Shown here piece by piece: positions 1 to 64,000 of a stretch of DNA of 64,000 nucleotides (position 1 is its first letter; each line of letters starts with the position of its first letter). A program made the translations under genes and the position numbers. Source of the stretch: Brasilonema angustatum HA4187-MV1 (GTDB lineage Bacteria > Cyanobacteriota > Cyanobacteriia > Cyanobacteriales > Nostocaceae); contig JAHHGV010000015.1 in NCBI GenBank assembly GCA_019359695.1, forward strand, positions 62,001 through 126,000, in the 5' to 3' direction. Below the pieces are notes generated by a model. That model saw only the letters and a list, made by a program, of their open reading frames with translations, was not told where the DNA came from and did no database searches.

Positions 1-165
1 GAACATTATCCACCAAGTCAAGGCTAAGAAACAGTCAGCGCCTAAGTTCCAAGCACAGATAGTGCGCGTAGGTAAGCGTAGCCAAGACGGCAATAGTACA
101 CAGACTAATACTCCAATAGCAACAGAGATAATCAGTCGATGCCGAGAATCAGAGTTTTTTAACAA
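1..165 (-). CDS. DUF1345 family membrane protein, N-terminal fragment (cut by window edge)
   Basis: The minus-strand frame is open from the left edge to a TTG start at 165, giving 55 residues. They contain a basic start (KNSDSRHR), a hydrophobic segment (IISVAIGVLVCVLLPSW) and then LPTRTICAWN and a second hydrophobic stretch ending WWIMF. This order, with the LPTR...W.. turn between two membrane helices, is what I recognise from the N-terminus of DUF1345 integral membrane proteins. The function of the family is unknown. A GGA triplet lies about nine bases upstream of the TTG, and a TAG stop lies in frame 60 bases further upstream, so the start must be near here. The rest of the gene is outside the window. 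Confidence 0.6.
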   Translation of the reverse strand, partial: MLKNSDSRHRLIISVAIGVLVCVLLPSWLRLPTRTICAWNLGADCFLALTWWIMF

Positions 166-661
166 TTTTTTAAGTCCAACCCAAAAATGATTATTGGTAA
201 TTGAATCCTACCAAGTCAGTTGATTTAAAAAAGTACTTGAGTTAGAGGATGTTTCAAAAGTCTGATTTCAGACTTTATCTTGGTAACTATAAGTCGCATG
301 AGAGTTGCAGCAGATTGCACACAAGCCCTATTCCTTACGCAGTGGCGATCGCCCGTATCACGCCCGGAGGGTTTTCCTCCAGAAAACCCTCCCCCTGTGC
401 TTTCAGCACAGGGCAATCCGGCGCAGCCGGATTGGGGCGTAGGGCGCGCCAAGGGCGATCGCCGTGGGAAACGTCGGTGCATTACAAAGGCTCAGGTATT
501 CCTTACTCGTCGGCTGCTCGGGTGCTCCTCCTAATCCTGATTCGCTTTGAGAATTCGCCATCCACACGTTAAGCTGAATAAAAGTAGCATTTTGTTGCGC
601 TTTGTATATTAAGATTGCGATTTGTGGTAGTTTATGATTTTTGCTCTTTAATAAAACTGGA
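166..661. other. Repeat-rich spacer between DUF1345 and terC genes
   Basis: About 500 bp with no credible gene. Short open frames here lie on top of palindromes and do not resemble proteins. The middle (366-433) is a run of three hairpins, listed separately, flanked by HIP1 sites. The two flanking genes are divergent, so promoters for both should lie in the AT-rich ends (166-250 and 570-660), but no clear -35/-10 pair stands out. Confidence 0.6.
366..433. repeat. Three tandem perfect hairpins
   Basis: Three inverted repeats follow one another almost without a gap: GGAGGGTTTTC (366-376) with GAAAACCCTCC (382-392); CCCTGTGC (393-400) with GCACAGGG (406-413); AATCCGGC (415-422) with GCCGGATT (426-433). 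Loops are 3-5 nt. This arrangement resembles the compact palindromic intergenic repeats common in filamentous cyanobacteria. Confidence 0.75.
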
Positions 662-1396
662 ATGCTAGATAGAATATTCGATTACCTTCAGTTCCATTTC
701 AGCATTGAAGCACCTATAGTGCTGCTGGTGCTCGTGTTTTTAGAGGCAATACTGTCTGCTGATAACGCGATCGCTCTCGCTGCGATCGCCCAAGGACTAG
801 AAGACAAGGAGCTCGAAGATCGGGCACTGAACATTGGTTTAGTATTTGCTTATGTCCTGCGAATCACTTTACTTCTAACAGCCACCTGGGTGCAACAGTT
901 CTGGCAGTTTGAGTTACTAGGTGGAGCTTACCTTCTGTGGCTAGTATTTCAACATTTTACTTCCGAACAAGCCGATGACAATCAACACCATGAACCCAGG
1001 TTTAGTTCTCTGTGGCAAGCGATCCCCATCATTGCTTTTACAGATTTAGCATTTTCTCTTGATAGCGTTACGACTGCGATCGCTGTTTCTAATGAACAGT
1101 GGCTTCTGATTACAGGCACAACCATTGGTGTTGTGACTCTGCGCTTTATGGCAGGTTTATTTATTCGTTGGTTAGATGAATTTGTCCACTTGGAGGATGC
1201 AGGTTATATAACTGTGGCATTAGTGGGCTTGCGATTGCTACTTAAAGTGGTGAACGATTCTTTGGTACCGCCAGAATGGTTCATGATTACTGCGATCGCC
1301 CTCATTTTGGCTTGGGGATTTTCTAAGCGAACCCACTCAGAAGAAATAATAGAAGAACAAAAGAAACCCGAAGTGATGGAAGGGAGTAGAGAGTAG
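662..1396 (+). CDS. TerC family integral membrane protein
   Basis: A 244-residue polytopic membrane protein of the TerC/Alx family (PF03741), whose members are linked to metal-ion (notably manganese) export and, in phototrophs, to membrane-protein insertion. Two family signatures are visible: LEAILSADNA at about residues 28-36 and FTDLAFSLDSV at about 126-136, each carrying the conserved acidic residues within a membrane helix. The open frame extends seven codons upstream to a TTG at 641, but the ATG at 662 gives the usual family N-terminus, so I use it. The C-terminus is charged and low complexity. It converges on ndk with an 85-bp gap. Substrate cannot be deduced. Confidence 0.85.
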   Translation: MLDRIFDYLQFHFSIEAPIVLLVLVFLEAILSADNAIALAAIAQGLEDKELEDRALNIGLVFAYVLRITLLLTATWVQQFWQFELLGGAYLLWLVFQHFTSEQADDNQHHEPRFSSLWQAIPIIAFTDLAFSLDSVTTAIAVSNEQWLLITGTTIGVVTLRFMAGLFIRWLDEFVHLEDAGYITVALVGLRLLLKVVNDSLVPPEWFMITAIALILAWGFSKRTHSEEIIEEQKKPEVMEGSRE

Positions 1397-1481
1397 AAGG
1401 GAGATGAGGGAGTCAGAAAGTGAAGGAAAATATCCTTCGATCCTTCGCACTTTGGCTTCTCATCTCCTCTGCCTTCCTAAA

Positions 1482-1931
1482 TTACTCGTGTAACCAAGGT
1501 GTTATGGTTGGTTGCCAAGAGACTAATTCTTCTTCTTTAAACCACAGAGAGACTTCCTGTTGTGCTGTTTCGATAGCATCGGAACCGTGGATCAGGTTGC
1601 GACCAATATTAATGCCTAAATCACCTCGAATTGTGCCTGGTTCTGCTGAAAGTGGGTTTGTTGCCCCAATGATTTTTCTGGCAGATGCGACAACGCCTTC
1701 GCCTTCCCAAACCATCGCTACCACTGGACCAGAAGTGATAAAATCAACTAACCCAGCAAAAAAAGGTCTTTCCCGGTGAACGTCGTAGTGCTGTTGAGCC
1801 AATTCCTGACTAACTTTTAATAATTTCAAACCAACAAGGGTAAAGCCTTTCTCTTCAAAGCGACGGATAATTTCACCTACCAATCCACGTTGCACGCCAT
1901 CGGGCTTAATTGCTAAAAATGTACGTTCCAA
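1482..1931 (-). CDS. ndk: Nucleoside diphosphate kinase
   Basis: Transfers the gamma-phosphate of ATP to nucleoside diphosphates through a phosphohistidine intermediate, balancing NTP pools in the cytosol. The 149-residue length is normal. The start [20 protein letters not shown] is characteristic, and the active-site block [10 protein letters not shown] is present with the catalytic histidine at about residue 115. Lys9, also catalytic in the family, is present in AIKPD. The gene stands alone, convergent with the TerC gene and divergent from speA, with a 400-bp repeat-bearing spacer upstream. Confidence 0.97.
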
Positions 1932-2330
1932 AACTATCTCCTCAAATTTACAGAATTCGTCTTTTGTGAGCCAGCGCTATGCAGGACGATCTCCTGCGCC
2001 TTGGCGATTGGTGAGACAGCGCGAATGACGGCTCTCCCGACCTACTAGGCGACTGCGCTCTTCGCAGCGGAACCTGAGGTTCTCCCCGATAGCCGTAAGG
2101 CGTGGCGTTAGCCATAGGGCTCTCCCGTTAGGCGTTCACCAATAGTGTGCCACAGGCATACCAGAAGGGTCGTTTGTCTTCTTTAATTTGTCAAGAATTA
2201 ATGACAAACTTTGAGTGAGTTATGACCAATATTGAGAATATCTCAGAAAGTATCTTTAAGTGCATGTGCGCGTAGAGAGGAATACGCTAAATTGTATTTT
2301 CGTGGGTCTAACATCGAGGTCAGCGAAGAA
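1932..2330. other. Spacer upstream of ndk and speA with palindromic repeat
   Basis: About 400 bp. The first 230 bp are GC-rich relative to the surroundings and consist of repeat-like blocks, including CCGTAAGGCGTGGCGTTAGC followed by CATAGGG at 2093-2119, which recurs with one change at 27406-27432. A reading frame continuous with speA runs upstream of its ATG to a TTG at 2232, but it looks unlike the protein family. Promoters for the two divergent genes should be here; none can be assigned with confidence. Confidence 0.5.
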
Positions 2331-4346
2331 ATGCATGTTGAGTCAACAGAGAAATTAGAAGGGGTGCTGAAACTGCCGTCCGATGGACAAAAAGCGGAAT
2401 TGAAAAATAATAAACAAAAAAAGCTGCTACCACCAGCCACATCAGCAGATGTACCTCGCCCGTGGACAATAGAACAGAGTGAAGAACTTTACCGAATAGA
2501 AGGTTGGGGGCAGCCTTACTTTTCTATAAACGCAGCAGGTCATATCACTGTTTCTCCTAAAGGCGATCGCGGCGGTTCTTTGGACTTATATGAACTCGTC
2601 AACGCCCTCAAGCAGCGTAGCTTAGGACTGCCCCTACTGATTCGTTTCTCAGATATTTTGGAAGACAGGATTGAGCGGTTAAACGCTTGTTTTGCCAAAG
2701 CGATCGCCCGCTATAACTACCCTGGTGTTTACCGTGGCGTATTTCCTGTCAAGTGCAATCAGCAACGGCACTTAATTGAAGACTTGGTGAAGTTCGGCAA
2801 ACCCCATCAATTTGGCTTAGAAGCTGGTTCTAAGCCAGAGTTGATGATAGCCCTAGCTTTGTTGGATACACCAGGAGCGCTGCTCATTTGTAACGGCTAT
2901 AAAGACCGAGAATACATCGAGACAGCGATGCTGGCACAGAAACTAGGTCAAAAGCCGATTATCGTTCTAGAACAAATCGAAGAAGTTGATTTGGTAATCG
3001 AGGTCAGCCAACAATTGGGGATCGAGCCAATTGTCGGTGTGAGAGCTAAACTAAGTACCCAAGGCATGGGACGCTGGGGAACTTCTACAGGCGATCGCGC
3101 TAAATTTGGTCTTACCATCCCTGAAATTATTCGGGCAGTTGACAAGTTACGCGAAGCTAATCTATTGGGTTCCTTGCAGCTTTTACACTTCCACATTGGC
3201 TCGCAAATCTCAGCGATCAATGTGATCAAAGATGCTATCCAAGAAGCCAGCCGTATTTATGTGGAGCTAGCAGCATTGGGGGCAAAAATGAAGTATCTCG
3301 ATGTTGGTGGTGGCTTGGGTGTGGATTATGACGGTTCGCAAACCAACTTCTATGCCTCGAAAAACTACAATATGCAGAACTATGCCAACGATATCGTGGC
3401 AGAGTTAAAAGATACCTGTGCGGAGCGAAAATTACCAGTACCAACACTTATAAGCGAAAGCGGACGGGCGATCGCTTCCCATCAATCGGTACTGATTTTT
3501 GACGTTCTTAGTAGCAGTGTTGTCCCGCTTGACTCACCAGAACAGCCAAAAGAGGGTGAATCCCCGGTGATTACTTACCTGTGGGAAACTTACCAATCTG
3601 TTAACGAGGAGAACTACCAAGAACTCTACCATGATGCTACCCAATTCAAAGAAGAAGCCATCAGTCGTTTCAACTTAGGAATTTTAAGTCTTACAGAACG
3701 GGCTAAAGCTGAAAGGCTTTACTGGACTTGTTGTCAAAAAATTCTTGAAATAACTAGAAAGCAGGAATACGTACCGGACGAGATGGAAGACCTAGAACAA
3801 ATCATGGCTTCTATCTACTACGTCAATCTTTCTGTGTTTCAATCTGCACCTGACTGTTGGGCTATTGACCAGCTTTTTCCTATCATGCCAATTCACCGTT
3901 TGGATCAAGAACCAACACGGCGAGGAATTTTGGCAGATCTGACATGCGATAGTGATGGCAAAATCGACAGGTTTATTGATCTGCGGGATGTGAAATCAGT
4001 TTTAGAACTGCATCCACTCAAATCTGGAGAACCCTACTATCTCGGAATGTTCCTCAACGGAGCTTATCAAGAAATTATGGGCAATTTGCACAATCTCTTT
4101 GGCGATACCAACACAGTTCACATTCAACTGACTCCAAAAGGTTACCAAATTGAACACGTTGTTAAAGGTGATACCATGAGCGAAGTGGTAAGCTATGTGC
4201 AGTATGACTCTGAAGATATGGTGGAAAGCATTCGCCAACGTTGTGAGCATGCTTTAGAAGAAAATCACATCACTTTAGCGGAAGCTCAAAGGCTGTTACA
4301 AACCTATGAACAAAGTTTGCGACGCTACACTTACCTAAATAGTTAA
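2331..4346 (+). CDS. speA: Biosynthetic arginine decarboxylase
   Basis: PLP-dependent enzyme converting arginine to agmatine, the first step of polyamine synthesis from arginine. From the ATG at 2331 the protein has 671 residues, close to the family length. The PLP lysine lies in VFPVKCNQQRHLIE (about residue 141), followed by FGLEAGSKPEL. Further conserved blocks are the barrel segment LHFHIGSQI, the glycine-rich VGGGLGVDYDGS (phosphate-binding) and SESGRAIASHQS. An upstream TTG (2232) would add 33 residues unlike the family. It converges on the nucleotidyltransferase gene with a hairpin between the two stops. Confidence 0.95.
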   Translation: MHVESTEKLEGVLKLPSDGQKAELKNNKQKKLLPPATSADVPRPWTIEQSEELYRIEGWGQPYFSINAAGHITVSPKGDRGGSLDLYELVNALKQRSLGLPLLIRFSDILEDRIERLNACFAKAIARYNYPGVYRGVFPVKCNQQRHLIEDLVKFGKPHQFGLEAGSKPELMIALALLDTPGALLICNGYKDREYIETAMLAQKLGQKPIIVLEQIEEVDLVIEVSQQLGIEPIVGVRAKLSTQGMGRWGTSTGDRAKFGLTIPEIIRAVDKLREANLLGSLQLLHFHIGSQISAINVIKDAIQEASRIYVELAALGAKMKYLDVGGGLGVDYDGSQTNFYASKNYNMQNYANDIVAELKDTCAERKLPVPTLISESGRAIASHQSVLIFDVLSSSVVPLDSPEQPKEGESPVITYLWETYQSVNEENYQELYHDATQFKEEAISRFNLGILSLTERAKAERLYWTCCQKILEITRKQEYVPDEMEDLEQIMASIYYVNLSVFQSAPDCWAIDQLFPIMPIHRLDQEPTRRGILADLTCDSDGKIDRFIDLRDVKSVLELHPLKSGEPYYLGMFLNGAYQEIMGNLHNLFGDTNTVHIQLTPKGYQIEHVVKGDTMSEVVSYVQYDSEDMVESIRQRCEHALEENHITLAEAQRLLQTYEQSLRRYTYLNS

Positions 4347-4354
4347 AAGTTAAA

Positions 4355-4386
4355 AGTCATTAGTCATCAATGAGTGACTAATGACT
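4355..4386. terminator. Hairpin between convergent speA and nucleotidyltransferase genes
   Basis: AGTCATTAGTCA (4355-4366) and TGACTAATGACT (4375-4386) form a perfect 12-bp stem with an 8-nt loop, between two convergent stop codons. It lacks a strong T-run on either side, so it may act as a bidirectional terminator or only as an RNA 3'-end stabiliser. Confidence 0.6.
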
Positions 4387-4391
4387 AATAA

Positions 4392-5558
4392 CTAAGTCGC
4401 GTGATTTCCCAACAATTCAGCAATAGCTTGCCGTTCCACTGGCGTATGCGATGGTGGATCTCGGCGAGCATCAGTAATGAGCCAGTCTAGCGCTGCTGCT
4501 TGGACATCTATCGTTGCTCCAGTCTTGTCTACGCAGTGACGACCAAATACCAACTTGTCCACAAGCCGTACTCCCGGTCCCAATCGCGACCACTCAAAAA
4601 TCACACTGTTTTCTACCGTAGCACCACTGCATACCCAGCAGTTTGGACCTATCATCGTAGGGCCAACAATTTTGGCTCCGTCTTCAATCTTGGTCATGCC
4701 GCCGATGTAAACTGGACCTGTAATATCCACTTTGTCCCAATTGACCGCAACATTCATGCCAGTGTAAATACCAGGTGCGACTTGTTGTCCGGGGATTTGC
4801 ACGTTCTTAATTTGCCCTGAAAGCACACCACGAATTGCCCGCCAGTAGTCTGGAACTTTTCCAATATCCACCCATTCAAAGTCCATTGGGATAGCGTAGA
4901 AGGGCGCACCGATTTCTACCAGTTTGGGGAAAAGCTGGCTACCAATGTCATACTCTACCCCAGAAGGGATATAATTAAAGACCTCTGGTTCAAAAATATA
5001 AATACCTGTGTTGATATTAGTGCTCAGAGCTTCCTCAACCTTAGGTTTTTCTTGGAAAGCTTTGACACGACCATCCTCGTTAGTGACGACTACACCATAG
5101 CTAGAAACTTCTTCCTTGGGCACGGATTTCATGATGATGGTCGCAAGAGATCCTTTAGATTTGTGCCACTTCACGGCTGCTGTCAAATCTAGGTCAATCA
5201 GAGCATCACCGCACAACACCACAAAGGTATCATCAAAGAATGGATAAAAGTCTTGGATCTTCCGCATTCCCCCAGCAGATCCAACAGCCTCCCCAACAAG
5301 GCTACCTTCAACAATGCGACCTTCAAAAGAGTAGGCAATTTGCACGCCAAACCGCTGACCATCACGGAAATAACTTTCAATTTCTTCTGCTAAATGGCTT
5401 ACATTGACCATAATCTGGTCAAACCCGTGTTTGCGTAAAAGTTCCAGTAAAAATTCCATTACTGGCTTCTGCAAAATGGGCATCATCGGTTTGGGCGTTG
5501 TGTAAGTAATCGGACGTACACGAGTACCTTTACCAGCTGCGAGAATCATCGCCTTCAT
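4392..5558 (-). CDS. Sugar-phosphate nucleotidyltransferase with left-handed beta-helix tail
   Basis: Makes an NDP-sugar from a sugar 1-phosphate and an NTP. The 388-residue protein opens with the nucleotidyltransferase signature LAAGKGTRVRPIT followed by PKPMMPILQKP, then VLCGDALIDLD (metal/NDP site) and EWVDIGKVPDYWRA. From about residue 255 to the end it changes to hexapeptide-repeat sequence (VYIGGMTKIEDGAKIVGP, then MIGPNCWVCSGATV), i.e. a left-handed beta-helix. This layout matches bacterial homologues of GDP-mannose pyrophosphorylase and RmlA/GlmU-like proteins. Base and sugar specificity cannot be read off. It could supply the exopolysaccharide locus 24 kb away, but it is not part of that cluster. 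Confidence 0.88.
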   Translation of the reverse strand: MKAMILAAGKGTRVRPITYTTPKPMMPILQKPVMEFLLELLRKHGFDQIMVNVSHLAEEIESYFRDGQRFGVQIAYSFEGRIVEGSLVGEAVGSAGGMRKIQDFYPFFDDTFVVLCGDALIDLDLTAAVKWHKSKGSLATIIMKSVPKEEVSSYGVVVTNEDGRVKAFQEKPKVEEALSTNINTGIYIFEPEVFNYIPSGVEYDIGSQLFPKLVEIGAPFYAIPMDFEWVDIGKVPDYWRAIRGVLSGQIKNVQIPGQQVAPGIYTGMNVAVNWDKVDITGPVYIGGMTKIEDGAKIVGPTMIGPNCWVCSGATVENSVIFEWSRLGPGVRLVDKLVFGRHCVDKTGATIDVQAAALDWLITDARRDPPSHTPVERQAIAELLGNHAT

Positions 5559-6311
5559 ATGTCTTTATTCCTCAACCACAAGCGAGTTTACTGTTATGAA
5601 GTCATATTTCATCGTGAGTTTATTTCTGATTGAAGTCACCCCGTAAAGCACGGATCACAGATATCAAGAGACTTTGGCGCAGTCATCTGCATAACCTGCC
5701 TAATAGTGTCAAGTATAAAGCATGAATAAAATATAAAATATTAAGTATAAAGTATAAAATTTTCATACCTAGCTTTCAACATTCACACTTCATGACTTTA
5801 TATCATTCTTTATCCTACTCTAACCTATCCTGCATAAAGCCCATTGAGCTTTACGAGAAGCCCTATGCCTGCGGCACGGCTACACCGTAAGTCTTGCGTA
5901 GGCTTGCGCCAACAATAGAACAGTCTGGAGGAGGAGATATGAATATACCTCCAGCACACCTGTGTCCTAAGCCGTTTCGACATGCTATGCCACAGAGTGC
6001 CTGTTCACCGGACTTACGGACATGCGCTCTGTGGTAAAACACACGCACGCTTTGTATGCCCTCTGGGGACGCTCTTCCAACGCCACAAGCTGAGGAGTTG
6101 CGCCAACAGTGAACCCAGTCACCAAGATCCACAAAACTTTGATCTAGAGAGCACTGTTTGGTCACCATCCAGAGTAGGTAACTTGTACACAAAGGTTTTC
6201 CGGACTTAGCAAAATGTCTGTTGGTGTCTAAATTTTTTCATTCATTATCTTTATCAATTTAATCGGATTTTGGAACCTACTGAAGCCAAACTCTGATAAT
6301 CTTGAATATTC
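5559..6311. other. Repeat-bearing spacer without a gene
   Basis: About 750 bp between two leftward genes. The stretch 5700-5770 is a low-complexity AT-rich block built from TATAAA-like units. From 5850 to 6100 the composition becomes GC-richer, with repeat-type words such as CCTGCGGCACGGCTACACCG. A 109-codon minus-strand frame covers this area but has no family resemblance, no plausible start signal and lies on repeat sequence, so I do not call it. Confidence 0.55.
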
Positions 6312-7154
6312 CTATGTTGCAAACTCTGAATTCAGCGGAGTCTCTATGGATTCATGATTAGCTGAATCAGTCAGTAACCTGATTTTAATTTCCTGATAAA
6401 ACTCCTCCTGAAATAGCTCCACTTTCGATTGAGCACAAAGCAGTAATAAAGCCCAGAAAACACTAACAACTATATGACTATGTTGCGATGTGTGTGTATT
6501 ATTTTGTTGTGGTTGCTTTGTTTGCGTCCACAACTCCACCAGTTGTTCAAGATTGAGCCAACTGTTCTGTAAACTCAATTGTGTTGCCACACTTTGCAAT
6601 AGCTGCTCTAGTTCAAAAGCTACCTCTGTAAGATTTTCCTGGTGAGCCAACTCTAATGCTGCCCGCATACTTTGCAAACTAGGTTGCCGTTTCTGACGGA
6701 CAGGTTTATCGGCTTTTTCTACCAGTTTCAATTGTTGTGCCATGATTTGCAATTGCGAAATCAGTTCTTGCAAAGTCACGCGACGCTTTGATGGTGGCAT
6801 TGCTGTTGGACGACGACGCAAGTGCCGCTCTAATGGCAAGCGCTGAGCTTGATGAATGATCCCGTCTTCACTCGTAAGCAATTCATCATCAACGGCCGCT
6901 TCTTGATCTTGTGCTGCTGATTGCAATTCCACCAAAGTATTTGCTTTAAATAACACAAGTTTGGATGCCGACAAAAAAGCTTGTCCTGATTTCAACAAGT
7001 CAGTTTCATAGCCTTTGGTGGTTGCCTCCAATCCCATTAGTTCCAAATAACGATCAATCACCGAAATCACCTTGACATCCCAAGGATCTATTTCCCCAAG
7101 TTCAGCCTGATGAATCAGGAGTGTAATGTTTTCCAATAACTCGGAAGCATCCAT
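6312..7154 (-). CDS. scpA: Segregation and condensation protein A
   Basis: ScpA is the kleisin that bridges SMC dimers and, with ScpB, forms the bacterial condensin acting in chromosome compaction and segregation. The N-terminal SMC-binding region is recognisable in LLENITLLIHQAELGEIDPW followed by DVKVISVIDRYLEL. The middle (about residues 85-140) is a variable acidic/basic linker and the C-terminus holds a short winged-helix region (VELFQEEFYQEIKIRLL). At 280 residues it is of usual length for cyanobacteria. scpB and smc are not in this window. The LapA-like gene lies just upstream on the same strand, separated by a hairpin. Confidence 0.85.
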   Translation of the reverse strand: MDASELLENITLLIHQAELGEIDPWDVKVISVIDRYLELMGLEATTKGYETDLLKSGQAFLSASKLVLFKANTLVELQSAAQDQEAAVDDELLTSEDGIIHQAQRLPLERHLRRRPTAMPPSKRRVTLQELISQLQIMAQQLKLVEKADKPVRQKRQPSLQSMRAALELAHQENLTEVAFELEQLLQSVATQLSLQNSWLNLEQLVELWTQTKQPQQNNTHTSQHSHIVVSVFWALLLLCAQSKVELFQEEFYQEIKIRLLTDSANHESIETPLNSEFAT

Positions 7155-7226
7155 TAATTGTTTGGATATTGGATTTACTGGTTTTGTATGAGAAATTACG
7201 ATTTCTTATGAGTTGTTCTTTGTTGT

Positions 7227-7264
7227 GTTAGTAGTCGATAGTGGAACGACTAACGACTACTAAC
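7227..7264. terminator. Hairpin between lapA-like gene and scpA
   Basis: GTTAGTAGTCG (7227-7237) pairs perfectly with CGACTACTAAC (7254-7264), an 11-bp stem with a 16-nt loop, sitting in the 129-bp gap downstream of the LapA-like gene. No T-run follows, so termination is uncertain. Confidence 0.45.
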
Positions 7265-7283
7265 TATCCACTCACCAATTCTT

Positions 7284-7643
7284 TTATTGACTGATGACTT
7301 GTGCTTCTTTTGCTACAGAATCATTCACTGGCGGTAGAACAGGTTTCAAAGATTGAACTTCTGCTTGATATTGTTCAACCTTCCTTTCTAATTCCTTAAT
7401 TTGGACATTTTTTTGTCGCACTTGTTGACCAGAAAGTACAAGTCGCAGAAGATGTGTCCACATACTATACAACCAAGCCAGAACTGCTCCTATCCCACTT
7501 GCCAAAAGCAATTCAATTGCAATTGGTGCTTGCACCTGTAGTTCTGGAACGATATTGATTGTTCCAGGTTGGGTGTTCTCGAGGGCAAATAAAGCCAAGG
7601 CTAAACAAAAGATAAAGATTATTACAAAGTTAATTTGTCTCAT
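7284..7643 (-). CDS. LapA family (DUF1049) membrane protein
   Basis: A 119-residue inner-membrane protein. Two hydrophobic segments are visible, at about residues 5-22 (VIIFIFCLALALFALENT) and 43-62 (IELLLASGIGAVLAWLYSMW), and a C-terminal coiled coil at about 75-105 (QIKELERKVEQYQAEVQSL). The ALEN(T/Q) block after the first helix is typical of the LapA/YciS family (PF06305); the E. coli relatives act with LapB in lipopolysaccharide quality control. In cyanobacteria the role is not established. It is probably transcribed ahead of scpA. Confidence 0.72.
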   Translation of the reverse strand: MRQINFVIIFIFCLALALFALENTQPGTINIVPELQVQAPIAIELLLASGIGAVLAWLYSMWTHLLRLVLSGQQVRQKNVQIKELERKVEQYQAEVQSLKPVLPPVNDSVAKEAQVISQ

Positions 7644-8165
7644 TGAAAATCAAAGACTAGATAATTGTTTTTGCCCAATGCTTCCCTGAAAATTGTGGCT
7701 AATACCATTTTGAATCGTGCTTCAACATAGCGCAACTTGCTATCCAAAAAAGTTTGAAAACGTTAAGGTTGAACATCTACAGTACTCCTATTTGAGTTGT
7801 CAAACAACTTTTGGGGTTACTCAGTACTTTTAGGAACTAGTACGTCTTCGTAGCTTAGGCTCAACTGAGAGTTTCCTGAACCACAAGCCACAGGCAGTAA
7901 ACGCGTCTATGGCACTTCAGTCATTTGTACAAACAAATAAAAAACATTGGACAATTGACTTAGGACAACCTTCCAGAAGAATTTCACAAACTATTTAGGA
8001 TTGCTAGAAAACAATATGCTATGAGAAGGAATCTAACTCGTAGAGTATAACATATGATATTTTTATACACCTACTAATGTGACAAAAATGCCTCGAACAA
8101 ATCATAATATAAATCTTTACATTTCCCTCTGTATATGAAATTTTTATCAATCATTTCCAAGACTC
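7644..8165. other. Spacer, nothing recognised
   Basis: About 520 bp between two leftward genes. I see no coding frame, hairpin series or RNA signature. It should contain the promoter of the LapA-like gene near 7650-7750. Confidence 0.5.
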
Positions 8166-9221
8166 CTACTCAGTTACACTGTTTCTTATGTTACCGCCTT
8201 TTATAGCATCGAAGGTAACTTTTATGGTACCAGCAATAGGAACTGCAACCAGTGTTCCTAATAAACCAGCAATCTCAAATCCCATGAGAATGGCCACAAA
8301 AATCCAGATGGGATTAACACCAATAAAATTACCAAGTAACTTGGGACCTAATAGATTATCTTTGATTTGCTGCATGAAAATGGCAGCTACAGCGACTTGA
8401 ATTGCCAACCACCAATTTTGTAGCAATATTAAAAAAGTAACCAAACCAATACCTAAAGTCGCCCCGATGAAGGGGATGAGTTGAGATATACCTATGACTA
8501 TGGCAAATAACAAGGCAAAAGGTACTTTCAGAACTAAGAAAATAGGAATGAGGCTAATTACCATAAACAATGCTAGCAAAATCTGGCTGAGGAAAAAGTA
8601 GTGGAAATTAAGTCGTAAAGATGTGGTTAAGGGGAATCGAATATGAGGTGGTAAGAAGTTGAATAAGCCAGACCATACTCGATCGCCATACACTAGCATA
8701 TAAAATGCCAGCACTACCACCAATATCAGATCAACTAAACCCGATAACAGTGTTCCCGCAAATCCCACAACAACCGAAGCCAACTGTTGCAGCAAACTCT
8801 GAATGTTTGCATTTATTTGATTGCTGACTACCGTCAAATCTAGGGGAAAACGCCGCTTTTTAGCTAAAGCTTCAATATGCTCCAAGTTTGCTTGACTGGT
8901 GGCTAGCCAATCTGGAATTTTATTTAAAAGTTGTATTGTTTGGTCAATAACTATAGGTACGAGCGTGACGCCAAGAATGACCAAAAGCGTTAAAGTTAGC
9001 AGCAATACAATAATAACTGCTTGAGCACGGGTCAAGGCAATGCGTTCAAAGAACTTGACTGGGTAGTTCAGTAAAAAAGCCAGAATTGCTGCAATGCTCA
9101 CAATGGTGATAGGGTGCTGGAATAAGCGAAAAATCACATACAGCAACCAGAGATTGAGAGCGATAATCGGACCGCTCAGGCCGTATATTAACAGACGTTG
9201 AACTGAGGCTGAACGGTACAT
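8166..9221 (-). CDS. AI-2E family transporter
   Basis: A 351-residue polytopic membrane protein of the AI-2E transporter/PerM/UPF0118 family (PF01594). Family hallmarks are the first helices with the LLNYPVKFFERI loop (about residues 47-58), a long periplasmic loop rich in Leu/Gln, and the C-terminal block SQLIPFIGATLGI followed by QQIKDNLLGPKLLGNFIGVN, which carries the conserved P-F-x-G and GPKLLG motifs. Members include the E. coli exporter TqsA, Na+/H+ antiporters and uncharacterised permeases, so the substrate is open. The gene stands alone and is divergent from pdxH, with a small inverted-repeat element in the shared upstream region. Confidence 0.85.
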   Translation of the reverse strand: MYRSASVQRLLIYGLSGPIIALNLWLLYVIFRLFQHPITIVSIAAILAFLLNYPVKFFERIALTRAQAVIIVLLLTLTLLVILGVTLVPIVIDQTIQLLNKIPDWLATSQANLEHIEALAKKRRFPLDLTVVSNQINANIQSLLQQLASVVVGFAGTLLSGLVDLILVVVLAFYMLVYGDRVWSGLFNFLPPHIRFPLTTSLRLNFHYFFLSQILLALFMVISLIPIFLVLKVPFALLFAIVIGISQLIPFIGATLGIGLVTFLILLQNWWLAIQVAVAAIFMQQIKDNLLGPKLLGNFIGVNPIWIFVAILMGFEIAGLLGTLVAVPIAGTIKVTFDAIKGGNIRNSVTE

Positions 9222-9303
9222 CTTATGTTATTTGTGTTAAAACGCCTTGATACATTAAGTACAACTTGGTGAAAGCTGATGACTATATAGATTAGATAGA
9301 TAT

Positions 9304-9395
9304 AGGACTTACGCACGCGCTATTAAAAACAGTGGGTTGTGATTGCTTCCCAGAGGTCGCAATGACTATGGTTACGTTGTTCGTGCGTAAGTCCT
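9304..9395. repeat. MITE-like element, AGGACTTACGCA family (copy 1)
   Basis: Perfect 14-bp terminal inverted repeats, AGGACTTACGCACG (9304-9317) and CGTGCGTAAGTCCT (9382-9395), bound a 92-bp element with no coding content. The same terminal sequence bounds elements at 55940-56118 and 57872-57972, while the interiors differ. It lies in the divergent promoter region of the AI-2E gene and pdxH. Confidence 0.85.
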
Positions 9396-9462
9396 GAGAT
9401 ATTTTGCAAATACACGCATAAAGTACTGAAATACGTACTTAATAATAGGAAAGTAAACGAAA

Positions 9463-10107
9463 ATGGACAAAACGATCGCTGACCTTCGCAAAGACTACAC
9501 CTTGCAAAGTTTGAGCGAAAAGGATGTAAACTCTAATCCTTTTATACAGTTTAGACAATGGTTTGACCAAGCATTAGCAGCCCAACTCCCTGAACCGAAC
9601 GCGATGACTGTAGCCACCGCTACACTAAACGGTATGCCGTCAGCAAGAATTGTGCTGCTCAAAGGTTTTGACCAACGAGGCTTCATCTTTTATACCAACT
9701 ACAACAGTCATAAAGGACAGGAGTTAGCAGAAAATCCTCAAGCTTCGTTAGTTTTCTGGTGGGCGGAACTAGAACGCCAAGTCCGTATTTCTGGGAGTGT
9801 AGAAAAAGTTTCCGAAAATGAGTCAGATGAGTATTTTTATAGCCGTCCTTTGAACAGTCGCCTAGGTGCATGGGCGTCTGAGCAAAGTCAGGTTATAAAG
9901 AGCCGAGAACTACTGGAACAACGGATGCAGGAGTTGCAAATTCAATATCAAAAGCAAGATGTTAAGCGACCACCACACTGGGGAGGTTTGCGAGTGATCC
10001 CCACAGAAATTGAATTTTGGCAAGGACGTTCTAACCGTCTGCACGATCGCTTGTTTTATACTCGTGTAGATGATGGCAGTTGGAAAATTCAGCGTTTGTC
10101 GCCGTAA
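9463..10107 (+). CDS. pdxH: Pyridoxamine 5'-phosphate oxidase
   Basis: FMN enzyme that oxidises pyridoxine or pyridoxamine 5'-phosphate to PLP, the last step of vitamin B6 salvage. The 214-residue length is standard. Conserved blocks in order: [20 protein letters not shown] (FMN binding) at about 47-66, [40 protein letters not shown] and the C-terminal [17 protein letters not shown] (substrate/FMN). The stop codon overlaps the ATG of the next gene in TAATG, so the two are translationally coupled. Confidence 0.96.
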
Positions 10108-11027
10108 TGAAAAAACTCGCACTTTTGTATTTAGTCACATTCTTGAGCTTTGTTGTTTGCCTGTCCATCAACGCAGCACAGCCGCGTCCTGTACCTCCTC
10201 TATGGCAGGTTTATCAGCAGTCACTTCAAACAGCCAAGTATGTTGACCTCACTCATACTATTGCTCCTGCAATTCCTGTTTGGGCAGGGTTTGGTTCGTC
10301 GAAGTTTGAAGCGACTGTTAACCCAGAGACGGGCAAGGCATACACCTATCAAAAGGATGGCTTTGAGGCAACCCATTACGACTTATCTACTGACCAGCTT
10401 GGAACTCAGTTAGATCCACCTGCTCATTGGAACCCTGATTATCCAGCTATTGATGAGTTACCTGCAACCTTTGCTGTTCGTCCCTTAGTAGTCATTCCCA
10501 TCCAAGATAAAGTCGCTGGTGATCCCAACTATCACCTCACAGTTAAAGATATTCAGGATTGGGAAACTCGTCATGGCAGGATTCCTGAAGGTTCAGTTGT
10601 GTTTGTCCGCTCTGACTGGTCTAAAGAATGGCCAAACCCTGAACTTGCTAAAAGAAAGAAGTTTCCTGGCGTCTCACTGCAAGCTCTTCAGTTCCTGCAC
10701 TTGCAGCGTAAGATTCTGTTCCACGGACACGAACCCCTGGATACAGATAGTACACCGACTTTTGAAGGAGAAGCTTGGCTGTTGAAAAACGGATACACCC
10801 AAGCAGAAGGTGTCGCGAATTTAGATCAAGCGCCAGAGACCGGCGCACTGGTAGCAATTGGTTATCCCAAATTTCAAGGCGGTACAGGAGGTTACGCACG
10901 CTATATTGCTATCTGTCCGCCAGACTGGAAGTATGGCGTGTCGGTCGGTCAGATACCAGAATCTCCTCTGCAAAAAGCAAATAAACCACTGCGTTGGGAT
11001 CAACAACTGAATGTACGAGTCAGATAG
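10107..11027 (+). CDS. Exported cyclase family (PF04199) protein with atypical metal site
   Basis: A 306-residue protein of the cyclase/kynurenine-formamidase-like family. Residues 1-24 are a signal peptide (KKLALLYLVTFLSFVVC..A), so it probably acts outside the cytoplasm. The family signature HxGTHxDxPxH appears here as QLGTQLDPPAH: the first two histidines are glutamines, while the Asp and last His remain. Later blocks FVRSDW and HGHEPLDTD are family-like. The ATG at 10107 shares one base with the pdxH stop; a TTG further upstream is less likely because it would mask the signal peptide. Substrate unknown; the altered ligands may mean a different metal geometry or a subfamily norm. Confidence 0.75.
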   Translation: MKKLALLYLVTFLSFVVCLSINAAQPRPVPPLWQVYQQSLQTAKYVDLTHTIAPAIPVWAGFGSSKFEATVNPETGKAYTYQKDGFEATHYDLSTDQLGTQLDPPAHWNPDYPAIDELPATFAVRPLVVIPIQDKVAGDPNYHLTVKDIQDWETRHGRIPEGSVVFVRSDWSKEWPNPELAKRKKFPGVSLQALQFLHLQRKILFHGHEPLDTDSTPTFEGEAWLLKNGYTQAEGVANLDQAPETGALVAIGYPKFQGGTGGYARYIAICPPDWKYGVSVGQIPESPLQKANKPLRWDQQLNVRVR

Positions 11028-11070
11028 CAGATAACAGGACATTTAGGACGAGGAAAAGAGCAGTATTTAC

Positions 11071-11101
11071 TTGACTTTTTTCAAAATTATGGATGTATAA
11101 A
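11071..11101 (+). promoter_or_regulatory. Possible sigma70-type promoter of the graspetide precursor
   Basis: TTGACT (11071-11076) and TATAAA (11096-11101) are near-consensus boxes on the coding strand, 137 bp ahead of the precursor start. The 19-bp spacer is longer than the optimal 17, so this is tentative. Confidence 0.3.
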
Positions 11102-11237
11102 AATGTTACAAAAAGATTGTAATAATAACCACAAATATCTGATATATGTACTACAAGTACAAGAATCAGAACCTTTTCCTAACACTTAGGAAACCCAGTA
11201 CCAAGCCCAGAAATTTAACAAACCCAGGAGAACTGTT

Positions 11238-11537
11238 ATGAACCATCCCTTTGGTCTAGATGTTTCAGATTTAGAAGCAATAGAACTCAATTTTGAAGAG
11301 GAGCTCAATGACGAAGAGGCTGCTCAAGTCTTAGGTGGATCGGGTAAATTCACCACTGAAGCTGTTGGTGAAGAAGGAGGGACAGTCACCAGTCTATCTA
11401 TAGGTGAAGAAGGAGGAGGAGGGATACAATGTATTTCTGCCCCCTGTCCAGGAAGTGAAGGAGGAGGCAATCCACCCACAAAGCCTCCAGTGACCAAAGC
11501 TCGGTTTTTTGAAAGTGGTGGTTCCATTTTTTGGTAG
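11238..11537 (+). CDS. Plesiocin-type graspetide precursor peptide
   Basis: A 99-residue RiPP precursor. The leader (about 1-34) is acidic and Leu-rich and ends in the double-glycine-type stretch LNDEEAAQVLGG. The core follows with two copies of a TTxxxxEE-like motif: TTEAVGEE at residues 39-46 and TSLSIGEE at 51-58, each followed by GG. In plesiocin, an ATP-grasp enzyme links Thr hydroxyls to Glu carboxylates of TTxxxxEE to make hairpin-like bicycles; by analogy two such rings are expected here. After the core come a two-Cys Gly-rich segment (CISAPC) and a tail ending TKARFFESGGSIFW. A ribosome site AGGAGA precedes the ATG. The ATP-grasp gene starts 212 bp downstream. Name of the product unknown. 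Confidence 0.8.
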   Translation: MNHPFGLDVSDLEAIELNFEEELNDEEAAQVLGGSGKFTTEAVGEEGGTVTSLSIGEEGGGGIQCISAPCPGSEGGGNPPTKPPVTKARFFESGGSIFW

Positions 11538-11749
11538 CCTCGTTAATTTGAAGTTTAAAGGCACGACTGGCTGAAAACTCAACGCAATCACTGCACGCCT
11601 AAGACAAAAGGCACTTTAGTAATTGACTGAAAAACGATTTCAGTTCAAATTTACATACCGTATAGTTTCAGCACTTTGCTCGAAAGTGCTGAAACTTATT
11701 GCTGTGAAATCTATTTGATTTTCGGACTTATTAAAACCGCAAATTTAAA

Positions 11750-12655
11750 ATGAACATTTTAATCTTGGGCAATTCTTTAGATGCTCATGCTGCCCATCTG
11801 AAGAATGCCCTTACAGATGCTGGTGCGACGGTAAATTATTTCGATACTCAGCTATTTCCAACACAATTAAGGATGTCTTGGAGACCTGATACAAAGGTGG
11901 GATCTTTAGCTCTATCTGAAGAATATCAATTAAATTTCCAAGATATTCATAGTATATTTTGGCGTAACTTTTCCGGCATTCACGTTCCACAGTTAAAAGA
12001 CTCAAATCAACAGTATGTTGCATTTAATGATTCAATGAGTACACTGCGCTCATTAATCCAGGCTTGTCCATGTCATTGGGTTAATTCTTGGCAAGCATAC
12101 CAGTTTCATAAAGAAAAACCTCTACAACTTAGCAAAGCCCAAGAAATAGGAGTGACAATTCCAGCTACTTTGATTAGTAATCATCCAGGAGAAATTACAG
12201 AATTTGTTCAAACACATGAAAAAGTTATTTTTAAACCAGTTTATGGTGGTGCTCATACCCAGTTTTTGACACAAGAACATTTAGAACCAAAGAGATTGAA
12301 CTTAGCTTTGAGTCTTTCTCCAGTCACACTACAAGAGTATATTCCTGGGACAAATATTCGTAGCTATGTTATTGGAGAATCAGTTTATTCTGCTGAAATT
12401 CGCAGTCATGCTGTAGATTTTCGCGAAGATTTGGATGCTGAGTTAATTCCGAAAGAGTTGCCAGAATCAATTCAACAACAATGTTTAGCAATAGCAAAGG
12501 CATTTATGTTAGAGTGGACTGCGATTGACTGGCGTTGTAAACCAAACGGTGAGTATATATTTTTAGAAGCAAACCCCAGTCCGATGTTTATACATTTTGA
12601 AAATCAGACTGGTTTTCCTATTACACAAAAATTAGTCAATATCTTGATGAATTAA
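11750..12655 (+). CDS. ATP-grasp graspetide synthetase (MvdD/PsnB-like)
   Basis: A 301-residue ATP-grasp ligase expected to form omega-ester or amide links in the preceding peptide. The N-terminus MNILILGNSLDAHAAHLKNA is a Rossmann-like preATP-grasp region and the stretch IFWRNFSGIHVPQ resembles the same region of microviridin ligases. ATP-grasp features follow: IGVTIPATLISNHP, the nucleotide lysine in KVIFKPVYGG (about 158-167), the acidic hinge TLQEYIPGTNIRSYVIG, and the metal-binding TAIDWR...FLEANPSPMF near the C-terminus. Only one ligase is present, as in plesiocin loci, rather than the MvdC/MvdD pair of microviridins. No transporter or leader peptidase gene is adjacent. Confidence 0.82.
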   Translation: MNILILGNSLDAHAAHLKNALTDAGATVNYFDTQLFPTQLRMSWRPDTKVGSLALSEEYQLNFQDIHSIFWRNFSGIHVPQLKDSNQQYVAFNDSMSTLRSLIQACPCHWVNSWQAYQFHKEKPLQLSKAQEIGVTIPATLISNHPGEITEFVQTHEKVIFKPVYGGAHTQFLTQEHLEPKRLNLALSLSPVTLQEYIPGTNIRSYVIGESVYSAEIRSHAVDFREDLDAELIPKELPESIQQQCLAIAKAFMLEWTAIDWRCKPNGEYIFLEANPSPMFIHFENQTGFPITQKLVNILMN

Positions 12656-12748
12656 AATCAAGCAGTTTGAGCAAAACTAAAGAATGTGGACATAATTAAA
12701 AGTAACTATGTCCGCCAGGAGTAGAATACAGCGTAATGAAGCACAGGA

Positions 12749-13609
12749 CTATTCTGTGACTGTTCCTTGTGAAACAAATCGAATTCTGGGATCTGGCATA
12801 AAAGTGTATCTCAGATAAAAACCTGCCCAGACAAACAGAATAATGAATAAAGTACCAAAACCTAGGGGACTAGGAAGCCAAAAGACCACTTCTATATGGT
12901 TCAGTTCTCCAGTTTTGAGCTTCCACATCAACTGATTTCCATTTTTTTCTGGAAGAATGACATTTTCAGTATTTTCCACATTCCGTGCACCCCAAGGTGT
13001 GTTCAAGCCAAATTCTAAATCGAGAATTGAACCAGGATTAGCCAAAACATTTCCTTTGCTGGAAAGTATAGCAAGCGATCGCAAATCCAAGTCATAAATC
13101 AATCGATTTCGCACTAAAAGCAGGAAGTTATTCTGAAACAAGAGTAAATTAGAATCAATTTGCGGCAATTGCGAGTCAGTTTCATTTCTTACGGACTCAA
13201 GTGTTTGAGTGGTACTAGGATGGAAAAATTCATTAAACTTGGTTTGTAATTCCCGACCGTTACTAAAAGGAATTGAAACAATAACCTCTTGATTAGAAAC
13301 CCTTCGTGTCTTGCCTTCCAATTTGCGAGCGCGACGCTCTATACTATTCAACCATTCATACACAGAATCACCACTAAAACTGGTTAGTCGCTCTTCCAAC
13401 TTAATGTGCTGTACAAACTCGCCGGCATTTGCATTGTCAAAATTGACACCTACATCATATTTGACACAACCAGACAGTAACAGAGAAACCACAAGCACAA
13501 TCCACAAAACAGGATTTTGAATTTTAGATTTGGAGCCTTCGCGCTTGCTAGAACGTCCTACGGCTGTAAGTACACGCACAAAATCTTTTGCTAAAGCATA
13601 CAAACTCAT
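12749..13609 (-). CDS. DUF3153 family lipoprotein
   Basis: A cyanobacterial DUF3153 protein of about 286 residues. A hydrophobic segment ending LLLSGC forms a lipobox, predicting a lipid-anchored exported domain; a second hydrophobic helix near the C-terminus (FGTLFIILFVWAGFYLRYT) follows. The middle contains the family-type stretch VGVNFDNANAGEFVQHIKLE. The long N-terminal extension before the lipobox is unusual: the frame runs up to a TTG at 13633, abutting the upstream stop, the first ATG is at 13609, and a GTG start closer to the lipobox is possible. It is co-transcribed with the TPR gene. Function unknown. Confidence 0.75.
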   Translation of the reverse strand: MSLYALAKDFVRVLTAVGRSSKREGSKSKIQNPVLWIVLVVSLLLSGCVKYDVGVNFDNANAGEFVQHIKLEERLTSFSGDSVYEWLNSIERRARKLEGKTRRVSNQEVIVSIPFSNGRELQTKFNEFFHPSTTQTLESVRNETDSQLPQIDSNLLLFQNNFLLLVRNRLIYDLDLRSLAILSSKGNVLANPGSILDLEFGLNTPWGARNVENTENVILPEKNGNQLMWKLKTGELNHIEVVFWLPSPLGFGTLFIILFVWAGFYLRYTFMPDPRIRFVSQGTVTE

Positions 13610-13633
13610 TGTCAAAAAACCCCCCAAAGTCAA

Positions 13634-14185
13634 TTACAAACTCAACCAAAACAAACCACCTAACGTTAAACCAATAACAATCAACGCCATCCAAATAAAT
13701 CGATTATCTCTGGTATTGACCTGAGTGAGGTCAACAAATTCTCGTTCAGGAGGCATCTGCTTTTTGGAAGATTTGGTATTCTTTACACTCAGAGGAAGTT
13801 TGGTTTGATTGTCAGCCATTGCACCCAAATCGGGAATTTCGGTCATCCATTCCCTTGGTCGTTCTAATCTTGGTGCTTTGAGGATATAGTGTAGTTCCTT
13901 TGCTTGTTTACTCGTTTCTGAATGGGGATGGCGCTTGAGTTGTTCGCAAAGGGCGATCGCGTCTTCTGTGCGCCCTGCTGCTTCATAAGCTGTGGCTAGC
14001 CATATTTGTACCTCACCACCAAGGCGAGAATTAGGACTCAACTGGGTTCTTGCCTTTTCCAGTTGTTCAACAGCTTTTCGGTACTGCCCCTTTTCAAAGG
14101 CAACTTTACCACTTTGGTACGTAGCTTTGGCAATTTCTAGACTTTCTGAACTCACGTTTTGCACAAAAATCAGCACTGCTTTCAT
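13634..14185 (-). CDS. TPR protein with C-terminal membrane anchor
   Basis: A 183-residue protein. Residues 15-85 contain two tetratricopeptide-like helical pairs (ATYQSGKVAFEKGQYRKAVE and VQIWLATAYEAAGRTEDAIA), a protein-protein interaction scaffold. A polar linker of about 60 residues leads to a single C-terminal membrane helix (FIWMALIVIGLTLGGLFWLSL), so it is tail-anchored with the TPR part in the cytoplasm. It lies directly upstream of the DUF3153 lipoprotein gene with almost no gap, suggesting that the two act at the same membrane. No specific role can be assigned. Confidence 0.75.
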   Translation of the reverse strand: MKAVLIFVQNVSSESLEIAKATYQSGKVAFEKGQYRKAVEQLEKARTQLSPNSRLGGEVQIWLATAYEAAGRTEDAIALCEQLKRHPHSETSKQAKELHYILKAPRLERPREWMTEIPDLGAMADNQTKLPLSVKNTKSSKKQMPPEREFVDLTQVNTRDNRFIWMALIVIGLTLGGLFWLSL

Positions 14186-14246
14186 TGTGCCAATGCCTGT
14201 AATACTTTGGGAGTCCTTTTTTGGATTCGTGAATAAATAAAAAGAC

Positions 14247-14272
14247 GGATGACTGGGGCTACCAAGTCATCC
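14247..14272 (-). terminator. Rho-independent terminator of the chemoreceptor gene
   Basis: On the minus strand GGATGACT and AGTCATCC form an 8-bp stem with a 10-nt loop, followed by GTCTTTTTATTT. It lies 37 bp after the stop codon of the chemoreceptor gene and ahead of the TPR gene, separating the two transcripts. Confidence 0.75.
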
Positions 14273-14308
14273 TACGCCGCTATCGAGAAACTGAATTAGT
14301 GACAGTGG

Positions 14309-17300
14309 CTATTGGGACACGGGCTTATCGCTATCAATCAGCCTCTGCTGTTCTAAAGGATTTAACTTAAATGTCCGCACTCTTTCTTGCAACTGTTGGG
14401 AAATATCTACTGTTGTTTGTAGAGAAGTGGAAACTTGGTGAGATGAGTTGCTAGTTATTTCAGAGACTTTAGCGATATCTTGCATCAGCAGGGAAACCTC
14501 TTGGGAGGTTTGCACTTGAGAGACTGTAGCGTTAGAAATCGACTGTACGAATTGGTCAATTTGACGACAGACTTCCAGAATATCATTCAAGCTGTGTTTG
14601 GTATTTTGAACCAGAGTCGTTCCTTCAACAACCTGTGTGGTTCCCAACTCCATAGCTTTGACAACTTCGCTGATTTCCAGTTGGATATTGGCAACAATTT
14701 CTTCAATTTCTGAAGTGGCTTCCCTACTTTGAGCTGCCAGCAAACCAACTTCTTCAGCAATAACAGCAAAACCTTGCGCTTGTTCACCAGCATGCGCCGC
14801 TTCAATACTACTGTTGATAGCTAGCAAGTTGGTTTGCTTGGCAATTTCATTAATCAATGCCACCATGCGCGAAATTTGTTGGGAAGATTCTCCAAGACGC
14901 TTGACTTTTTTCCCTGTTTCCCCCATTGTGTCCCGCAATTTGAGAATATTTTCGACTGTCAAGTCGATAGCTGTGTCTCCTGTTTTGGCGGCGTGATATG
15001 CTGTACGGGAAACTTCTGCGGCTTGTTGGGCATTTTTTGCCACAGTTTTAATCGATTGCCTCATTTGGTCAATAGCATCTAAACTCTGGCTAATTTCCTG
15101 TGCTTGTTTGAGTGCGTTAATTGCCAGTTCACCCATTGCTCCTGAGTTGTCTGCAACTGCAGCATTCACTTGAGTGGCTGCTAGCTTGACTTGAATAACA
15201 ATCTCCTGCAAACTTTCCAATAAGGAGTTGAAAAAGTCAGCAACAGTGCCTATTTCCCCACCGGTGACTTCAGCACGCACTGTTAGGTCACCTTGAGATG
15301 CTTCTTCTAAACAGAATATCAATCTTAGCAATTGCATTTGCAGCGTTTCTTTCTGCTGGCGTTGCTGCATTGAACCTTGTTCTGCAATTTGGCGTCCTTG
15401 TTCAGCTTGCTCTAAAAGATTAGACCGTTCTAAAGCTAGCCCAACAATTCTGGCAAATTGCTCAAACAAATCAATTTCCGACTGTTCCCATAGACGTGAT
15501 TGAGAACACTGATGGACAATTAACAAACCGAGCAAGTTGTTATCTATCAAAATCGGTGCGATTAAATTTGCTTTGACTGCAAACGCTTCTAGTTGTTTGA
15601 TATAACACTCGTTGAGCTGGGCTTGGTAAATATCATTGATGGCGACAACACGACCCTGACGATACTTGTCAACATAATCTTTTAAACAAGGATCGTTAAC
15701 TTCTGCACCTAAACAACAAGCCCAACCTGTGACTACTGATTCTGCAACGACGCTTCCATGCAAATTTTCGTCTATTTTGTAAATGACTGCTCGCTCTACT
15801 TTCAAGGCTTTACGGATGCTTTGAACCGCTAAATTGCATACATCTTGCGAGTTATGGGTTTTAGACAAGTCGATGGCAAGGTCTTTTTGTGTCTGTGCCA
15901 TCTCAAGTAAACTGACACGTTCCAAGGTTAACCCAACTTGAAGCCCCAACTGCCGCAAGAAATTGATTTCACTGAACTCCCAATTATGAATTTCCTGACA
16001 GTGATGAGCAATCAAAAGACCTATGAGTTGATTTTCTTTGAAAATAGGGGTTACTAACTTCGCTTTGACTTGCAATTTTTCCATCAAATTGTGGTATTTG
16101 GGCGGAAAGCCAGCTTCCAAAAGATTGTTAATAACCATAACCCGACCTTCTCTGTAAGCCTCTATCATGTCCTGACTTATAGAGGCATCTTCAATGTTCT
16201 CCCCAAGAGCAACAGGAAAATTAGAAGCAACGGATTCGGCTACAACTTGTCCACCTCCTTGAGCATTAAAGTGATAAATAACAACCCGATCCGCTTTAAG
16301 TGCTTGTCTTGCTTCTGTAACTGTAACGTTGAATAATTCTTCACTACTCAAAGAGGAACGAATTGAGAGGAAGATATTTGTCAGTAACTTTAAGAAATGA
16401 GCTTCTGTAGCTTGTTTTTGTAGTAGATCTTGCACTTGGTCTGCCATTTTGTTGATGTTAGAAACCAAGATTGCAAGTTCGTCTTCGCCTTTAATCGCAA
16501 TCCGAGTATCAAGATTGCCTTTACCCAATTTTTGAACTGCCATTGTCGCAACCAAAATTGGTCGCACGAGACTGTTAGCAACAATTGCTGCAAAGCCACC
16601 AACTAACAATTCTGTGATGAACGTCCCCATTTGCAATGCCAGCAATAATTGTCTCTGTGTTGCAAATGCAGTTGCTGTATCTACATCTAGAACTAATGCC
16701 CATTTTAATTGTGGCAACCCTTCTACTTTTGGCAAAGGCGCATAAGTTATTAATTCCTCGGTATTTTCCTTTTGGTTTGAAAATATGCCAGAAACTACCT
16801 GCTGTTGTGCTTGCAGTTTATCCCATCCCGGAATTTCTTCTTTAGCATCTTTACCTAAGTTATATCCTGCCTTGCTCAGAAAAATTTTTCTGGAATCATC
16901 TATCAAATAGTAATTTTCTTGACTTGTTTTCGATGTTGAGACTACCTTTTCTAAAGATTTGAAAAGCGTAGCTGTTTGGATAATATAAATTGTTTCACCC
17001 GTATCAATATCTTTGACAGGAGCAGATATGTAAAATTTAGCTTTATCTTTGTTTTGTGCTGCTGAAGGTAGACTGATTTCAGGTGTATTAGTTTTGAGTA
17101 TTTTTTTAAAATAGTCTTCATTTTTTTGATTAGGAATGGATTGTCCTTGAGACTCAGCAAGTAAATTACCTTGAATGTCAAACACAGCAATGCTTTCATA
17201 GTTGTTTTGAGGATTTAAGTTACTTAGCTGTGCTTGCATCTGTTCACGACTCAAGACTTGCCTTAATTTGCGATTTTGCAAAAATGAGAGTTTAGAGAAA

Positions 17301-17650
17301 ACTTCAATATCTCCATACCGTCTCAGGATGAAACTGTTTATGTTGTCCGCCAAGAAATTAGCTCTATCTTGTTTCGCATTGGTGATTTCCTTTGTAGTCG
17401 AATGGTTTACTATATTATAAGTAAACACCCCTACTAATATAATTGGTAAAGTACCGAAGGCAAAGGCAAAGGCAACTGCTTTTCTACGTAAGCTTGCTCG
17501 TCTTAACCAGGTAATAACACCCTTTTTGCGTGAATTGTGAAGATCATCAGCATACTGTATAACAGTACTTTGTTGCAACGAGTTTATGAATAAACTGTTT
17601 GGGAAATCTTTATTTTCGGTTGTGGAATGATTCTTACTTGTGTCAATCAT
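14309..17650 (-). CDS. PixJ-like methyl-accepting chemoreceptor with cyanobacteriochrome-type GAF domain
   Basis: A 1113-residue sensor, probably for phototaxis. Order: cytoplasmic basic N-terminus, membrane helix (about 58-80), extracytoplasmic Cache-like region (about 85-330), second helix (about 335-360), HAMP (about 360-412), GAF1 (about 420-580), GAF2 (about 590-745), a second HAMP-like part (about 772-825), and an MCP signalling domain with the hairpin tip [23 protein letters not shown]2 has Cys655 in DPCL and Cys682 in [10 protein letters not shown], the two positions that bind bilin in DXCF cyanobacteriochromes such as TePixJ; GAF1 has Lys in place of the second Cys and is probably blind. 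No che genes are adjacent, so it must feed a distant CheA/CheW array. It ends with a terminator. Confidence 0.85.
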
Positions 17651-19009
17651 TGTAACTTTCTACCAATTTTTTCCAATAATGTACTGGAACCAATCAAGGT
17701 TGATTTTTTTGGTAGATGCAATTTACTAGATACAAAATACTGAACAATAGCCGAGCAATTTCAGTCTAATATAGGAATTCAGTTTGATTTATGAAGTTAC
17801 TCGTGAAGACGCTTAACGCTTAACAGGGAACTCTTAAGATCGAAAATACTGTTGGGGAATTAGGAGTCCTATAGTATTGGTTTATTTAATTAGATGTATT
17901 AACATCGATAGGAAAATCGACTATATCTCACTAGTCAATGAGTACATGAAATAGCATCATTAACTATTTCTATAGTCTTTGTTTTTGTCAGAAGTAACTA
18001 GTCGTTATCAACTACGTAAATTAGGGCGCAGAAAAGTTTTTCCATACTGCTTTGTTGACTCATAAACTGTCATTTTCAAGTCAAGTCAACAAAAAAGTGG
18101 TACATCATCCTGTCTACAAGAATTGTTAAATTCTTTTCTGTTGAGACACTCACTTTTGCTGTCAGCAAGAACATCAGAGCTAATTTTCCAAATTGTTGCT
18201 CACTACGCTTTTGGTACTCTACTGAAACGATAGTAGCCTATGGTGTATACAAGTTAGGTTAAATGATAATTCTCCTTAAACTTTCTAAAAGTGTATCAAG
18301 CTATTTTGCTTCTCCTTAATTCACCAGAAAATTAAGTAGAAGCACATTTGCTAAGAACACACTTTCTTAACGCATCTGTATAGATAGTCACCCTGAATAC
18401 CAGCAGCTGTCACTTTCTTGAACTACCAACAATATGTTGTGATTTTAGCATTAAGACGTGGTAGTAACAGTATATCTAGATAATACTCAATATTGTTATA
18501 AAGTTTTGTCGAAGTTTTTTCAAAATCATCCAAAAGTCGCTATTTCAGACATTTCAAGCGGAAAAAGGGATAAAAACTCCACTTGTCAAGATATAGCTTC
18601 TTTAAAGACAAACACAAGCATGGCGATCGCTCTCATATTTTATCAAGATTTTTTAGCCATATAGACTTTCTGTCTATCTCCAGTCGAGGTCTACACGACA
18701 AAATGAAGGTAACAATCGAGCACAGGTTTTCTGTATCTGACAATGATTTTTTTACAATTCTTTTTCACAATTTATGGTACTTTTTGTCTTTATTTTTTCT
18801 CTGAAAAAATGTTTTGACGTTACTTTATATGAAAACATAGTTAAATTAGGAAGGTTTTACAACCACTTATGTAATTGTATTAACCATTACATGTTATTTC
18901 TATTAAACTTACAATTATCAAGCTGATAAATTGATATCTAGCTAATAGATGGATGATGAAAATAGCACACTGTTTCAAAAAGTTCTTTTATTATACATCA
19001 TAACTAACT
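17651..19009. other. Long AT-rich spacer between divergent genes
   Basis: About 1.36 kb with no convincing gene. A 68-codon frame at 18458-18664 lacks a ribosome site and family resemblance. The region should carry the promoter of the large chemoreceptor (near 17660-17800) and of the VOC protein gene (near 18900-19000). I see no repeats longer than a few bases. Confidence 0.5.
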
Positions 19010-20041
19010 ATGAACCAAGGGCAACAAACTGCTATTGAAGGCATCTACGAAGTGTGTATCGGCGTCAAAGAAGCAATTTCTGCTATTCAATACTGGGAAC
19101 TCTTTGGCTATCGCGTTGGTCAAGTCGGTGAGTTATCACAAGCAGGAGCATATCAACTGTATGGTGTCAATTCGTCCTTACGTTCGATTCGCCTTTACCA
19201 TCAATATATAGATCATGGTTTGCTTCGCCTGATGATTTGGGAAAATCCCACAAATCAGGGATTAGGGATGGGGTCAATGAAAGTGAAGGGAAATCGTTGG
19301 GCAACGACCTTAACAGACGATGTGTTGAACATTTTAAATCATGTGGAGGAGGCAAAAGCAGCCGGTTGGGAAATTAAAAATACATTCCCTCGCTGGGAAG
19401 TGATTTACAACAAAGAGAAAAAAAGCCGTCCTTTCATCGAACCAGTGATCGGAGTGCGAGAAATGCTCTTATTGCAACCTTTAATGCGACAGGTTTTCTT
19501 TGAGAGATTTGGTTATACTTTACCATATTATGGGAACATTAACATAAATTCTCCCCTGAAGACAAGCCAGTTTACTCATATGGGGATGATCATTCAGGAT
19601 GACAGCAAAGAAACTCTAAAGTTTTATGACGAAGTTTTAGGTTTGCTGCGCGTGCGTGACGATGTAGAGACAAGCTACGAATCTTCTCTCGCAGGTCGAG
19701 AAATTTTCGATCTTCAAAAGGGGGAAAAGTTTTATCTTACCGCCTTTGATGATCCCCGGTCTTCTCAAACAAATATATTTGCTGCACGTTCCGGGAGACT
19801 TTATATGATTCGCTTTCCAGATTTAATCGAATTAGATTCTAGGTTTGAACTTGCACAACCGGGTTGCTTGGGAGTTTGTCTTTACACCTACCGGGTGCGA
19901 GGACTAGATATGTATTGCGATCGCATCAAAGCAAGTCCTGTGCAGAAGTATACAAATATCGTTCCCAACGAGTTTGGAGAAATGAGTTTTTCTTTTGTTG
20001 CACCAGATGGTTACTTTTGGACGTTGTTAGAAGCTTCGTAA
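19010..20041 (+). CDS. Two-domain VOC (glyoxalase/dioxygenase-like) protein
   Basis: A 343-residue protein of the vicinal oxygen chelate superfamily. Two VOC modules are visible: residues about 8-140 (YEVCIGVKEAISAIQYWELFG...) and about 180-340 (FTHMGMIIQDDSKETLKFYD...VLGLLRVRDD). The second begins with the His of FTHMGM, a usual metal ligand position, and ends with EMSFSFVAPDGYFW, where the family places its Glu ligand. Reactions in this fold range from glyoxalase to ring-cleaving dioxygenase, so the substrate is open. The gene stands alone; its start ATG is 27 codons ahead of the first conserved strand and fits the family. Confidence 0.7.
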   Translation: MNQGQQTAIEGIYEVCIGVKEAISAIQYWELFGYRVGQVGELSQAGAYQLYGVNSSLRSIRLYHQYIDHGLLRLMIWENPTNQGLGMGSMKVKGNRWATTLTDDVLNILNHVEEAKAAGWEIKNTFPRWEVIYNKEKKSRPFIEPVIGVREMLLLQPLMRQVFFERFGYTLPYYGNININSPLKTSQFTHMGMIIQDDSKETLKFYDEVLGLLRVRDDVETSYESSLAGREIFDLQKGEKFYLTAFDDPRSSQTNIFAARSGRLYMIRFPDLIELDSRFELAQPGCLGVCLYTYRVRGLDMYCDRIKASPVQKYTNIVPNEFGEMSFSFVAPDGYFWTLLEAS

Positions 20042-20095
20042 AGTTGTTAAAAGATAGATGAAGTGTTGTAAATTTTAACTTTGGAGATATCAACA

Positions 20096-20701
20096 ATGCC
20101 CAGTTATCAAACCAACACACAATGGCTAGCTTTGGTCATACTTGGGATTATGTCTGCACTTCTAGTGGTTATTGCAGTCACAGCATTCAGCATATACTTT
20201 TACGGTAGGGCTAACCGTGTTGTCAGAACTGATGCTGCAATAGTACTGGGAGCAGCAGTTTGGGGAAATGAACCATCTCCAGTTTTCAGAGAAAGAATTA
20301 ACCACGCCATTCATCTCTACAAAAGAGGAGTTGTACGCACCATCATTTTTACTGGCGGTGTTGGTAGAAACGATGATATATCTGAAGCCGTTGTTGGCAA
20401 ACGCTATGCAATGGCGCGGGGAGTTAAAGAAACTGATGTTCTTATCGAAACAGAATCTCACACCACTCACCAAAACCTTCAGAATGCTCAAAAGGTGGCT
20501 GACAAATACCATTTGTCCAAATTTCTTGTTGTCAGCGATCCCTTGCATCTTAAGCGAGCCGTGTTAATGGCACAAGACATGGGAATGGATGCTTATCCAT
20601 CCCCTACGCCCACAACTCGCTACCGCAGTTTCAAAAGCCAGTTTGAGTTTTTAATGCGAGAGACATATTTTTACTTTGTCTACCTGGTGTTAAAGTACTA
20701 A
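20096..20701 (+). CDS. YdcF/SanA-like DUF218 membrane-anchored protein
   Basis: A 201-residue protein with an N-terminal membrane helix (LALVILGIMSALLVVIAVTA) and a DUF218 domain (PF02698). Conserved blocks are DAAIVLGAAVWGNEPSPVF, IIFTGGVGRNDDISEA, the ETESHTTHQNLQNA segment and LVVSDPLHLKRAVLMAQD. Relatives (SanA, ElyC, YdcF) are tied to envelope integrity and vancomycin tolerance, but a reaction is not known. The ATG at 20096 has GGAG eight bases upstream; the TTG at 20081 is part of that leader. It converges on the DUF1838 gene with a strong hairpin between them. Confidence 0.82.
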   Translation: MPSYQTNTQWLALVILGIMSALLVVIAVTAFSIYFYGRANRVVRTDAAIVLGAAVWGNEPSPVFRERINHAIHLYKRGVVRTIIFTGGVGRNDDISEAVVGKRYAMARGVKETDVLIETESHTTHQNLQNAQKVADKYHLSKFLVVSDPLHLKRAVLMAQDMGMDAYPSPTPTTRYRSFKSQFEFLMRETYFYFVYLVLKY

Positions 20702-20717
20702 CTCGTATTATGTCTTT

Positions 20718-20744
20718 GCTTTGTTGTTCTCTACACAACAAAGC
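20718..20744. terminator. Bidirectional hairpin between ydcF-like and DUF1838 genes
   Basis: GCTTTGTTGT (20718-20727) pairs perfectly with ACAACAAAGC (20735-20744), a 10-bp stem with a 7-nt loop, between two convergent stops. Its last base touches the stop codon of the DUF1838 gene. Confidence 0.6.
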
Positions 20745-21559
20745 TAAACATCCTCCGCTTCTGGCACTGGAAAGGTTTCACCAGCTAAGTAGGCATCAAA
20801 GTGCTGTTGGAAATAAAGCCAAGAACTTATATCTTCTACATCAAGAAGCGATTTGGGCGCATTCTTGTACAAAGGAACGCGGGTATTGATTTCATCTTGC
20901 AGCAGTTGCGGTAACTCGCCCAAGCTATTCACTTTGCTCCCATAAGCACTATAGATCAGATGACCAAGGCGTGCACCCATCTTCATCCAAGGAAGCCACG
21001 GACCAATTCTATCCCAACTTAGCTTGAGTTCAGTTACTGAGGGAAGTTCAGAGTTTAATAAATCTGCTGTTGGTACAGTTAATTTAAACAATTCCGCTGC
21101 TTGATAAATTGTGTGTGGGCTATACTCAGCAAACTTGGGATTGTCCGCCAGAGGATTAGGGTAAGTAGGAAATATATCAAACACAAAAGTTGTGGAGTCT
21201 CCCTCCACAGGTGCTGGAAACTTACCTTTAAAATGACCCTGCACGGGACTATTTGCAACGTGTACCACTGGAACTGTTTCGTCAGTCCAAGGATTATGCC
21301 ACTTATGCAAAATTTCTCCTGTTTGTGGATCAAGGTAGTAAGTCAGTTCTCTTGAGGTAAAATCCCAGGATCCTTCTTCTGTAGGAATACACCTACTCAC
21401 GCTGTAACCCATTATTTGAAACAGCAGTTTTCTCTTCTCACCTGGGACAAAAGCATAAATCTTGCCCTGCCAAACGAGAAAGGTTGATTCATCGGGATTA
21501 AGGGATGAACGAGTTTTTACCCAATGTTGAGCTTCAAATTCTTTGATTTCGGCAACCAT
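20744..21559 (-). CDS. DUF1838 family protein
   Basis: A protein of about 271 residues from the ATG at 21559 (an in-frame TTG at 21580 would add seven). The sequence blocks VWQGKIYAFVPGEKRKLLFQ, ELTYYLDPQTGEILHKWHNP and YWTDETVPVVHVANSPV-type strand pattern match what I know of DUF1838 (PF08894), a family of unknown function found in cyanobacteria and proteobacteria and rich in beta strands. There is no signal peptide in this copy. It lies just downstream of the AbrB-type permease gene (33-bp gap from its stop), so the two are probably co-transcribed, which is the only functional hint. Confidence 0.68.
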   Translation of the reverse strand: MVAEIKEFEAQHWVKTRSSLNPDESTFLVWQGKIYAFVPGEKRKLLFQIMGYSVSRCIPTEEGSWDFTSRELTYYLDPQTGEILHKWHNPWTDETVPVVHVANSPVQGHFKGKFPAPVEGDSTTFVFDIFPTYPNPLADNPKFAEYSPHTIYQAAELFKLTVPTADLLNSELPSVTELKLSWDRIGPWLPWMKMGARLGHLIYSAYGSKVNSLGELPQLLQDEINTRVPLYKNAPKSLLDVEDISSWLYFQQHFDAYLAGETFPVPEAEDV

Positions 21560-21592
21560 CGACAGTATCTCTGAGTTCAATTCTCTATTATC

Positions 21593-22780
21593 CTAAGTTG
21601 ATTCCAAAGATTGACTGTCAAGACGGCGAAATAGAAACACCCATAATGGTAGAGAACTGTTAATAGCAATTAATCGTACCAAATGACCAGCCGTGACAAT
21701 TTCAACATTATGATCCAATGCCAGGGCAACTAAAATCATTTCCGCCGAACCTCCTGGTGCTGTAACCAGCAAACAGGTTAGCCAGTCCCAAGAAGTTAAT
21801 TCCATAGCAAGGATAGAAGCCAGTCCCCCAGCAACCAGCGTCATTCCAACAGACATTAAAGCGCAGGCTATAATCCTTTTTGTGAAAGTTGGTTTGTTAC
21901 CCCAATACTCACCAATGGTAATTCCCAAAAGCATTTGCCCTACTATATTGACCAGAGGCGGTAAAATAAAGTTTACATCACCCACGAAAGGCAGCCATTC
22001 ACACAAAGGATTAAACGCTATCCCAGCGACTATTGCACCAAAAAACTCACCAGCCGGAATTTTGCTTAACAGAGCAAGATATACTGCTAATCCACCAAAT
22101 AACAGCGCCAATAATAGTAATCCTAATTGGGATGGTTCGAGACTGAACAAGACACCTTTGACTGGGAGTGCTTGCGGATAAATTTGCTGACCAGATGATA
22201 CTCTAGCAACCAGGGGAATCAAAAAAACTACAGTTGTGACGCGAATTGCTTGCACAAGTGCCACAAGCGTAACATTTTTGCCGTAGTCTGCAGCGATCGC
22301 CGACATCGGTCCCACACCACCCGGTACTGTAGCCAGCATCGCTGTTAAAATATTTGTTTTGCTGATGCGCGAGTAAATGTAGCCAATTCCTGTACCACAC
22401 AGCAACAAAAAGAACGTGATCAAAGCGAAAATAGGAAGACAAGAAGCAACATCAGCTAGATGACCGTGAGCTACAGAAAAGCCGACATTCAGTCCTACAA
22501 GTGCCATTCCTGTCTTTCTAGCAGTCCGGTTAGGTTTGAGGGTGTAGCTATATAAAACCCGATACGTCTGAAGCACCACTGCACCAGAGACAATACCACC
22601 AAATATCCAGGCAATTCCTCCAATGTGAAATCTTGCCAAAATCAAACCTATGGGTAATGCCAGAAGCATTTCCCACCCCAAGACAATTAACGGCTTTACA
22701 AGAATTTGGTTGGGCTTTAGAGCTTGCTGTTGAGTAGTAACCTGTTTAGGAGGCGCTACACTTAAAATCTGATTCATCAA
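21593..22780 (-). CDS. AbrB-family membrane protein (putative permease, PF05145)
   Basis: A 395-residue protein with about ten hydrophobic helices arranged as an internal duplication: the block TVPGGVGPMSAIAADYG in the first half and TAPGGSAEMILVALALDHN in the second are the paired AbrB-duplication signatures. Such proteins are often mislabelled ammonia monooxygenase; there is no copper-enzyme similarity. The pattern A/T-P-G-G-x-x-x-M in two broken helices suggests a transporter. Substrate unknown. Transcribed ahead of the DUF1838 gene and following a hairpin that probably ends the upstream transcript. Confidence 0.78.
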   Translation of the reverse strand: MMNQILSVAPPKQVTTQQQALKPNQILVKPLIVLGWEMLLALPIGLILARFHIGGIAWIFGGIVSGAVVLQTYRVLYSYTLKPNRTARKTGMALVGLNVGFSVAHGHLADVASCLPIFALITFFLLLCGTGIGYIYSRISKTNILTAMLATVPGGVGPMSAIAADYGKNVTLVALVQAIRVTTVVFLIPLVARVSSGQQIYPQALPVKGVLFSLEPSQLGLLLLALLFGGLAVYLALLSKIPAGEFFGAIVAGIAFNPLCEWLPFVGDVNFILPPLVNIVGQMLLGITIGEYWGNKPTFTKRIIACALMSVGMTLVAGGLASILAMELTSWDWLTCLLVTAPGGSAEMILVALALDHNVEIVTAGHLVRLIAINSSLPLWVFLFRRLDSQSLEST

Positions 22781-22827
22781 CTTGCTTTTTGGAAATTTTA
22801 AAATTAATTTACCAAAAAGCGCTCAAA

Positions 22828-22852
22828 GCCCCATCCTTCTAAAAGAAGGGGC
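22828..22852 (-). terminator. Probable terminator of the coiled-coil protein gene
   Basis: GCCCC and GGGGC with inner TTCT/AGAA form a bulged stem; on the minus strand it lies directly after the stop at 22864 and is followed by TTTGAGCGCTTTTT. It separates the coiled-coil gene from the AbrB-type permease gene. Confidence 0.5.
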
Positions 22853-22863
22853 AAAGAAAAAAT

Positions 22864-23715
22864 TTATACTAAAACTTTGAGCAAATAATTAATCAAGTAC
22901 TTAAAGTACGCCCTCAACTGTTGAGCTGCTTCCGTTGACACTTGTGCTGATTGTTCCCAAGACTTTATATATTTATTTTGAATCAACTTGAACCCATTCA
23001 CATATACCTCAACTGCCGGCTGTTCATGAGTGATGATTCCTTTGTGAAGTAAACGAGGTTGAATCCCGTTTTCCAAGCAGCTTCCAAGCAGTTTCAAATA
23101 TTTACTAAGGTTCTGACGAAAGACTTGTGTTTGTGCATCTTGGGAACCCAATAACTCATCCGCCACTTGTTGTGTTATTTCTTCTCGATGAGCTAAAAGC
23201 CACAATCCTGCTTCTAAAGAAGCAGCTGATTGTCCTTGTGCAAGTGGAAGTGACGCAGTGAACTCTATAAGATGTTCTGAAAATTCTTCAATTTTGTGAT
23301 GTTTGACTTGATTAAGTGCTTCGCTGATACTTTCTTGTGAACGTTTCTTTTCCTCTTGCTCGCGTATCAAATCTTCCACGATCGGTTTGATGTTTTGAGT
23401 TATCAAATCAGTCTGCTCGTTCACCACGTCCAGCACTTGTTGAGGCAAATCGTACTCTAATAACTTGTCTAATCGATTTGTTGTACTGTCTTGGAGAATG
23501 TTGAACTGGCGTTGCAGTTGCTGAATGAGCGACCCCAAACGTTGTTCTGTATTAGGTAGATCTTGACATAAACGTCGTTCTAGATAATCGACTCGTTTTT
23601 GCAGAGATTTGACAGATGCTCTCTCTAACCAAGGGGTGATGATAAATATAGCTAAATCGTGCAAAATTTTAGTAGACTTCTGTATTATTCCTAATCTGTT
23701 GATATTTTGCGCCAT
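22864..23715 (-). CDS. Unrecognised coiled-coil protein
   Basis: A 283-residue protein I do not recognise. The N-terminus has a hydrophobic stretch (ILHDLAIFIITPWL, about 17-30), followed by a heptad-rich coiled coil (about 36-150: VKSLQKRVDYLERRL..., LIQQLQRQFNILQD, LIREQEEKKRSQESISEALNQVK). The C-terminal part (about 160-283) looks like a helical domain with EAGLWLLAHREEITQQVADE and VYVNGFKLIQNKYIKSWEQ. A good ribosome site (TTGGAGAAATCTT before ATG) supports translation. It is monocistronic. It might be a cytoskeletal or membrane-associated structural protein, but that is a guess from shape only. Confidence 0.6.
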   Translation of the reverse strand: MAQNINRLGIIQKSTKILHDLAIFIITPWLERASVKSLQKRVDYLERRLCQDLPNTEQRLGSLIQQLQRQFNILQDSTTNRLDKLLEYDLPQQVLDVVNEQTDLITQNIKPIVEDLIREQEEKKRSQESISEALNQVKHHKIEEFSEHLIEFTASLPLAQGQSAASLEAGLWLLAHREEITQQVADELLGSQDAQTQVFRQNLSKYLKLLGSCLENGIQPRLLHKGIITHEQPAVEVYVNGFKLIQNKYIKSWEQSAQVSTEAAQQLRAYFKYLINYLLKVLV

Positions 23716-24339
23716 AAGATTTCTCCAAAAGAGGTGATGTATTAATCCGTGGATTCCCTGTGTTGCTTTGCCCTATATATGGGTTATTGTCTAAAGGAGT
23801 TCAATAATTGAAGAAAAATTCAGAAGTCAAAACTCACAATTGAGTAACTTTTAGTGGGAGATTGGAATCGCCGCATTTAAGGGTGTACACAAAATCTGCC
23901 TGCATACCATTGGCTCAATAAATATTTGATTTGGTGCCAACAGAGGAGTTACAAGTGTTGTATTCGTCTGCCGGATGTAATTCGCTACAATGGAACCGCA
24001 GATGCGGCAGATTGTACGAAAGCCGTTCTATCGGCATCTACAAGGGGGGTAACATCCCAAGGGCGCACAGCCTCAGGGGTTGCCGGTAAGTCTGGGTAAG
24101 TCATTTGACCAATTTCTTACAAAGTCAGGATAAGGATAGTACCTGAACTGGTAACCACTTAGTTAGCAACACATAGCTTCTTACTCCTTTGCAATAGCTT
24201 GACATTTTTTAGATTTCACTGTTTTATCCGATTCAAGTTGTAGTCGTAGGCAAAAATATTTTTTATTTTTCCAGCTTCAGTAAATCCACTTATTGCTCCA
24301 CGTAATGACTTCTCCTTGAGAATAAAATAAAGCGTAGTC
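23716..24339. other. Spacer, no gene recognised
   Basis: About 620 bp with no supported coding frame. The segment 23930-24110 is GC-richer than its flanks and may be debris of a mobile element, but neither a protein nor terminal repeats could be identified. Confidence 0.4.
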
Positions 24340-24453
24340 TTAACTAGAAATCCTGAATGGAGTAATAGTACCATAATAGCGCTTCAAAACTCCGCCTTTT
24401 GCGTAGTTGTCTCGATACAGCCTTGTATGTAAAAGTTTAGGACGAGTGAGCAT
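24340..24453 (-). CDS. Possible small ORF (37 codons) with strong ribosome-binding site
   Basis: A short frame begins at an ATG (24453) preceded ten bases upstream by AAGGAG, a full Shine-Dalgarno match and better than most in this window. It would encode a basic 37-residue peptide (LTRPKLLHTRLYRDNYAKGG, then VLKRYYGTITPF). The same frame continues upstream to a TTG at 24603 (87 codons), but the ribosome site argues for the short version. No membrane segment, no family recognised. It is divergent from aspS. Treat as a candidate only. Confidence 0.35.
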   Translation of the reverse strand: MLTRPKLLHTRLYRDNYAKGGVLKRYYGTITPFRISS

Positions 24454-24758
24454 TATGAACAAACTCCTTGTTAAGCGACATTCTTTACGAGCGTGAGCAG
24501 CACGAGTATTCGAGGTATCGAAAGCCTTGTCTTTAATGAAAGCAGACGATAATGACGCGATAGTCTCATCAAGGCTTTGTGAATGAGCATCGCTACTGCT
24601 CAAAGTCGCTCACCGCCAAAAAATAAACCAAGTCGTATTGTACGTATTTGCGTTTATGCATGAGATTTCTTGAACTGGAATGACTAATGATGCTAGATAA
24701 TGAAAAAGCTTTAACATGGACTTGAATTCTCTAGCTCGGTTATTAAGAACTAAGACTT

Positions 24759-26546
24759 ATGCGAACTTACTATTGCGGCGAACTCCGAAAAGAACACATT
24801 GGAGAAACTGTTACCTTGTACGGATGGGTAGACCGTCGCCGCGATCATGGAGGTGTGATATTTATAGATTTACGCGATCGCACTGGCATTGTCCAAGTCG
24901 TCAGCGATCCCCAGCGTACCCCTAATTCCTATGAACTGGCAAATAGCCTACGAAATGAATACGTTGTTGAAATCACAGGTAGAGTGACGCAACGTCCCGA
25001 AGAATCCCTAAACCCCCGCATACCTACAGGCGAAATTGAAATCTACGCCGATACAATTAAACTTCTCAACTCAGTCCGTAAACAGTTACCATTTCAAGTT
25101 TCCACCGCAGACGCCGATCCGGTGCGGGAAGAGTTGCGGCTGAAGTATCGTTATTTAGATTTGCGGCGCGATCGCATGGCAAACAATTTGCAACTACGCC
25201 ATCAAGTCGTCAAAGCTATCCGCCGTTACCTAGAAGACGTAGAAAGTTTCATCGAAGTCGAAACCCCCGTCCTCACACGTTCCACTCCCGAAGGTGCGCG
25301 AGATTATATCCTACCCAGCCGCGTCAACCTTGGTGAGTGGTTTGCTTTACCGCAATCACCGCAGCTATTCAAACAATTGCTGATGGTATCCGGCTTAGAC
25401 CGATACTATCAAATTGCTCGTTGCTTCCGCGATGAAGACTTACGCGCCGACAGACAACCAGAATTTACCCAGTTGGACATGGAAATGAGCTTTATGTCCC
25501 AAGAAGAAATTATCGAACTCAATGAAAAGTTAGTTCGTCATATCTTCAAAACAGTTCAAGGCATTGAAATACAGCTTCCCTTTCCGCGTCTCACCTATGC
25601 TGAGGCGATGGAACGTTATGGTAGTGATAAACCAGATACACGTTATGGTTTAGAACTGATTAATGTCTCAGATGTTGTCAAAGACTGTGGCTTTAAAGTT
25701 TTTCGTGAAGCTGTTACCAAAGGAGGAATTGTCAAAATTCTTCCCATCCCCAACGGGAACGATTCAATTTCTAACGTCCGTATCAAACCAGGCGGTGATT
25801 TATTCAACGAAGCTACTGATGCAGGTGCTAAAGGTTTAGCTTATATCCGAGTCAGGGATGATGGAGAAATCGACACTATTGGTGCGATTAAAGACAACCT
25901 CACCACAGAGCAAAAACAGGAAATCTTACGCCGGACAGATGCAAAACCCGGTCATTTACTGCTTTTCGCGGCTGCTGACACTGCCACTGTTAATAAAACG
26001 TTAGATAGGTTGCGACAAGCGATCGCTAGAGAGTTTGGGTTAATAGATCCACAAAAAATTAACTTGCTTTGGGTTACAGACTTTCCCATGTTTGAATGGA
26101 ATCCACAGGAAAATCGCCTAGAAGCACTGCATCACCCGTTTACAGCACCTCATCCCGATGATTTATGCAACTTAAAAACTGCAAGAGCACAAGCTTATGA
26201 TTTGGTGTTCAATGGTTTTGAAGTAGGCGGCGGTAGTCTGCGGATTTATCAGCGGGAAATTCAGGAGCAGGTTTTTGAGGCAATTGGACTTTTGCCAGAA
26301 GAAGCATATAATAAGTTTGGCTTTTTGTTGGAAGCGTTTGAATATGGTACTCCACCTCACGGTGGGATCGCCTATGGTTTAGATCGCTTGGTGATGTTGC
26401 TAGCTAAAGAAGAATCAATTCGCGATGTCATAGCTTTTCCAAAGACGCAACAAGCACGTTGTTTGTTAACAGATGCACCTTCAGCAGTAGATGCAAAGCA
26501 ATTAAAAGAGTTGCATGTTGCTTCAACATATAAGCCTAAGTCTTAG
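24759..26546 (+). CDS. aspS: Aspartyl-tRNA synthetase
   Basis: Class II synthetase charging tRNA-Asp (and perhaps tRNA-Asn in organisms using the amidotransferase route). The 595-residue bacterial-type protein has the N-terminal OB fold ([20 protein letters not shown], tRNA anticodon binding), motif 1 near [19 protein letters not shown], motif 2 in [20 protein letters not shown], the bacterial GAD insertion (about 285-420) and motif 3 in [13 protein letters not shown] close to the C-terminus. All motif arginines are present. The gene stands alone; a weakly supported small ORF lies divergently upstream and a 2.4-kb gene-poor region downstream. Confidence 0.97.
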
Positions 26547-26617
26547 TGCGACGAAAGCAGCCAAAGATGAACTATATTTTTTGACGGTTCTCAGTTGAAC
26601 AAAACACAACTATTGAT

Positions 26618-26654
26618 ATTCCTCGTCCTGTACTCTACGTTGAGGGCGGGGAAT
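26618..26654. repeat. Wobble-paired hairpin, possible IS200/IS605-type end
   Basis: ATTCCTCGTCCT (26618-26629) and AGGGCGGGGAAT (26643-26654) pair over 12 positions if G-U pairs are allowed, i.e. the match is better in RNA than in DNA. Sequence of this type (CTACGTTGAGGGCGGGGA) followed by a GC-rich tract up to about 26822 is familiar to me from the non-coding ends of cyanobacterial IS200/IS605-group elements; no tnpA or tnpB is present here. Confidence 0.35.
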
Positions 26655-27274
26655 ATTCGGTTTTCTTTCATCGGGTGAGCAGTTCCTACCCTGCACGAAG
26701 GTGTTCCGCATACAACGAGGGGCTTCGGGGTTGCTTCTAGGATTCGGGGGAGAGCCTGCTCTGTGGATGACTATACTCAGAGGGCACGCTACGCTAACGC
26801 TGGGTGGTTCACCAGTCGCCTAGTACAAGGACTCAGAAGTCATGAGTCAGAAGTCAGAAGAAAAATACATATATAAACTAGGTTTTATCCTGTTTCTAAC
26901 TGTCTGATTATTTCTGTCGCGCTCTACTGGGTTGGGAAATCCTCCTGCATAGCGCTGAATTCACGCCTGGGCGGATTGGTCATGAATATCTCAAATGTAC
27001 ATCACATAGCTTTTATGGACAATACCCACCCTACTAGCGCGTCCACACCAAAATGTTGGGTTGAGGCAGCAGTTCTTGGCAGGGGGCAGGGGCGCAAGGG
27101 AGAAGGAAAACAGACAAAGTGCGCCGATTAACCTCTACCCAACAAAATAGACTAGACGTGCTACCACGCTTTGTGCTCTAATGATTTCAGGACTTAGGCG
27201 GTTTTCACAAGCGTTCGACACTTTTGAACTAGATACTAATACCAAGTTGCAATCAAACGTAGCATCTGTCATTG

Positions 27275-27432
27275 CGTTAGCGTAGCGTGCCCGGAGGGCA
27301 TACGAAACGAAGTGGAGCGTAGACGCCCGGAGGGCGGCTTCTCGATAGCCCTCCGGGTTCGCCAGTCACCTGCGGAGGGAGACCCTCCCGCAGCGCTGGA
27401 CTCACCGTAAGGCGTGGCGTCAGCCATAGGGT
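27275..27432. repeat. Palindromic repeat cluster
   Basis: Contains GCCCGGAGGGC-type palindromes repeated twice (27290s and 27328 area), a hairpin CTGCGGAGGG/CCCTCCCGCAG at 27371-27394, and at 27406-27432 a 27-bp word that also occurs at 2093-2119 with a single T/C difference. Composition is much GC-richer than the flanks. The long open frames across it are by-products of the repeat. Confidence 0.7.
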
Positions 27433-28918
27433 AGCAATCTCCCCTAACCACAAATTAATACAACAGAACGCAACTTAGTATAAACATGGCGATCGCAGAG
27501 CGCGCCCCATGTTTTAGATGTTCAATTAAATAATTGCAGAGCAATCCGTACTTTTATGGATAAATAGTTTGACCAGTTGGGGTTGAAACCATGTAGAGGG
27601 GGTGTTTTTCTAATTCCTTGACTATCTCACTCTCCCCCTGCTCTTGGGATCATTCAATATAGGATGTAAATAACACTATAATTAATGTCTGATTCAACCA
27701 GTATCTTCACTGTGTTTTTTATTTTTATATAAAGGTAATTTTTAATACATATTATGCTCAGAAATTTCAATTTTATAAAAGTATTGGTAAGCCGCGTTTG
27801 CGAGTGTTATGTATCACTTAAGTACTCAGTAATTACCCTTTCTGTGAATTTACATATTTAAAATTATCCTTATTTATACTGTTCCAATTCATATTTTTTT
27901 AAAACGAAAGTTCAAAAACTTGAAAAATCAGAAACATATTTTTGTCATATTTTTATATGGGTAAGTATAATTTCCTGCTAACATACATAGAGTTAGTAAA
28001 AAAATTAAACTTCATGACTAGGGAATATATAACAGTCATAGCGATAAATTGCCCAACAGTTCTATCAATTGTTCAAATATTAGAGCTAACTAACCTAGTT
28101 GCAAAGCAATATGTAGTACGATACAATTACTGATGACAATTACTACTGGCTGAAACTACAGAAAAATTTTGGCAACCCATTTGGTAAACTTTTTGTCAAT
28201 GAAATCAGGCTTATGCTGGTCAAAATGTATACTATATCTAGAATTGGCGAGTGAATTTCAAACAAAGTTATGCTTACAATAAAATGACAACAGAGATTTG
28301 TTATACTCTACAAAGATGTTGATTACACGTTAAACATATCTGGTGATCAACTTTATTTAGCTCATGCAGTATTTAGGGCTTAGTTTATGTAGAGTATCAG
28401 AAAAATAGTAGCAATCTCTATAGATTATCTGGCATCGATTTACTGGATATATCGCTGTGCTTAAATATCTAATGACTAATGTGCGGAGTTGGACTTTGAT
28501 GGTCTTTTTGATCTCAGTTCCTCCAACGTAGCCTTCCTCACAAGGCCGAATCAGAGATATAGTGTAACTAAAATCAGAAGCGTTCAACCTCATAGTCTAT
28601 CCAGTTAATTCCATGTTTTAAATGATACATAAAATCTCTCGTTTATTACCTCGTTAACAGGTTAATTTCTTGGTAATTGAGTGTATTTTTCAATTTCATT
28701 AAGTGAGTCACGAATGGTCACCTATGATATAAATTTTCTATTGCCCTAATGAAAACATTCTTAGAAGGTCACTGCTGATTTCTAAACTGTTTGTAGGTAA
28801 CTATTGATTTGACTTTAATGACACAGGTGATTTTAAAGTAGTAGGTGTTGGGTGAAACGGTTTTTCTAACCCTAGTTTTTCCAATGTAAGCTTCTTTTGT
28901 TATGTGGTGTATTTACCG

Positions 28919-29383
28919 ATGCTGGAGGTCAAATTGCATAGAAGGTGTGAGCGAAATCGAAACCGTTCAAAAAGACGAGCTATCTACTGTCCAATTCATG
29001 GGTGCTATCTTGAAAGCGTCAGTCAAAAGTATTCTCTGTTTGCCGATCGTGCAGGACAACTACAGCAACGGGGATTTAGCCGACAGAATGCTTTGATTTT
29101 GATTGCAGCAAAGACTGCGGTTTCTTTAGAAGGTGAGTGGTTGGAGGCTTTTTGGTGTGATAAGTGCCAACAAACTAAATGGTATCACGTTAAAAAGCGT
29201 GTTAACAAAGCTCAAAACAAGGAAATTTGTATCTATGAGGTATCGATAGTATCTCCAGAACTTTGGCAACAAGCGATAGGGATCATTCATCCAGAGGGAA
29301 ATCCTTCCGTAGGCGAGTTTACTCGCAGACATGCAAAGATGCTTAGCCATAACGGAAGTAAAGATTTCCACTTTGGAGATTGA
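28919..29383 (+). CDS. Small Cys-containing protein at the head of the exopolysaccharide locus
   Basis: A protein of about 154 residues from the ATG at 28919; GTG codons at 28904 and 28907 are alternative starts. I recognise no named family. Two cysteine pairs could bind zinc: CPIHGC in the N-terminal third and CDKC (WCDKCQQTKWYHV) in the middle, a ribbon-like spacing. The C-terminus is polar. It sits 43 bp upstream of the Wzc-type kinase in the same direction, so a regulatory or assembly role for the locus is possible, but that rests only on position. Confidence 0.6.
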   Translation: MLEVKLHRRCERNRNRSKRRAIYCPIHGCYLESVSQKYSLFADRAGQLQQRGFSRQNALILIAAKTAVSLEGEWLEAFWCDKCQQTKWYHVKKRVNKAQNKEICIYEVSIVSPELWQQAIGIIHPEGNPSVGEFTRRHAKMLSHNGSKDFHFGD

Positions 29384-29426
29384 GTGCGTCAGACAGTAAC
29401 AATCATAAAATGCAATAGGAAAATCA

Positions 29427-31634
29427 ATGTCTGCTATGGAGCCTGTACCAAACTCTGAAGAAATAGATTTTCAAAAATACTGGCTGATCTTGCAAAGACG
29501 CTGGCTGCCTGCAGTAGGAGTTTGTGGAGTTGTTGTGATCGTTGCATCCTTACTTGCATTCTCATCAAAACCCACGTACAAGGCAGAGGGAAGCCTGTTG
29601 ATTAAGACAAATCGTACCTCCTCTCTCACAGGTTTGGGGGAAGCTATTGGACGGCTTGAGACTTTAACTACTGAAAGCAATCCGTCTGAGACTCAAGCAA
29701 AGATAGTGGCATCTGTTCCAGTTATTCAGGAAACCATTGCAGAACTTAATCTTAAAGATGATAAAGGCAAATACATCACAATTGAACAATTAACCAATAC
29801 ACTTAAAATCACCAGTCTAAAAGGAACTGAAATCCTGCAAGTTTCCTATACTGACAAAGACCCAAAACTGGCTGCCAGAGTTGTCAATAAGGTCATGCAG
29901 GCTTACATCAAAAATAACATTGAAGCGAATCGGCAAGAGGCGGTCTCAGCCCGCAAGTTTATTCAAAAACAACTACCAACAACAGAGGTATCTGTAAAAG
30001 AAGCTGAATCAGCGCTGCGCAAATTTAAAGAGAACAATCAAATCATCACCCTGCAAGAAGAAGCCACTGCTGCAGTTGAGGCGATCGCCAAGTTAGATGA
30101 TCAAATTTCTCAAGCCCAGGCTCAACTAGAAGATGCCACTGCTAAATCAGAAAAATTACAGGCTCAAGCAAAAATTGATTCGCAGCAAACCGTGATCAAT
30201 TCCTCATTGACTCAGGCATCTGGGATTCAGCAAGTGCTGACTCAACTCCAGGAAGCACAAAGCCAGCTTGCGGTTGAGCGTACTCGTTTGAAGCCAGAAC
30301 ACCCTATTATCGTCAACTTGGAAGAAAAAGTTGCTGCTCTCAACAGCGTGCTACAACAGCGCATGAAGCAGGTTACTGGTAGCAATCAGCAAATTTCTCT
30401 GAAGAATTTACAGAATGGCTCTCTGCGACAAAAGCTACTGGAAGATTATGCTGGCATAGAAACACAACGCGTTGGTTTCGTCAAACAAATAGCTACATTG
30501 TCAAACCAACGAACTCTCTACAAAGAGCGAGCAAATATCTTGCCCAAGCTAGAACAGACTCAGCGGGAACTTGAGCGGAAACTGAAAGCGGCTCAAACGA
30601 CTTACGAAACACTCTTGACAAGACTGCAAGAGGTTCAAGTAGCAGAAAATCAAAATATTGGAAATGCTCGTGTCATCTCCCCTGCCTTGATACCTGATAA
30701 ATCTACCGGAAGTGGAAAAATCCTGATTATAGGGGCTGGAGGAGTTTTAGGTGTCTTGTTTGGTGCCATTGCTGCCTTTGCTTTAGATACAATTGACCCA
30801 TCACTTAAGACAGTTAAACAAGCCAAGGAATTGTTCAAATACACCTTACTCGGGGTCATACCTTTAACAGGTAAAAATCAGAAGAAGAGTTTTAAAAAGC
30901 CAAAGGTGGATCAACCAATTCCCAGAGTGATTGGCAGAGACATTCCGCACTTCCCTATTGGTGACGCGTACCAAATGCTACAAGCCAACTTGAAGTTTCT
31001 AAGTTCGGATAGAGAACCAAGAGTCATTGTGGTGACGAGTTCCGTTTCTGGTGAGGGTAGATCTGAGGTTGCAGCAAATTTAGCGATGGCGATGACTCAA
31101 GTGGGACATCGGGTTTTGCTGGTCGATGCCGATATGCGTCATCCAGTCCAGCATCATATTTGGAATTTGACGAATGCTGTAGGTCTAAGTCATGTCATAG
31201 TTAATCCCGATACCCTTGATCTAGCTTTACAGGAAGTCATGCCTAACCTACACGTTATTCCTGCTGGAGTTGTACCTCCAAATCCAGTAGCACTATTGGA
31301 CTCTAAGTGTATGGCTGCACTTGTTAGCTCGTTTGCAGAGGAATATGATTTTGTCATATTTGATACTGCCCCTTTAGGGGGAGTCGCAGATGCTGCGGTG
31401 TTAGGCAATCTAGTTGACGGTATACTATGGGTCGTTCGTCCAGGAGTGGTTGATTTTCCGAGTGCCAATGCAGCTAGAGACTTTTTGAAACAGTCAGGAC
31501 ACAATGTGTTGGGTATGGTAATTAATGGTGTGAATGTGAAGGGTGAGCCTGACAGCTATTTTTACTACACGAAAGAAGCAGTTGAGTCGAGTCGTAACGT
31601 ATCTCGAAATCCTATAGTTGTAAGACGAAATTGA
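29427..31634 (+). CDS. Wzc-type polysaccharide co-polymerase / BY-kinase-like protein
   Basis: A 735-residue inner-membrane protein that in relatives controls exopolysaccharide chain length and export through cycles of tyrosine autophosphorylation. N-terminal Wzz region: first helix about 27-45, large periplasmic coiled-coil part (about 60-425) and second helix about 428-450. The cytoplasmic ATPase region has Walker A' VLLVDADMRHP and Walker B DFVIFDTAPLGG. Its P-loop reads SGEGRSEVAANLA: Arg545 stands where the family normally has the catalytic Lys. The C-terminal tyrosine cluster is short (SYFYYTKE). The kinase may therefore be weak or inactive, with the chain-length function kept. It probably partners the ABC flippase and polymerase encoded downstream. 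Confidence 0.85.
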   Translation: MSAMEPVPNSEEIDFQKYWLILQRRWLPAVGVCGVVVIVASLLAFSSKPTYKAEGSLLIKTNRTSSLTGLGEAIGRLETLTTESNPSETQAKIVASVPVIQETIAELNLKDDKGKYITIEQLTNTLKITSLKGTEILQVSYTDKDPKLAARVVNKVMQAYIKNNIEANRQEAVSARKFIQKQLPTTEVSVKEAESALRKFKENNQIITLQEEATAAVEAIAKLDDQISQAQAQLEDATAKSEKLQAQAKIDSQQTVINSSLTQASGIQQVLTQLQEAQSQLAVERTRLKPEHPIIVNLEEKVAALNSVLQQRMKQVTGSNQQISLKNLQNGSLRQKLLEDYAGIETQRVGFVKQIATLSNQRTLYKERANILPKLEQTQRELERKLKAAQTTYETLLTRLQEVQVAENQNIGNARVISPALIPDKSTGSGKILIIGAGGVLGVLFGAIAAFALDTIDPSLKTVKQAKELFKYTLLGVIPLTGKNQKKSFKKPKVDQPIPRVIGRDIPHFPIGDAYQMLQANLKFLSSDREPRVIVVTSSVSGEGRSEVAANLAMAMTQVGHRVLLVDADMRHPVQHHIWNLTNAVGLSHVIVNPDTLDLALQEVMPNLHVIPAGVVPPNPVALLDSKCMAALVSSFAEEYDFVIFDTAPLGGVADAAVLGNLVDGILWVVRPGVVDFPSANAARDFLKQSGHNVLGMVINGVNVKGEPDSYFYYTKEAVESSRNVSRNPIVVRRN

Positions 31635-32006
31635 TGAAGAACCATTGGTAGATGCAATATTTTTTGAAAAGCAGTCTACCAATTGCTATTGAGGTAATGA
31701 CTTAAACAATCATAAAACATATAGAAATCCGGTTTGATTTCTGAACAGTTCGTCAGGGCAGGGAACAGGGAAAAAGCAATATAGGTATACTGAGTTTTTT
31801 TCAAAAATCACATAGGAGTCCTATATCAAAATTTATGAATAGTACTAACTGATTAGTCATCGTTGTTTAGTTAGCTTTTTCCTGAAGCTTTTGGATAAAG
31901 CTGTGATAAATCTTAAGCTGCTTATAATTTTTTCGGTAGTTTTTTTTGCCAAAAACGAAAGTAAAATATTGAATCGTTAAGACAATTCATTAATTAACTA
32001 ATTAAG
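31635..32006. other. Spacer within the exopolysaccharide locus
   Basis: About 370 bp between the autokinase and ABC transporter genes. No gene or strong hairpin seen; 31920-32000 is AT-rich and may hold a promoter for the ABC gene. Confidence 0.4.
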
Positions 32007-33836
32007 ATGAAAACATATCTTTCAAAGTTTTTATACGTCATATCGGCAAAAAAAAGAACGATTTTTGTTTTATTATTTTTGTTTTTATTAACTTCTGTAT
32101 TGGATGCTTTAGGTATTGGACTAGTAGGACCGTTCATGAGTTTAGCCACAAATCCAGATTTAGTTTTTAAAAGCTCGTGGTTAAATTGGGGCTACGTCAA
32201 TTCAGGTTTAAAATCTACTAGTCAATATATTGCTTTATTAGGGTTGGGAATTATTTTTGTTTTTGGGATTAAGTCATTATTATACTTCCAAGTTCAAAGA
32301 TATATTTTTAATTTCAGCCTAACTCAGCAGGGATTACTTAGACTTCGCTTACTGCACGGTTATTTAACAGTTAATTATACTTATCACTTAAGTAAAAATA
32401 GTGCTTCATTAATTCAAAATATTATTCACGAAACTTTTCTTTTCTGTTACTCTGTCACGCTTCCTCTTCTAAGTTCTGCTGCAAACTCTGTTGTTGTATT
32501 TGCTTTAATAATTCTGTTACTTAAAACAGATTTTTCGGCAACAGCCAGCATTTTGCTAATGCTGATATTGGCATTTGCTTTTTATAATAGATTTAAAGAC
32601 AAGATGGCTTATTGGGGTAAAGAAGGAAGTGAATCAGATACTGAAATGATTCGGATTATAAATCATAGTGTAGGAGGATTAAAAGAAACAAGAGTTATAG
32701 GTTGCGAATCGTACTTTGAGAGCCAGATGAACATACAAGCTCAGAGACACGCACTGACAGGTAGTTTATTTCAAGTTTTTCAAAATTTACCACGTATTGC
32801 AATTGAGGCACTTCTAGTTACATTTATAGTATGTTTCATTTCTATATCTTTAGTATTTAATCAAAATCCACAAAATTTAATCTCAATTTTAAGTATTTTT
32901 GCTGTAGCCTCTATTCGATTAATTCCAGCGGCTAGTCAATTTATGTCCGCAATTGGTACATTAAGAAATTCCAGTTATTCACTCAATAAATTATATTTTG
33001 ATTTACAAGAGTTAGAAGTTAATAAATTACATTCTATCAAGTACATCGACGTTTTATATAAATCAAAGCCAGAAGTATTTATCGAGAAATCAAATAAGCT
33101 GAAAAAACTCAATTTTCTTAATGAGATAAGTATTAAAACTCTTAGTTACTCTTATCCAAATGTATCAAAAAATGCTTTAAGCAATCTTGATTTGACTATT
33201 AAAAAGGGTGAATCTATTGCTCTCATTGGTAAATCTGGGGCAGGTAAAACAACTTTGGTGGATGTAATTTTAGGTCTATTGGTACCTAATCATGGAGACA
33301 TTACAGTTGATGGAGTATCGATATATAATGAAAACAATGACAACTTACGATCTTGGCAAAATATGATTGGCTATATTCCTCAATCTATTTTCCTAATGGA
33401 CGACACGATTGAGAGGAATATTGCTTTTGGTGTTCCAGATAATCAAATTGATTCACAACAATTGCAAAAAGCAATTCAAACTGCTCAACTTGAAGAATTA
33501 ATTTTGCAACTCCCTGATGGAATGAAAACTTCTGTTGGAGAGCGTGGGGTGCGGTTGTCTGGTGGTCAGCGTCAACGGATAGGAATTGCTCGAGCGCTTT
33601 ACCACCAAAGAGACATTTTGATTTTAGATGAAGCTACATCAGCATTAGATAATGAAACAGAAAACCTGATTTCTGAGGCAATCCGGTCATTAAGTCGTAC
33701 AAAAACGTTAATCCTTATTGCTCATAGACTTTCCACTGTCGAACATTGCGATCGCATCTATGTACTTGAACATGGAAGGGTAGTCAAGTCAGGAAGTTAT
33801 CGAGAAGTGGTTTTGGGACAAACGATTTCATCTTGA
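32007..33836 (+). CDS. PglK/HepA-like ABC transporter (lipid-linked oligosaccharide flippase)
   Basis: A 609-residue fused half-transporter. Residues 1-310 contain about six membrane helices of the type I exporter fold; the ATPase follows with Walker A GKSGAGKTT (about 408), signature LSGGQRQRIGIARAL, Walker B ILILDEATSALD and switch His in IAHRLS. It resembles PglK, MsbA and the cyanobacterial HepA needed for heterocyst envelope polysaccharide. In this locus there is no Wzx, so it is the best candidate for flipping undecaprenyl-linked repeat units. The gene is AT-rich compared with its neighbours, a sign of separate acquisition. Confidence 0.82.
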   Translation: MKTYLSKFLYVISAKKRTIFVLLFLFLLTSVLDALGIGLVGPFMSLATNPDLVFKSSWLNWGYVNSGLKSTSQYIALLGLGIIFVFGIKSLLYFQVQRYIFNFSLTQQGLLRLRLLHGYLTVNYTYHLSKNSASLIQNIIHETFLFCYSVTLPLLSSAANSVVVFALIILLLKTDFSATASILLMLILAFAFYNRFKDKMAYWGKEGSESDTEMIRIINHSVGGLKETRVIGCESYFESQMNIQAQRHALTGSLFQVFQNLPRIAIEALLVTFIVCFISISLVFNQNPQNLISILSIFAVASIRLIPAASQFMSAIGTLRNSSYSLNKLYFDLQELEVNKLHSIKYIDVLYKSKPEVFIEKSNKLKKLNFLNEISIKTLSYSYPNVSKNALSNLDLTIKKGESIALIGKSGAGKTTLVDVILGLLVPNHGDITVDGVSIYNENNDNLRSWQNMIGYIPQSIFLMDDTIERNIAFGVPDNQIDSQQLQKAIQTAQLEELILQLPDGMKTSVGERGVRLSGGQRQRIGIARALYHQRDILILDEATSALDNETENLISEAIRSLSRTKTLILIAHRLSTVEHCDRIYVLEHGRVVKSGSYREVVLGQTISS

Positions 33837-34458
33837 ATTTTTATTTAAATAATCTTTAAATTTGGAGTTTAGACTAATTTTGGCTCTCAAACCGCTAAAG
33901 CCTTATCCACCACAGGCTTTCCCAATTTATGACTGCTTTAGGATTCCGAAATCTAAAATGCTTGCTATACAAGGGTCGTAGTCTAAACTCCAATTAAATA
34001 ATAAATACTGAAAATTCCATGAAATCACATTCTGACTATGTGCTTCTGATTCCATTCTGTATGAGTAAAGACTTTTACCAAATTTTATAGAAATGTTTAC
34101 CTGGATTTAATGTAAGTAGTCATTTTGAGTATGCTGCGAAATAGTAATTTAGGATTAATTCTCAATAAAAACCACTTTATAGTGAGTATAAATGCTTTAA
34201 ATACTGTTTATCCAAAGCCATAACTCTTAGCTAGACTTTATTTCAATCGAATAACGTAATGTAAGATTTTGAAAAAAATTATTGCTAACTTATGAGGATT
34301 TCTATTGAGATAAAAAAACTTAATTCCACCGATGATAAATAAGGGTTTAGGTATATACGTTTGCAATTGTTGAAAAATGCATAAAGATTGACTATTAGCT
34401 GTGTTTTTAAATAACACTAGTGGTATTATCAATTACCTACACTCAACTTGAATGAATC
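33837..34458. other. Spacer with MITE-like element
   Basis: About 620 bp. The first part is the inverted-repeat element at 33862-33993; the rest (34000-34458) is AT-rich with no gene recognised. A 64-codon minus-strand frame at 34238-34432 is not convincing. Confidence 0.5.
33862..33993. repeat. MITE-like element, TTGGAGTTTAGACTA family
   Basis: Perfect 15-bp terminal inverted repeats, TTGGAGTTTAGACTA (33862-33876) and TAGTCTAAACTCCAA (33979-33993), bound a 132-bp element with no coding content. It is inserted between two exopolysaccharide genes. Confidence 0.85.
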
Positions 34459-34902
34459 ATGATCGAACAAATCATCTACCAGGATCAGTTACTCGCTGTG
34501 ATTATTTCCCATAAATTTGACAAACCAGGGATTCACTTCTTCACACCCAACGAACTTTCCCAGCAATTAGCATATATGCGCCATCCAAAAGGAAAAGTTA
34601 TTCAACCTCACGTCCATAATGCTGTACCTCGTGAAGTGCTTTATACTCAAGAAGTCCTCTTTATCAAAAGAGGTAAGTTGCGTGTTGACTTTTACAACGA
34701 CCAACAGAAGTATCTAGAAAGCCGTATGTTAGAAGGCAGTGATGTTATTCTTCTAGTCACTGGTGGGCATGGTTTTGAGGTGCTTGAAGAAATCGAGATG
34801 ATTGAGGTTAAACAAGGTCCCTATTTGGGAGAGCAGGATAAAACCCGGTTTGTGGGCATTTCTGCACAGGAAGCTAAGATACTAGAGTTGAGTCAGCTAT
34901 GA
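34459..34902 (+). CDS. Cupin-fold protein paired with sugar aminotransferase
   Basis: A 147-residue small protein with a cupin-like pattern: VIQPHVHN (paired histidines), EVLFIKRGKLRVDF (beta strand with Gly turn) and GGHGFEVLEEIEMIEVKQGPY (second cupin motif with His). Related cupins in O-antigen and capsule loci act as sugar isomerases or epimerases (RmlC, FdtA) or acyltransferase partners, but this sequence does not clearly match any one of them. It overlaps the aminotransferase gene by four bases (ATGA), so the two are made together and probably act in the same amino-sugar route. Confidence 0.65.
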   Translation: MIEQIIYQDQLLAVIISHKFDKPGIHFFTPNELSQQLAYMRHPKGKVIQPHVHNAVPREVLYTQEVLFIKRGKLRVDFYNDQQKYLESRMLEGSDVILLVTGGHGFEVLEEIEMIEVKQGPYLGEQDKTRFVGISAQEAKILELSQL

Positions 34903-36014
34903 AGCCAATTCCAGTCAACGAACCATTGCTAGACGGAAACGAGAAGAAATACTTGTTTGAGTGTATCGAAACTGGTTGGATTTCTTCTGAAGGATCCTTT
35001 GTTAAACAATTTGAAGAACAATTTGCTGCCAGTGTGGGATGCAAATATGCAATAGCTGTCTGCAACGGTTCTGTTGCTCTTGATGCAGCAGTAGTAGCAT
35101 TAGGAATTGGCTCTGGGGATGAAGTCATTATGCCCACATTCACGATTATTTCTTGTGCGGCTGCGATTGTCCGTGCTGGTGCTGTACCAGTAATCGTAGA
35201 TTGTGATCCCCACACCTGGAATATGGATGTTAACCAGATTGAGGACAAAATTACAGCCAGGACAAAAGCCATTATGGTTGTTCATATCTATGGGCTACCC
35301 GTAGATATGGATCAAGTGTTGAACTTAGCCGACAAGTATGGGCTGCATATTATAGAAGATGCGGCCGAAATGCACGGTCAAACTTATAAAGGACGCCCTT
35401 GTGGTAGCTTCGGCACTATCAGTACCTTCAGTTTTTACCCTAACAAGCACATAACCACAGGCGAGGGGGGAATGCTGCTAACTAATGATCAGAAGTTGGC
35501 AGAACGTTGCCGTTCTTTACGCAATTTGTGCTTTCAACCCCAAAAACGCTTTGTGCATGAAGAGTTGGGTTGGAATATGCGAATGACTAATCTACAAGCA
35601 GCGATTGGGGTTGCTCAGTTAGAGCGTTTGGATGAGTTTGTAGCACGTAAGCGACGGATGGGACAAATTTACACGGAGTTACTTGCAACTGTGCCTGACA
35701 TACAGTTACCATTGCCGCGTACTACATATGCAACAAATATATACTGGGTGTACGGTCTAGTTCTGAAAGATAATATAGCGTTTGAGGCTCAAGAAGCGAT
35801 GCAGTATCTTGCTCAGCACAAGATTGGTACTCGTCCTTTCTTTTGGTGTATGCATGAACAACCTGTGTTCATAAAGATGGGATTATTTGAGAAAGAATCT
35901 TGCCCAGTAGCAGAAAAAATCGCTCGTAGGGGTTTCTATATTCCTAGTGGACTGGCACTTACGGATGAACAAATGACACAGGTGGCATTAGCAGTTAAGG
36001 ACATATTGAAATAA
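34899..36014 (+). CDS. DegT/DnrJ/EryC1 aminotransferase, perosamine-synthase-like
   Basis: A 371-residue PLP enzyme that converts a keto group of an NDP-4-keto-6-deoxy sugar to an amine. Conserved blocks: GDEVIMPTFTIISCAAAI, VDCDPHTWNMD, IIEDAAEMHGQTYKG and the PLP lysine in SFYPNKHITTGEGGM (about residue 183). The NK.ITTGEGGM form is shared with GDP-perosamine synthases, making a 4-amino-4,6-dideoxymannose-type product plausible. Translationally coupled to the cupin gene. The 4,6-dehydratase that would make its substrate is not in the window. Confidence 0.82.
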   Translation: MKPIPVNEPLLDGNEKKYLFECIETGWISSEGSFVKQFEEQFAASVGCKYAIAVCNGSVALDAAVVALGIGSGDEVIMPTFTIISCAAAIVRAGAVPVIVDCDPHTWNMDVNQIEDKITARTKAIMVVHIYGLPVDMDQVLNLADKYGLHIIEDAAEMHGQTYKGRPCGSFGTISTFSFYPNKHITTGEGGMLLTNDQKLAERCRSLRNLCFQPQKRFVHEELGWNMRMTNLQAAIGVAQLERLDEFVARKRRMGQIYTELLATVPDIQLPLPRTTYATNIYWVYGLVLKDNIAFEAQEAMQYLAQHKIGTRPFFWCMHEQPVFIKMGLFEKESCPVAEKIARRGFYIPSGLALTDEQMTQVALAVKDILK

Positions 36015-36340
36015 GGAAGATTATCAAGCAAATTCAATTTGCTAAACAGATATACTAACTATTTCAATAAAGCCAATATATGAAAACCTAAGCATATATT
36101 GCTCGATCGTTTACCGTTATACAACGGTAAACAGTATGTGACTTGAAAAAATAAAAGTAAAATATTTAACCTACAATACATGTTTAATTACACAGAATGT
36201 ATAGAACAATTTAGTAGGATTGGCTATAAGTTAATTGATATTTGAGAAGATAGAGTTGACTTTTCTATCATTCTCTCTCATTAAGATAAGTCCGTTCCCT
36301 TTTATCACGAATCTCACAAAGAACTTAAGTTTTGATCATT
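36015..36340. other. Spacer with hairpin after the aminotransferase gene
   Basis: About 325 bp, AT-rich, no gene seen apart from the hairpin at 36109-36132. A new promoter for the methyltransferase gene is likely in the last 100 bp. Confidence 0.4.
36109..36132. terminator. Perfect hairpin downstream of aminotransferase gene
   Basis: GTTTACCGTT and AACGGTAAAC form a 10-bp perfect stem with a 4-nt loop about 95 bp after the stop. No T-run follows, so it may be an operator-like palindrome rather than a terminator. Confidence 0.4.
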
Positions 36341-37108
36341 ATGAGTATTTTTAACAACTATGCCCGTTACTATGATATTCTCTACCGAGATAAAGATTAT
36401 GTTGGAGAAACAAAGTTTATTCAACAGTTAATTCAAACTCATGCACCTAATGCACAGAATATTCTAGAGTTAGGCTGTGGTACAGGAAATCATGCAGTTC
36501 TCCTAGCAAAGGAAGGGTACCAAATTCATGGGGTGGATTTGAGCCAGGAGATGTTACAAAAAGCTGACAGCCGCCTGTCCCAACTCGATCCAGAATTAGC
36601 TTCTCAACTGAAATTTACCCACGGAGATATTCGTCACCTCAGGCTAAATCAGACATTTGATGTCATCATCTCTCTTTTTCATGTCATCAGCTACCAAACT
36701 ACGAATGAGGATTTACTAGCAGCCTTTACTACTGTCAAGGAACATTTAAAGCCAGGTGGAATTTTTGTTTTTGATATATGGTATGGACCAGCGGTGTTGA
36801 CTGAACGTCCGACAGTTAGAGTCAAACGTCTAGAAGATGAAAAAATACTAGTAACCAGAATTGCAGAGCCAGTAGTGCATGCAAATGAGAATTTAGTAGA
36901 TGTCAATTACCAAGTCTTTATTAAGGACAAAAACAGCAATTTGGTTAATGAGCTTCGAGAAACTCACCGAATGCGTTATCTGTTTAAGCCAGAAATAGAA
37001 TTGGTGTCGCAGAAATTTCAGATGACAATACTCGAATATCAGGAGTGGATGACCAATCGAGAACCAGGGTTTGACAGTTGGGGCGTTTACTTTGTAATTC
37101 GTGGATGA
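36341..37108 (+). CDS. Class I SAM-dependent methyltransferase
   Basis: A 255-residue methyltransferase from the ATG at 36341 (a TTG three codons earlier is less likely). The SAM-binding motif I is ILELGCGTGNHAVLLA (about 43-58), followed by acidic motif VDLSQEMLQKA and motif III-like FDVIISLFHVISY. The C-terminal half has LKPGGIFVFDIWYGPAVL, typical of small-molecule or sugar methyltransferases rather than of RNA enzymes. In this locus it may methylate a sugar of the polymer. Substrate cannot be read from the sequence. Confidence 0.75.
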   Translation: MSIFNNYARYYDILYRDKDYVGETKFIQQLIQTHAPNAQNILELGCGTGNHAVLLAKEGYQIHGVDLSQEMLQKADSRLSQLDPELASQLKFTHGDIRHLRLNQTFDVIISLFHVISYQTTNEDLLAAFTTVKEHLKPGGIFVFDIWYGPAVLTERPTVRVKRLEDEKILVTRIAEPVVHANENLVDVNYQVFIKDKNSNLVNELRETHRMRYLFKPEIELVSQKFQMTILEYQEWMTNREPGFDSWGVYFVIRG

Positions 37109-37461
37109 GAGGAACCTAAACCATGAATAGATCATGCTGCATATTTTTTTACGAAGGATATAAGTAGGTCGGCGTAAATAATTCTTCTTGGAATAAAGCA
37201 GGGAGGAGGGAGCAGGGAGAGAAAGAGTTTGAGCCTTATTTACTTTTCTTCACACAGTTTGGTTTTATTACACCGACTTACTTATAAGCATTGCTCCAAC
37301 CATCATTAGCTTAGTACACGTCACCGCAAAAAGGGGTCGAAAATAAAAATTGTGATCAGCCCAAGGCTTAAGGGCTTCGCCCTATCGCACTAGACACTGC
37401 TCATTCCAAAACTGAATTCCATACCTCATTTATGGTGATCTGTACTTAGTCAACTCTCTTA
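37109..37461. other. Spacer occupied by a MITE-like element
   Basis: About 350 bp. The inverted-repeat element at 37160-37285 accounts for much of it; the remainder shows no gene. A purine-rich GGGAGGAGGGAGCAGGGAG tract lies inside the element. Confidence 0.5.
37160..37285. repeat. MITE-like element, TAAGTMGGTCGG family
   Basis: Terminal inverted repeats of 18 bp, ATAAGTAGGTCGGCGTAA (37160-37177) and TTACACCGACTTACTTAT (37268-37285), match at 16 positions. The 126-bp element has no coding content. Confidence 0.75.
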
Positions 37462-39189
37462 GTGAGCAAGGATACCGTGTATTCATTAAAAAAATCCGCT
37501 ACTGAAAGTTTAATGCCGGCTAGGTGCAACACGATGAAAGATCACAAACCGCTGGTTTCTGTCATCATGAACTTTTTAAATGCCGAAAAGTTCATTGAGG
37601 AAGCAATAGAGAGCGTACTTGCCCAGACGTATAACAAATGGGAACTCTTGCTCATAGACGATGGTTCAACTGACAGTAGCACTTTCATTGCCTTGCGGTA
37701 TGCACAAAAAAATCCGGATCAGGTGATTTATCTAGAGCATGAGGCTCACCAAAATCTTGGCAAGAGCACCTCGCGCAATCTGGGTATCCGTAAAGCAAAA
37801 GGTGACTATATTGCTTTTCTAGACGCAGATGACATTTGGTTACCACAAAAACTGGAGCGGCAGATCGCAATCTTGGTAGCACAACCTGAGGTTGGTATGG
37901 TTTGTGGATCGACTCTAATGTGGTTTAGCTGGACGGGCAAACCTGATGATCTTCAACGCGATTACAAACGAGAGCTTGGTGTCCCGCTTAATACTTTAAT
38001 CCAACCGCCAAAATTGTTAACTCTGTTGCTACAACGCAAAGCTTCCACGCCTACTACCTGTGGTGTCTTATTGCGACGTGAGGTCGTAGAAGATGTCGGT
38101 GGCTTTGACGAGTCAATTCAATTCATATACGAAGATCAAGTTTTTTTTATAAAAGTATATCTCAAAGCACCTGTTTTCGTTGAAAGTGGATGTTGGGATA
38201 GGTATCGGCAACACCCAGATAGCTGCTGTCATGTTGCTCAAAAGGCAGGGCAATACGATCCCTATGGACTCAATCCTGCCGAACTGACTTTCTTAAAATG
38301 GGTAGAAAAGTATTTGTCCGAACAAGAACTTGAAGATGCGCAAATCTGGCAAGCGCTTAAAGAAGCACTTCGTCCATATCAGCATCCAATCTTGTATCAA
38401 GTAATAAAACGTACTCAAAAATTTAAATCATTTATGAAAAATCAACTAAAGACAATAACCAAAAAAACACTGCCTGTCTTTTTACAGCGTTTGCTGGTGC
38501 GATCGCTCGGGAAAACATACTATCCTCCTGTAGGGCATGTCCAATTTGGTGATCTGCGACGACCGAAACCAATCAGTTGCCACTTTGGCTATGATCGGGG
38601 ACTACCAATCGACCGTTACTATATTGAAAAATTTCTTGCCTGTCAATCTGATGATATTCATGGACGGGTTATGGAAATAGGGGATAACTTCTACACTCGG
38701 CAATTTGGAGGCGACAGTGTTACAAAAAGCGATGTCCTTCACGTCAAACAAGGAAACCCAGATGCAACAATCGTTGGGGATCTCAGTAAGAGTGACAATA
38801 TTCCATCAGATAGCTTTGACTGTCTTATCCTGACGCAAACACTTCAATATCTTTACGATCTGCGCAGTGGCTTACAGACCATATACCGCATCCTCAAGCC
38901 TGGCGGAGTTGCATTAGTCACTGTTCCAGGCATTACTGTACTCAACGACAAAGAATGGAATTATTGCTGGTGTTGGGGGTTCACAACTGTATCAGCACAA
39001 GTACTGTTTGAAGAAGTTTTCCCTAAGGAAAATGTAAATGTCGAGACTCATGGAAATGTGCTAACAGCAACTTCCTTTTTACAGGGCTTGGCAACAGAAG
39101 AATTGAAAAAGAAAGAGATGGATAACTGTGATCCTGCTTATCCGGTTTTAATCACTGTCAGGGCGGTTAAACCAGAGGTCAACTCATGA
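37462..39189 (+). CDS. Fused GT2 glycosyltransferase / SAM methyltransferase
   Basis: A 575-residue two-domain enzyme. Residues about 30-250 are a GT-A family 2 glycosyltransferase: PLVSVIMNFLNAEKFIEEAI, LLIDDGSTDSS and the metal-binding FLDADDIW. After a helical linker (about 280-350) the C-terminal third is a methyltransferase: RVMEIGDNFYTRQFG takes the SAM-motif position, then DVLHVKQGNPDATIVGDLSK, DCLILTQTLQYLYDL and ILKPGGVALVTVPG. Its glycine-rich loop is degenerate. It uses a GTG start and overlaps the deacetylase gene by four bases. The two activities may add and then methylate a sugar. Confidence 0.78.
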   Translation: MSKDTVYSLKKSATESLMPARCNTMKDHKPLVSVIMNFLNAEKFIEEAIESVLAQTYNKWELLLIDDGSTDSSTFIALRYAQKNPDQVIYLEHEAHQNLGKSTSRNLGIRKAKGDYIAFLDADDIWLPQKLERQIAILVAQPEVGMVCGSTLMWFSWTGKPDDLQRDYKRELGVPLNTLIQPPKLLTLLLQRKASTPTTCGVLLRREVVEDVGGFDESIQFIYEDQVFFIKVYLKAPVFVESGCWDRYRQHPDSCCHVAQKAGQYDPYGLNPAELTFLKWVEKYLSEQELEDAQIWQALKEALRPYQHPILYQVIKRTQKFKSFMKNQLKTITKKTLPVFLQRLLVRSLGKTYYPPVGHVQFGDLRRPKPISCHFGYDRGLPIDRYYIEKFLACQSDDIHGRVMEIGDNFYTRQFGGDSVTKSDVLHVKQGNPDATIVGDLSKSDNIPSDSFDCLILTQTLQYLYDLRSGLQTIYRILKPGGVALVTVPGITVLNDKEWNYCWCWGFTTVSAQVLFEEVFPKENVNVETHGNVLTATSFLQGLATEELKKKEMDNCDPAYPVLITVRAVKPEVNS

Positions 39190-40223
39190 AAGTCCCTGGA
39201 ATTGGCCAATTGAGGCATAAAGTTAAACGAGTGAGGAATCTATTAGCACCAGGGGGACTTATCTTACTTTATCACCGTGTTGCTCAGTTGCCATCAGATC
39301 CCTTTAAGCTGTGCGTAACACCTGACCATTTTGCGGAACAGCTTGCTGTTTTACGAAAATATACTCACCCTATGTCCTTACAGCAAATGGTGCAGTCTAT
39401 TCAAGAAGGGAAGCAGCCTCATCGCTGGGTGGTCGTCACTTTTGACGATGGTTATGCGGATAATCTCTATGCAGCTAAACCCTTATTAGAGCAACACGAC
39501 GTGCCTGCAACGGTATTTGTTGGTACTGGAAACATTGGAAATAAACGCGAGTTCTGGTCTGATGAACTAGAACGACTTCTATTACAACCAGGGACATTAC
39601 CTGAAACTCTTTGCCTGAGTATTAACGGTAGCACTTACACATGGGATCTTGGAGAAGCAGCTACTTACAGCGAAGAAGCTTACCAGCGTCATTGCAGTTG
39701 GAATTGGTATCTTCCAGAGGAAGCTGACCCCAGTCCACGCCAGCGTCTCTATCGTTCTGTCTATCAATGGTTGCACTCTTTGTCAATAGAAGAACGCCAA
39801 CAAGTATTAGATCAGCTACTAACTTGGTCTAAGGCAGATACCACATGCCGTCCAACACACCGTTTTCTTTCAGCTTCGGAAGTACATGCTCTTGCACAAG
39901 GAAACCTGATTGAGATTGGTTCTCATACTGTCAACCATCCTTTTCTCTCTACCCTGCCAGTGGCTAAACAGCAGTACGAACTACAGCAGAGTAAAACTTG
40001 CTTAGAAGAGATTACAGAACATACAGTAAAGAGCTTTGCTTATCCACATGGTGATTACACCACAGAAACAGTCGCTCTTGCTCGAAAGGAGGGATTTGCT
40101 TGTGCCTGCTCGATCATTCCTAAGAAAGTTTGGCGAAATGCTGACTATTTTCAGTTACCTCGTGTTCCAATATACGATTGGGATGGTGAGGAATTTGCTA
40201 GGCAATTGTCAAATTGGTTCTAA
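39186..40223 (+). CDS. NodB-type polysaccharide deacetylase
   Basis: A 345-residue carbohydrate esterase family 4 protein that removes N- or O-acetyl groups from glycans with a metal ion. Motif 1 is VVTFDDGYADNLY (Asp87, Asp88) and motif 2 is SHTVNHPFLSTLP with two metal-binding histidines; AYPHGDYTTETVALA corresponds to a later motif. A long insertion (about 130-220) separates the motifs, as in the PgaB/IcaB-like group. No signal peptide is evident, so it may act on a lipid-linked intermediate at the cytoplasmic face. Overlaps the upstream gene by four bases. Confidence 0.82.
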   Translation: MKVPGIGQLRHKVKRVRNLLAPGGLILLYHRVAQLPSDPFKLCVTPDHFAEQLAVLRKYTHPMSLQQMVQSIQEGKQPHRWVVVTFDDGYADNLYAAKPLLEQHDVPATVFVGTGNIGNKREFWSDELERLLLQPGTLPETLCLSINGSTYTWDLGEAATYSEEAYQRHCSWNWYLPEEADPSPRQRLYRSVYQWLHSLSIEERQQVLDQLLTWSKADTTCRPTHRFLSASEVHALAQGNLIEIGSHTVNHPFLSTLPVAKQQYELQQSKTCLEEITEHTVKSFAYPHGDYTTETVALARKEGFACACSIIPKKVWRNADYFQLPRVPIYDWDGEEFARQLSNWF

Positions 40224-40332
40224 AACTAAAGATTAACCAGTATCTTATTTTATAGTTTTCTAACCTTGGCTTTGGTACTCGTTGACATTCTGCGTTGAAT
40301 CATTAGCTATTAATTGGTCATAAAAATTCCCA

Positions 40333-41343
40333 ATGAGTGAACAAGATCTATATCAGTGTCTAATTACACCAATTCCAGAGGGCACTCCACGACCTTTATG
40401 GTCCGTCATGATTCCCACCTATAACTGTGCTGATTATTTGCGGAAGACATTAGCAAGTGTGTTAGCCCAAGATCCAGGACCAGAAATCATGCAGATTGAA
40501 GTAGTTGATGACTACTCCATGAAGGATGATCCCAAAGCTGTGATTGAGGAACTAGGTCGTGATCGTGTTGGGTTCTATCGACAACAAGAAAATGTTGGAC
40601 ATGTTAAGAATTTTAATACTTGCATCCAACGAGCACAGGGAAAACTGATTCATCTACTGCACGGAGATGATTGCATAGGCTATGGTTTCTACCAAAAGAT
40701 GCAAAGTACTTTTGATGCACATCCAGAACTAGGTGCAGCTTTCTGTCGCCATATTCTCATGGATGAGCATGGTCATTGGCAATCTATTTCTGAGCTTCTA
40801 CAACCTGAAAGCGGCATTATCGACAATTGGTTAGAACGAATTGTTATGAAACAATATATCCAAACACCATCTATTGTCGTGCGACGTGACGTGTATGAAA
40901 AACTTGGAGGATTTGACCATCGCTTTGCTTATTACTATGAAGACTGGGAAATGTGGGTAAGAATAGCTACGCAATACCGAGTATGGTATGAGGTTGAGCC
41001 GTTAGCAATGTATCGACAACGCTCAGCATCCAACAGTGGACATACCGTGCGCACTGGTGAAAATATGCAAGAGGTACGAAAAGGTTTAGATATTGTTCAA
41101 TCTTATCTACCTGCTTACATGCCCAAAACGACTGTTAGCAAACTTTTAAATGCAAATAGGAAGTATTCTGCACAATCTGCCCTGAAAATTGCATCCCAAA
41201 TGCTTGTGATAGGTGATATATCTACGGCTATTGTACAAATTCGAGAAGCATTAAAATGTAATTTGTCATTAGAAGTCATTGGATGGCTAGTTTATCTTGT
41301 TTCCAAAGGATTGATACGTCGAGTGTTGCAAACAGCAAAGTAA
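40333..41343 (+). CDS. GT2 family glycosyltransferase
   Basis: A 336-residue GT-A glycosyltransferase. The nucleotide-sugar-binding start WSVMIPTYNCADYLRKTLAS, then QIEVVDDYS and the DxD-type LLHGDDCIG (about 110-118) are typical of family 2. A later GGFDHRFAYYYEDWEMWVRIA block is the usual acceptor-side motif with the ED base. Located in the middle of the exopolysaccharide locus, it should transfer one sugar of the repeat unit from an NDP-sugar. Donor and linkage are not predictable. Confidence 0.82.
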   Translation: MSEQDLYQCLITPIPEGTPRPLWSVMIPTYNCADYLRKTLASVLAQDPGPEIMQIEVVDDYSMKDDPKAVIEELGRDRVGFYRQQENVGHVKNFNTCIQRAQGKLIHLLHGDDCIGYGFYQKMQSTFDAHPELGAAFCRHILMDEHGHWQSISELLQPESGIIDNWLERIVMKQYIQTPSIVVRRDVYEKLGGFDHRFAYYYEDWEMWVRIATQYRVWYEVEPLAMYRQRSASNSGHTVRTGENMQEVRKGLDIVQSYLPAYMPKTTVSKLLNANRKYSAQSALKIASQMLVIGDISTAIVQIREALKCNLSLEVIGWLVYLVSKGLIRRVLQTAK

Positions 41344-41374
41344 TTATATGTGGAATTGAGGAAAGAACTTAGCA

Positions 41375-42340
41375 ATGAATTCAATAACACCACTTAAGAC
41401 ACCTGTTACTTTTTTAATTTTTAACCGTCCCGATCTGACAGAGATTGTATTTAAAGCGATCGCTCAAGCTAAACCCCAAAAGCTATTTGTTATAGCTGAT
41501 GGACCGCGCTTTCCAGAAGAAGTGGAAAAGTGTGAGAAAACGAGAGCAATTATTGAGAAAGTAGATTGGGATTGTGAGGTTATCACTAACTATTCTGAGA
41601 AGAATTTAGGCTGCGGTCGGCGCGAAGCAAGTGGATTCGATTGGGTTTTTTCTCAAGTTGAAGAAGCAATTTTTTTAGAGGATGATACACTCCCAGCTCC
41701 TTCTTTCTTTAATTTTTGCCAGATTATGCTAGACCGTTATCGTTATGATGAACGAGTTATGCATATCAACGGCGATAACTCTGTTAATCAGGATAGAACT
41801 AGTGATAGTTATTACTTTTCCAAATATATGCATGGTTGGGGTTGGGCTTCTTGGCGAAGAGCCTGGCAGCACTATGACTACTATATGAAGACTTGGCCTG
41901 AGTTTAAGAAAGCAGCTTTACTAAAATATATATGTGAAAATCAAAACGAGCAAAAGTACTGGACAGGTTTATTTGACCAAATGCATGAAGATCCACAAAT
42001 ATTGGATACCTGGGATGTTCAGTGGATGTATACAGTTTGGTCTCAAGGCGGTTTAGTTATTGCACCAAATAAAAATCTTATTTCAAATCTAGGTTTTAAC
42101 CGCCCAGATGCCGTTCATACATTTGGTAATGATCCAAGATCAAGATTAACAACAACAGACATTTGGGAGGTCAGTCATCCTTCGTTTGTTGTGGAAGATC
42201 GAGAGGCTGATCAACACACCTTTAAGCATATTTTTCAAGTTCAAGTTGATCCATTGATGAAAATTTATCGTCGTTTTTCTTTAATTAAGAAAAAGTCTAG
42301 CTTTATCTCTAAACTACCTAAATTTTCCGTTTGCGACTAA
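41375..42340 (+). CDS. HlpA-like putative glycosyltransferase (copy 1)
   Basis: A 321-residue protein of a family often labelled hemolytic protein HlpA-like or nucleotide-diphospho-sugar transferase. The fold is GT-A-like: TPVTFLIFNRPDLTEIVFKA, LFVIADGPRF, then the acidic LEDDTLPAPSFFNF as metal-binding motif (about 108-112) and GWGWASWRRAWQHYDYYM. It shares several long blocks with the gene 265 bp downstream, so the two are tandem paralogues. The hemolysin name is historical; transfer of a sugar in polymer assembly fits the context. Confidence 0.75.
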   Translation: MNSITPLKTPVTFLIFNRPDLTEIVFKAIAQAKPQKLFVIADGPRFPEEVEKCEKTRAIIEKVDWDCEVITNYSEKNLGCGRREASGFDWVFSQVEEAIFLEDDTLPAPSFFNFCQIMLDRYRYDERVMHINGDNSVNQDRTSDSYYFSKYMHGWGWASWRRAWQHYDYYMKTWPEFKKAALLKYICENQNEQKYWTGLFDQMHEDPQILDTWDVQWMYTVWSQGGLVIAPNKNLISNLGFNRPDAVHTFGNDPRSRLTTTDIWEVSHPSFVVEDREADQHTFKHIFQVQVDPLMKIYRRFSLIKKKSSFISKLPKFSVCD

Positions 42341-42365
42341 GGGTAATAAAATTCTTTACAAAATC

Positions 42366-42397
42366 AGTCTTTCTCTGCAGTAGTCTTTCTCTGCAGT
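42366..42397. repeat. Tandem 16-bp direct repeat
   Basis: AGTCTTTCTCTGCAGT occurs twice in a row (42366-42381 and 42382-42397), 26 bp after the first HlpA-like gene. It may mark a recombination or slippage event next to the gene remnant. Confidence 0.8.
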
Positions 42398-42489
42398 AAA
42401 AGATGCACAATTGTTCAACAGTTCCTTTTTAAATCCTTGCATAAATAGAGTTGGAACGACGAAAGAGAAAGCATAATGAAAAAGAGAAA

Positions 42490-42573
42490 ATGGTGACTAA
42501 TTCCACAAAAAAAACTATTTCTGTTGTTTGTGCTGCCGATGATAGATATGCCATGTCTTTGAATGAAAAATAG
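42490..42573 (+). pseudogene. N-terminal stub of a GT8-like glycosyltransferase
   Basis: A 27-codon frame starts at an ATG with AAAGAG upstream and reads KKTISVVCAADDRYAMSLNE before a stop. ISVVCAADDRYAM is the first strand and loop of GT8 glycosyltransferases (usual form I.IV.AADDNYA.PLAVT). The match stops after about 25 residues, so this looks like the start of a gene whose body was deleted. It lies between the duplicated HlpA-like genes. Confidence 0.5.
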
Positions 42574-42605
42574 AAAGTGGTACTTACTTCAGCAAAAGGA
42601 TCTAT

Positions 42606-43520
42606 ATGCAAACTCCAGTAGCATTTATCATCTTCAAAAGACCTCATACAACTGAAAAAGTATTTGAAGCAATTCGCCAAGCTAAACCACCAAAACTTTT
42701 TGTCATCGCAGATGGAGCCCGTGCTGAACGTCCTGGTGAGGCAGAAAAGTGCGAAGCTACTCGTGCAATTATAGAGCGAGTTGATTGGAATTGCGAAGTT
42801 ATCAAAAACTACTCTGATACCAACTTGGGCTGTGCCAAACGTGTATCCAGTGGTATTGATTGGGTTTTTAGCAATGTTGAAGAGGCAATTATTTTAGAGG
42901 ACGATTGCGTACCTCATCCTACATTTTTCCCATTTTGTGAAGAATTACTTGAGAAATATAGATATGATTCCCGAGTTGCCTCCATTTCTGGGTCAAATTA
43001 TCAGTTTGGGCATAGACGAACAAATTATAGTTACTACTTTTCTATCTACAACCACTGCTGGGGTTGGGCAAGCTGGAGACGTGCTTGGCAGCACTTTGAT
43101 ATTTATATGAAGCTTTGGCCACAGATTCAAGCGGAAGGTTATCTGAACGATATTTTAAGAGACTATAAGGCAGTCAAATATTGGAGTAATCTTTTTCAGT
43201 CTGTTTTTGAAAATCCTTCAGATAGAATTTGGGATTATCAATGGACATTTGCTTGTTGGATACAGAGTAGTCTAAGTATTATTCCCAATACAAATTTAAT
43301 TTCTAACATTGGCTTTGGTCTAGAATCGACTCATTTCACTTCTAAAAAAGTAAGCCCTTATATCAATATGCCTATAGAGGCAATGCAATTTCCTCTCAAG
43401 GATCCACCCTTCATGGTTAGCAATGTAAACGCAGATAATTTCACACAAAAAACGTTGTTTAAGCAAACTGTACTCCAAGTTATTAAACAGAGGATAAAAA
43501 AAATAATAAAAGCCAACTAA
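42606..43520 (+). CDS. HlpA-like putative glycosyltransferase (copy 2)
   Basis: A 304-residue paralogue of the preceding HlpA-like protein. Shared blocks include TPVAFIIFKRP, LFVIADGARA, EKCEATRAIIERVDWNCEVI, the acidic LEDDCVPHPTFFPF and GWASWRRAWQHFDIYMKLWP. Its C-terminus is shorter and diverged. Starting ATG follows CAAAAGGATCTAT. Tandem duplication followed by divergence suggests that each copy adds a different sugar or linkage. Confidence 0.75.
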   Translation: MQTPVAFIIFKRPHTTEKVFEAIRQAKPPKLFVIADGARAERPGEAEKCEATRAIIERVDWNCEVIKNYSDTNLGCAKRVSSGIDWVFSNVEEAIILEDDCVPHPTFFPFCEELLEKYRYDSRVASISGSNYQFGHRRTNYSYYFSIYNHCWGWASWRRAWQHFDIYMKLWPQIQAEGYLNDILRDYKAVKYWSNLFQSVFENPSDRIWDYQWTFACWIQSSLSIIPNTNLISNIGFGLESTHFTSKKVSPYINMPIEAMQFPLKDPPFMVSNVNADNFTQKTLFKQTVLQVIKQRIKKIIKAN

Positions 43521-43956
43521 CGTCTGGGATAAAAGTGTAAACAGTATTTTTGAAGTATAGATGTTTGCTTTAGATGCATAAAATTAATCTACTAATCATC
43601 AAATATTTATGTATATAAATATTTGGAAATAAGCTGGATTAATCTGAACTTCCCCTCAAGCAAAAAGAGCTAACTGTTAACCAGAGCGATTTTCAACGTT
43701 TTTCGATTCGCCCTTACGCTCTTACAAATTGTCAAAGGGTCTAGATGAGCGAATTTGAGGCGTTGACCCGCCAATTCTTGGTTTACCACAGATGTGCCAA
43801 TAGTTCTATCGTTTACATGGGTACACAAATCTATGCGTCAAGATCTAGGTTTATTGCTTAGCAAGGGTTTAAGGCTTGTTTAGTACATTGGCACCAAGTA
43901 AGTTCAGATTAATATTGACTTCAATTGAAAAATATGTGATTTTCTTATGATGAAAA
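43521..43956. other. Spacer occupied by a MITE-like element
   Basis: About 435 bp between the second HlpA-like gene and the polymerase gene. More than half is the element at 43638-43913; the rest is AT-rich with no gene. Confidence 0.5.
43638..43913. repeat. MITE-like element, ATTAATCTGAACTT family
   Basis: Perfect 14-bp terminal inverted repeats, ATTAATCTGAACTT (43638-43651) and AAGTTCAGATTAAT (43900-43913), bound a 276-bp element. Its interior is GC-richer than the flanks and has no long open frame, consistent with an internally deleted insertion sequence. Confidence 0.85.
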
Positions 43957-45264
43957 ATGAAAATTAAAATTTTTTACATACCTACATTTTTAGTAGTGAC
44001 TGACCTTATCTTATCGCTTCCTCAACTTAACTTAGGTGTAATTGGAGCAACCAGACTGGTTTTTCTTCCACTTTTAGTCCTTGTTTTGATTGAGCAATTA
44101 AGGAAAGTTGATGAAAAGAGAATAAAATTTGCAATTAGTATGAGCTGGCCATTGCTGCTACTTCCGATACTTTTTTTGTTCCAAATCGTAGCAATTCCTC
44201 CAGCCGCTGTGCCAATTCATCTTTCTGGTTGTACAAAGTATATTTTCTGGTCTCTGCTGTATCTATCTACAGTACTGAGTTTAAATAGTCAAACAATCCA
44301 TTTAATTAGGAAGATTTTGTTCTTTACATTACTATTAGTCTTTCTCGCAACTATTGTTCAGTATCCAATAGTCATTCAGCGTTCATCTCAGAGTTTATCT
44401 AATATCATTGCCTCCTATGGTACTCAGGAAAAGGATATTTTCGGTCTATTTGCCTCTGCTAACGAAGATGCTAATAGCTTAATGACTTTATTTCCGCTTG
44501 CCTTATTTTATATCAGACAAAAATCAGGTCTTAAAAGACTGGTATTAAAGGTTATTTTATTACTCTATATTCCTCCGCTCTTGTTTCTCAATGGAACAAG
44601 AACAGCGCTGTTTATAACATTTCCAATTATTTTGTTTTTATTTCATTTTACTTTCTCTATTAAGAATTTTACGAGACTTGTTCCATTCCTTGTTATCTTT
44701 ATTTTGATATACAATGTGTATGTTGTTAGCTTTGCTGAATCCTCTTTTTCTAAGGAGTCTGAAGGTGAAGGAACTTGGGGATTTCGTGTAGAAAGAGTAT
44801 GGACTCCTACTAGTAATTATACATCTGAAAATTCACCTATTTTCGGTTTTGGTTCCCGTGGTTGGGAATATGTTTGTCGTATCAATGGAATTGTCAGAGG
44901 TGCTGGCGAAGATAATCCATTTGAAGTTATTCCCGCACATAATGTATATGTTTGGACTTATGTGTCGTGGGGAATAGTTGGATTTTCGATATATTTAGGA
45001 TTTCTTCTTACTCTCTTGAAAGAATCTTTTCAGTTATCAATATTTCCACAGCAGGAGGTTTCACTGTTTGGCAAAACATTATTTTGTTGTATTGTTGCAT
45101 ATTGTATTTGGGCATTTATCTCTAATGCCTACATTGAAGCAGGATGGGATATTCTGTTTGTGATTGGAATTCTAATTGCCTCAGTGAAAATGACAGCTTT
45201 ACTCACTCGATACAGAATTAATCTACCTAGTAACCAAAAAGATATTCAGGAACAATCATGTTAG
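43957..45264 (+). CDS. O-antigen ligase / Wzy-type polymerase
   Basis: A 435-residue membrane protein with about eleven hydrophobic helices. The family signature lies in the large extracytoplasmic loop: FLNGTRTALFITFP (about 209-222), then GFGSRGWEY and the histidine motif PAHNVYVWTYVSWGIVGFSI (about 328-347), as in Wzy/WaaL proteins (PF04932). It should join flipped repeat units into a chain at the outer face of the inner membrane. The gene is AT-rich. Ligase versus polymerase cannot be separated on sequence, but the context of a flippase and Wzc-like protein favours polymerase. Confidence 0.8.
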   Translation: MKIKIFYIPTFLVVTDLILSLPQLNLGVIGATRLVFLPLLVLVLIEQLRKVDEKRIKFAISMSWPLLLLPILFLFQIVAIPPAAVPIHLSGCTKYIFWSLLYLSTVLSLNSQTIHLIRKILFFTLLLVFLATIVQYPIVIQRSSQSLSNIIASYGTQEKDIFGLFASANEDANSLMTLFPLALFYIRQKSGLKRLVLKVILLLYIPPLLFLNGTRTALFITFPIILFLFHFTFSIKNFTRLVPFLVIFILIYNVYVVSFAESSFSKESEGEGTWGFRVERVWTPTSNYTSENSPIFGFGSRGWEYVCRINGIVRGAGEDNPFEVIPAHNVYVWTYVSWGIVGFSIYLGFLLTLLKESFQLSIFPQQEVSLFGKTLFCCIVAYCIWAFISNAYIEAGWDILFVIGILIASVKMTALLTRYRINLPSNQKDIQEQSC

Positions 45265-45382
45265 AAGATTTTCCATTTTATTCCGAAAACTCATAAATAA
45301 TTTAATGCAAAATTAAGATTTTTTAAGTATGTCTTGAAAGATAGAAAATAAGAATAATTTAGAGCAAAGAGGAAATTAATCT

Positions 45383-46651
45383 ATGAAAGTTTTACAGATG
45401 AGTACTTACGATAACGGAGGAGCAGGTCGGGCTGTATACCGACTTCATCAAGGTTTACACAGTATAGGCATCAATTCCCAACTTTTAGTACAAGCCAAAA
45501 ATAGTGATGATAAAACAGTTATTGCTCAACACACTAAGTTAGAAAAGGGAATTGCCAAGCTTAGACCATCTTTAAGTAGACTGCTACTAAATTTTTATCC
45601 CCAGCGAGAACTGACTGACTATTATTTATCTTGGCTTCCAGATAGAGTCCGTCCTCAAGTTAAACAACTCAATCCTGATATCGTGAATCTGCACTGGATT
45701 TGTAATGGTTATTTAGAGGTTGAAACCATTGCAAAGTTAAATAAGCCTATAGTCTGGACTCTTCATGATATGTGGGCATTTACGGGGGGCTGTCATTATA
45801 GCCAGAACTGCGATCGCTACATAAATTCTTGTGGCGCTTGTCCCCAACTTAATAGTCAAAAAGAAAAAGATTTATCTCGCTGGCAATGGCAACGTAAAGC
45901 CAAAGCTTGGCAAGAAGCTGATATCACACTCGTCTCTCCTAGCTCATGGCTTGCTAAATGTGCTCAAGCCAGTTCTATTTTCCGAAATACGCGAGTAGAA
46001 GTCATTCCTAATGGTCTTGATACTAAAAAATACAAGCCAGTCAATAAACATATAGCAAGAGAGTTACTCAATCTACCTCAAGATAAGCAACTTATTGTTT
46101 TCGGAGCAGTTAATGCAACACAACATAAGAGAAAAGGATTTAGTTTATTACAGGCAGCACTGCAAGATTTAAGTAAATCTGTCTGGCAGGATAAATTAGA
46201 ACTAGTTATATTTGGCTCTTCACAATCTGAAAATCAGATTGACTTAGGCTTTCGCACTCATTACACAGGTAAATTAGGAGATGATGTTTCATTATCTTTA
46301 GTTTATTCGGCAGCAGATGTTTTCATTGCACCTTCAATTGAGGATAACTTGCCTAACACTGTGATGGAAGCTATTGCTTGTGGTACTCCTTGCATTGCTT
46401 TTCATATTGGTGGTATGCCTGATATGATTGAGCACCAGAAAAATGGTTATTTAGCTCAACCCTACAAGATAGAAGATTTGGGTTATGGAATTGCTTGGGT
46501 CTTAGAAAACACAGAGCGATATCAAAAACTTTGTCATCATGCTCGTGAGAAAGCAGAACAAGAATTTACTATACAAATCCAAGCCCAACGGTATCTATCT
46601 TTGTACACTGAGATTTTAAGTAGAGCAAGCCGAAAAAAATATATCTCTTGA
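45383..46651 (+). CDS. GT4 family glycosyltransferase (WcaC-like)
   Basis: A 422-residue GT-B glycosyltransferase. The N-terminal domain begins VLQMSTYDNGGAGRAVYRLH and contains the Cys-rich HDMWAFTGGCHY...CDRY...CGACPQL segment characteristic of the WcaC-like subgroup. The C-terminal domain has VIPNGLDTKKYKP, FGAVNATQHKRKGF and the donor-binding EX7E region IAPSIEDNLPNTVMEAIACG. It retains the sugar configuration of its donor. Part of the exopolysaccharide repeat-unit assembly; donor not known. Confidence 0.83.
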   Translation: MKVLQMSTYDNGGAGRAVYRLHQGLHSIGINSQLLVQAKNSDDKTVIAQHTKLEKGIAKLRPSLSRLLLNFYPQRELTDYYLSWLPDRVRPQVKQLNPDIVNLHWICNGYLEVETIAKLNKPIVWTLHDMWAFTGGCHYSQNCDRYINSCGACPQLNSQKEKDLSRWQWQRKAKAWQEADITLVSPSSWLAKCAQASSIFRNTRVEVIPNGLDTKKYKPVNKHIARELLNLPQDKQLIVFGAVNATQHKRKGFSLLQAALQDLSKSVWQDKLELVIFGSSQSENQIDLGFRTHYTGKLGDDVSLSLVYSAADVFIAPSIEDNLPNTVMEAIACGTPCIAFHIGGMPDMIEHQKNGYLAQPYKIEDLGYGIAWVLENTERYQKLCHHAREKAEQEFTIQIQAQRYLSLYTEILSRASRKKYIS

Positions 46652-46731
46652 AAAAAATCAAAAATAATGTGTCTGTGGTTTCTCATTTCAATCTCGTCAT
46701 TTCTATCAACTTTCCATTAAGCTAATTTATC

Positions 46732-47559
46732 ATGACTCATCAAATGTATCCTAAAATATCCATCATTACCCCCTCTTACAATCAAGGTAATTATATAGAC
46801 TTCGCTATCCAAAGCGTAATAGAACAAAAATATCCCAACTTTGAACATATCATTCTAGATAATTGTTCAACAGATAAAACTATTGAATATCTCAAAAAAT
46901 ACGACCATCTAATTTGGAAATCTGAGCGTGATAGGGGTCAAAGTGACGCTCTTAACAAAGGCTTTAGTATGGCGACAGGGGACATAGTAGGTTGGCTCAA
47001 TGCAGACGACAAATATCTTCCTGGATGCTTTCAAAAGATAGCAAACTGCTTCGCAGAAGCTCCTGAAAGTGATATTGCTTATGGAGACTATCGTTGGATA
47101 AATGAAAAGGGAGATGTTTTTCAATCCCGAAGAGAAATCGATTTTGACCATTTCATACTGAAATATCTTCATGTTTTATATATACCCAGTACTTCTACAT
47201 TCTTTAAACGAAGGATATTTGATGAAGGAAACTTTTTAGATGATTCTTTTCAGTATGCTATGGATTACGAATTCTTTCTGAGATTAGCTCTGAAAAGATA
47301 CAAATTTATTCACGTTCATTCTTATCTAGCAGATTTTAGATGGCATACAGAAAATAAATCTGTAGTTTCATTGAAGAAACAAATTAATGAACAAGAAATT
47401 GCTTTACTACGTCATGATGAATTATTGCAAAAAATACCATCATCTGCGCGACCGTCTTTACGACAAATGTTGAAATTAATGGCACGTGGCAAGCGTTACC
47501 TTCTCAAAGGAATGAAAGGTTATTACTTTAATCAATGGCAACACCAAGCTGTTGATTAA
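46732..47559 (+). CDS. GT2 family glycosyltransferase
   Basis: A 275-residue GT-A glycosyltransferase of the WcaA-like kind. It opens with KISIITPSYNQGNYIDFAIQ, then HIILDNCSTDKTIEYL, SERDRGQSDALNKGF and the DxD-type VGWLNADDKYLPG (about 88-95). The C-terminus is basic and amphipathic (MLKLMARGKRYLLKGMKGYY), which may dock to the membrane. It is 20 bp upstream of the next glycosyltransferase. Confidence 0.83.
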   Translation: MTHQMYPKISIITPSYNQGNYIDFAIQSVIEQKYPNFEHIILDNCSTDKTIEYLKKYDHLIWKSERDRGQSDALNKGFSMATGDIVGWLNADDKYLPGCFQKIANCFAEAPESDIAYGDYRWINEKGDVFQSRREIDFDHFILKYLHVLYIPSTSTFFKRRIFDEGNFLDDSFQYAMDYEFFLRLALKRYKFIHVHSYLADFRWHTENKSVVSLKKQINEQEIALLRHDELLQKIPSSARPSLRQMLKLMARGKRYLLKGMKGYYFNQWQHQAVD

Positions 47560-47579
47560 AATACAGGAGTCAGACAATT

Positions 47580-48752
47580 GTGCGCATCTTAATTTTACAT
47601 AATCGCTATCAAATTGGTGGTGGCGAAGATGTCACCATGCAAACAGAAAAAGCCCTTCTAGAGGCAAATGGTCACACTATAGCTTTACTGGAAGTCAATA
47701 ATGACAATATTACGAGTTCTTTAGAAAAACTTAAGGCAGCTGTCAGTGCCATTTATTCCCTCTCATCAAAACAGTTAGTACTTGCAGAAATTGCCAGGTT
47801 TCAACCTGACGTTGTGCATATACATAACTTTTTCCCACTGCTTTCGCCTTCCGTTCACTATGCCTGTCAGGAGGTAGGTATACCAGTCGTACAAACGCTG
47901 CATAACTATCGTTTATTTTGTCTCAATTCCTATTTCTTTCGAGAGGGCAAGGTGTGTGAAGACTGTCTTGGAAAATCTTTTCCTTGGCCTGGTATTTTTC
48001 ACGGTTGTTATCGGGATAGTAAAACAGGGGCAAGTGTCGTTGCAACGATGCAATTTGTACATCGATTTCTAGAAACCTGGGAAAACAATGTAGACCAATA
48101 CATCACCATTACAGAGTTTGCTCGCAAAAAATTTATTCAAGCAAACTTGCCTCCATCAAAGCTTACTGTCAAACCAAATTTTATCTATCCTGACCCTGGT
48201 GAAGGTAATGGAAAAGGTAAATATGCGCTGTTTGTGGGTCGCCTGTCGCCTGAAAAAGGAATAAAAACACTTATAAAAGCTTGGGAAAAACTTGGCAGAC
48301 AAATTCCTTTGAAGATTGTGGGAGATGGTCCGTTAGCCGATCAAGTAAAACAAGCAGCTAATAAATTTTCCCAAGTGGAATACCTTGGACGTAGATCGGT
48401 ACAAGAAGTGCATTCTTTGATGGGTGAAGCCATGTTTTTAGTCTTTCCGTCAGAATGGTATGAAACCTTTGGTCTTGTAGCTATTGAGGCTTTTGCTAAA
48501 GGTACTCCTGTGCTCGCGGCAAATATCGGTGCAATAGCAGAGATTGTAGATCCTGGTAGAACTGGGTTTTACTTCCGTCCTGGTGATGCGGATGATTTAA
48601 TAGCCAAGGTGGAGTGGATTTTAGCGAATCCAGGAAAGCTCACTCATATGCGGCGAGAAGCTAGATCTGAGTTTGAAGCAAAGTACACGGCACAAAAAAA
48701 TTACCAGATGTTGATGGATATTTATAACCGAGTTGTCAACTGTAAGAGGTGA
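47580..48752 (+). CDS. GT4 family glycosyltransferase
   Basis: A 390-residue GT-B enzyme starting at GTG, preceded by CAGGAGT. N-terminus: RILILHNRYQIGGGEDVTMQ. The conserved Cys-rich segment FCLNSYFFREGKVCEDCLGK and CYRDS define a well-known capsule-locus subgroup. C-terminal donor site: FVGRLSPEKGIKTLIKAWE and FPSEWYETFGLVAIEAFAKG, with the EX7E pair. A clear rho-independent terminator lies 68 bp downstream, so this may end one transcription unit within the locus. Confidence 0.84.
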   Translation: MRILILHNRYQIGGGEDVTMQTEKALLEANGHTIALLEVNNDNITSSLEKLKAAVSAIYSLSSKQLVLAEIARFQPDVVHIHNFFPLLSPSVHYACQEVGIPVVQTLHNYRLFCLNSYFFREGKVCEDCLGKSFPWPGIFHGCYRDSKTGASVVATMQFVHRFLETWENNVDQYITITEFARKKFIQANLPPSKLTVKPNFIYPDPGEGNGKGKYALFVGRLSPEKGIKTLIKAWEKLGRQIPLKIVGDGPLADQVKQAANKFSQVEYLGRRSVQEVHSLMGEAMFLVFPSEWYETFGLVAIEAFAKGTPVLAANIGAIAEIVDPGRTGFYFRPGDADDLIAKVEWILANPGKLTHMRREARSEFEAKYTAQKNYQMLMDIYNRVVNCKR

Positions 48753-48819
48753 GTTAATGATGACCTAGCAAACGTGATCAAACTTATCTTGAAATTAAAT
48801 ATGCGTGTTGCAATTATAG

Positions 48820-48862
48820 CGGGTTCAGGCAGATTCATCTGTTCTGAACCCGTAACTTTTTT
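48820..48862 (+). terminator. Rho-independent terminator inside the exopolysaccharide locus
   Basis: CGGGTTCAG (48820-48828) and CTGAACCCG (48844-48852) form a 9-bp stem with a 15-nt loop, followed by TAACTTTTTT. It is 68 bp after the GT4 stop and 53 bp before the WecG-like gene, dividing the locus into at least two transcripts. Confidence 0.75.
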
Positions 48863-48914
48863 AGCAACTCCAGTATGCGTAATGTACGTCCTGACACGGA
48901 GATACTAATACTAC

Positions 48915-49724
48915 ATGAAACTCACAAATCGTCAACGGAATCTTCTTAAGCACCGCTATATAGTGGGCATGCGAGTAGACATTACCAGTTACCAAGACGC
49001 TACACAGAGGATTTTGGACTGGGCCCAAGCGAGAAAAAGTTGCTACATCTGTGTCGCTAACGTGCACATGACTATGGAAGTTTACGACAATCCTGCATTT
49101 GCTAGTGTAGTTAATACTGCTGCCCTAGTAACACCCGATGGTATGCCCTTAGTTTGGGCTTTGACTGCGCTTGGTGTCAAAAATGCCTCCCGAGTTTACG
49201 GTCCTACCCTGACGCTGTACGTATGCGAAGCTGCAGCAAAAGCTGGTATACCAATTGGGCTTTATGGTGGAACATCAGAAAGCTTAAGTGCATTTGTAAA
49301 ATTTTTGCATCAGCGTTTTCCAGACCTTCAGATTGCCTGTAAAATTTCCCCACCTTTTCGCCCGTTAACACCCCAAGAAGATGATGCTTACACCCAGCAA
49401 ATTGTAGAGTCAGGCGCACGAATTTTATTTGTGGGCATCGGTTGTCCTAGACAAGAATTGTGGATGGCAGCCCACAAAAACCGGATTCCTGCCGTTACAC
49501 TCGGTGTCGGTGCCGCCTTCGATTTTCATTCAGGCCGTGTTAAGCAAGCCCCTAGCTGGATGCAGAAAAGGGGTATGGAGTGGCTCTTTAGGCTGATCAT
49601 GGAACCAAAACGTTTATGGAAACGTTACTTTAAGCACAATCCACGGTTTTTGCTGTTTTTTGTGATCCAATGGCTAGCAAGCAAGTTCGGCTGGAGACTG
49701 TTTGAAACAAATTCCCTAGATTAA
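48915..49724 (+). CDS. WecG/TagA/CpsF family glycosyltransferase
   Basis: A 269-residue GT26 enzyme. Blocks typical of the family: VANVHMTMEVYDNPAFASVV, LVTPDGMPLVWAL (catalytic Asp region), LYGGTSESLSAFVKFL and GIGCPRQELWMAAHK, ending with FRLIMEPKRLWKRYFKHN. GT26 enzymes transfer an N-acetylmannosamine, ManNAcA or glucose-type residue to a lipid-linked GlcNAc, usually the second sugar of a polymer unit. It follows the internal terminator, so it has its own promoter or starts the last transcript of the locus. Confidence 0.9.
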   Translation: MKLTNRQRNLLKHRYIVGMRVDITSYQDATQRILDWAQARKSCYICVANVHMTMEVYDNPAFASVVNTAALVTPDGMPLVWALTALGVKNASRVYGPTLTLYVCEAAAKAGIPIGLYGGTSESLSAFVKFLHQRFPDLQIACKISPPFRPLTPQEDDAYTQQIVESGARILFVGIGCPRQELWMAAHKNRIPAVTLGVGAAFDFHSGRVKQAPSWMQKRGMEWLFRLIMEPKRLWKRYFKHNPRFLLFFVIQWLASKFGWRLFETNSLD

Positions 49725-49802
49725 CTTTTCATGATAGTCATTATGCAGCCTCATTGCAAAACGACGAGATGATAGCACACTTATTAGAAACACACAAAAG
49801 CA

Positions 49803-50948
49803 ATGAAACTAGCTTATGTAACCAGGCATGATGCTACCAACATTAAAGCGTGGTCGGGTACTGTTTACCACATGCTGCAGACGCTGCGCCAACAAGACAC
49901 TAAGGTTGATTACATCTCTTCTTTAAAACAGAAAAATGTTTTATTATTTAAAGGAAAGCAACTTGCATACCGTGCCTTCCCTAAAAAGAGATACTTACGA
50001 GATAGAGAACCGTTCATTTTGAAGCATTATGCAAAGCAGGTTGCTAGCAAGTTATCTCACCTGAATTGTGACATTGTATTCAGCGAAGGAACTATTCCCA
50101 TCTCCTATCTTGATTGCAATCAACCAATTGCCTTTTGGACCGATGCCACTTTCGCAGGCATGGTTGATTTTTATCCGCAATTCAGTAATTTGTGCCAAGA
50201 AACTATTCAAAGTGGTCATGCAGCAGAAAGATCTGCTCTCGAACGATGTCAATTAGCAATCTATTCATCAGAATGGGCTGCTAAAACAGCGATTGATAAC
50301 TATCAAATTGATCCAGCAAAGGTAAAAATTGTCCCCTTCGGTGCTAACATAGAATCCGAGCAAACTCTTGATGATATTAAAGCACTTATAGATTCAAGAC
50401 CCTCAAATCAATGTAATCTTGTCTTCTTAGGTGTTGATTGGTATAGAAAGGGTGGTAATGTTGCTCTTGAAGTGGCCAAAGAATTAAATCAGTCAGGTTT
50501 AAGTACAGAGTTGTCAGTTGTAGGCTGTCTACCTATTGTTGATCAACAGCTACCCAGTTATGTAAAGGTATTTGATTTTATTAGCAAATCTACTGTGGAG
50601 GGTAGAAAGCAGCTTGATTCACTCTTATCTACTGCACATTTCCTCATTGTGCCTTCTAAAGCAGAGTGCTTTGGAGTAGTGTTTTGTGAAGCAAACTCCT
50701 TTGGTGTTCCTTGTCTTGCAACGAATGTTGGTGGAATTGGAACAATTATCAAAGATAATGTGAACGGTAAAACCTTTTCCAAAGAAGCCAGCATTAAAGA
50801 ATATTGTGACTACATTTCTGATTTATTTATTGAGTACTCAAGGTACAAACAACTAGCATTATCCTCATTTCATGAATATCAGTCTCGTCTTAACTGGTCA
50901 GTGGCTGGTAAAACTGTGAAAACGTTGTTAGCAGAGTTAATGTACTAA
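49803..50948 (+). CDS. GT4 family glycosyltransferase
   Basis: A 381-residue GT-B protein. The N-terminus has AYVTRHDATNIKAWSGTVYH, including the S-G acceptor loop. The C-terminal Rossmann part has VFLGVDWYRKGGNVALEVAK (donor phosphate contact), then FDFISKSTVEGRKQL, and IVPSKAECFGVVFCEANSFG with the EX7E pair. It is 13 bp upstream of the GH10 gene, so the two are probably co-translated as part of one operon. Donor unknown. Confidence 0.82.
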   Translation: MKLAYVTRHDATNIKAWSGTVYHMLQTLRQQDTKVDYISSLKQKNVLLFKGKQLAYRAFPKKRYLRDREPFILKHYAKQVASKLSHLNCDIVFSEGTIPISYLDCNQPIAFWTDATFAGMVDFYPQFSNLCQETIQSGHAAERSALERCQLAIYSSEWAAKTAIDNYQIDPAKVKIVPFGANIESEQTLDDIKALIDSRPSNQCNLVFLGVDWYRKGGNVALEVAKELNQSGLSTELSVVGCLPIVDQQLPSYVKVFDFISKSTVEGRKQLDSLLSTAHFLIVPSKAECFGVVFCEANSFGVPCLATNVGGIGTIIKDNVNGKTFSKEASIKEYCDYISDLFIEYSRYKQLALSSFHEYQSRLNWSVAGKTVKTLLAELMY

Positions 50949-50960
50949 CAATTAATCAAA

Positions 50961-52127
50961 ATGCGATTTTTGATCAAACGGCGTGAACTTCTACTAGGAT
51001 TAGGAACTTTAGCAAGCACGGTTCCTTTTGCTTGTGCCAATAGATTCAAGAACTACAATCAAGTTAAAGCTCTATATAACCCAAAGAGACGTTTTTCTGT
51101 GGTCGGTAATACCTCTTTACGCAAACGGGCTGCTCTTAAAGGATTAATCTATGGAGCATTTCCGTCTTTCGGTTACGAAAATTTATCCAAGAATAAGCAA
51201 TTACAGTCTGCTTTCATTCGGGAGTGTGGTCTTCTAGTAGGGGGGTTTTATTGGGGTGTAACTCGCCCTAGTATCAATAATTTCAACTTTCATGATACTG
51301 ATTCTTTTGCCCAATTTGCGTCTGAACATGGGATGCTTTTCCGGGGACATCCTTTAGTTTGGCATCAAGTCATTCCTGATTGGTTAACTAGTAAATTTCA
51401 AGACCACAAAACGACTTCTAAAGAAATTGAGAACATTCTAACAAACCATGTTTCAACAATTGTTAAACGGTATGCTGGACGAATTCACTCATGGGATGTG
51501 GTAAACGAGGCAATTGAGCCGAAACACGGACGACCTGATGGTTTACAAAACACACCTTGGCTAAAGTTTTTGGGTCCAGATTATATCGACATTGCCTTTC
51601 GCACTGCTAGAGATGCTGATCCCAAGGCGCTGTTGGTATATAACGATGCTTTATTGGATCATGATATACCCGAGCATGAAGCAAGAAGAATTGCTACACT
51701 GAAATTACTAGAAACTTTGAAGTCTAAAGGTACACCTGTTCAAGCCTTAGGCATACAAGCTCACTTGTTCGCAGATAAACCATTCAATCCAAAAAAGCTG
51801 AGAGCTTTTCTACGTGATGTTGCCAGTCTTGGTCTAAAAATTCTGATTACTGAGCTAGATGTAGCAGACAATGACTTGCCTAAAGATATAGATGTCCGCG
51901 ATCGCATTGTTGCAAGTGTCTACGAAGACTATCTTTCTGTTGTTCTAAATGAACCTGCTGTCATTGCAGTCATAACTTGGGGATTTACTGATAGCGACAC
52001 ATGGCTTTCGAGGTTTCCCCGCTCAGATAGAGCGCCATTACGACCTTTACCTTTCGATTTCAATATGAAACCTAAATTGGCATGGAATGCTATGGCAAGA
52101 GCCTTTGACAAAGCTCCAAAGCGTTAA
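50961..52127 (+). CDS. GH10 family endo-1,4-beta-xylanase-like glycanase
   Basis: A 388-residue glycoside hydrolase family 10 protein. The barrel carries RGHPLVWHQVIPDWL, the acid/base glutamate in WDVVNEAIE (Glu183) and the nucleophile in ITELDVAD (Glu298); both catalytic residues are intact. The N-terminus has a twin-arginine-type start (KRRELLLGLGTLASTVPFAC), so it is probably exported by Tat and perhaps lipid-anchored at the Cys. In an exopolysaccharide locus it is more likely to trim or release the locus's own polymer than to digest plant xylan. Linkage specificity is not known. Confidence 0.85.
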   Translation: MRFLIKRRELLLGLGTLASTVPFACANRFKNYNQVKALYNPKRRFSVVGNTSLRKRAALKGLIYGAFPSFGYENLSKNKQLQSAFIRECGLLVGGFYWGVTRPSINNFNFHDTDSFAQFASEHGMLFRGHPLVWHQVIPDWLTSKFQDHKTTSKEIENILTNHVSTIVKRYAGRIHSWDVVNEAIEPKHGRPDGLQNTPWLKFLGPDYIDIAFRTARDADPKALLVYNDALLDHDIPEHEARRIATLKLLETLKSKGTPVQALGIQAHLFADKPFNPKKLRAFLRDVASLGLKILITELDVADNDLPKDIDVRDRIVASVYEDYLSVVLNEPAVIAVITWGFTDSDTWLSRFPRSDRAPLRPLPFDFNMKPKLAWNAMARAFDKAPKR

Positions 52128-52261
52128 TTTCAATTCCCGATCAAATTAATTAAGAATAACTCTTGCCTTTAACGGTAAGACCCTATGGTTGCATACACCA
52201 AATGTATTCGACTCGAATAAAAATCGCCATAACGGCACAAATATAAGGAGGGATACGAATT

Positions 52262-53689
52262 GTGGCTTCCAGAAGTGAATCAAAAGTAAATTTCAAACCC
52301 GATATACGTTCACCCAAAGGTACAAAGATACAGAGAGGATTAGCTATCCGATTTTGGCGGGTCTTAATACTTATCTTTTTGGATGTTATTTCCCTAATCC
52401 TTGCATGGAAGTTGTCAGTATCTTTTGGGATTCAACTAAAATCTCTTTGGACACAACAAATATCTCAACTACCGCTAGTTTTAACAATTGAGATAGGAAT
52501 TATTGCAGGTAAAGGACTCTATAAAGCAGGCATAAATCGTCGTAACTATTATAAGCTGATTAAAGCAGTATCTTTGTCACAAATATTCCTCTTGGTGATT
52601 GATATTTTCTACGAATCAGAGAGTTATTTTTCTCGTTCCTTTTTTCTACTATTGTGGTTTTTCTCTGTAGCCTTTATCTGTCTCGGGCGTTGTATCTTTG
52701 ATGTTACCACTACACTTCTTCGCAACAAAGGAGCAATTTGTTATCCCGTTTTTCTGATTTCAGAGACAGAAGAGCAAGAGAGTCATCTTAAGTTAATACA
52801 ACATGAAAAATGCTATATTGTACAGGGAACTTCTAACTCTAAGTGTCTCGACAGGCCTAACAGAGAACAAACCTTGAAATATCTTCGCAATCAAGGAATA
52901 GTAGAGGTTTTTGTTTCTTGGAATGCAATTAAAAATCGTCTGTTTATTTGCTGGCATTTTTACACAGCTGGTATTACCCTGAGAATACTCCCTACACAAG
53001 CCACAGCTTTCCATCCTAAATCCGTATTATGGGTCATAGGTGGAGTCCCTTGTATGAGTATTCCAGCACCCATTATTGCAGGCACTGATTTTTGGGTAAA
53101 GCGGTCTTTTGACCTTTGTTGTTCCATTATTTTGTTACTAATACTCTCACCTGTTTTTGCGTTAATTGCTCTGGTGATTAAGCTCGATTCTCCAGGACCA
53201 ATCTTGTTCAGGCAGGATCGAATTGGTCTACATTGTAAGAAGTTTCAAATTTGTAAGTTCCGCACAATGATAACCGATGCGGAAAAGATGCAAAAAGCCT
53301 TAGAAACAAACAATGAAATCAAAGATGGTGTCTTGTTTAAGATGAAGGATGACCCTCGGATCACAAAAGTTGGTAAATTTCTGCGCCGTTATAGTCTAGA
53401 TGAATTGCCCCAACTTTTTAATGTTTTACTCGGACAAATGAGTTTGGTTGGTCCGCGTCCTCTTCCTCTAAGAGATGTAGAAAAATTCAAAACAGGACAC
53501 TATATCCGTCAAGAAGTGTTGCCCGGTATTACTGGATGGTGGCAAATTTCTGGACGTTCCAATATCGATAACTTTGAAGACGCAGTCAAGTTAGATCTAT
53601 CTTACATTGAAAATTGGTCAATCTGGCTAGATGTGAAAATTTTGTTCAAAACTGTTCAAGTTGTTCTGAACAAAACAGGTGCTTATTAA
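52262..53689 (+). CDS. Exopolysaccharide polyprenyl glycosylphosphotransferase (WbaP/WcaJ-like)
   Basis: A 475-residue membrane enzyme that starts repeat-unit synthesis by moving a sugar phosphate from an NDP-sugar to undecaprenyl phosphate. N-terminal helices (about 30-145) precede a Rossmann-like region; helix [20 protein letters not shown] (about 280-300) leads into the catalytic domain with [17 protein letters not shown] and [20 protein letters not shown]. The ATG-less start is GTG with an excellent AAGGAGGG ribosome site. It is the last gene of the locus and is followed by hairpins. Confidence 0.9.
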
Positions 53690-53755
53690 ATTGGCAAATA
53701 AAATGCAGAAGTTTTATCCACCTGCTTCTTAACTTTTTTTATCATTTTTGAAGGT

Positions 53756-53811
53756 TGAGCCTGTCAAAGTAGAGATTTTCTATTCTAGATTTCTGCTCTT
53801 TCTCAGGCTCA
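53756..53811. terminator. Hairpin after the glycosylphosphotransferase gene
   Basis: TGAGCCTG (53756-53763) and CAGGCTCA (53804-53811) form an 8-bp stem around a 40-nt loop, 66 bp after the last stop codon of the exopolysaccharide locus. Confidence 0.4.
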
Positions 53812-53836
53812 GATTACAATTTGTAAAAACTAGTTA

Positions 53837-53893
53837 AGCGACTGAAGTGATTGAATTATTGCTCTTGAACCCGAATATTTTCACTCAGTCGCT
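53837..53893. terminator. Second hairpin in the convergent 3' region
   Basis: AGCGACTGAAGTGA (53837-53850) and TCACTCAGTCGCT (53881-53893) pair with one bulged base. The stem lies between the convergent ends of the exopolysaccharide locus and the leftward exported-protein gene. Confidence 0.45.
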
Positions 53894-53954
53894 AAATTAA
53901 AGGTTTGATTTTCTCTGTGTTAGTCCTAGTTATGGGCAACTGGACAAATATGAT

Positions 53955-55307
53955 CTATCTGTAGGCGACTTGTGGACCAGCCCAGACGTCTGTTATCCTT
54001 TGACCATAAATAACTGGCTGCTCTGTAGTTGTAGCAGCTGTAGTTTTGCCATCGTAAGCAACTGTCATCAAGGGCCATTGTTCTTCACCCAATTCGCCGG
54101 CACGAAATACCACTTGGTCAGGGTGAGTTTTACTCCAACCTAACAACACAGCTATGTCGTGTTTGTATTGTTCTTGTGAAGGAGTGACATTCTCAGAGCG
54201 ATTTTGTTCCCGATCCCATATGACTGCATAATCTGTGACATCAGAAGTGTTCATCGCTCCTTCAAACTTGCGTGCTAAAAAGCGATCGCCTTTTTGTGAC
54301 CAGCTAACAGGAACCAATACCGCAATAGTTCCTTGTGAATCACTTGGTGAAGAAACCTGAACCTTTAATAGGGGATCGTTAATGGGAGCAGTTGAGCTAA
54401 CCACTCGCAAGTTCTTAGTTTGCCTATCTTCTACAAATAGAACGCTAGTCACGCGGCTATTGTACATTTGTGGTTTGACTTCCAGTTGTACCCGGCTGTA
54501 CATAGCATATCTACCATCTGCAGAAATAACAGGCATACTGCGGTAGTAACGCACTCCAGCAACACCTCTAGAACTAATAGCATCTTGAGTCGCCTGTATC
54601 CAAGTCCAAGGAATAGGATGAGGACTTCCTATAGGATCTTGCTGTGCGCCTTGAGCTTGTTCTCCTGGTTGTTCTACAACAGGCACTGCTGTTGACTTTT
54701 GTTGTCCTTTTTTGAAAGGGTCAATCTTAACTGTTTCCAATGTTTTAGCAGCAAGCACTTCCCCAGATGCAGACACATTGTTTGTTGCCAACGCTATAAC
54801 TTTAGAGGCTTTCAATCGTTGCACTAAATTGTGTTGACTAGCTGCCATCTCGTTTGATGCCGACTCAGATTCTTTTGGTGGTGACGCTAGATCAACTAGT
54901 ACCAATGAATTATTATCGGGCTTCTCAACTGATCCAGAACTATCTTTTACTGTTAAAGTATCAATCTGATTTGTTTGTTCATCTATTATTTGTGTTTGCG
55001 GTTGAGAAACCGCACCTACAGACTTTGCTATAGAGTCAGATTTTTCTGTAAAGGAGTTGATTGGCGCTGCTTTTGGTACTGAAATGAAGTTAGCTTGATC
55101 AACTGCAGCCGTTGCCTTTAACAGGGAGTGAACCGCTACAGAGTCTGGCTGTGTTGTTACAGAAGGAACTTTAGCGACTTGTATTTGTTGTGCCGAAGTC
55201 ATGTGTTCTGATGCTGCAGTCAAGGGCGCGATCAGCATCACAAAAATGAGGTACTTAACGAATGGTTGCGCACGGAACCATCCAGACAGCATAAGGTGTT
55301 TAAGCAT
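53955..55307 (-). CDS. Unrecognised exported protein with long disordered linker
   Basis: A 450-residue protein from the ATG at 55307, which has GGAAG nine bases upstream; an ATG 21 codons earlier would hide the signal peptide. Residues 1-35 contain a hydrophobic export signal (KYLIFVMLIAPLTAASE). Residues about 35-235 are Ser/Thr/Gln/Ala-rich and look disordered. The C-terminal 210 residues, from PHPIPWTWIQATQDAIS, appear folded and beta-rich (ISADGRYAMYSRVQLEVKP, TIAVLVPVSWSQKGDRFLAR, QVVFRAGELGEEQWPLMTVAYDG). The strand pattern ADGRYAMYSR...WSQKGDRF recalls beta-propeller (TolB-like) repeats, but I assign no function. Confidence 0.6.
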   Translation of the reverse strand: MLKHLMLSGWFRAQPFVKYLIFVMLIAPLTAASEHMTSAQQIQVAKVPSVTTQPDSVAVHSLLKATAAVDQANFISVPKAAPINSFTEKSDSIAKSVGAVSQPQTQIIDEQTNQIDTLTVKDSSGSVEKPDNNSLVLVDLASPPKESESASNEMAASQHNLVQRLKASKVIALATNNVSASGEVLAAKTLETVKIDPFKKGQQKSTAVPVVEQPGEQAQGAQQDPIGSPHPIPWTWIQATQDAISSRGVAGVRYYRSMPVISADGRYAMYSRVQLEVKPQMYNSRVTSVLFVEDRQTKNLRVVSSTAPINDPLLKVQVSSPSDSQGTIAVLVPVSWSQKGDRFLARKFEGAMNTSDVTDYAVIWDREQNRSENVTPSQEQYKHDIAVLLGWSKTHPDQVVFRAGELGEEQWPLMTVAYDGKTTAATTTEQPVIYGQRITDVWAGPQVAYR

Positions 55308-56305
55308 TTGTTGACTTCCTAGAGGGCGGTTGCTGTGTGAGGAGCAGACAGGGATGCAGCAATAGAGCAAGCTATCATTATATGTATAACAAGGAACTAG
55401 CAGTTTTAACGATATAGTTTACTCAAATTTCGCATACTTTTACAAAACTGAGTCATTAGTAGTACCCGTTCTGCCTACAGGATTTTTCGGAACGGTAGTA
55501 AACCAAAAAATTGGAAACCATCACTCAGGCGGATCTTAAGAGGTTTAACAAAACCAACAAATTAGGACGACTGATAAACCCGCTCCGTAAATCGCTTGTA
55601 CAACATCTTAGAGAATTCCCCAATATTTTTGGGGTAGGGATACACAAATGTTAATTGACCCATTAAAGCATAAAGGGTGATCGCAAAAATGATCGAAGAT
55701 GAAAAGAATACAACGCTTGATGAATTATCTAGGACTTACGCATTGTCAAAAAATTGATTATGTGGATTGAGTCAAATCTTCGGTTTGAACTTTTTTTAAG
55801 AGGCATGATTTCGGCTTAATGAGAATTGTCATTTCCAACATATATATGAAATATGAGGATTTTGTGAGGATTTTGTAAATTCTTTTAAAGAAAAACGTCA
55901 TTAAGGTTGTACTTTAGTTAATCCACATTATTTTCTCTTAGGACTTACGCATGAAAACGAGAAATAAGCGGGTTTGGGCAAGGGTATAGGGGTATAGGGA
56001 AGCCACGGGTGTAGGTGTTTCAAACCCTTACACCCCTAAACCCTTACCCCCTTACACCCTCCCAAACTGCTGGATCTCGTTGCGTAAGTTCTGTCTGTTT
56101 GTACAGTGCGTAAGTCCTATTATCTTAACAACTCTAGGAAAAAACAGGATATCAAGTCAGTTGGAGTACGATATAACGCAGTGGCTCCTAATGAAGGGCA
56201 GGTGACGCGCTTGTGTTTTAAGTCGGCAAAGCGTTTCCCTTCGCACATGTCCAGTAGCCTGACCGAACCCGTTTTCGAGCACTGCCTCCTAATAACTGAT
56301 TACTG
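55308..56305. other. Spacer upstream of fmt with inverted-repeat elements
   Basis: About 1 kb between divergent genes. It holds a lone AGGACTTACGCA end at 55731-55742, an 11-bp tandem repeat GAGGATTTTGT at 55855-55876, and the full element at 55940-56118. A 66-codon frame just ahead of fmt is not convincing. Confidence 0.55.
55940..56118. repeat. MITE-like element, AGGACTTACGCA family (copy 2)
   Basis: AGGACTTACGCA (55940-55951) and TGCGTAAGTCCT (56107-56118) are perfect 12-bp inverted termini of a 179-bp element. An inner imperfect end TGCGTAAGTTCT lies at 56081-56092, and the interior folds through GGGTGTAGG and CCTTACACCC words. A same-direction extra end at 55731-55742 suggests a nested or deleted neighbour copy. 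Confidence 0.85.
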
Positions 56306-57310
56306 ATGAAAATCGTATTCTTTGGCACTCCTAGTTTTGCTGTACCAACTCTGGAAAAACTACTGAATCATCCAGAATTTGATGTCTTGGCAGTTGTAAC
56401 ACAGCCTGATAAACGTCGGGGACGTGGAAATCAACTGATACCCTCACCAGTAAAAGCTGTCGCCACCTCTGCTAATGTCCCTGTATGGCAACCTCAGCGG
56501 GTGAAAAAAGACATTGAAACTTTAACGAAACTCAAAGACTCAGACGCTGATGTGTTTGTCGTCGTTGCCTATGGGCAAATTCTCTCTCAAGAAATTTTAG
56601 ATATGCCTAAATTGGGTTGTGTTAATGTGCATGGCTCAATTTTACCTAAGTATCGAGGTGCTGCTCCGATTCAGTGGTGTTTGTATAACAGCGAGATTGC
56701 AACCGGTATCACAACAATGTTAATGGATGCAGGAATGGATACTGGTGCAATGCTTCTCAAAGCCACAACACCGATAGAATTACTAGATAATGCTCATAAT
56801 TTGGCAGAAAAACTTGCGGTTTTGGGTGCAGATTTGTTGGTAGAGACTTTGTGCAAGCTGGAACACCAGGAAATTCAGCCAATTCCTCAAGATAATTCTC
56901 AAGCGACTTATGCGCCTTTGATTAAGAAAGAGGATTATCAATTAGATTGGTCAAAGAGCGCTATACAATTACACAATCAAATCAGAGGGTTTTTTCCAGA
57001 CTGTATCACTACCTTCCGCAACCAACCACTGAAAATTACTGCCACTGCTCCCCTTGATGATGCTGATGGTTATGAACTACCAGCAGATCTCCAAGACATA
57101 ATGCATCAATTACCTAATTTGTCAACTGTATCGGGTAGTCCAGGGGAAGTTGTAAGCATCATCAAGGGGATGGGAGCAATTGTCCAAACTGGAAAGGGTT
57201 TATTGCTCTTGCGAGAAGTTCAAAGTGCAGGCAAACGTCCCCAGTCAGGATGGGATTTTGTTAATGGTTCGCGTTTAGCTGTGACAGAGGTATTTGGGAA
57301 TGCTGAGTGA
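56306..57310 (+). CDS. fmt: Methionyl-tRNA formyltransferase
   Basis: Adds a formyl group from 10-formyl-THF to Met-tRNA(fMet), required for normal translation initiation. The 334-residue protein starts [19 protein letters not shown], contains [12 protein letters not shown] in the flexible tRNA-binding loop, then the active-site block [19 protein letters not shown] with the catalytic Asn/His/Asp set, and [15 protein letters not shown]. The C-terminal OB-like domain (about 215-334) binds tRNA. The def gene is not adjacent. It converges on the DUF6464 gene. Confidence 0.96.
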
Positions 57311-57356
57311 TGAGTGATGAGTGATTGTTTCCAAATTTCCTTTATTTTTCTCAGCA

Positions 57357-57710
57357 CTAAGCACTCTCGTAGTAGCGGCATGTTTCACATGGTCCATCTG
57401 GGTTAACCGCACAGCGCATGATTTCTGAACAAGCATTGTAGCGGCAGGTGGCATCGCCGATCACCCAGCGTCCTGCTACAAGACTTTTTTCACTTGGTCT
57501 TATAGCGGACTGTACGTATAAAGCAATTTTTTGCAAACGATAGCGCCCTGCCTTGAATTGATAACGGTGGCGGCGCTCTAAAACTGCATATGTTTTGCCT
57601 TCAAAGTCAAGATAATTTCCAGGTTGTGGTGCCCAATCAAGTTTCATACTCCCGAGGGACTGACGCGAATGCGTCAGAATCACCTCAGTTGGTAGAGAAT
57701 CTGGTTCCAT
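57357..57710 (-). CDS. DUF6464 family Cys-rich small protein
   Basis: A 117-residue cyanobacterial protein. The N-terminal 75 residues form a beta-rich part (PQPGNYLDFEGKTYAVLERR and HRYQFKAGRYRLQKIALYVQ). The C-terminus is Cys-rich: DATCRYNACSEIMRCAVNPD then GPCETCRYYE, giving C-x4-C-x5-C-x7-C-x2-C, which could bind zinc or an iron-sulfur cluster. I recognise it as the family called DUF6464, of unknown role. It is monocistronic and convergent with fmt. Confidence 0.7.
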   Translation of the reverse strand: MEPDSLPTEVILTHSRQSLGSMKLDWAPQPGNYLDFEGKTYAVLERRHRYQFKAGRYRLQKIALYVQSAIRPSEKSLVAGRWVIGDATCRYNACSEIMRCAVNPDGPCETCRYYESA

Positions 57711-58103
57711 AAGCTTTGTGTAATGTGATTTACATTAATAGGATGTTAACGCACCTGCCTGTGTTGACTTGGATAGTTTATGCTATTGTTAACTATTTGC
57801 TAATATTTTTTAAAACACTCACACATAGAAGCTGTGAGATTCATGCATAGAAGCGTATGGGCTTATTAAACAGGACTTACGCAAACAAACCCGGTTCATA
57901 CCAAAAATCCTATGTTTCGCAAGCAAATACGAACGGAGAAATCGGTTTGGTGGCAAATGGTGCGTAAGTCCTATTAAAAACTCAACTCCCTTCTTTTCTC
58001 AGGAGGGGAGATGTCAAACCATGAAGTAAGATTTTACTAGCTCATGTTTTCTCATGTTTTAGCAGTTTGAGATTCCAAGCTAAAAAGTATTCAAAGTTAC
58101 AAA
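57711..58103. other. Spacer with MITE-like element between divergent genes
   Basis: About 390 bp holding the element at 57872-57972. Promoters of both divergent genes should flank it: around 57720-57800 for the DUF6464 gene and 58000-58090 for the rightward gene. No other feature seen. Confidence 0.5.
57872..57972. repeat. MITE-like element, AGGACTTACGCA family (copy 3)
   Basis: AGGACTTACGCA (57872-57883) and TGCGTAAGTCCT (57961-57972) are perfect inverted termini of a 101-bp element. The interior has no resemblance to copies 1 and 2 beyond the ends. Confidence 0.85.
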
Positions 58104-58508
58104 ATGCCTCGTATTGATTCTCAAAACCAGAAAACCTTTACTTATTCTCGCAGCACCCTAGAACGAGCCGAACGAGCCTTAGTGTGTTCTCCCTTCAATC
58201 CTTGCTTGTTTGAAACAATGCGCTCTCGTCGAGTAGCATTAAGTGAAATGACTGCTAGTGCTGGTGTGCAAAATGGCTACACTAAACATTCTATCTCCGA
58301 GTTAGTAGCAGATAATGCACTTGTGTGGCTGATCCAAGTGGGTGTTCTGCGGCGCGAAGTAGATGGTCAAGGAATTACAGATAGTTTTCGCCTCACTCCT
58401 GTTGGTCGTCAGATAGTAGAACAATTTCAAACAAAATCTTGGCGGGCTCCTACATTGAGTGATAACCTATACAATGCTGTTATTCGTTGGTTTAGGTTAC
58501 CCTTTTAG
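58104..58508 (+). CDS. Small conserved protein, winged-helix-like
   Basis: A 134-residue protein that looks like a conserved cyanobacterial family, whose name I cannot give with certainty. The order of predicted helices and strands in residues 15-120 (STLERAERALVCSPFNPCLF, then RVALSEMTASAGV, ALVWLIQVGVLRRE, GITDSFRLTPVGRQIVEQF) resembles a winged-helix fold: the FRLTPVG block is a typical wing. There is no membrane segment. It lies 66 bp upstream of cobQ in the same direction, so it might be co-transcribed with it. DNA binding is inferred from shape only. Confidence 0.6.
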   Translation: MPRIDSQNQKTFTYSRSTLERAERALVCSPFNPCLFETMRSRRVALSEMTASAGVQNGYTKHSISELVADNALVWLIQVGVLRREVDGQGITDSFRLTPVGRQIVEQFQTKSWRAPTLSDNLYNAVIRWFRLPF

Positions 58509-58574
58509 AATTAAGAGTATATAGCGGTTCTCATTTATATACCGAATTAAGCGGGGGTCTCCTGGAGGTTTGAA

Positions 58575-60053
58575 ATGAAAGCAATTATGATAGTGGGAAC
58601 AACATCCCACGCCGGGAAATCACTGTTAACGGCAGCTATTTGTCGTATACTATCGCGTCGTGGCTGGCGAGTGGCTCCCTTCAAAGGTCAAAATATGGCT
58701 TTAAATGCTTATGTGACCGCAAATGGTGGAGAAATTGGCTACGCCCAGGCGGTACAAGCTTGGGCTGCGGGAGTTATTCCTTGGGTAGAAATGAATCCTA
58801 TTTTACTCAAACCACAAGGAGATATGACTTCTCAAGTCATAATCAAGGGAAAACCTATGGGTAGAGTCGGCGCTGTAGAGTACTACGAACAATATTTTGA
58901 GCTAGGGTGGCGGGCAATTGAAGAATCTCTACAGCATTTGAGTACAGAATTTGATTTGTTGGTTTGCGAAGGTGCTGGTAGCCCTGCGGAGATTAACATC
59001 AAGCACCGAGATTTAACCAATATGCGGGTAGCAAAATACTTGAATGCATCAACTCTATTGGTTGTTGATATTGATAGAGGTGGTGCTTTTGCCCATATCA
59101 TAGGAACCCTGGAGTTACTCGAACCAGAAGAACGTGCTTTAATTCGCGGTATTGTAATTAATAAATTCCGTGGACAGCGATCGCTCCTAGAACCCGGAAT
59201 AAAATGGTTGGAAGAACGCACTGGTATTCCTGTTGTCGGTGTTATCCCTTACTTGGAAGAGTTATATCCTGCGGAAGATTCCCTCGACCTGTTAGAACGG
59301 AGAGTACAAAAGATACAAACTGAACTCAGTATTAGTGTGATTCGCTTACCGAGAATTTCTAACTTTACTGACTTTGATCCACTAGAATCAGAACCTACAG
59401 TAGGGGTAAAATATATTAGTCCCAAGCAAGAATTGGGACATCCTGATGCACTGATTATTCCTGGTACAAAAACAACAATTCCTGACTTGATATTGCTGCA
59501 AAAAAGTGGTATGGCAGAAGCAATTCAACACTATGCAGCAGCAGGCGGTACAGTTTTGGGTATCTGTGGTGGGTACCAAATATTAGGTCAGATGATAGCC
59601 GATCCAGAGGGACTTGAAGGACAAGCAGGCAGATATCAAGGATTAGGGTTATTACCGATAAAAACTGTGATCACAGGACAGAAAGTCGCTCGTCAACGCC
59701 AAGTCAACTCGCATTTTCCACAAATGGGCTTACCTGTGATCGGATTTGAAATTCATCAAGGGCGATCGCGTATAGAAATTCCTCCAACAGAAACCGAAAA
59801 CTACCATACTTTATTCGATGATGCTAATTTAGGTTTGGTGGATAATTGCTTATCGGTCTGGGGTACTTATCTCCACGGTATTTTTGACAATGGTCCTTGG
59901 AGACGTGCTTGGTTAAATCGTCTACGTCAACAGCGGGGTTTAAAATCTTTGCCAACAGGAGTTGCCAATTACCGGGAACAAAGAGAGCATATTTTAGACT
60001 CTGTCGCTGCTGAAGTTGAACGCCATTTGGACTTAACACCGTTTTTACCTTGA
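58575..60053 (+). CDS. cobQ: Cobyric acid synthase
   Basis: ATP-dependent amidotransferase that amidates four carboxylates of adenosylcobyrinic acid diamide to give cobyric acid in cobalamin synthesis. The 492-residue length is normal. N-terminal P-loop GTTSHAGKSLLTAAICRIL is followed by PFKGQNMALNAYVT; CEGAGSPAEINI is the characteristic metal/phosphate block. The glutamine amidotransferase domain has the Cys nucleophile in VLGICGGYQ (about residue 331) and a histidine in GTYLHGIFDN. A ribosome site TGGAGG precedes the ATG. The ferredoxin gene follows 11 bp later. No cobalamin riboswitch was recognised upstream. Confidence 0.96.
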   Translation: MKAIMIVGTTSHAGKSLLTAAICRILSRRGWRVAPFKGQNMALNAYVTANGGEIGYAQAVQAWAAGVIPWVEMNPILLKPQGDMTSQVIIKGKPMGRVGAVEYYEQYFELGWRAIEESLQHLSTEFDLLVCEGAGSPAEINIKHRDLTNMRVAKYLNASTLLVVDIDRGGAFAHIIGTLELLEPEERALIRGIVINKFRGQRSLLEPGIKWLEERTGIPVVGVIPYLEELYPAEDSLDLLERRVQKIQTELSISVIRLPRISNFTDFDPLESEPTVGVKYISPKQELGHPDALIIPGTKTTIPDLILLQKSGMAEAIQHYAAAGGTVLGICGGYQILGQMIADPEGLEGQAGRYQGLGLLPIKTVITGQKVARQRQVNSHFPQMGLPVIGFEIHQGRSRIEIPPTETENYHTLFDDANLGLVDNCLSVWGTYLHGIFDNGPWRRAWLNRLRQQRGLKSLPTGVANYREQREHILDSVAAEVERHLDLTPFLP

Positions 60054-60064
60054 GGGTAGTTTTC

Positions 60065-60304
60065 ATGACTGTTCGCGTCCGCTTCCTACCAGATGATGTT
60101 ACAGTTGATGCTGAAGTGGGAGAACCCCTGCTCGACGTAGCAGACCGAGCGGGTGTGTTTATTCCCACTGGGTGTCTAATGGGATCATGTCACGCTTGCA
60201 GTGTGGAAGTTGAGGATGGACACACCATTCGTGCCTGCATTACAGCAGTACCGCCAAGACGCGAAGAGTTGACGATAAATTTGTTTAGTGACCCAACTTG
60301 GTGA
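60065..60304 (+). CDS. Small 2Fe-2S ferredoxin-like protein
   Basis: A 79-residue protein from the ATG at 60065. Four cysteines form C-x4-C-x2-C-x12-C (Cys37, 42, 45, 58) in TGCLMGSCHACSVEV and RACITA, the plant-type 2Fe-2S ferredoxin pattern with a short last spacing. This matches the shortened single-domain ferredoxins in cyanobacteria rather than the photosynthetic ferredoxin, whose fourth Cys is about 29 residues further. It is 11 bp after cobQ and shares its GAGGGTAG region as ribosome site, so translation is probably coupled. A role as electron donor in cobalamin-related or other metabolism is only suggested by position. Confidence 0.82.
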   Translation: MTVRVRFLPDDVTVDAEVGEPLLDVADRAGVFIPTGCLMGSCHACSVEVEDGHTIRACITAVPPRREELTINLFSDPTW

Positions 60305-60331
60305 TTGAAATAATAGCTAATAATAGCTATT

Positions 60332-60370
60332 AGTTAGGAGTTATAAGTTTTGAACTGATCACTCCTAACT
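60332..60370 (+). terminator. Hairpin after the ferredoxin gene
   Basis: AGTTAGGAGT (60332-60341) and ACTCCTAACT (60361-60370) form a 10-bp stem with a 19-nt loop, 27 bp after the stop codon. The downstream T-run is weak (CTTGTGT). Confidence 0.4.
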
Positions 60371-60485
60371 CTTGTGTCCTATCCTCATTAGCGATCGCCG
60401 TGGAGTAACGATCAATCTCCGAAAATTTGCTAGGTTATCATCAAATAAGTGATATCCTCTAGCAGAACAAAACATATAGCGAATC

Positions 60486-60962
60486 ATGAATATAGATGAG
60501 ATTAAGGCAATTTTAAAAAAATTTGCTAGTAGTATGATGGGCTTTCAGGGTACAGCACTCGTGAATTCTGAGGGTAAGCCGATCACAACAATTGGGATGA
60601 ATGATGATTCCGCATTGATTATGGCGGGAACAATGATTTATTTGGCTAACCGCACCCGTAAGGAAGTGCAATGGGAGGGGATTGAGCAGATTTCGGTTAA
60701 AGGTGCAGACGGTTATGTGATTTTAACCACCTGTAGCCCTGATGTTTTCTTACTAGTCATTGCCAGTAATATTCCAGAAGGGATGCTACTTGTAGATATC
60801 AATCGCACTGTAGAGAAGTTGAACGCTGTACTCAAAGATGAGGAGTCTCAGAGCACAGACTCGAATCAGACAAAATTGCAAGAATCTGTATCAAAACTTA
60901 CTAATAAGCCTGGTAAATTTTCCAATCCTTTAATGTATAGAGGAAGTAAGATACCTGAGTAA
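60486..60962 (+). CDS. Roadblock/LC7 domain protein
   Basis: A 158-residue protein. Residues about 1-120 show the roadblock/LC7 fold: IKAILKKFASSMMGFQGTAL then VNSEGKPITTIGM, ALIMAGTMIYLANRTRKEV, ISVKGADGYVILTTC and VFLLVIASNIPEGMLLVDIN. Such proteins, for example MglB, serve as GTPase-activating or scaffold partners of small Ras-like GTPases. The C-terminal 40 residues are polar and probably unstructured. A gene for a GTPase-containing protein lies 1.5 kb away on the other strand, so a functional link is conceivable but not shown. Stops of this gene and amt are only 14 bp apart. Confidence 0.82.
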   Translation: MNIDEIKAILKKFASSMMGFQGTALVNSEGKPITTIGMNDDSALIMAGTMIYLANRTRKEVQWEGIEQISVKGADGYVILTTCSPDVFLLVIASNIPEGMLLVDINRTVEKLNAVLKDEESQSTDSNQTKLQESVSKLTNKPGKFSNPLMYRGSKIPE

Positions 60963-60976
60963 GCAGTGAAGATTTG

Positions 60977-62458
60977 CTATACCTGTTTTTTCTCAAATCC
61001 GTGGTAACCATCCATGTCATGCTCACTAATATCCAAACCATCAAGTTCTGCTTGGGCTGAAACTCGCAGACCAACTATAGCTTGAATTCCCGACCAAGCA
61101 AGCCAGGAGAACACAAACGTGAAAATACCCACTGAGATAATACCAAGTAACTGAATCAATAATTGTTCTAAACCCCCACCATAGAATAATCCTGGTTTTG
61201 GACCAGGCGCGAATAGCACAGCATTACTGCGTAGTTTATCTTCTATACCGACGCTAAATAAGCCCACAGCTAATGTTCCCCAGATACCATTGACAAGGTG
61301 AACTGAGATAGCACCCACTGGGTCATCAATTTTTAAGTTTGCGTCTATAAAAAGTACTGAGAAGAACACAAGGATTCCTGCAATCAGACCAATCCAAAAC
61401 GCACTGCGAATGCTAACGAAGGCAGAGGAAGCTGTAATGGATACCAAACCTGCCAAGACTCCATTGAGGATCATGCTAAGTTCAGGTTTACCAAAGCGCC
61501 TCCAGGAAATCAGGGTTGCTGCAATACCACCCGTTGCAGCTGCCATGTTGGTTGTGAGGAAAATATGAGCGATCGCACCAGGATCAGCTTTGAGCGTTGA
61601 GCCTGCATTAAAGCCAAACCAACCCAACCAAAGAATAAAGCCCCCCAGAGTAGCCATACTCTGATTATGCCCAGGCATGGCAATGTTGCTACCGTTTTTT
61701 AGATAGCGATAAATCGGTGCACCACGTGATTCAAGTTTGTACAACCGTGGTCCCAACAGCCAAGCTCCCACTAAAGCCGCCCAACCACCAACCGAATGAA
61801 CCACAGTCGAACCAGCAAAATCGTAGAAGCCTAATTTGGCTAGCCAACCACCTCCCCAAATCCAGTGACCAGTAATTGGGTAGGAAATAGCAATCAGTAA
61901 AAAGCCAAAGATAAAAAATGCAATAAACTTAATCCGTTCAGCAACCGCTCCAGTAAAAATAGTTCCTGCGGTGCCTGCAAAAACGAGTTGAAAGAAAAAT
62001 AGAGCTGACTGAGGTACATCAGACTTGAGGGATTTAAACATCTGTTGGTCTGTTCCATCAAAAAACCAACCTTTTGTTCCAAACAATGGGTTTGTGTTGT
62101 CCCCAAACATAAGCGCACAGCCAATTACCCAGAAAGCCACTGTTGCCAGTGCAAATATAATGAAGTTTTGAGCTAATATATTGACGGCATTCTTGTGGCG
62201 ACACAAGCCTGTTTCCAACATTGCAAAGCCAGCATTCATAAAGAACACTAAACAGGCAGTGAACAGCACCCATACCGTGTCCACAGCCACTTGTAAGTTT
62301 AGAGAGGGTTGTACTGGGGATGTGGAAGTTTGGGCAACTGCAGCGTAATTCAAAATCAGCACAATGATAGCTGCCAAGGGTAAGCTGAATTTCCAATTCA
62401 GTGACAGCCAGCTTTTTTTGCACTTTAATTCTTTGAGTTTTGGTTTGTCTAATTTCAT
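60977..62458 (-). CDS. amt: Ammonium transporter
   Basis: A 493-residue Amt/Rh family channel for ammonium uptake across the plasma membrane. After a hydrophobic leader (about 20-43), eleven membrane helices follow. The two pore histidines are in ITGHWIWGGGW and SVHLVNGIWGTL, matching His168 and His318 of E. coli AmtB. The motif FNAGSTLKADPGAIAHIFLTTNMAA is also conserved. The cytoplasmic tail ends GLDISEHDMDGYHGFEKK and resembles the usual GLD..EHG..AY regulatory tail contacted by PII, with Asp for Gly. The start lies 13 bp after the kinase-GTPase stop, and the ribosome site is weak, so transcription may read through from that gene. Confidence 0.93.
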   Translation of the reverse strand: MKLDKPKLKELKCKKSWLSLNWKFSLPLAAIIVLILNYAAVAQTSTSPVQPSLNLQVAVDTVWVLFTACLVFFMNAGFAMLETGLCRHKNAVNILAQNFIIFALATVAFWVIGCALMFGDNTNPLFGTKGWFFDGTDQQMFKSLKSDVPQSALFFFQLVFAGTAGTIFTGAVAERIKFIAFFIFGFLLIAISYPITGHWIWGGGWLAKLGFYDFAGSTVVHSVGGWAALVGAWLLGPRLYKLESRGAPIYRYLKNGSNIAMPGHNQSMATLGGFILWLGWFGFNAGSTLKADPGAIAHIFLTTNMAAATGGIAATLISWRRFGKPELSMILNGVLAGLVSITASSAFVSIRSAFWIGLIAGILVFFSVLFIDANLKIDDPVGAISVHLVNGIWGTLAVGLFSVGIEDKLRSNAVLFAPGPKPGLFYGGGLEQLLIQLLGIISVGIFTFVFSWLAWSGIQAIVGLRVSAQAELDGLDISEHDMDGYHGFEKKQV

Positions 62459-62471
62459 ATTCTGTCAAGTT

Positions 62472-64000
62472 TCACAATATATCATCCTTATCATCCTCAT
62501 ACATACGTGGCAAGCCGTAGCGCTCATACAGTTCTTGATCTATCTCTCGCAGTTTGCTCACTACTTTGTTAGTTCCTCCCTTGAGTGCTTCTTGAAATTC
62601 TGGTTCTCGTCGTTCTTTTTCTTGGACAAAAGCCTGCTGGGCTTGTTCAATAGTGCTGTCTTGCTCAATAAAGTAGCGAATCGCCGCTTCACCAATTGCC
62701 AATGTCGTAGACAAAGGTGATTTCATATCAGCTTGTTGAACACCTAATTGTCTTAATAATTTTTCCGCTTCATTGCTTTGATCTGCGTTAGTAGCAATTT
62801 GGGCAATCATACTGACCAAGCGACTTTGTATGGACAATACTCCCTTTTCGTTACCAAAAGGAAACCAACCAGTAAGAAATGCCAAACATGCTGCGACAAA
62901 TGTATAGTCCCGAGCAACAGCTTTTTTGAGTGCGATCGCAGCGGTTGCTCCTCCAAAGCCCTGTTTACCGGCTTCGTCAGGAATACACTTATATATTCGT
63001 AGAGCGAGTTCTTCTATGTTGTACCGTTTATCGTCGTATTCATCCCATAAAGTACAAATATAAACATAAATTGAACTCAGAGTTTTGTACTCGGTGATTC
63101 TCGCCATAACGCAATCACGAATATTTGCTTCCTTTGCTTGCTGTCTGGCTGTTTTGAATTTAGTGTCACGAATTTGGGAGTCAAAAACGTTGTAGGGCGG
63201 ATTCCACTCTGAGGTAGGTTGAATTCGATCAATCTTATTTAAAACCAAAATAACTGGTAGTTCAATTCCATGTTTTCGCTTGTGCGTTGATTTCAGTTCA
63301 GTGAGAAAATCAATATCGCTAGGCACATATGCTCGCTCATCAGCTGGAATCACAAATAACAGGATGTCTACTTTGTTTTGGACGACATCGTTAATGGCTT
63401 GTTCAAAGGCTGCATGATCGCGTGAGTCACCTACACCACGTGAGTCTACAAATCTTAATTTCCACCCATTGCGCTCATAATCGTATATTTCAGTAATTTG
63501 TGTTGTTGCTTTGGCTAAACCAATCTCGGTAACACTCCGTCCTAAAATGGCATTAATCAGAGATGATTTACCCGCTCCAGAACGCCCGTAAAGAGCTATT
63601 TTAGGAATTCTACTTTGCTTGGCCAACCGCTGAAGTTTATTTTTGAGAATTTGTTCAGTAAAAAATTTTAGCGGTTGAGGCAGTTGTGACAAACTTGAAT
63701 GAATTGATGACTCTATAGCTTGCATCAATTCATCAGTTTCGCGACTAATCTTTTCTAGTCTTTGCAAAATAAGCCGCGTATTTTCAGGTCTGTGATTTGG
63801 AGACAAAGCCATCAGGGAATCAATTAAATCTGCCAATGGCTTTGAGATCCCAGGAGCGCTATCTCGCCAAATCAACTGACCTGTTGTCGAATCCTCAGCA
63901 AATGCACTTGGAGGGTAGCCCGTTATTAAGTTGACAAATGTCCGTCCTAGTGCATAAAAATCTGATTGCTTGACAGCTTTGCCTTTGATTTGTTCTGGCG
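62472..64000 (-). CDS. Fused Ser/Thr protein kinase (C-lobe) and P-loop GTPase, 5' part outside the window
   Basis: The frame is open from the stop at 62472 to the right edge; the visible part has 508 residues. The first about 75 are the end of a Hanks-type kinase: PEQIKGKAVKQSDFYALGRT (subdomains VIII-IX), LITGYPPSAF and RPEN (subdomain XI). A helical linker follows, then a GTPase: G1 GRSGAGKSSLINA, G2 Thr region KATTQITE, G3 FVDSRGVGD and G4 LNKID. The rest has a hydrophobic region (TFVAACLAFLTGWFPFG) and a helical tail. The TTG at 63875 is not a real start, because the kinase motif lies upstream of it. The gene probably runs into amt; substrates unknown. Confidence 0.8.
   Translation of the reverse strand, partial: PEQIKGKAVKQSDFYALGRTFVNLITGYPPSAFAEDSTTGQLIWRDSAPGISKPLADLIDSLMALSPNHRPENTRLILQRLEKISRETDELMQAIESSIHSSLSQLPQPLKFFTEQILKNKLQRLAKQSRIPKIALYGRSGAGKSSLINAILGRSVTEIGLAKATTQITEIYDYERNGWKLRFVDSRGVGDSRDHAAFEQAINDVVQNKVDILLFVIPADERAYVPSDIDFLTELKSTHKRKHGIELPVILVLNKIDRIQPTSEWNPPYNVFDSQIRDTKFKTARQQAKEANIRDCVMARITEYKTLSSIYVYICTLWDEYDDKRYNIEELALRIYKCIPDEAGKQGFGGATAAIALKKAVARDYTFVAACLAFLTGWFPFGNEKGVLSIQSRLVSMIAQIATNADQSNEAEKLLRQLGVQQADMKSPLSTTLAIGEAAIRYFIEQDSTIEQAQQAFVQEKERREPEFQEALKGGTNKVVSKLREIDQELYERYGLPRMYEDDKDDIL

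Follow-up and report, generated by a model that had tools for sequence, protein, structure and literature searches.

In a 64,000-nucleotide stretch of the Brasilonema angustatum HA4187-MV1 genome (hereafter the window; C76:62001-126000 in the 8.5 Mb genome G000), we identified a two-gene locus that quite probably encodes a plesiocin-type (group 2) graspetide, that is, a peptide predicted to receive nested esters under guidance of a leader, to be cleaved after Gly-Gly and to act as a multi-headed inhibitor, where chemistry, connectivity, cleavage, export and activity are all read from the genes. We place the locus in this type because of the ligase match, the position of the ligase on the PsnB branch, the selection acting on the ligase gene, and the leader and units shared by its relatives. 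A first-pass annotation of the same DNA had described, at 11238-12655, a leader ending in GG, the motifs TTEAVGEE and TSLSIGEE with starts 12 residues apart, and one ATP-grasp ligase, and all of these were recovered here; its proposal of a plesiocin-type graspetide made by a single ATP-grasp synthetase is well supported by profiles, fold, trees and relatives.

Locus layout and core units of the precursor

The precursor gene (11238..11537, plus strand) encodes 99 amino acids, and a Shine-Dalgarno-like AGGAG (11226..11230, plus strand) lies upstream of its ATG at 11238; AGGAGAACTGT at this site is retained in 5/5 Brasilonema-type loci. The gene for the 301-aa ATP-grasp graspetide synthetase (11750..12655) follows on the same strand after a gap of 212 bases, within which a hairpin with a 14-pair stem (11664..11696, plus strand; fold z −5.35) recurs at the corresponding place in 5/5 Brasilonema-type loci and may set the precursor-to-enzyme ratio. 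By Pfam, the four flanking genes encode a pyridoxamine-phosphate oxidase, a cyclase (PF04199), a DUF3153 protein and a TPR protein, among which there is no evident pathway link and no exporter or protease, as the first-pass annotation had also stated. A whole-genome scan for Peptidase_C39 gave no match in the window and 13 elsewhere, and the sole match on the window's contig, ~15.3 kb upstream of the precursor and outside the window, scores 33 bits vs. a family cut-off of 22. NHLM-type transporters are described as highly co-occurring with group 2 graspetides (excerpt of PMC13097080); we found none near the locus, and the co-occurrence is a tendency, not a defining trait of the group. A plasmid collection searched with the precursor gave no match.

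The leader (residues 1-34; 11238..11339, plus strand) runs from an HPFxL motif to GG, ending in LGG, and its residues H3, P4, F5, L7, L17 and G33 are invariant in 19/19 aligned precursors. It is followed by core unit 1, TTEAVGEE (11352..11375, plus strand), and core unit 2, TSLSIGEE (11388..11411, plus strand). Plesiocin core repeats have the form TTxxxxEE, and the precursor holds two such units, with Thr/Ser donors behind a leader and ahead of Glu/Asp acceptors, the order given for graspetide cores (excerpt of PMC7823629). Among the 565 stop-to-stop frames of at least 40 aa in the window, [TS][TS]x4EE occurs in the precursor frame only, in two copies; in 200,000 shuffles of the precursor's own core, at least one [TS][TS]x4EEGG arose 280 times and at least two never arose (0/200,000), so that the unit pair is beyond chance. 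No Pfam family covers the precursor, and NCBIfam matched it only below threshold, to thiopeptide and lantibiotic models, an identity that was rejected.

We then surveyed the precursors of related loci (denoted L), from which exact duplicates were removed (74 to 54 precursors). In 52 of 54 distinct precursors we identified 138 TTxxxxEE-type units; the search itself sets positions 1, 2, 7 and 8 as donors and acceptors, and T, T, E and E dominate there. Positions 4 and 6, which the search pattern leaves unconstrained, were Ala in 129 and Gly in 134 of the 138 units, position 5 was mostly L, V or I, and position 3 was the most variable (L 64, Q 16, Y 16, M 15, others); it is E and L in the window's two units, and successive units of a Calothrix precursor have Q,R,Y,Y,R,Y,Q there. 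Ser stands at position 2 in 4/138 units, which makes a Ser ester in the second unit more likely than a dead unit. Spacing between unit starts ranged from 11 to 41 in relatives: the spacing of 12, earlier proposed as a check, recurs in many precursors and is not fixed, and what the relatives conserve is the motif rather than the spacing. The first precursor filter excluded ORFs >300 aa; adding 8 precursors that it missed and removing L070, which has no leader, gave a set of 61, of which 57 carry a full unit.

The precursor resembles that of plesiocin in that a single ATP-grasp enzyme accompanies TTxxxxEE repeats and hairpin bicycles are expected, the plesiocin product being described as ring-within-ring hairpins (excerpt of PMC13097080) with two esters per repeat (excerpt of PMC12291112). 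At the level of the units, this likeness lies in the motif TTxxxxEE alone: unlike plesiocin, the units of the window's family are flanked by GG and have A at position 4 and G at position 6, and the window precursor has extra Cys and tail units and no adjacent transporter. PDB sequences searched with the precursors yielded no plesiocin precursor chain.

The Cys unit and the tail unit

Two segments follow the full units: CISAPCPGSE (11430..11459, plus strand), with a candidate Ser67-Glu74 link and a candidate Cys65-Cys70 pair, and the tail TKARFFES (11493..11516, plus strand), with a candidate Thr86-Glu92 link. The first-pass annotation had set both aside as unlike plesiocin, and they are indeed extra relative to it, but they are conserved in the family. 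CISAPC[PL]GSE is present in 18/61 precursors (17 identical, one with Leu), with both Cys retained in 18/18, and a K-containing tail-type unit is present in 22/61, by search patterns that did not capture one long ladder (L045) or the tail-type units of L037, L042 and L096. Lineages with the Cys unit include Brasilonema-type and Microcoleus-type ones as well as others, and in L101 and L109 it stands straight after the leader, before any full unit, so that it behaves like a movable element. In a wider search, 12/386 genomes matched the CISAPC unit at E 0.01 or better; the only two strong matches (about 1e-12) were both in known precursors, and the others (E 1e-3 to 1e-2) were rejected as they look like chance.

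When read against GG, SAPCPGSE has Ser at position 1 and Glu at position 8, a pattern that would retain the outer pair without the inner one. In tail-type units, for example YTKAWFEC and ISKAWFEN, T/S stands at 2 and E at 7; among the 23 distinct 8-mers with these residues, two of which are fragments of longer ladders, T/S is found at position 1 in one, E/D at position 8 in six and K at position 3 in 17. The window's own tail has an extra Phe, which places its pair at positions 1 and 7. As a pattern argument, the Cys segment and the ARFF tail would thus fit the frame of half-units, or degenerate units, of TTxxxxEE. Because both are conserved and fit this frame, the earlier estimate of up to two bicyclic rings, although right about the two full units, is probably a minimum that undercounted the region after them.

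Two things weaken the half-unit reading, namely the common ancestry of the tails and several cases that run contrary to it: the L052 ladder is without its first Thr and retains its last Glu, VTQVNDKE and VSDTIGKD keep crossed residues, and the window's tail retains positions 1 and 7. Co-loss of paired residues was rejected as statistical proof of nested pairing because of these cases and because the independent events are too few, and we use it as a hint. There is a sizeable chance, somewhat short of even, that only the two TTxxxxEE units are cyclised and that the Cys unit and tail stay unmodified, for example as a disulfide loop and as a C-terminal handle for ligase or export. Such roles would suit the tail, which in many precursors lies at the C-terminus or close to it and has an aromatic ending, and the Cys unit, with its two constant Cys, is more invariant than a Ser/Glu pair alone needs. 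However, tail-type units can also be internal or arranged in tandem (L048, L041, L136, L137 and L138), and it is T/S and E that are fixed in them, not K.

For comparison, Gra-5 of Glaciecola sp. KUL10, also of group 2, is described as lacking one donor/acceptor set of plesiocin and shows one dehydration, and its authors judged it inefficiently modified (excerpt of PMC9576775); this peptide, compared by description only, is from a pseudomonadote, unlike the cyanobacterial window locus.

The synthetase and its relatives

The ligase carries an MvdD pre-ATP-grasp domain (PF21068) and a RimK domain (PF08443); its best NCBIfam model, TIGR04187, is below cut-off, and TIGR00768 (RimK) matches also. 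In a Foldseek search with its AlphaFold model (mean pLDDT 93.5), the best 50 rows are headed by chains of MdnC, which is top, and PsnB (TM by query 0.81-0.87), with CdnC, AMdnB, PruB and MdnB within the first 32 and RimK-type ligases after. Profiles, scores and fold thus identify a graspetide-synthetase-type ATP-grasp ligase. Identity to PsnB is about 25%, and pairwise scores put MdnC slightly closer than PsnB (8.5e-27 vs. 4.4e-25, and 8.6e-36 vs. 4.2e-35 in a second comparison), so that similarity alone does not choose between them. The window ligase and PsnB share a branch in three trees: the ligase clade joined PsnB apart from MdnB, MdnC and CdnC (98/96), and further trees gave the PsnB grouping at 99/98, and at 100/98 once one long row was removed. 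As PsnB is a long branch, we take this placement as good, not final. Alignment A3 excludes the L037 ligase, which has an in-frame stop. Among five Brasilonema-type ligases, dN/dS was 0.09-0.20 in 10/10 pairs, and the gene is therefore in use, under purifying selection.

Microviridins, which are common in cyanobacteria, share the ligase superfamily and fold (MdnB, MdnC), but the window ligase is on a separate branch. The microviridin motifs, PFFARFL in the leader and TxKxPSD in the core (excerpts of PMC8939145 and PMC7823629), are absent from the window precursor. It is quite improbable that the chemistry is microviridin-like, with Lys87 of TKA as a donor and a lactam in the tail: some synthetases do make both esters and amides (excerpt of PMC13097080), tail units often have K at position 3, and MdnC is a near solved structure; however, K is missing in the tail-type units YTEAWFEG and ITDALCED while T and E stay, and the trees set the ligase clade apart. 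Far-fetched, in our view, is a RimK-like ligase that adds Glu or similar to a protein and for which the small ORF is no substrate, since, despite the RimK profiles and the RimK folds lower in the Foldseek list, RimK E-values are worse than those of all macrocyclase chains in the best 50 rows and the ligase repeatedly adjoins precursors with fixed donor and acceptor residues.

A ligase-profile scan of named genomes identified 66 loci, which all carry cyanobacterial titles and are 56-96% identical (96% for Brasilonema sp. CT11 and B. bromeliae, 93% for Scytonema tolypothrichoides). Automatic filtering yielded candidate precursors at 45 of these 66, and inspection added L052 and L053; among the loci without a filter candidate, some are at contig ends or masked and some have long-protein precursors (L077). 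Beside the ligase, the relatives' precursors often share the leader and TTxA[LVI]GEE units. Across 388 genomes sampled evenly from the order, the ligase is present in 55 and the precursor profile in 39, of which 35 have both (overlap counted by hand; hypergeometric P 4e-31, inflated by shared ancestry). The precursor profile occurs without the ligase in G062, G122, G187 and G387, and had no match at threshold in 20 of the 55 ligase genomes; in the host's own genome it matches two places, each adjoining its own ligase. No TTxxxxEE precursor was found at the divergent ligase loci L011 and L012.

Several loci show other arrangements. L138 has two tandem precursors on a contig (G114:C10) distinct from that of the ligase (C26); L010 (G023:C1) holds a broken ligase, a fragment with three in-frame stops; L037 and L103 (G297:C62) show a full-length ligase copy that is interrupted by a single in-frame TGA and adjoins a precursor that looks intact. 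Ligases of L171, L172, L173 and L178, 32-34% identical, are from genomes of about 2 Mb in another class of the phylum, and we would guess that their hosts are gut-type non-photosynthetic cyanobacteria. In L171 an ORF ending YTTMALGEEGG lies beside the ligase; at the others the ligase adjoins frames of 189-192 aa, whose repeats, for example TTLAYPSDDATGG and TKAYPSDDAMG, are reminiscent of the PSD motif of microviridins. Literature searches by motif strings listed unrelated matches, and none of the matches listed for graspetide with cyanobacterial genera, or with non-photosynthetic lineages, contains 'graspetide'.

Mixed registers, embedded repeats and the proposed product

The host genome has a paralogous ligase (G000:C65; L020, L122) that is 66% identical, belongs to the same clade and groups with Rhizonema and Scytonema ligases (99/98). 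Its precursor carries two ATTxYxTAxxGEAAEEGG units, each readable as three nested rungs, and a C39 peptidase ABC transporter lies ~2.8 kb from it (L122). Four alike tandem ORFs at L122:6968-8534, MNALN...ELQDELNDADLM...GGGG, look like another small-peptide family with GG-type leaders. Ladders of the ATTxYxTAxxGEAAEEGG type, plus ETLTAVKWGESGEGG, recur in the precursors of L045, L049, L052 and L053, with a full TTxxxxEE unit in addition in L045, and precursors of Acaryochloris (L072, L075, L076, L078) and Alkalinema (L080) combine TLTAVGPxESGESG with TTxxxxEE-type units; all of these precursors have two or three registers per chain (TTxxxxEE, TxTxxxxxExxE, TTxxxTxxxxExxEE).

Other loci embed the repeats in longer proteins. 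Within about 1 kb of the ligase, L180, L181, L182, L184, L185 and L186 have a 422-496-aa ORF that shows HPF at its start, contains 8-16 repeats and extends into a long C-terminal part, which in L180, L182 and L184 has no Pfam or NCBIfam name. In L183, a frame of 603 aa has Calx-beta domains between the HPF start and 8 repeats; L113 resembles the L180-type ORFs and is cut by the locus end; L077 has a 322-aa frame with 7 repeats. L070 is a fragment of the long repeat-bearing protein type. Compared by description only, the precursors of L180-L186 resemble those of group 15, described as unusually large, and of groups 34 and 35, described as long and repetitive, and because these groups are reported (excerpt of PMC13097080) the embedded-repeat proteins may overlap known groups.

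For the plesiocin-type locus of the window, we propose that the ligase would bind the HPFxL...GG leader and activate Glu side chains with ATP for attack by Thr/Ser hydroxyls, so that each TTxA[LVI]GEE unit would become a hairpin closed by nested esters that join position 2 to 7 and position 1 to 8. Four links would then arise from the two full units, Thr39/Thr40 with Glu45/Glu46 and Thr51/Ser52 with Glu57/Glu58. Tail Thr86-Glu92 and Cys-unit Ser67-Glu74 may each add one link, for which we see about an even chance or a little less; four links are expected and five to six possible, and the core probably forms more than two bicycles. Cys65-Cys70 may be a disulfide. Removal of the leader behind GG would probably fall to a C39-type exporter whose gene lies elsewhere in the genome. 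The product would probably inhibit proteases as a multi-headed molecule in which each hairpin exposes its position 3, presumably as the P1 residue.

Rather more doubtful, though possible, is a mosaic in which one leader and a PsnB-type ligase clade would serve bicycles, inner-only xTKAxFExGG units, outer-only CISAPCPGSE units and, in sister loci, the ladders TTxxxTxxxxExxEE and TxTxxxxxExxE, and in which the 8-16 units in relatives' ~420-600-aa proteins would be macrocycles that are displayed, not released. Should the half-units and mixed registers prove real, a single enzyme would take several ring geometries per chain, and the relatives would be natural single-ring and long-ladder substrates for studying the choice of donor and acceptor. 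The protein-embedded repeats, if real, would be an unusual form of graspetide chemistry, and the variable position 3 suggests a family of multi-headed inhibitors whose specificity may be readable from sequence.
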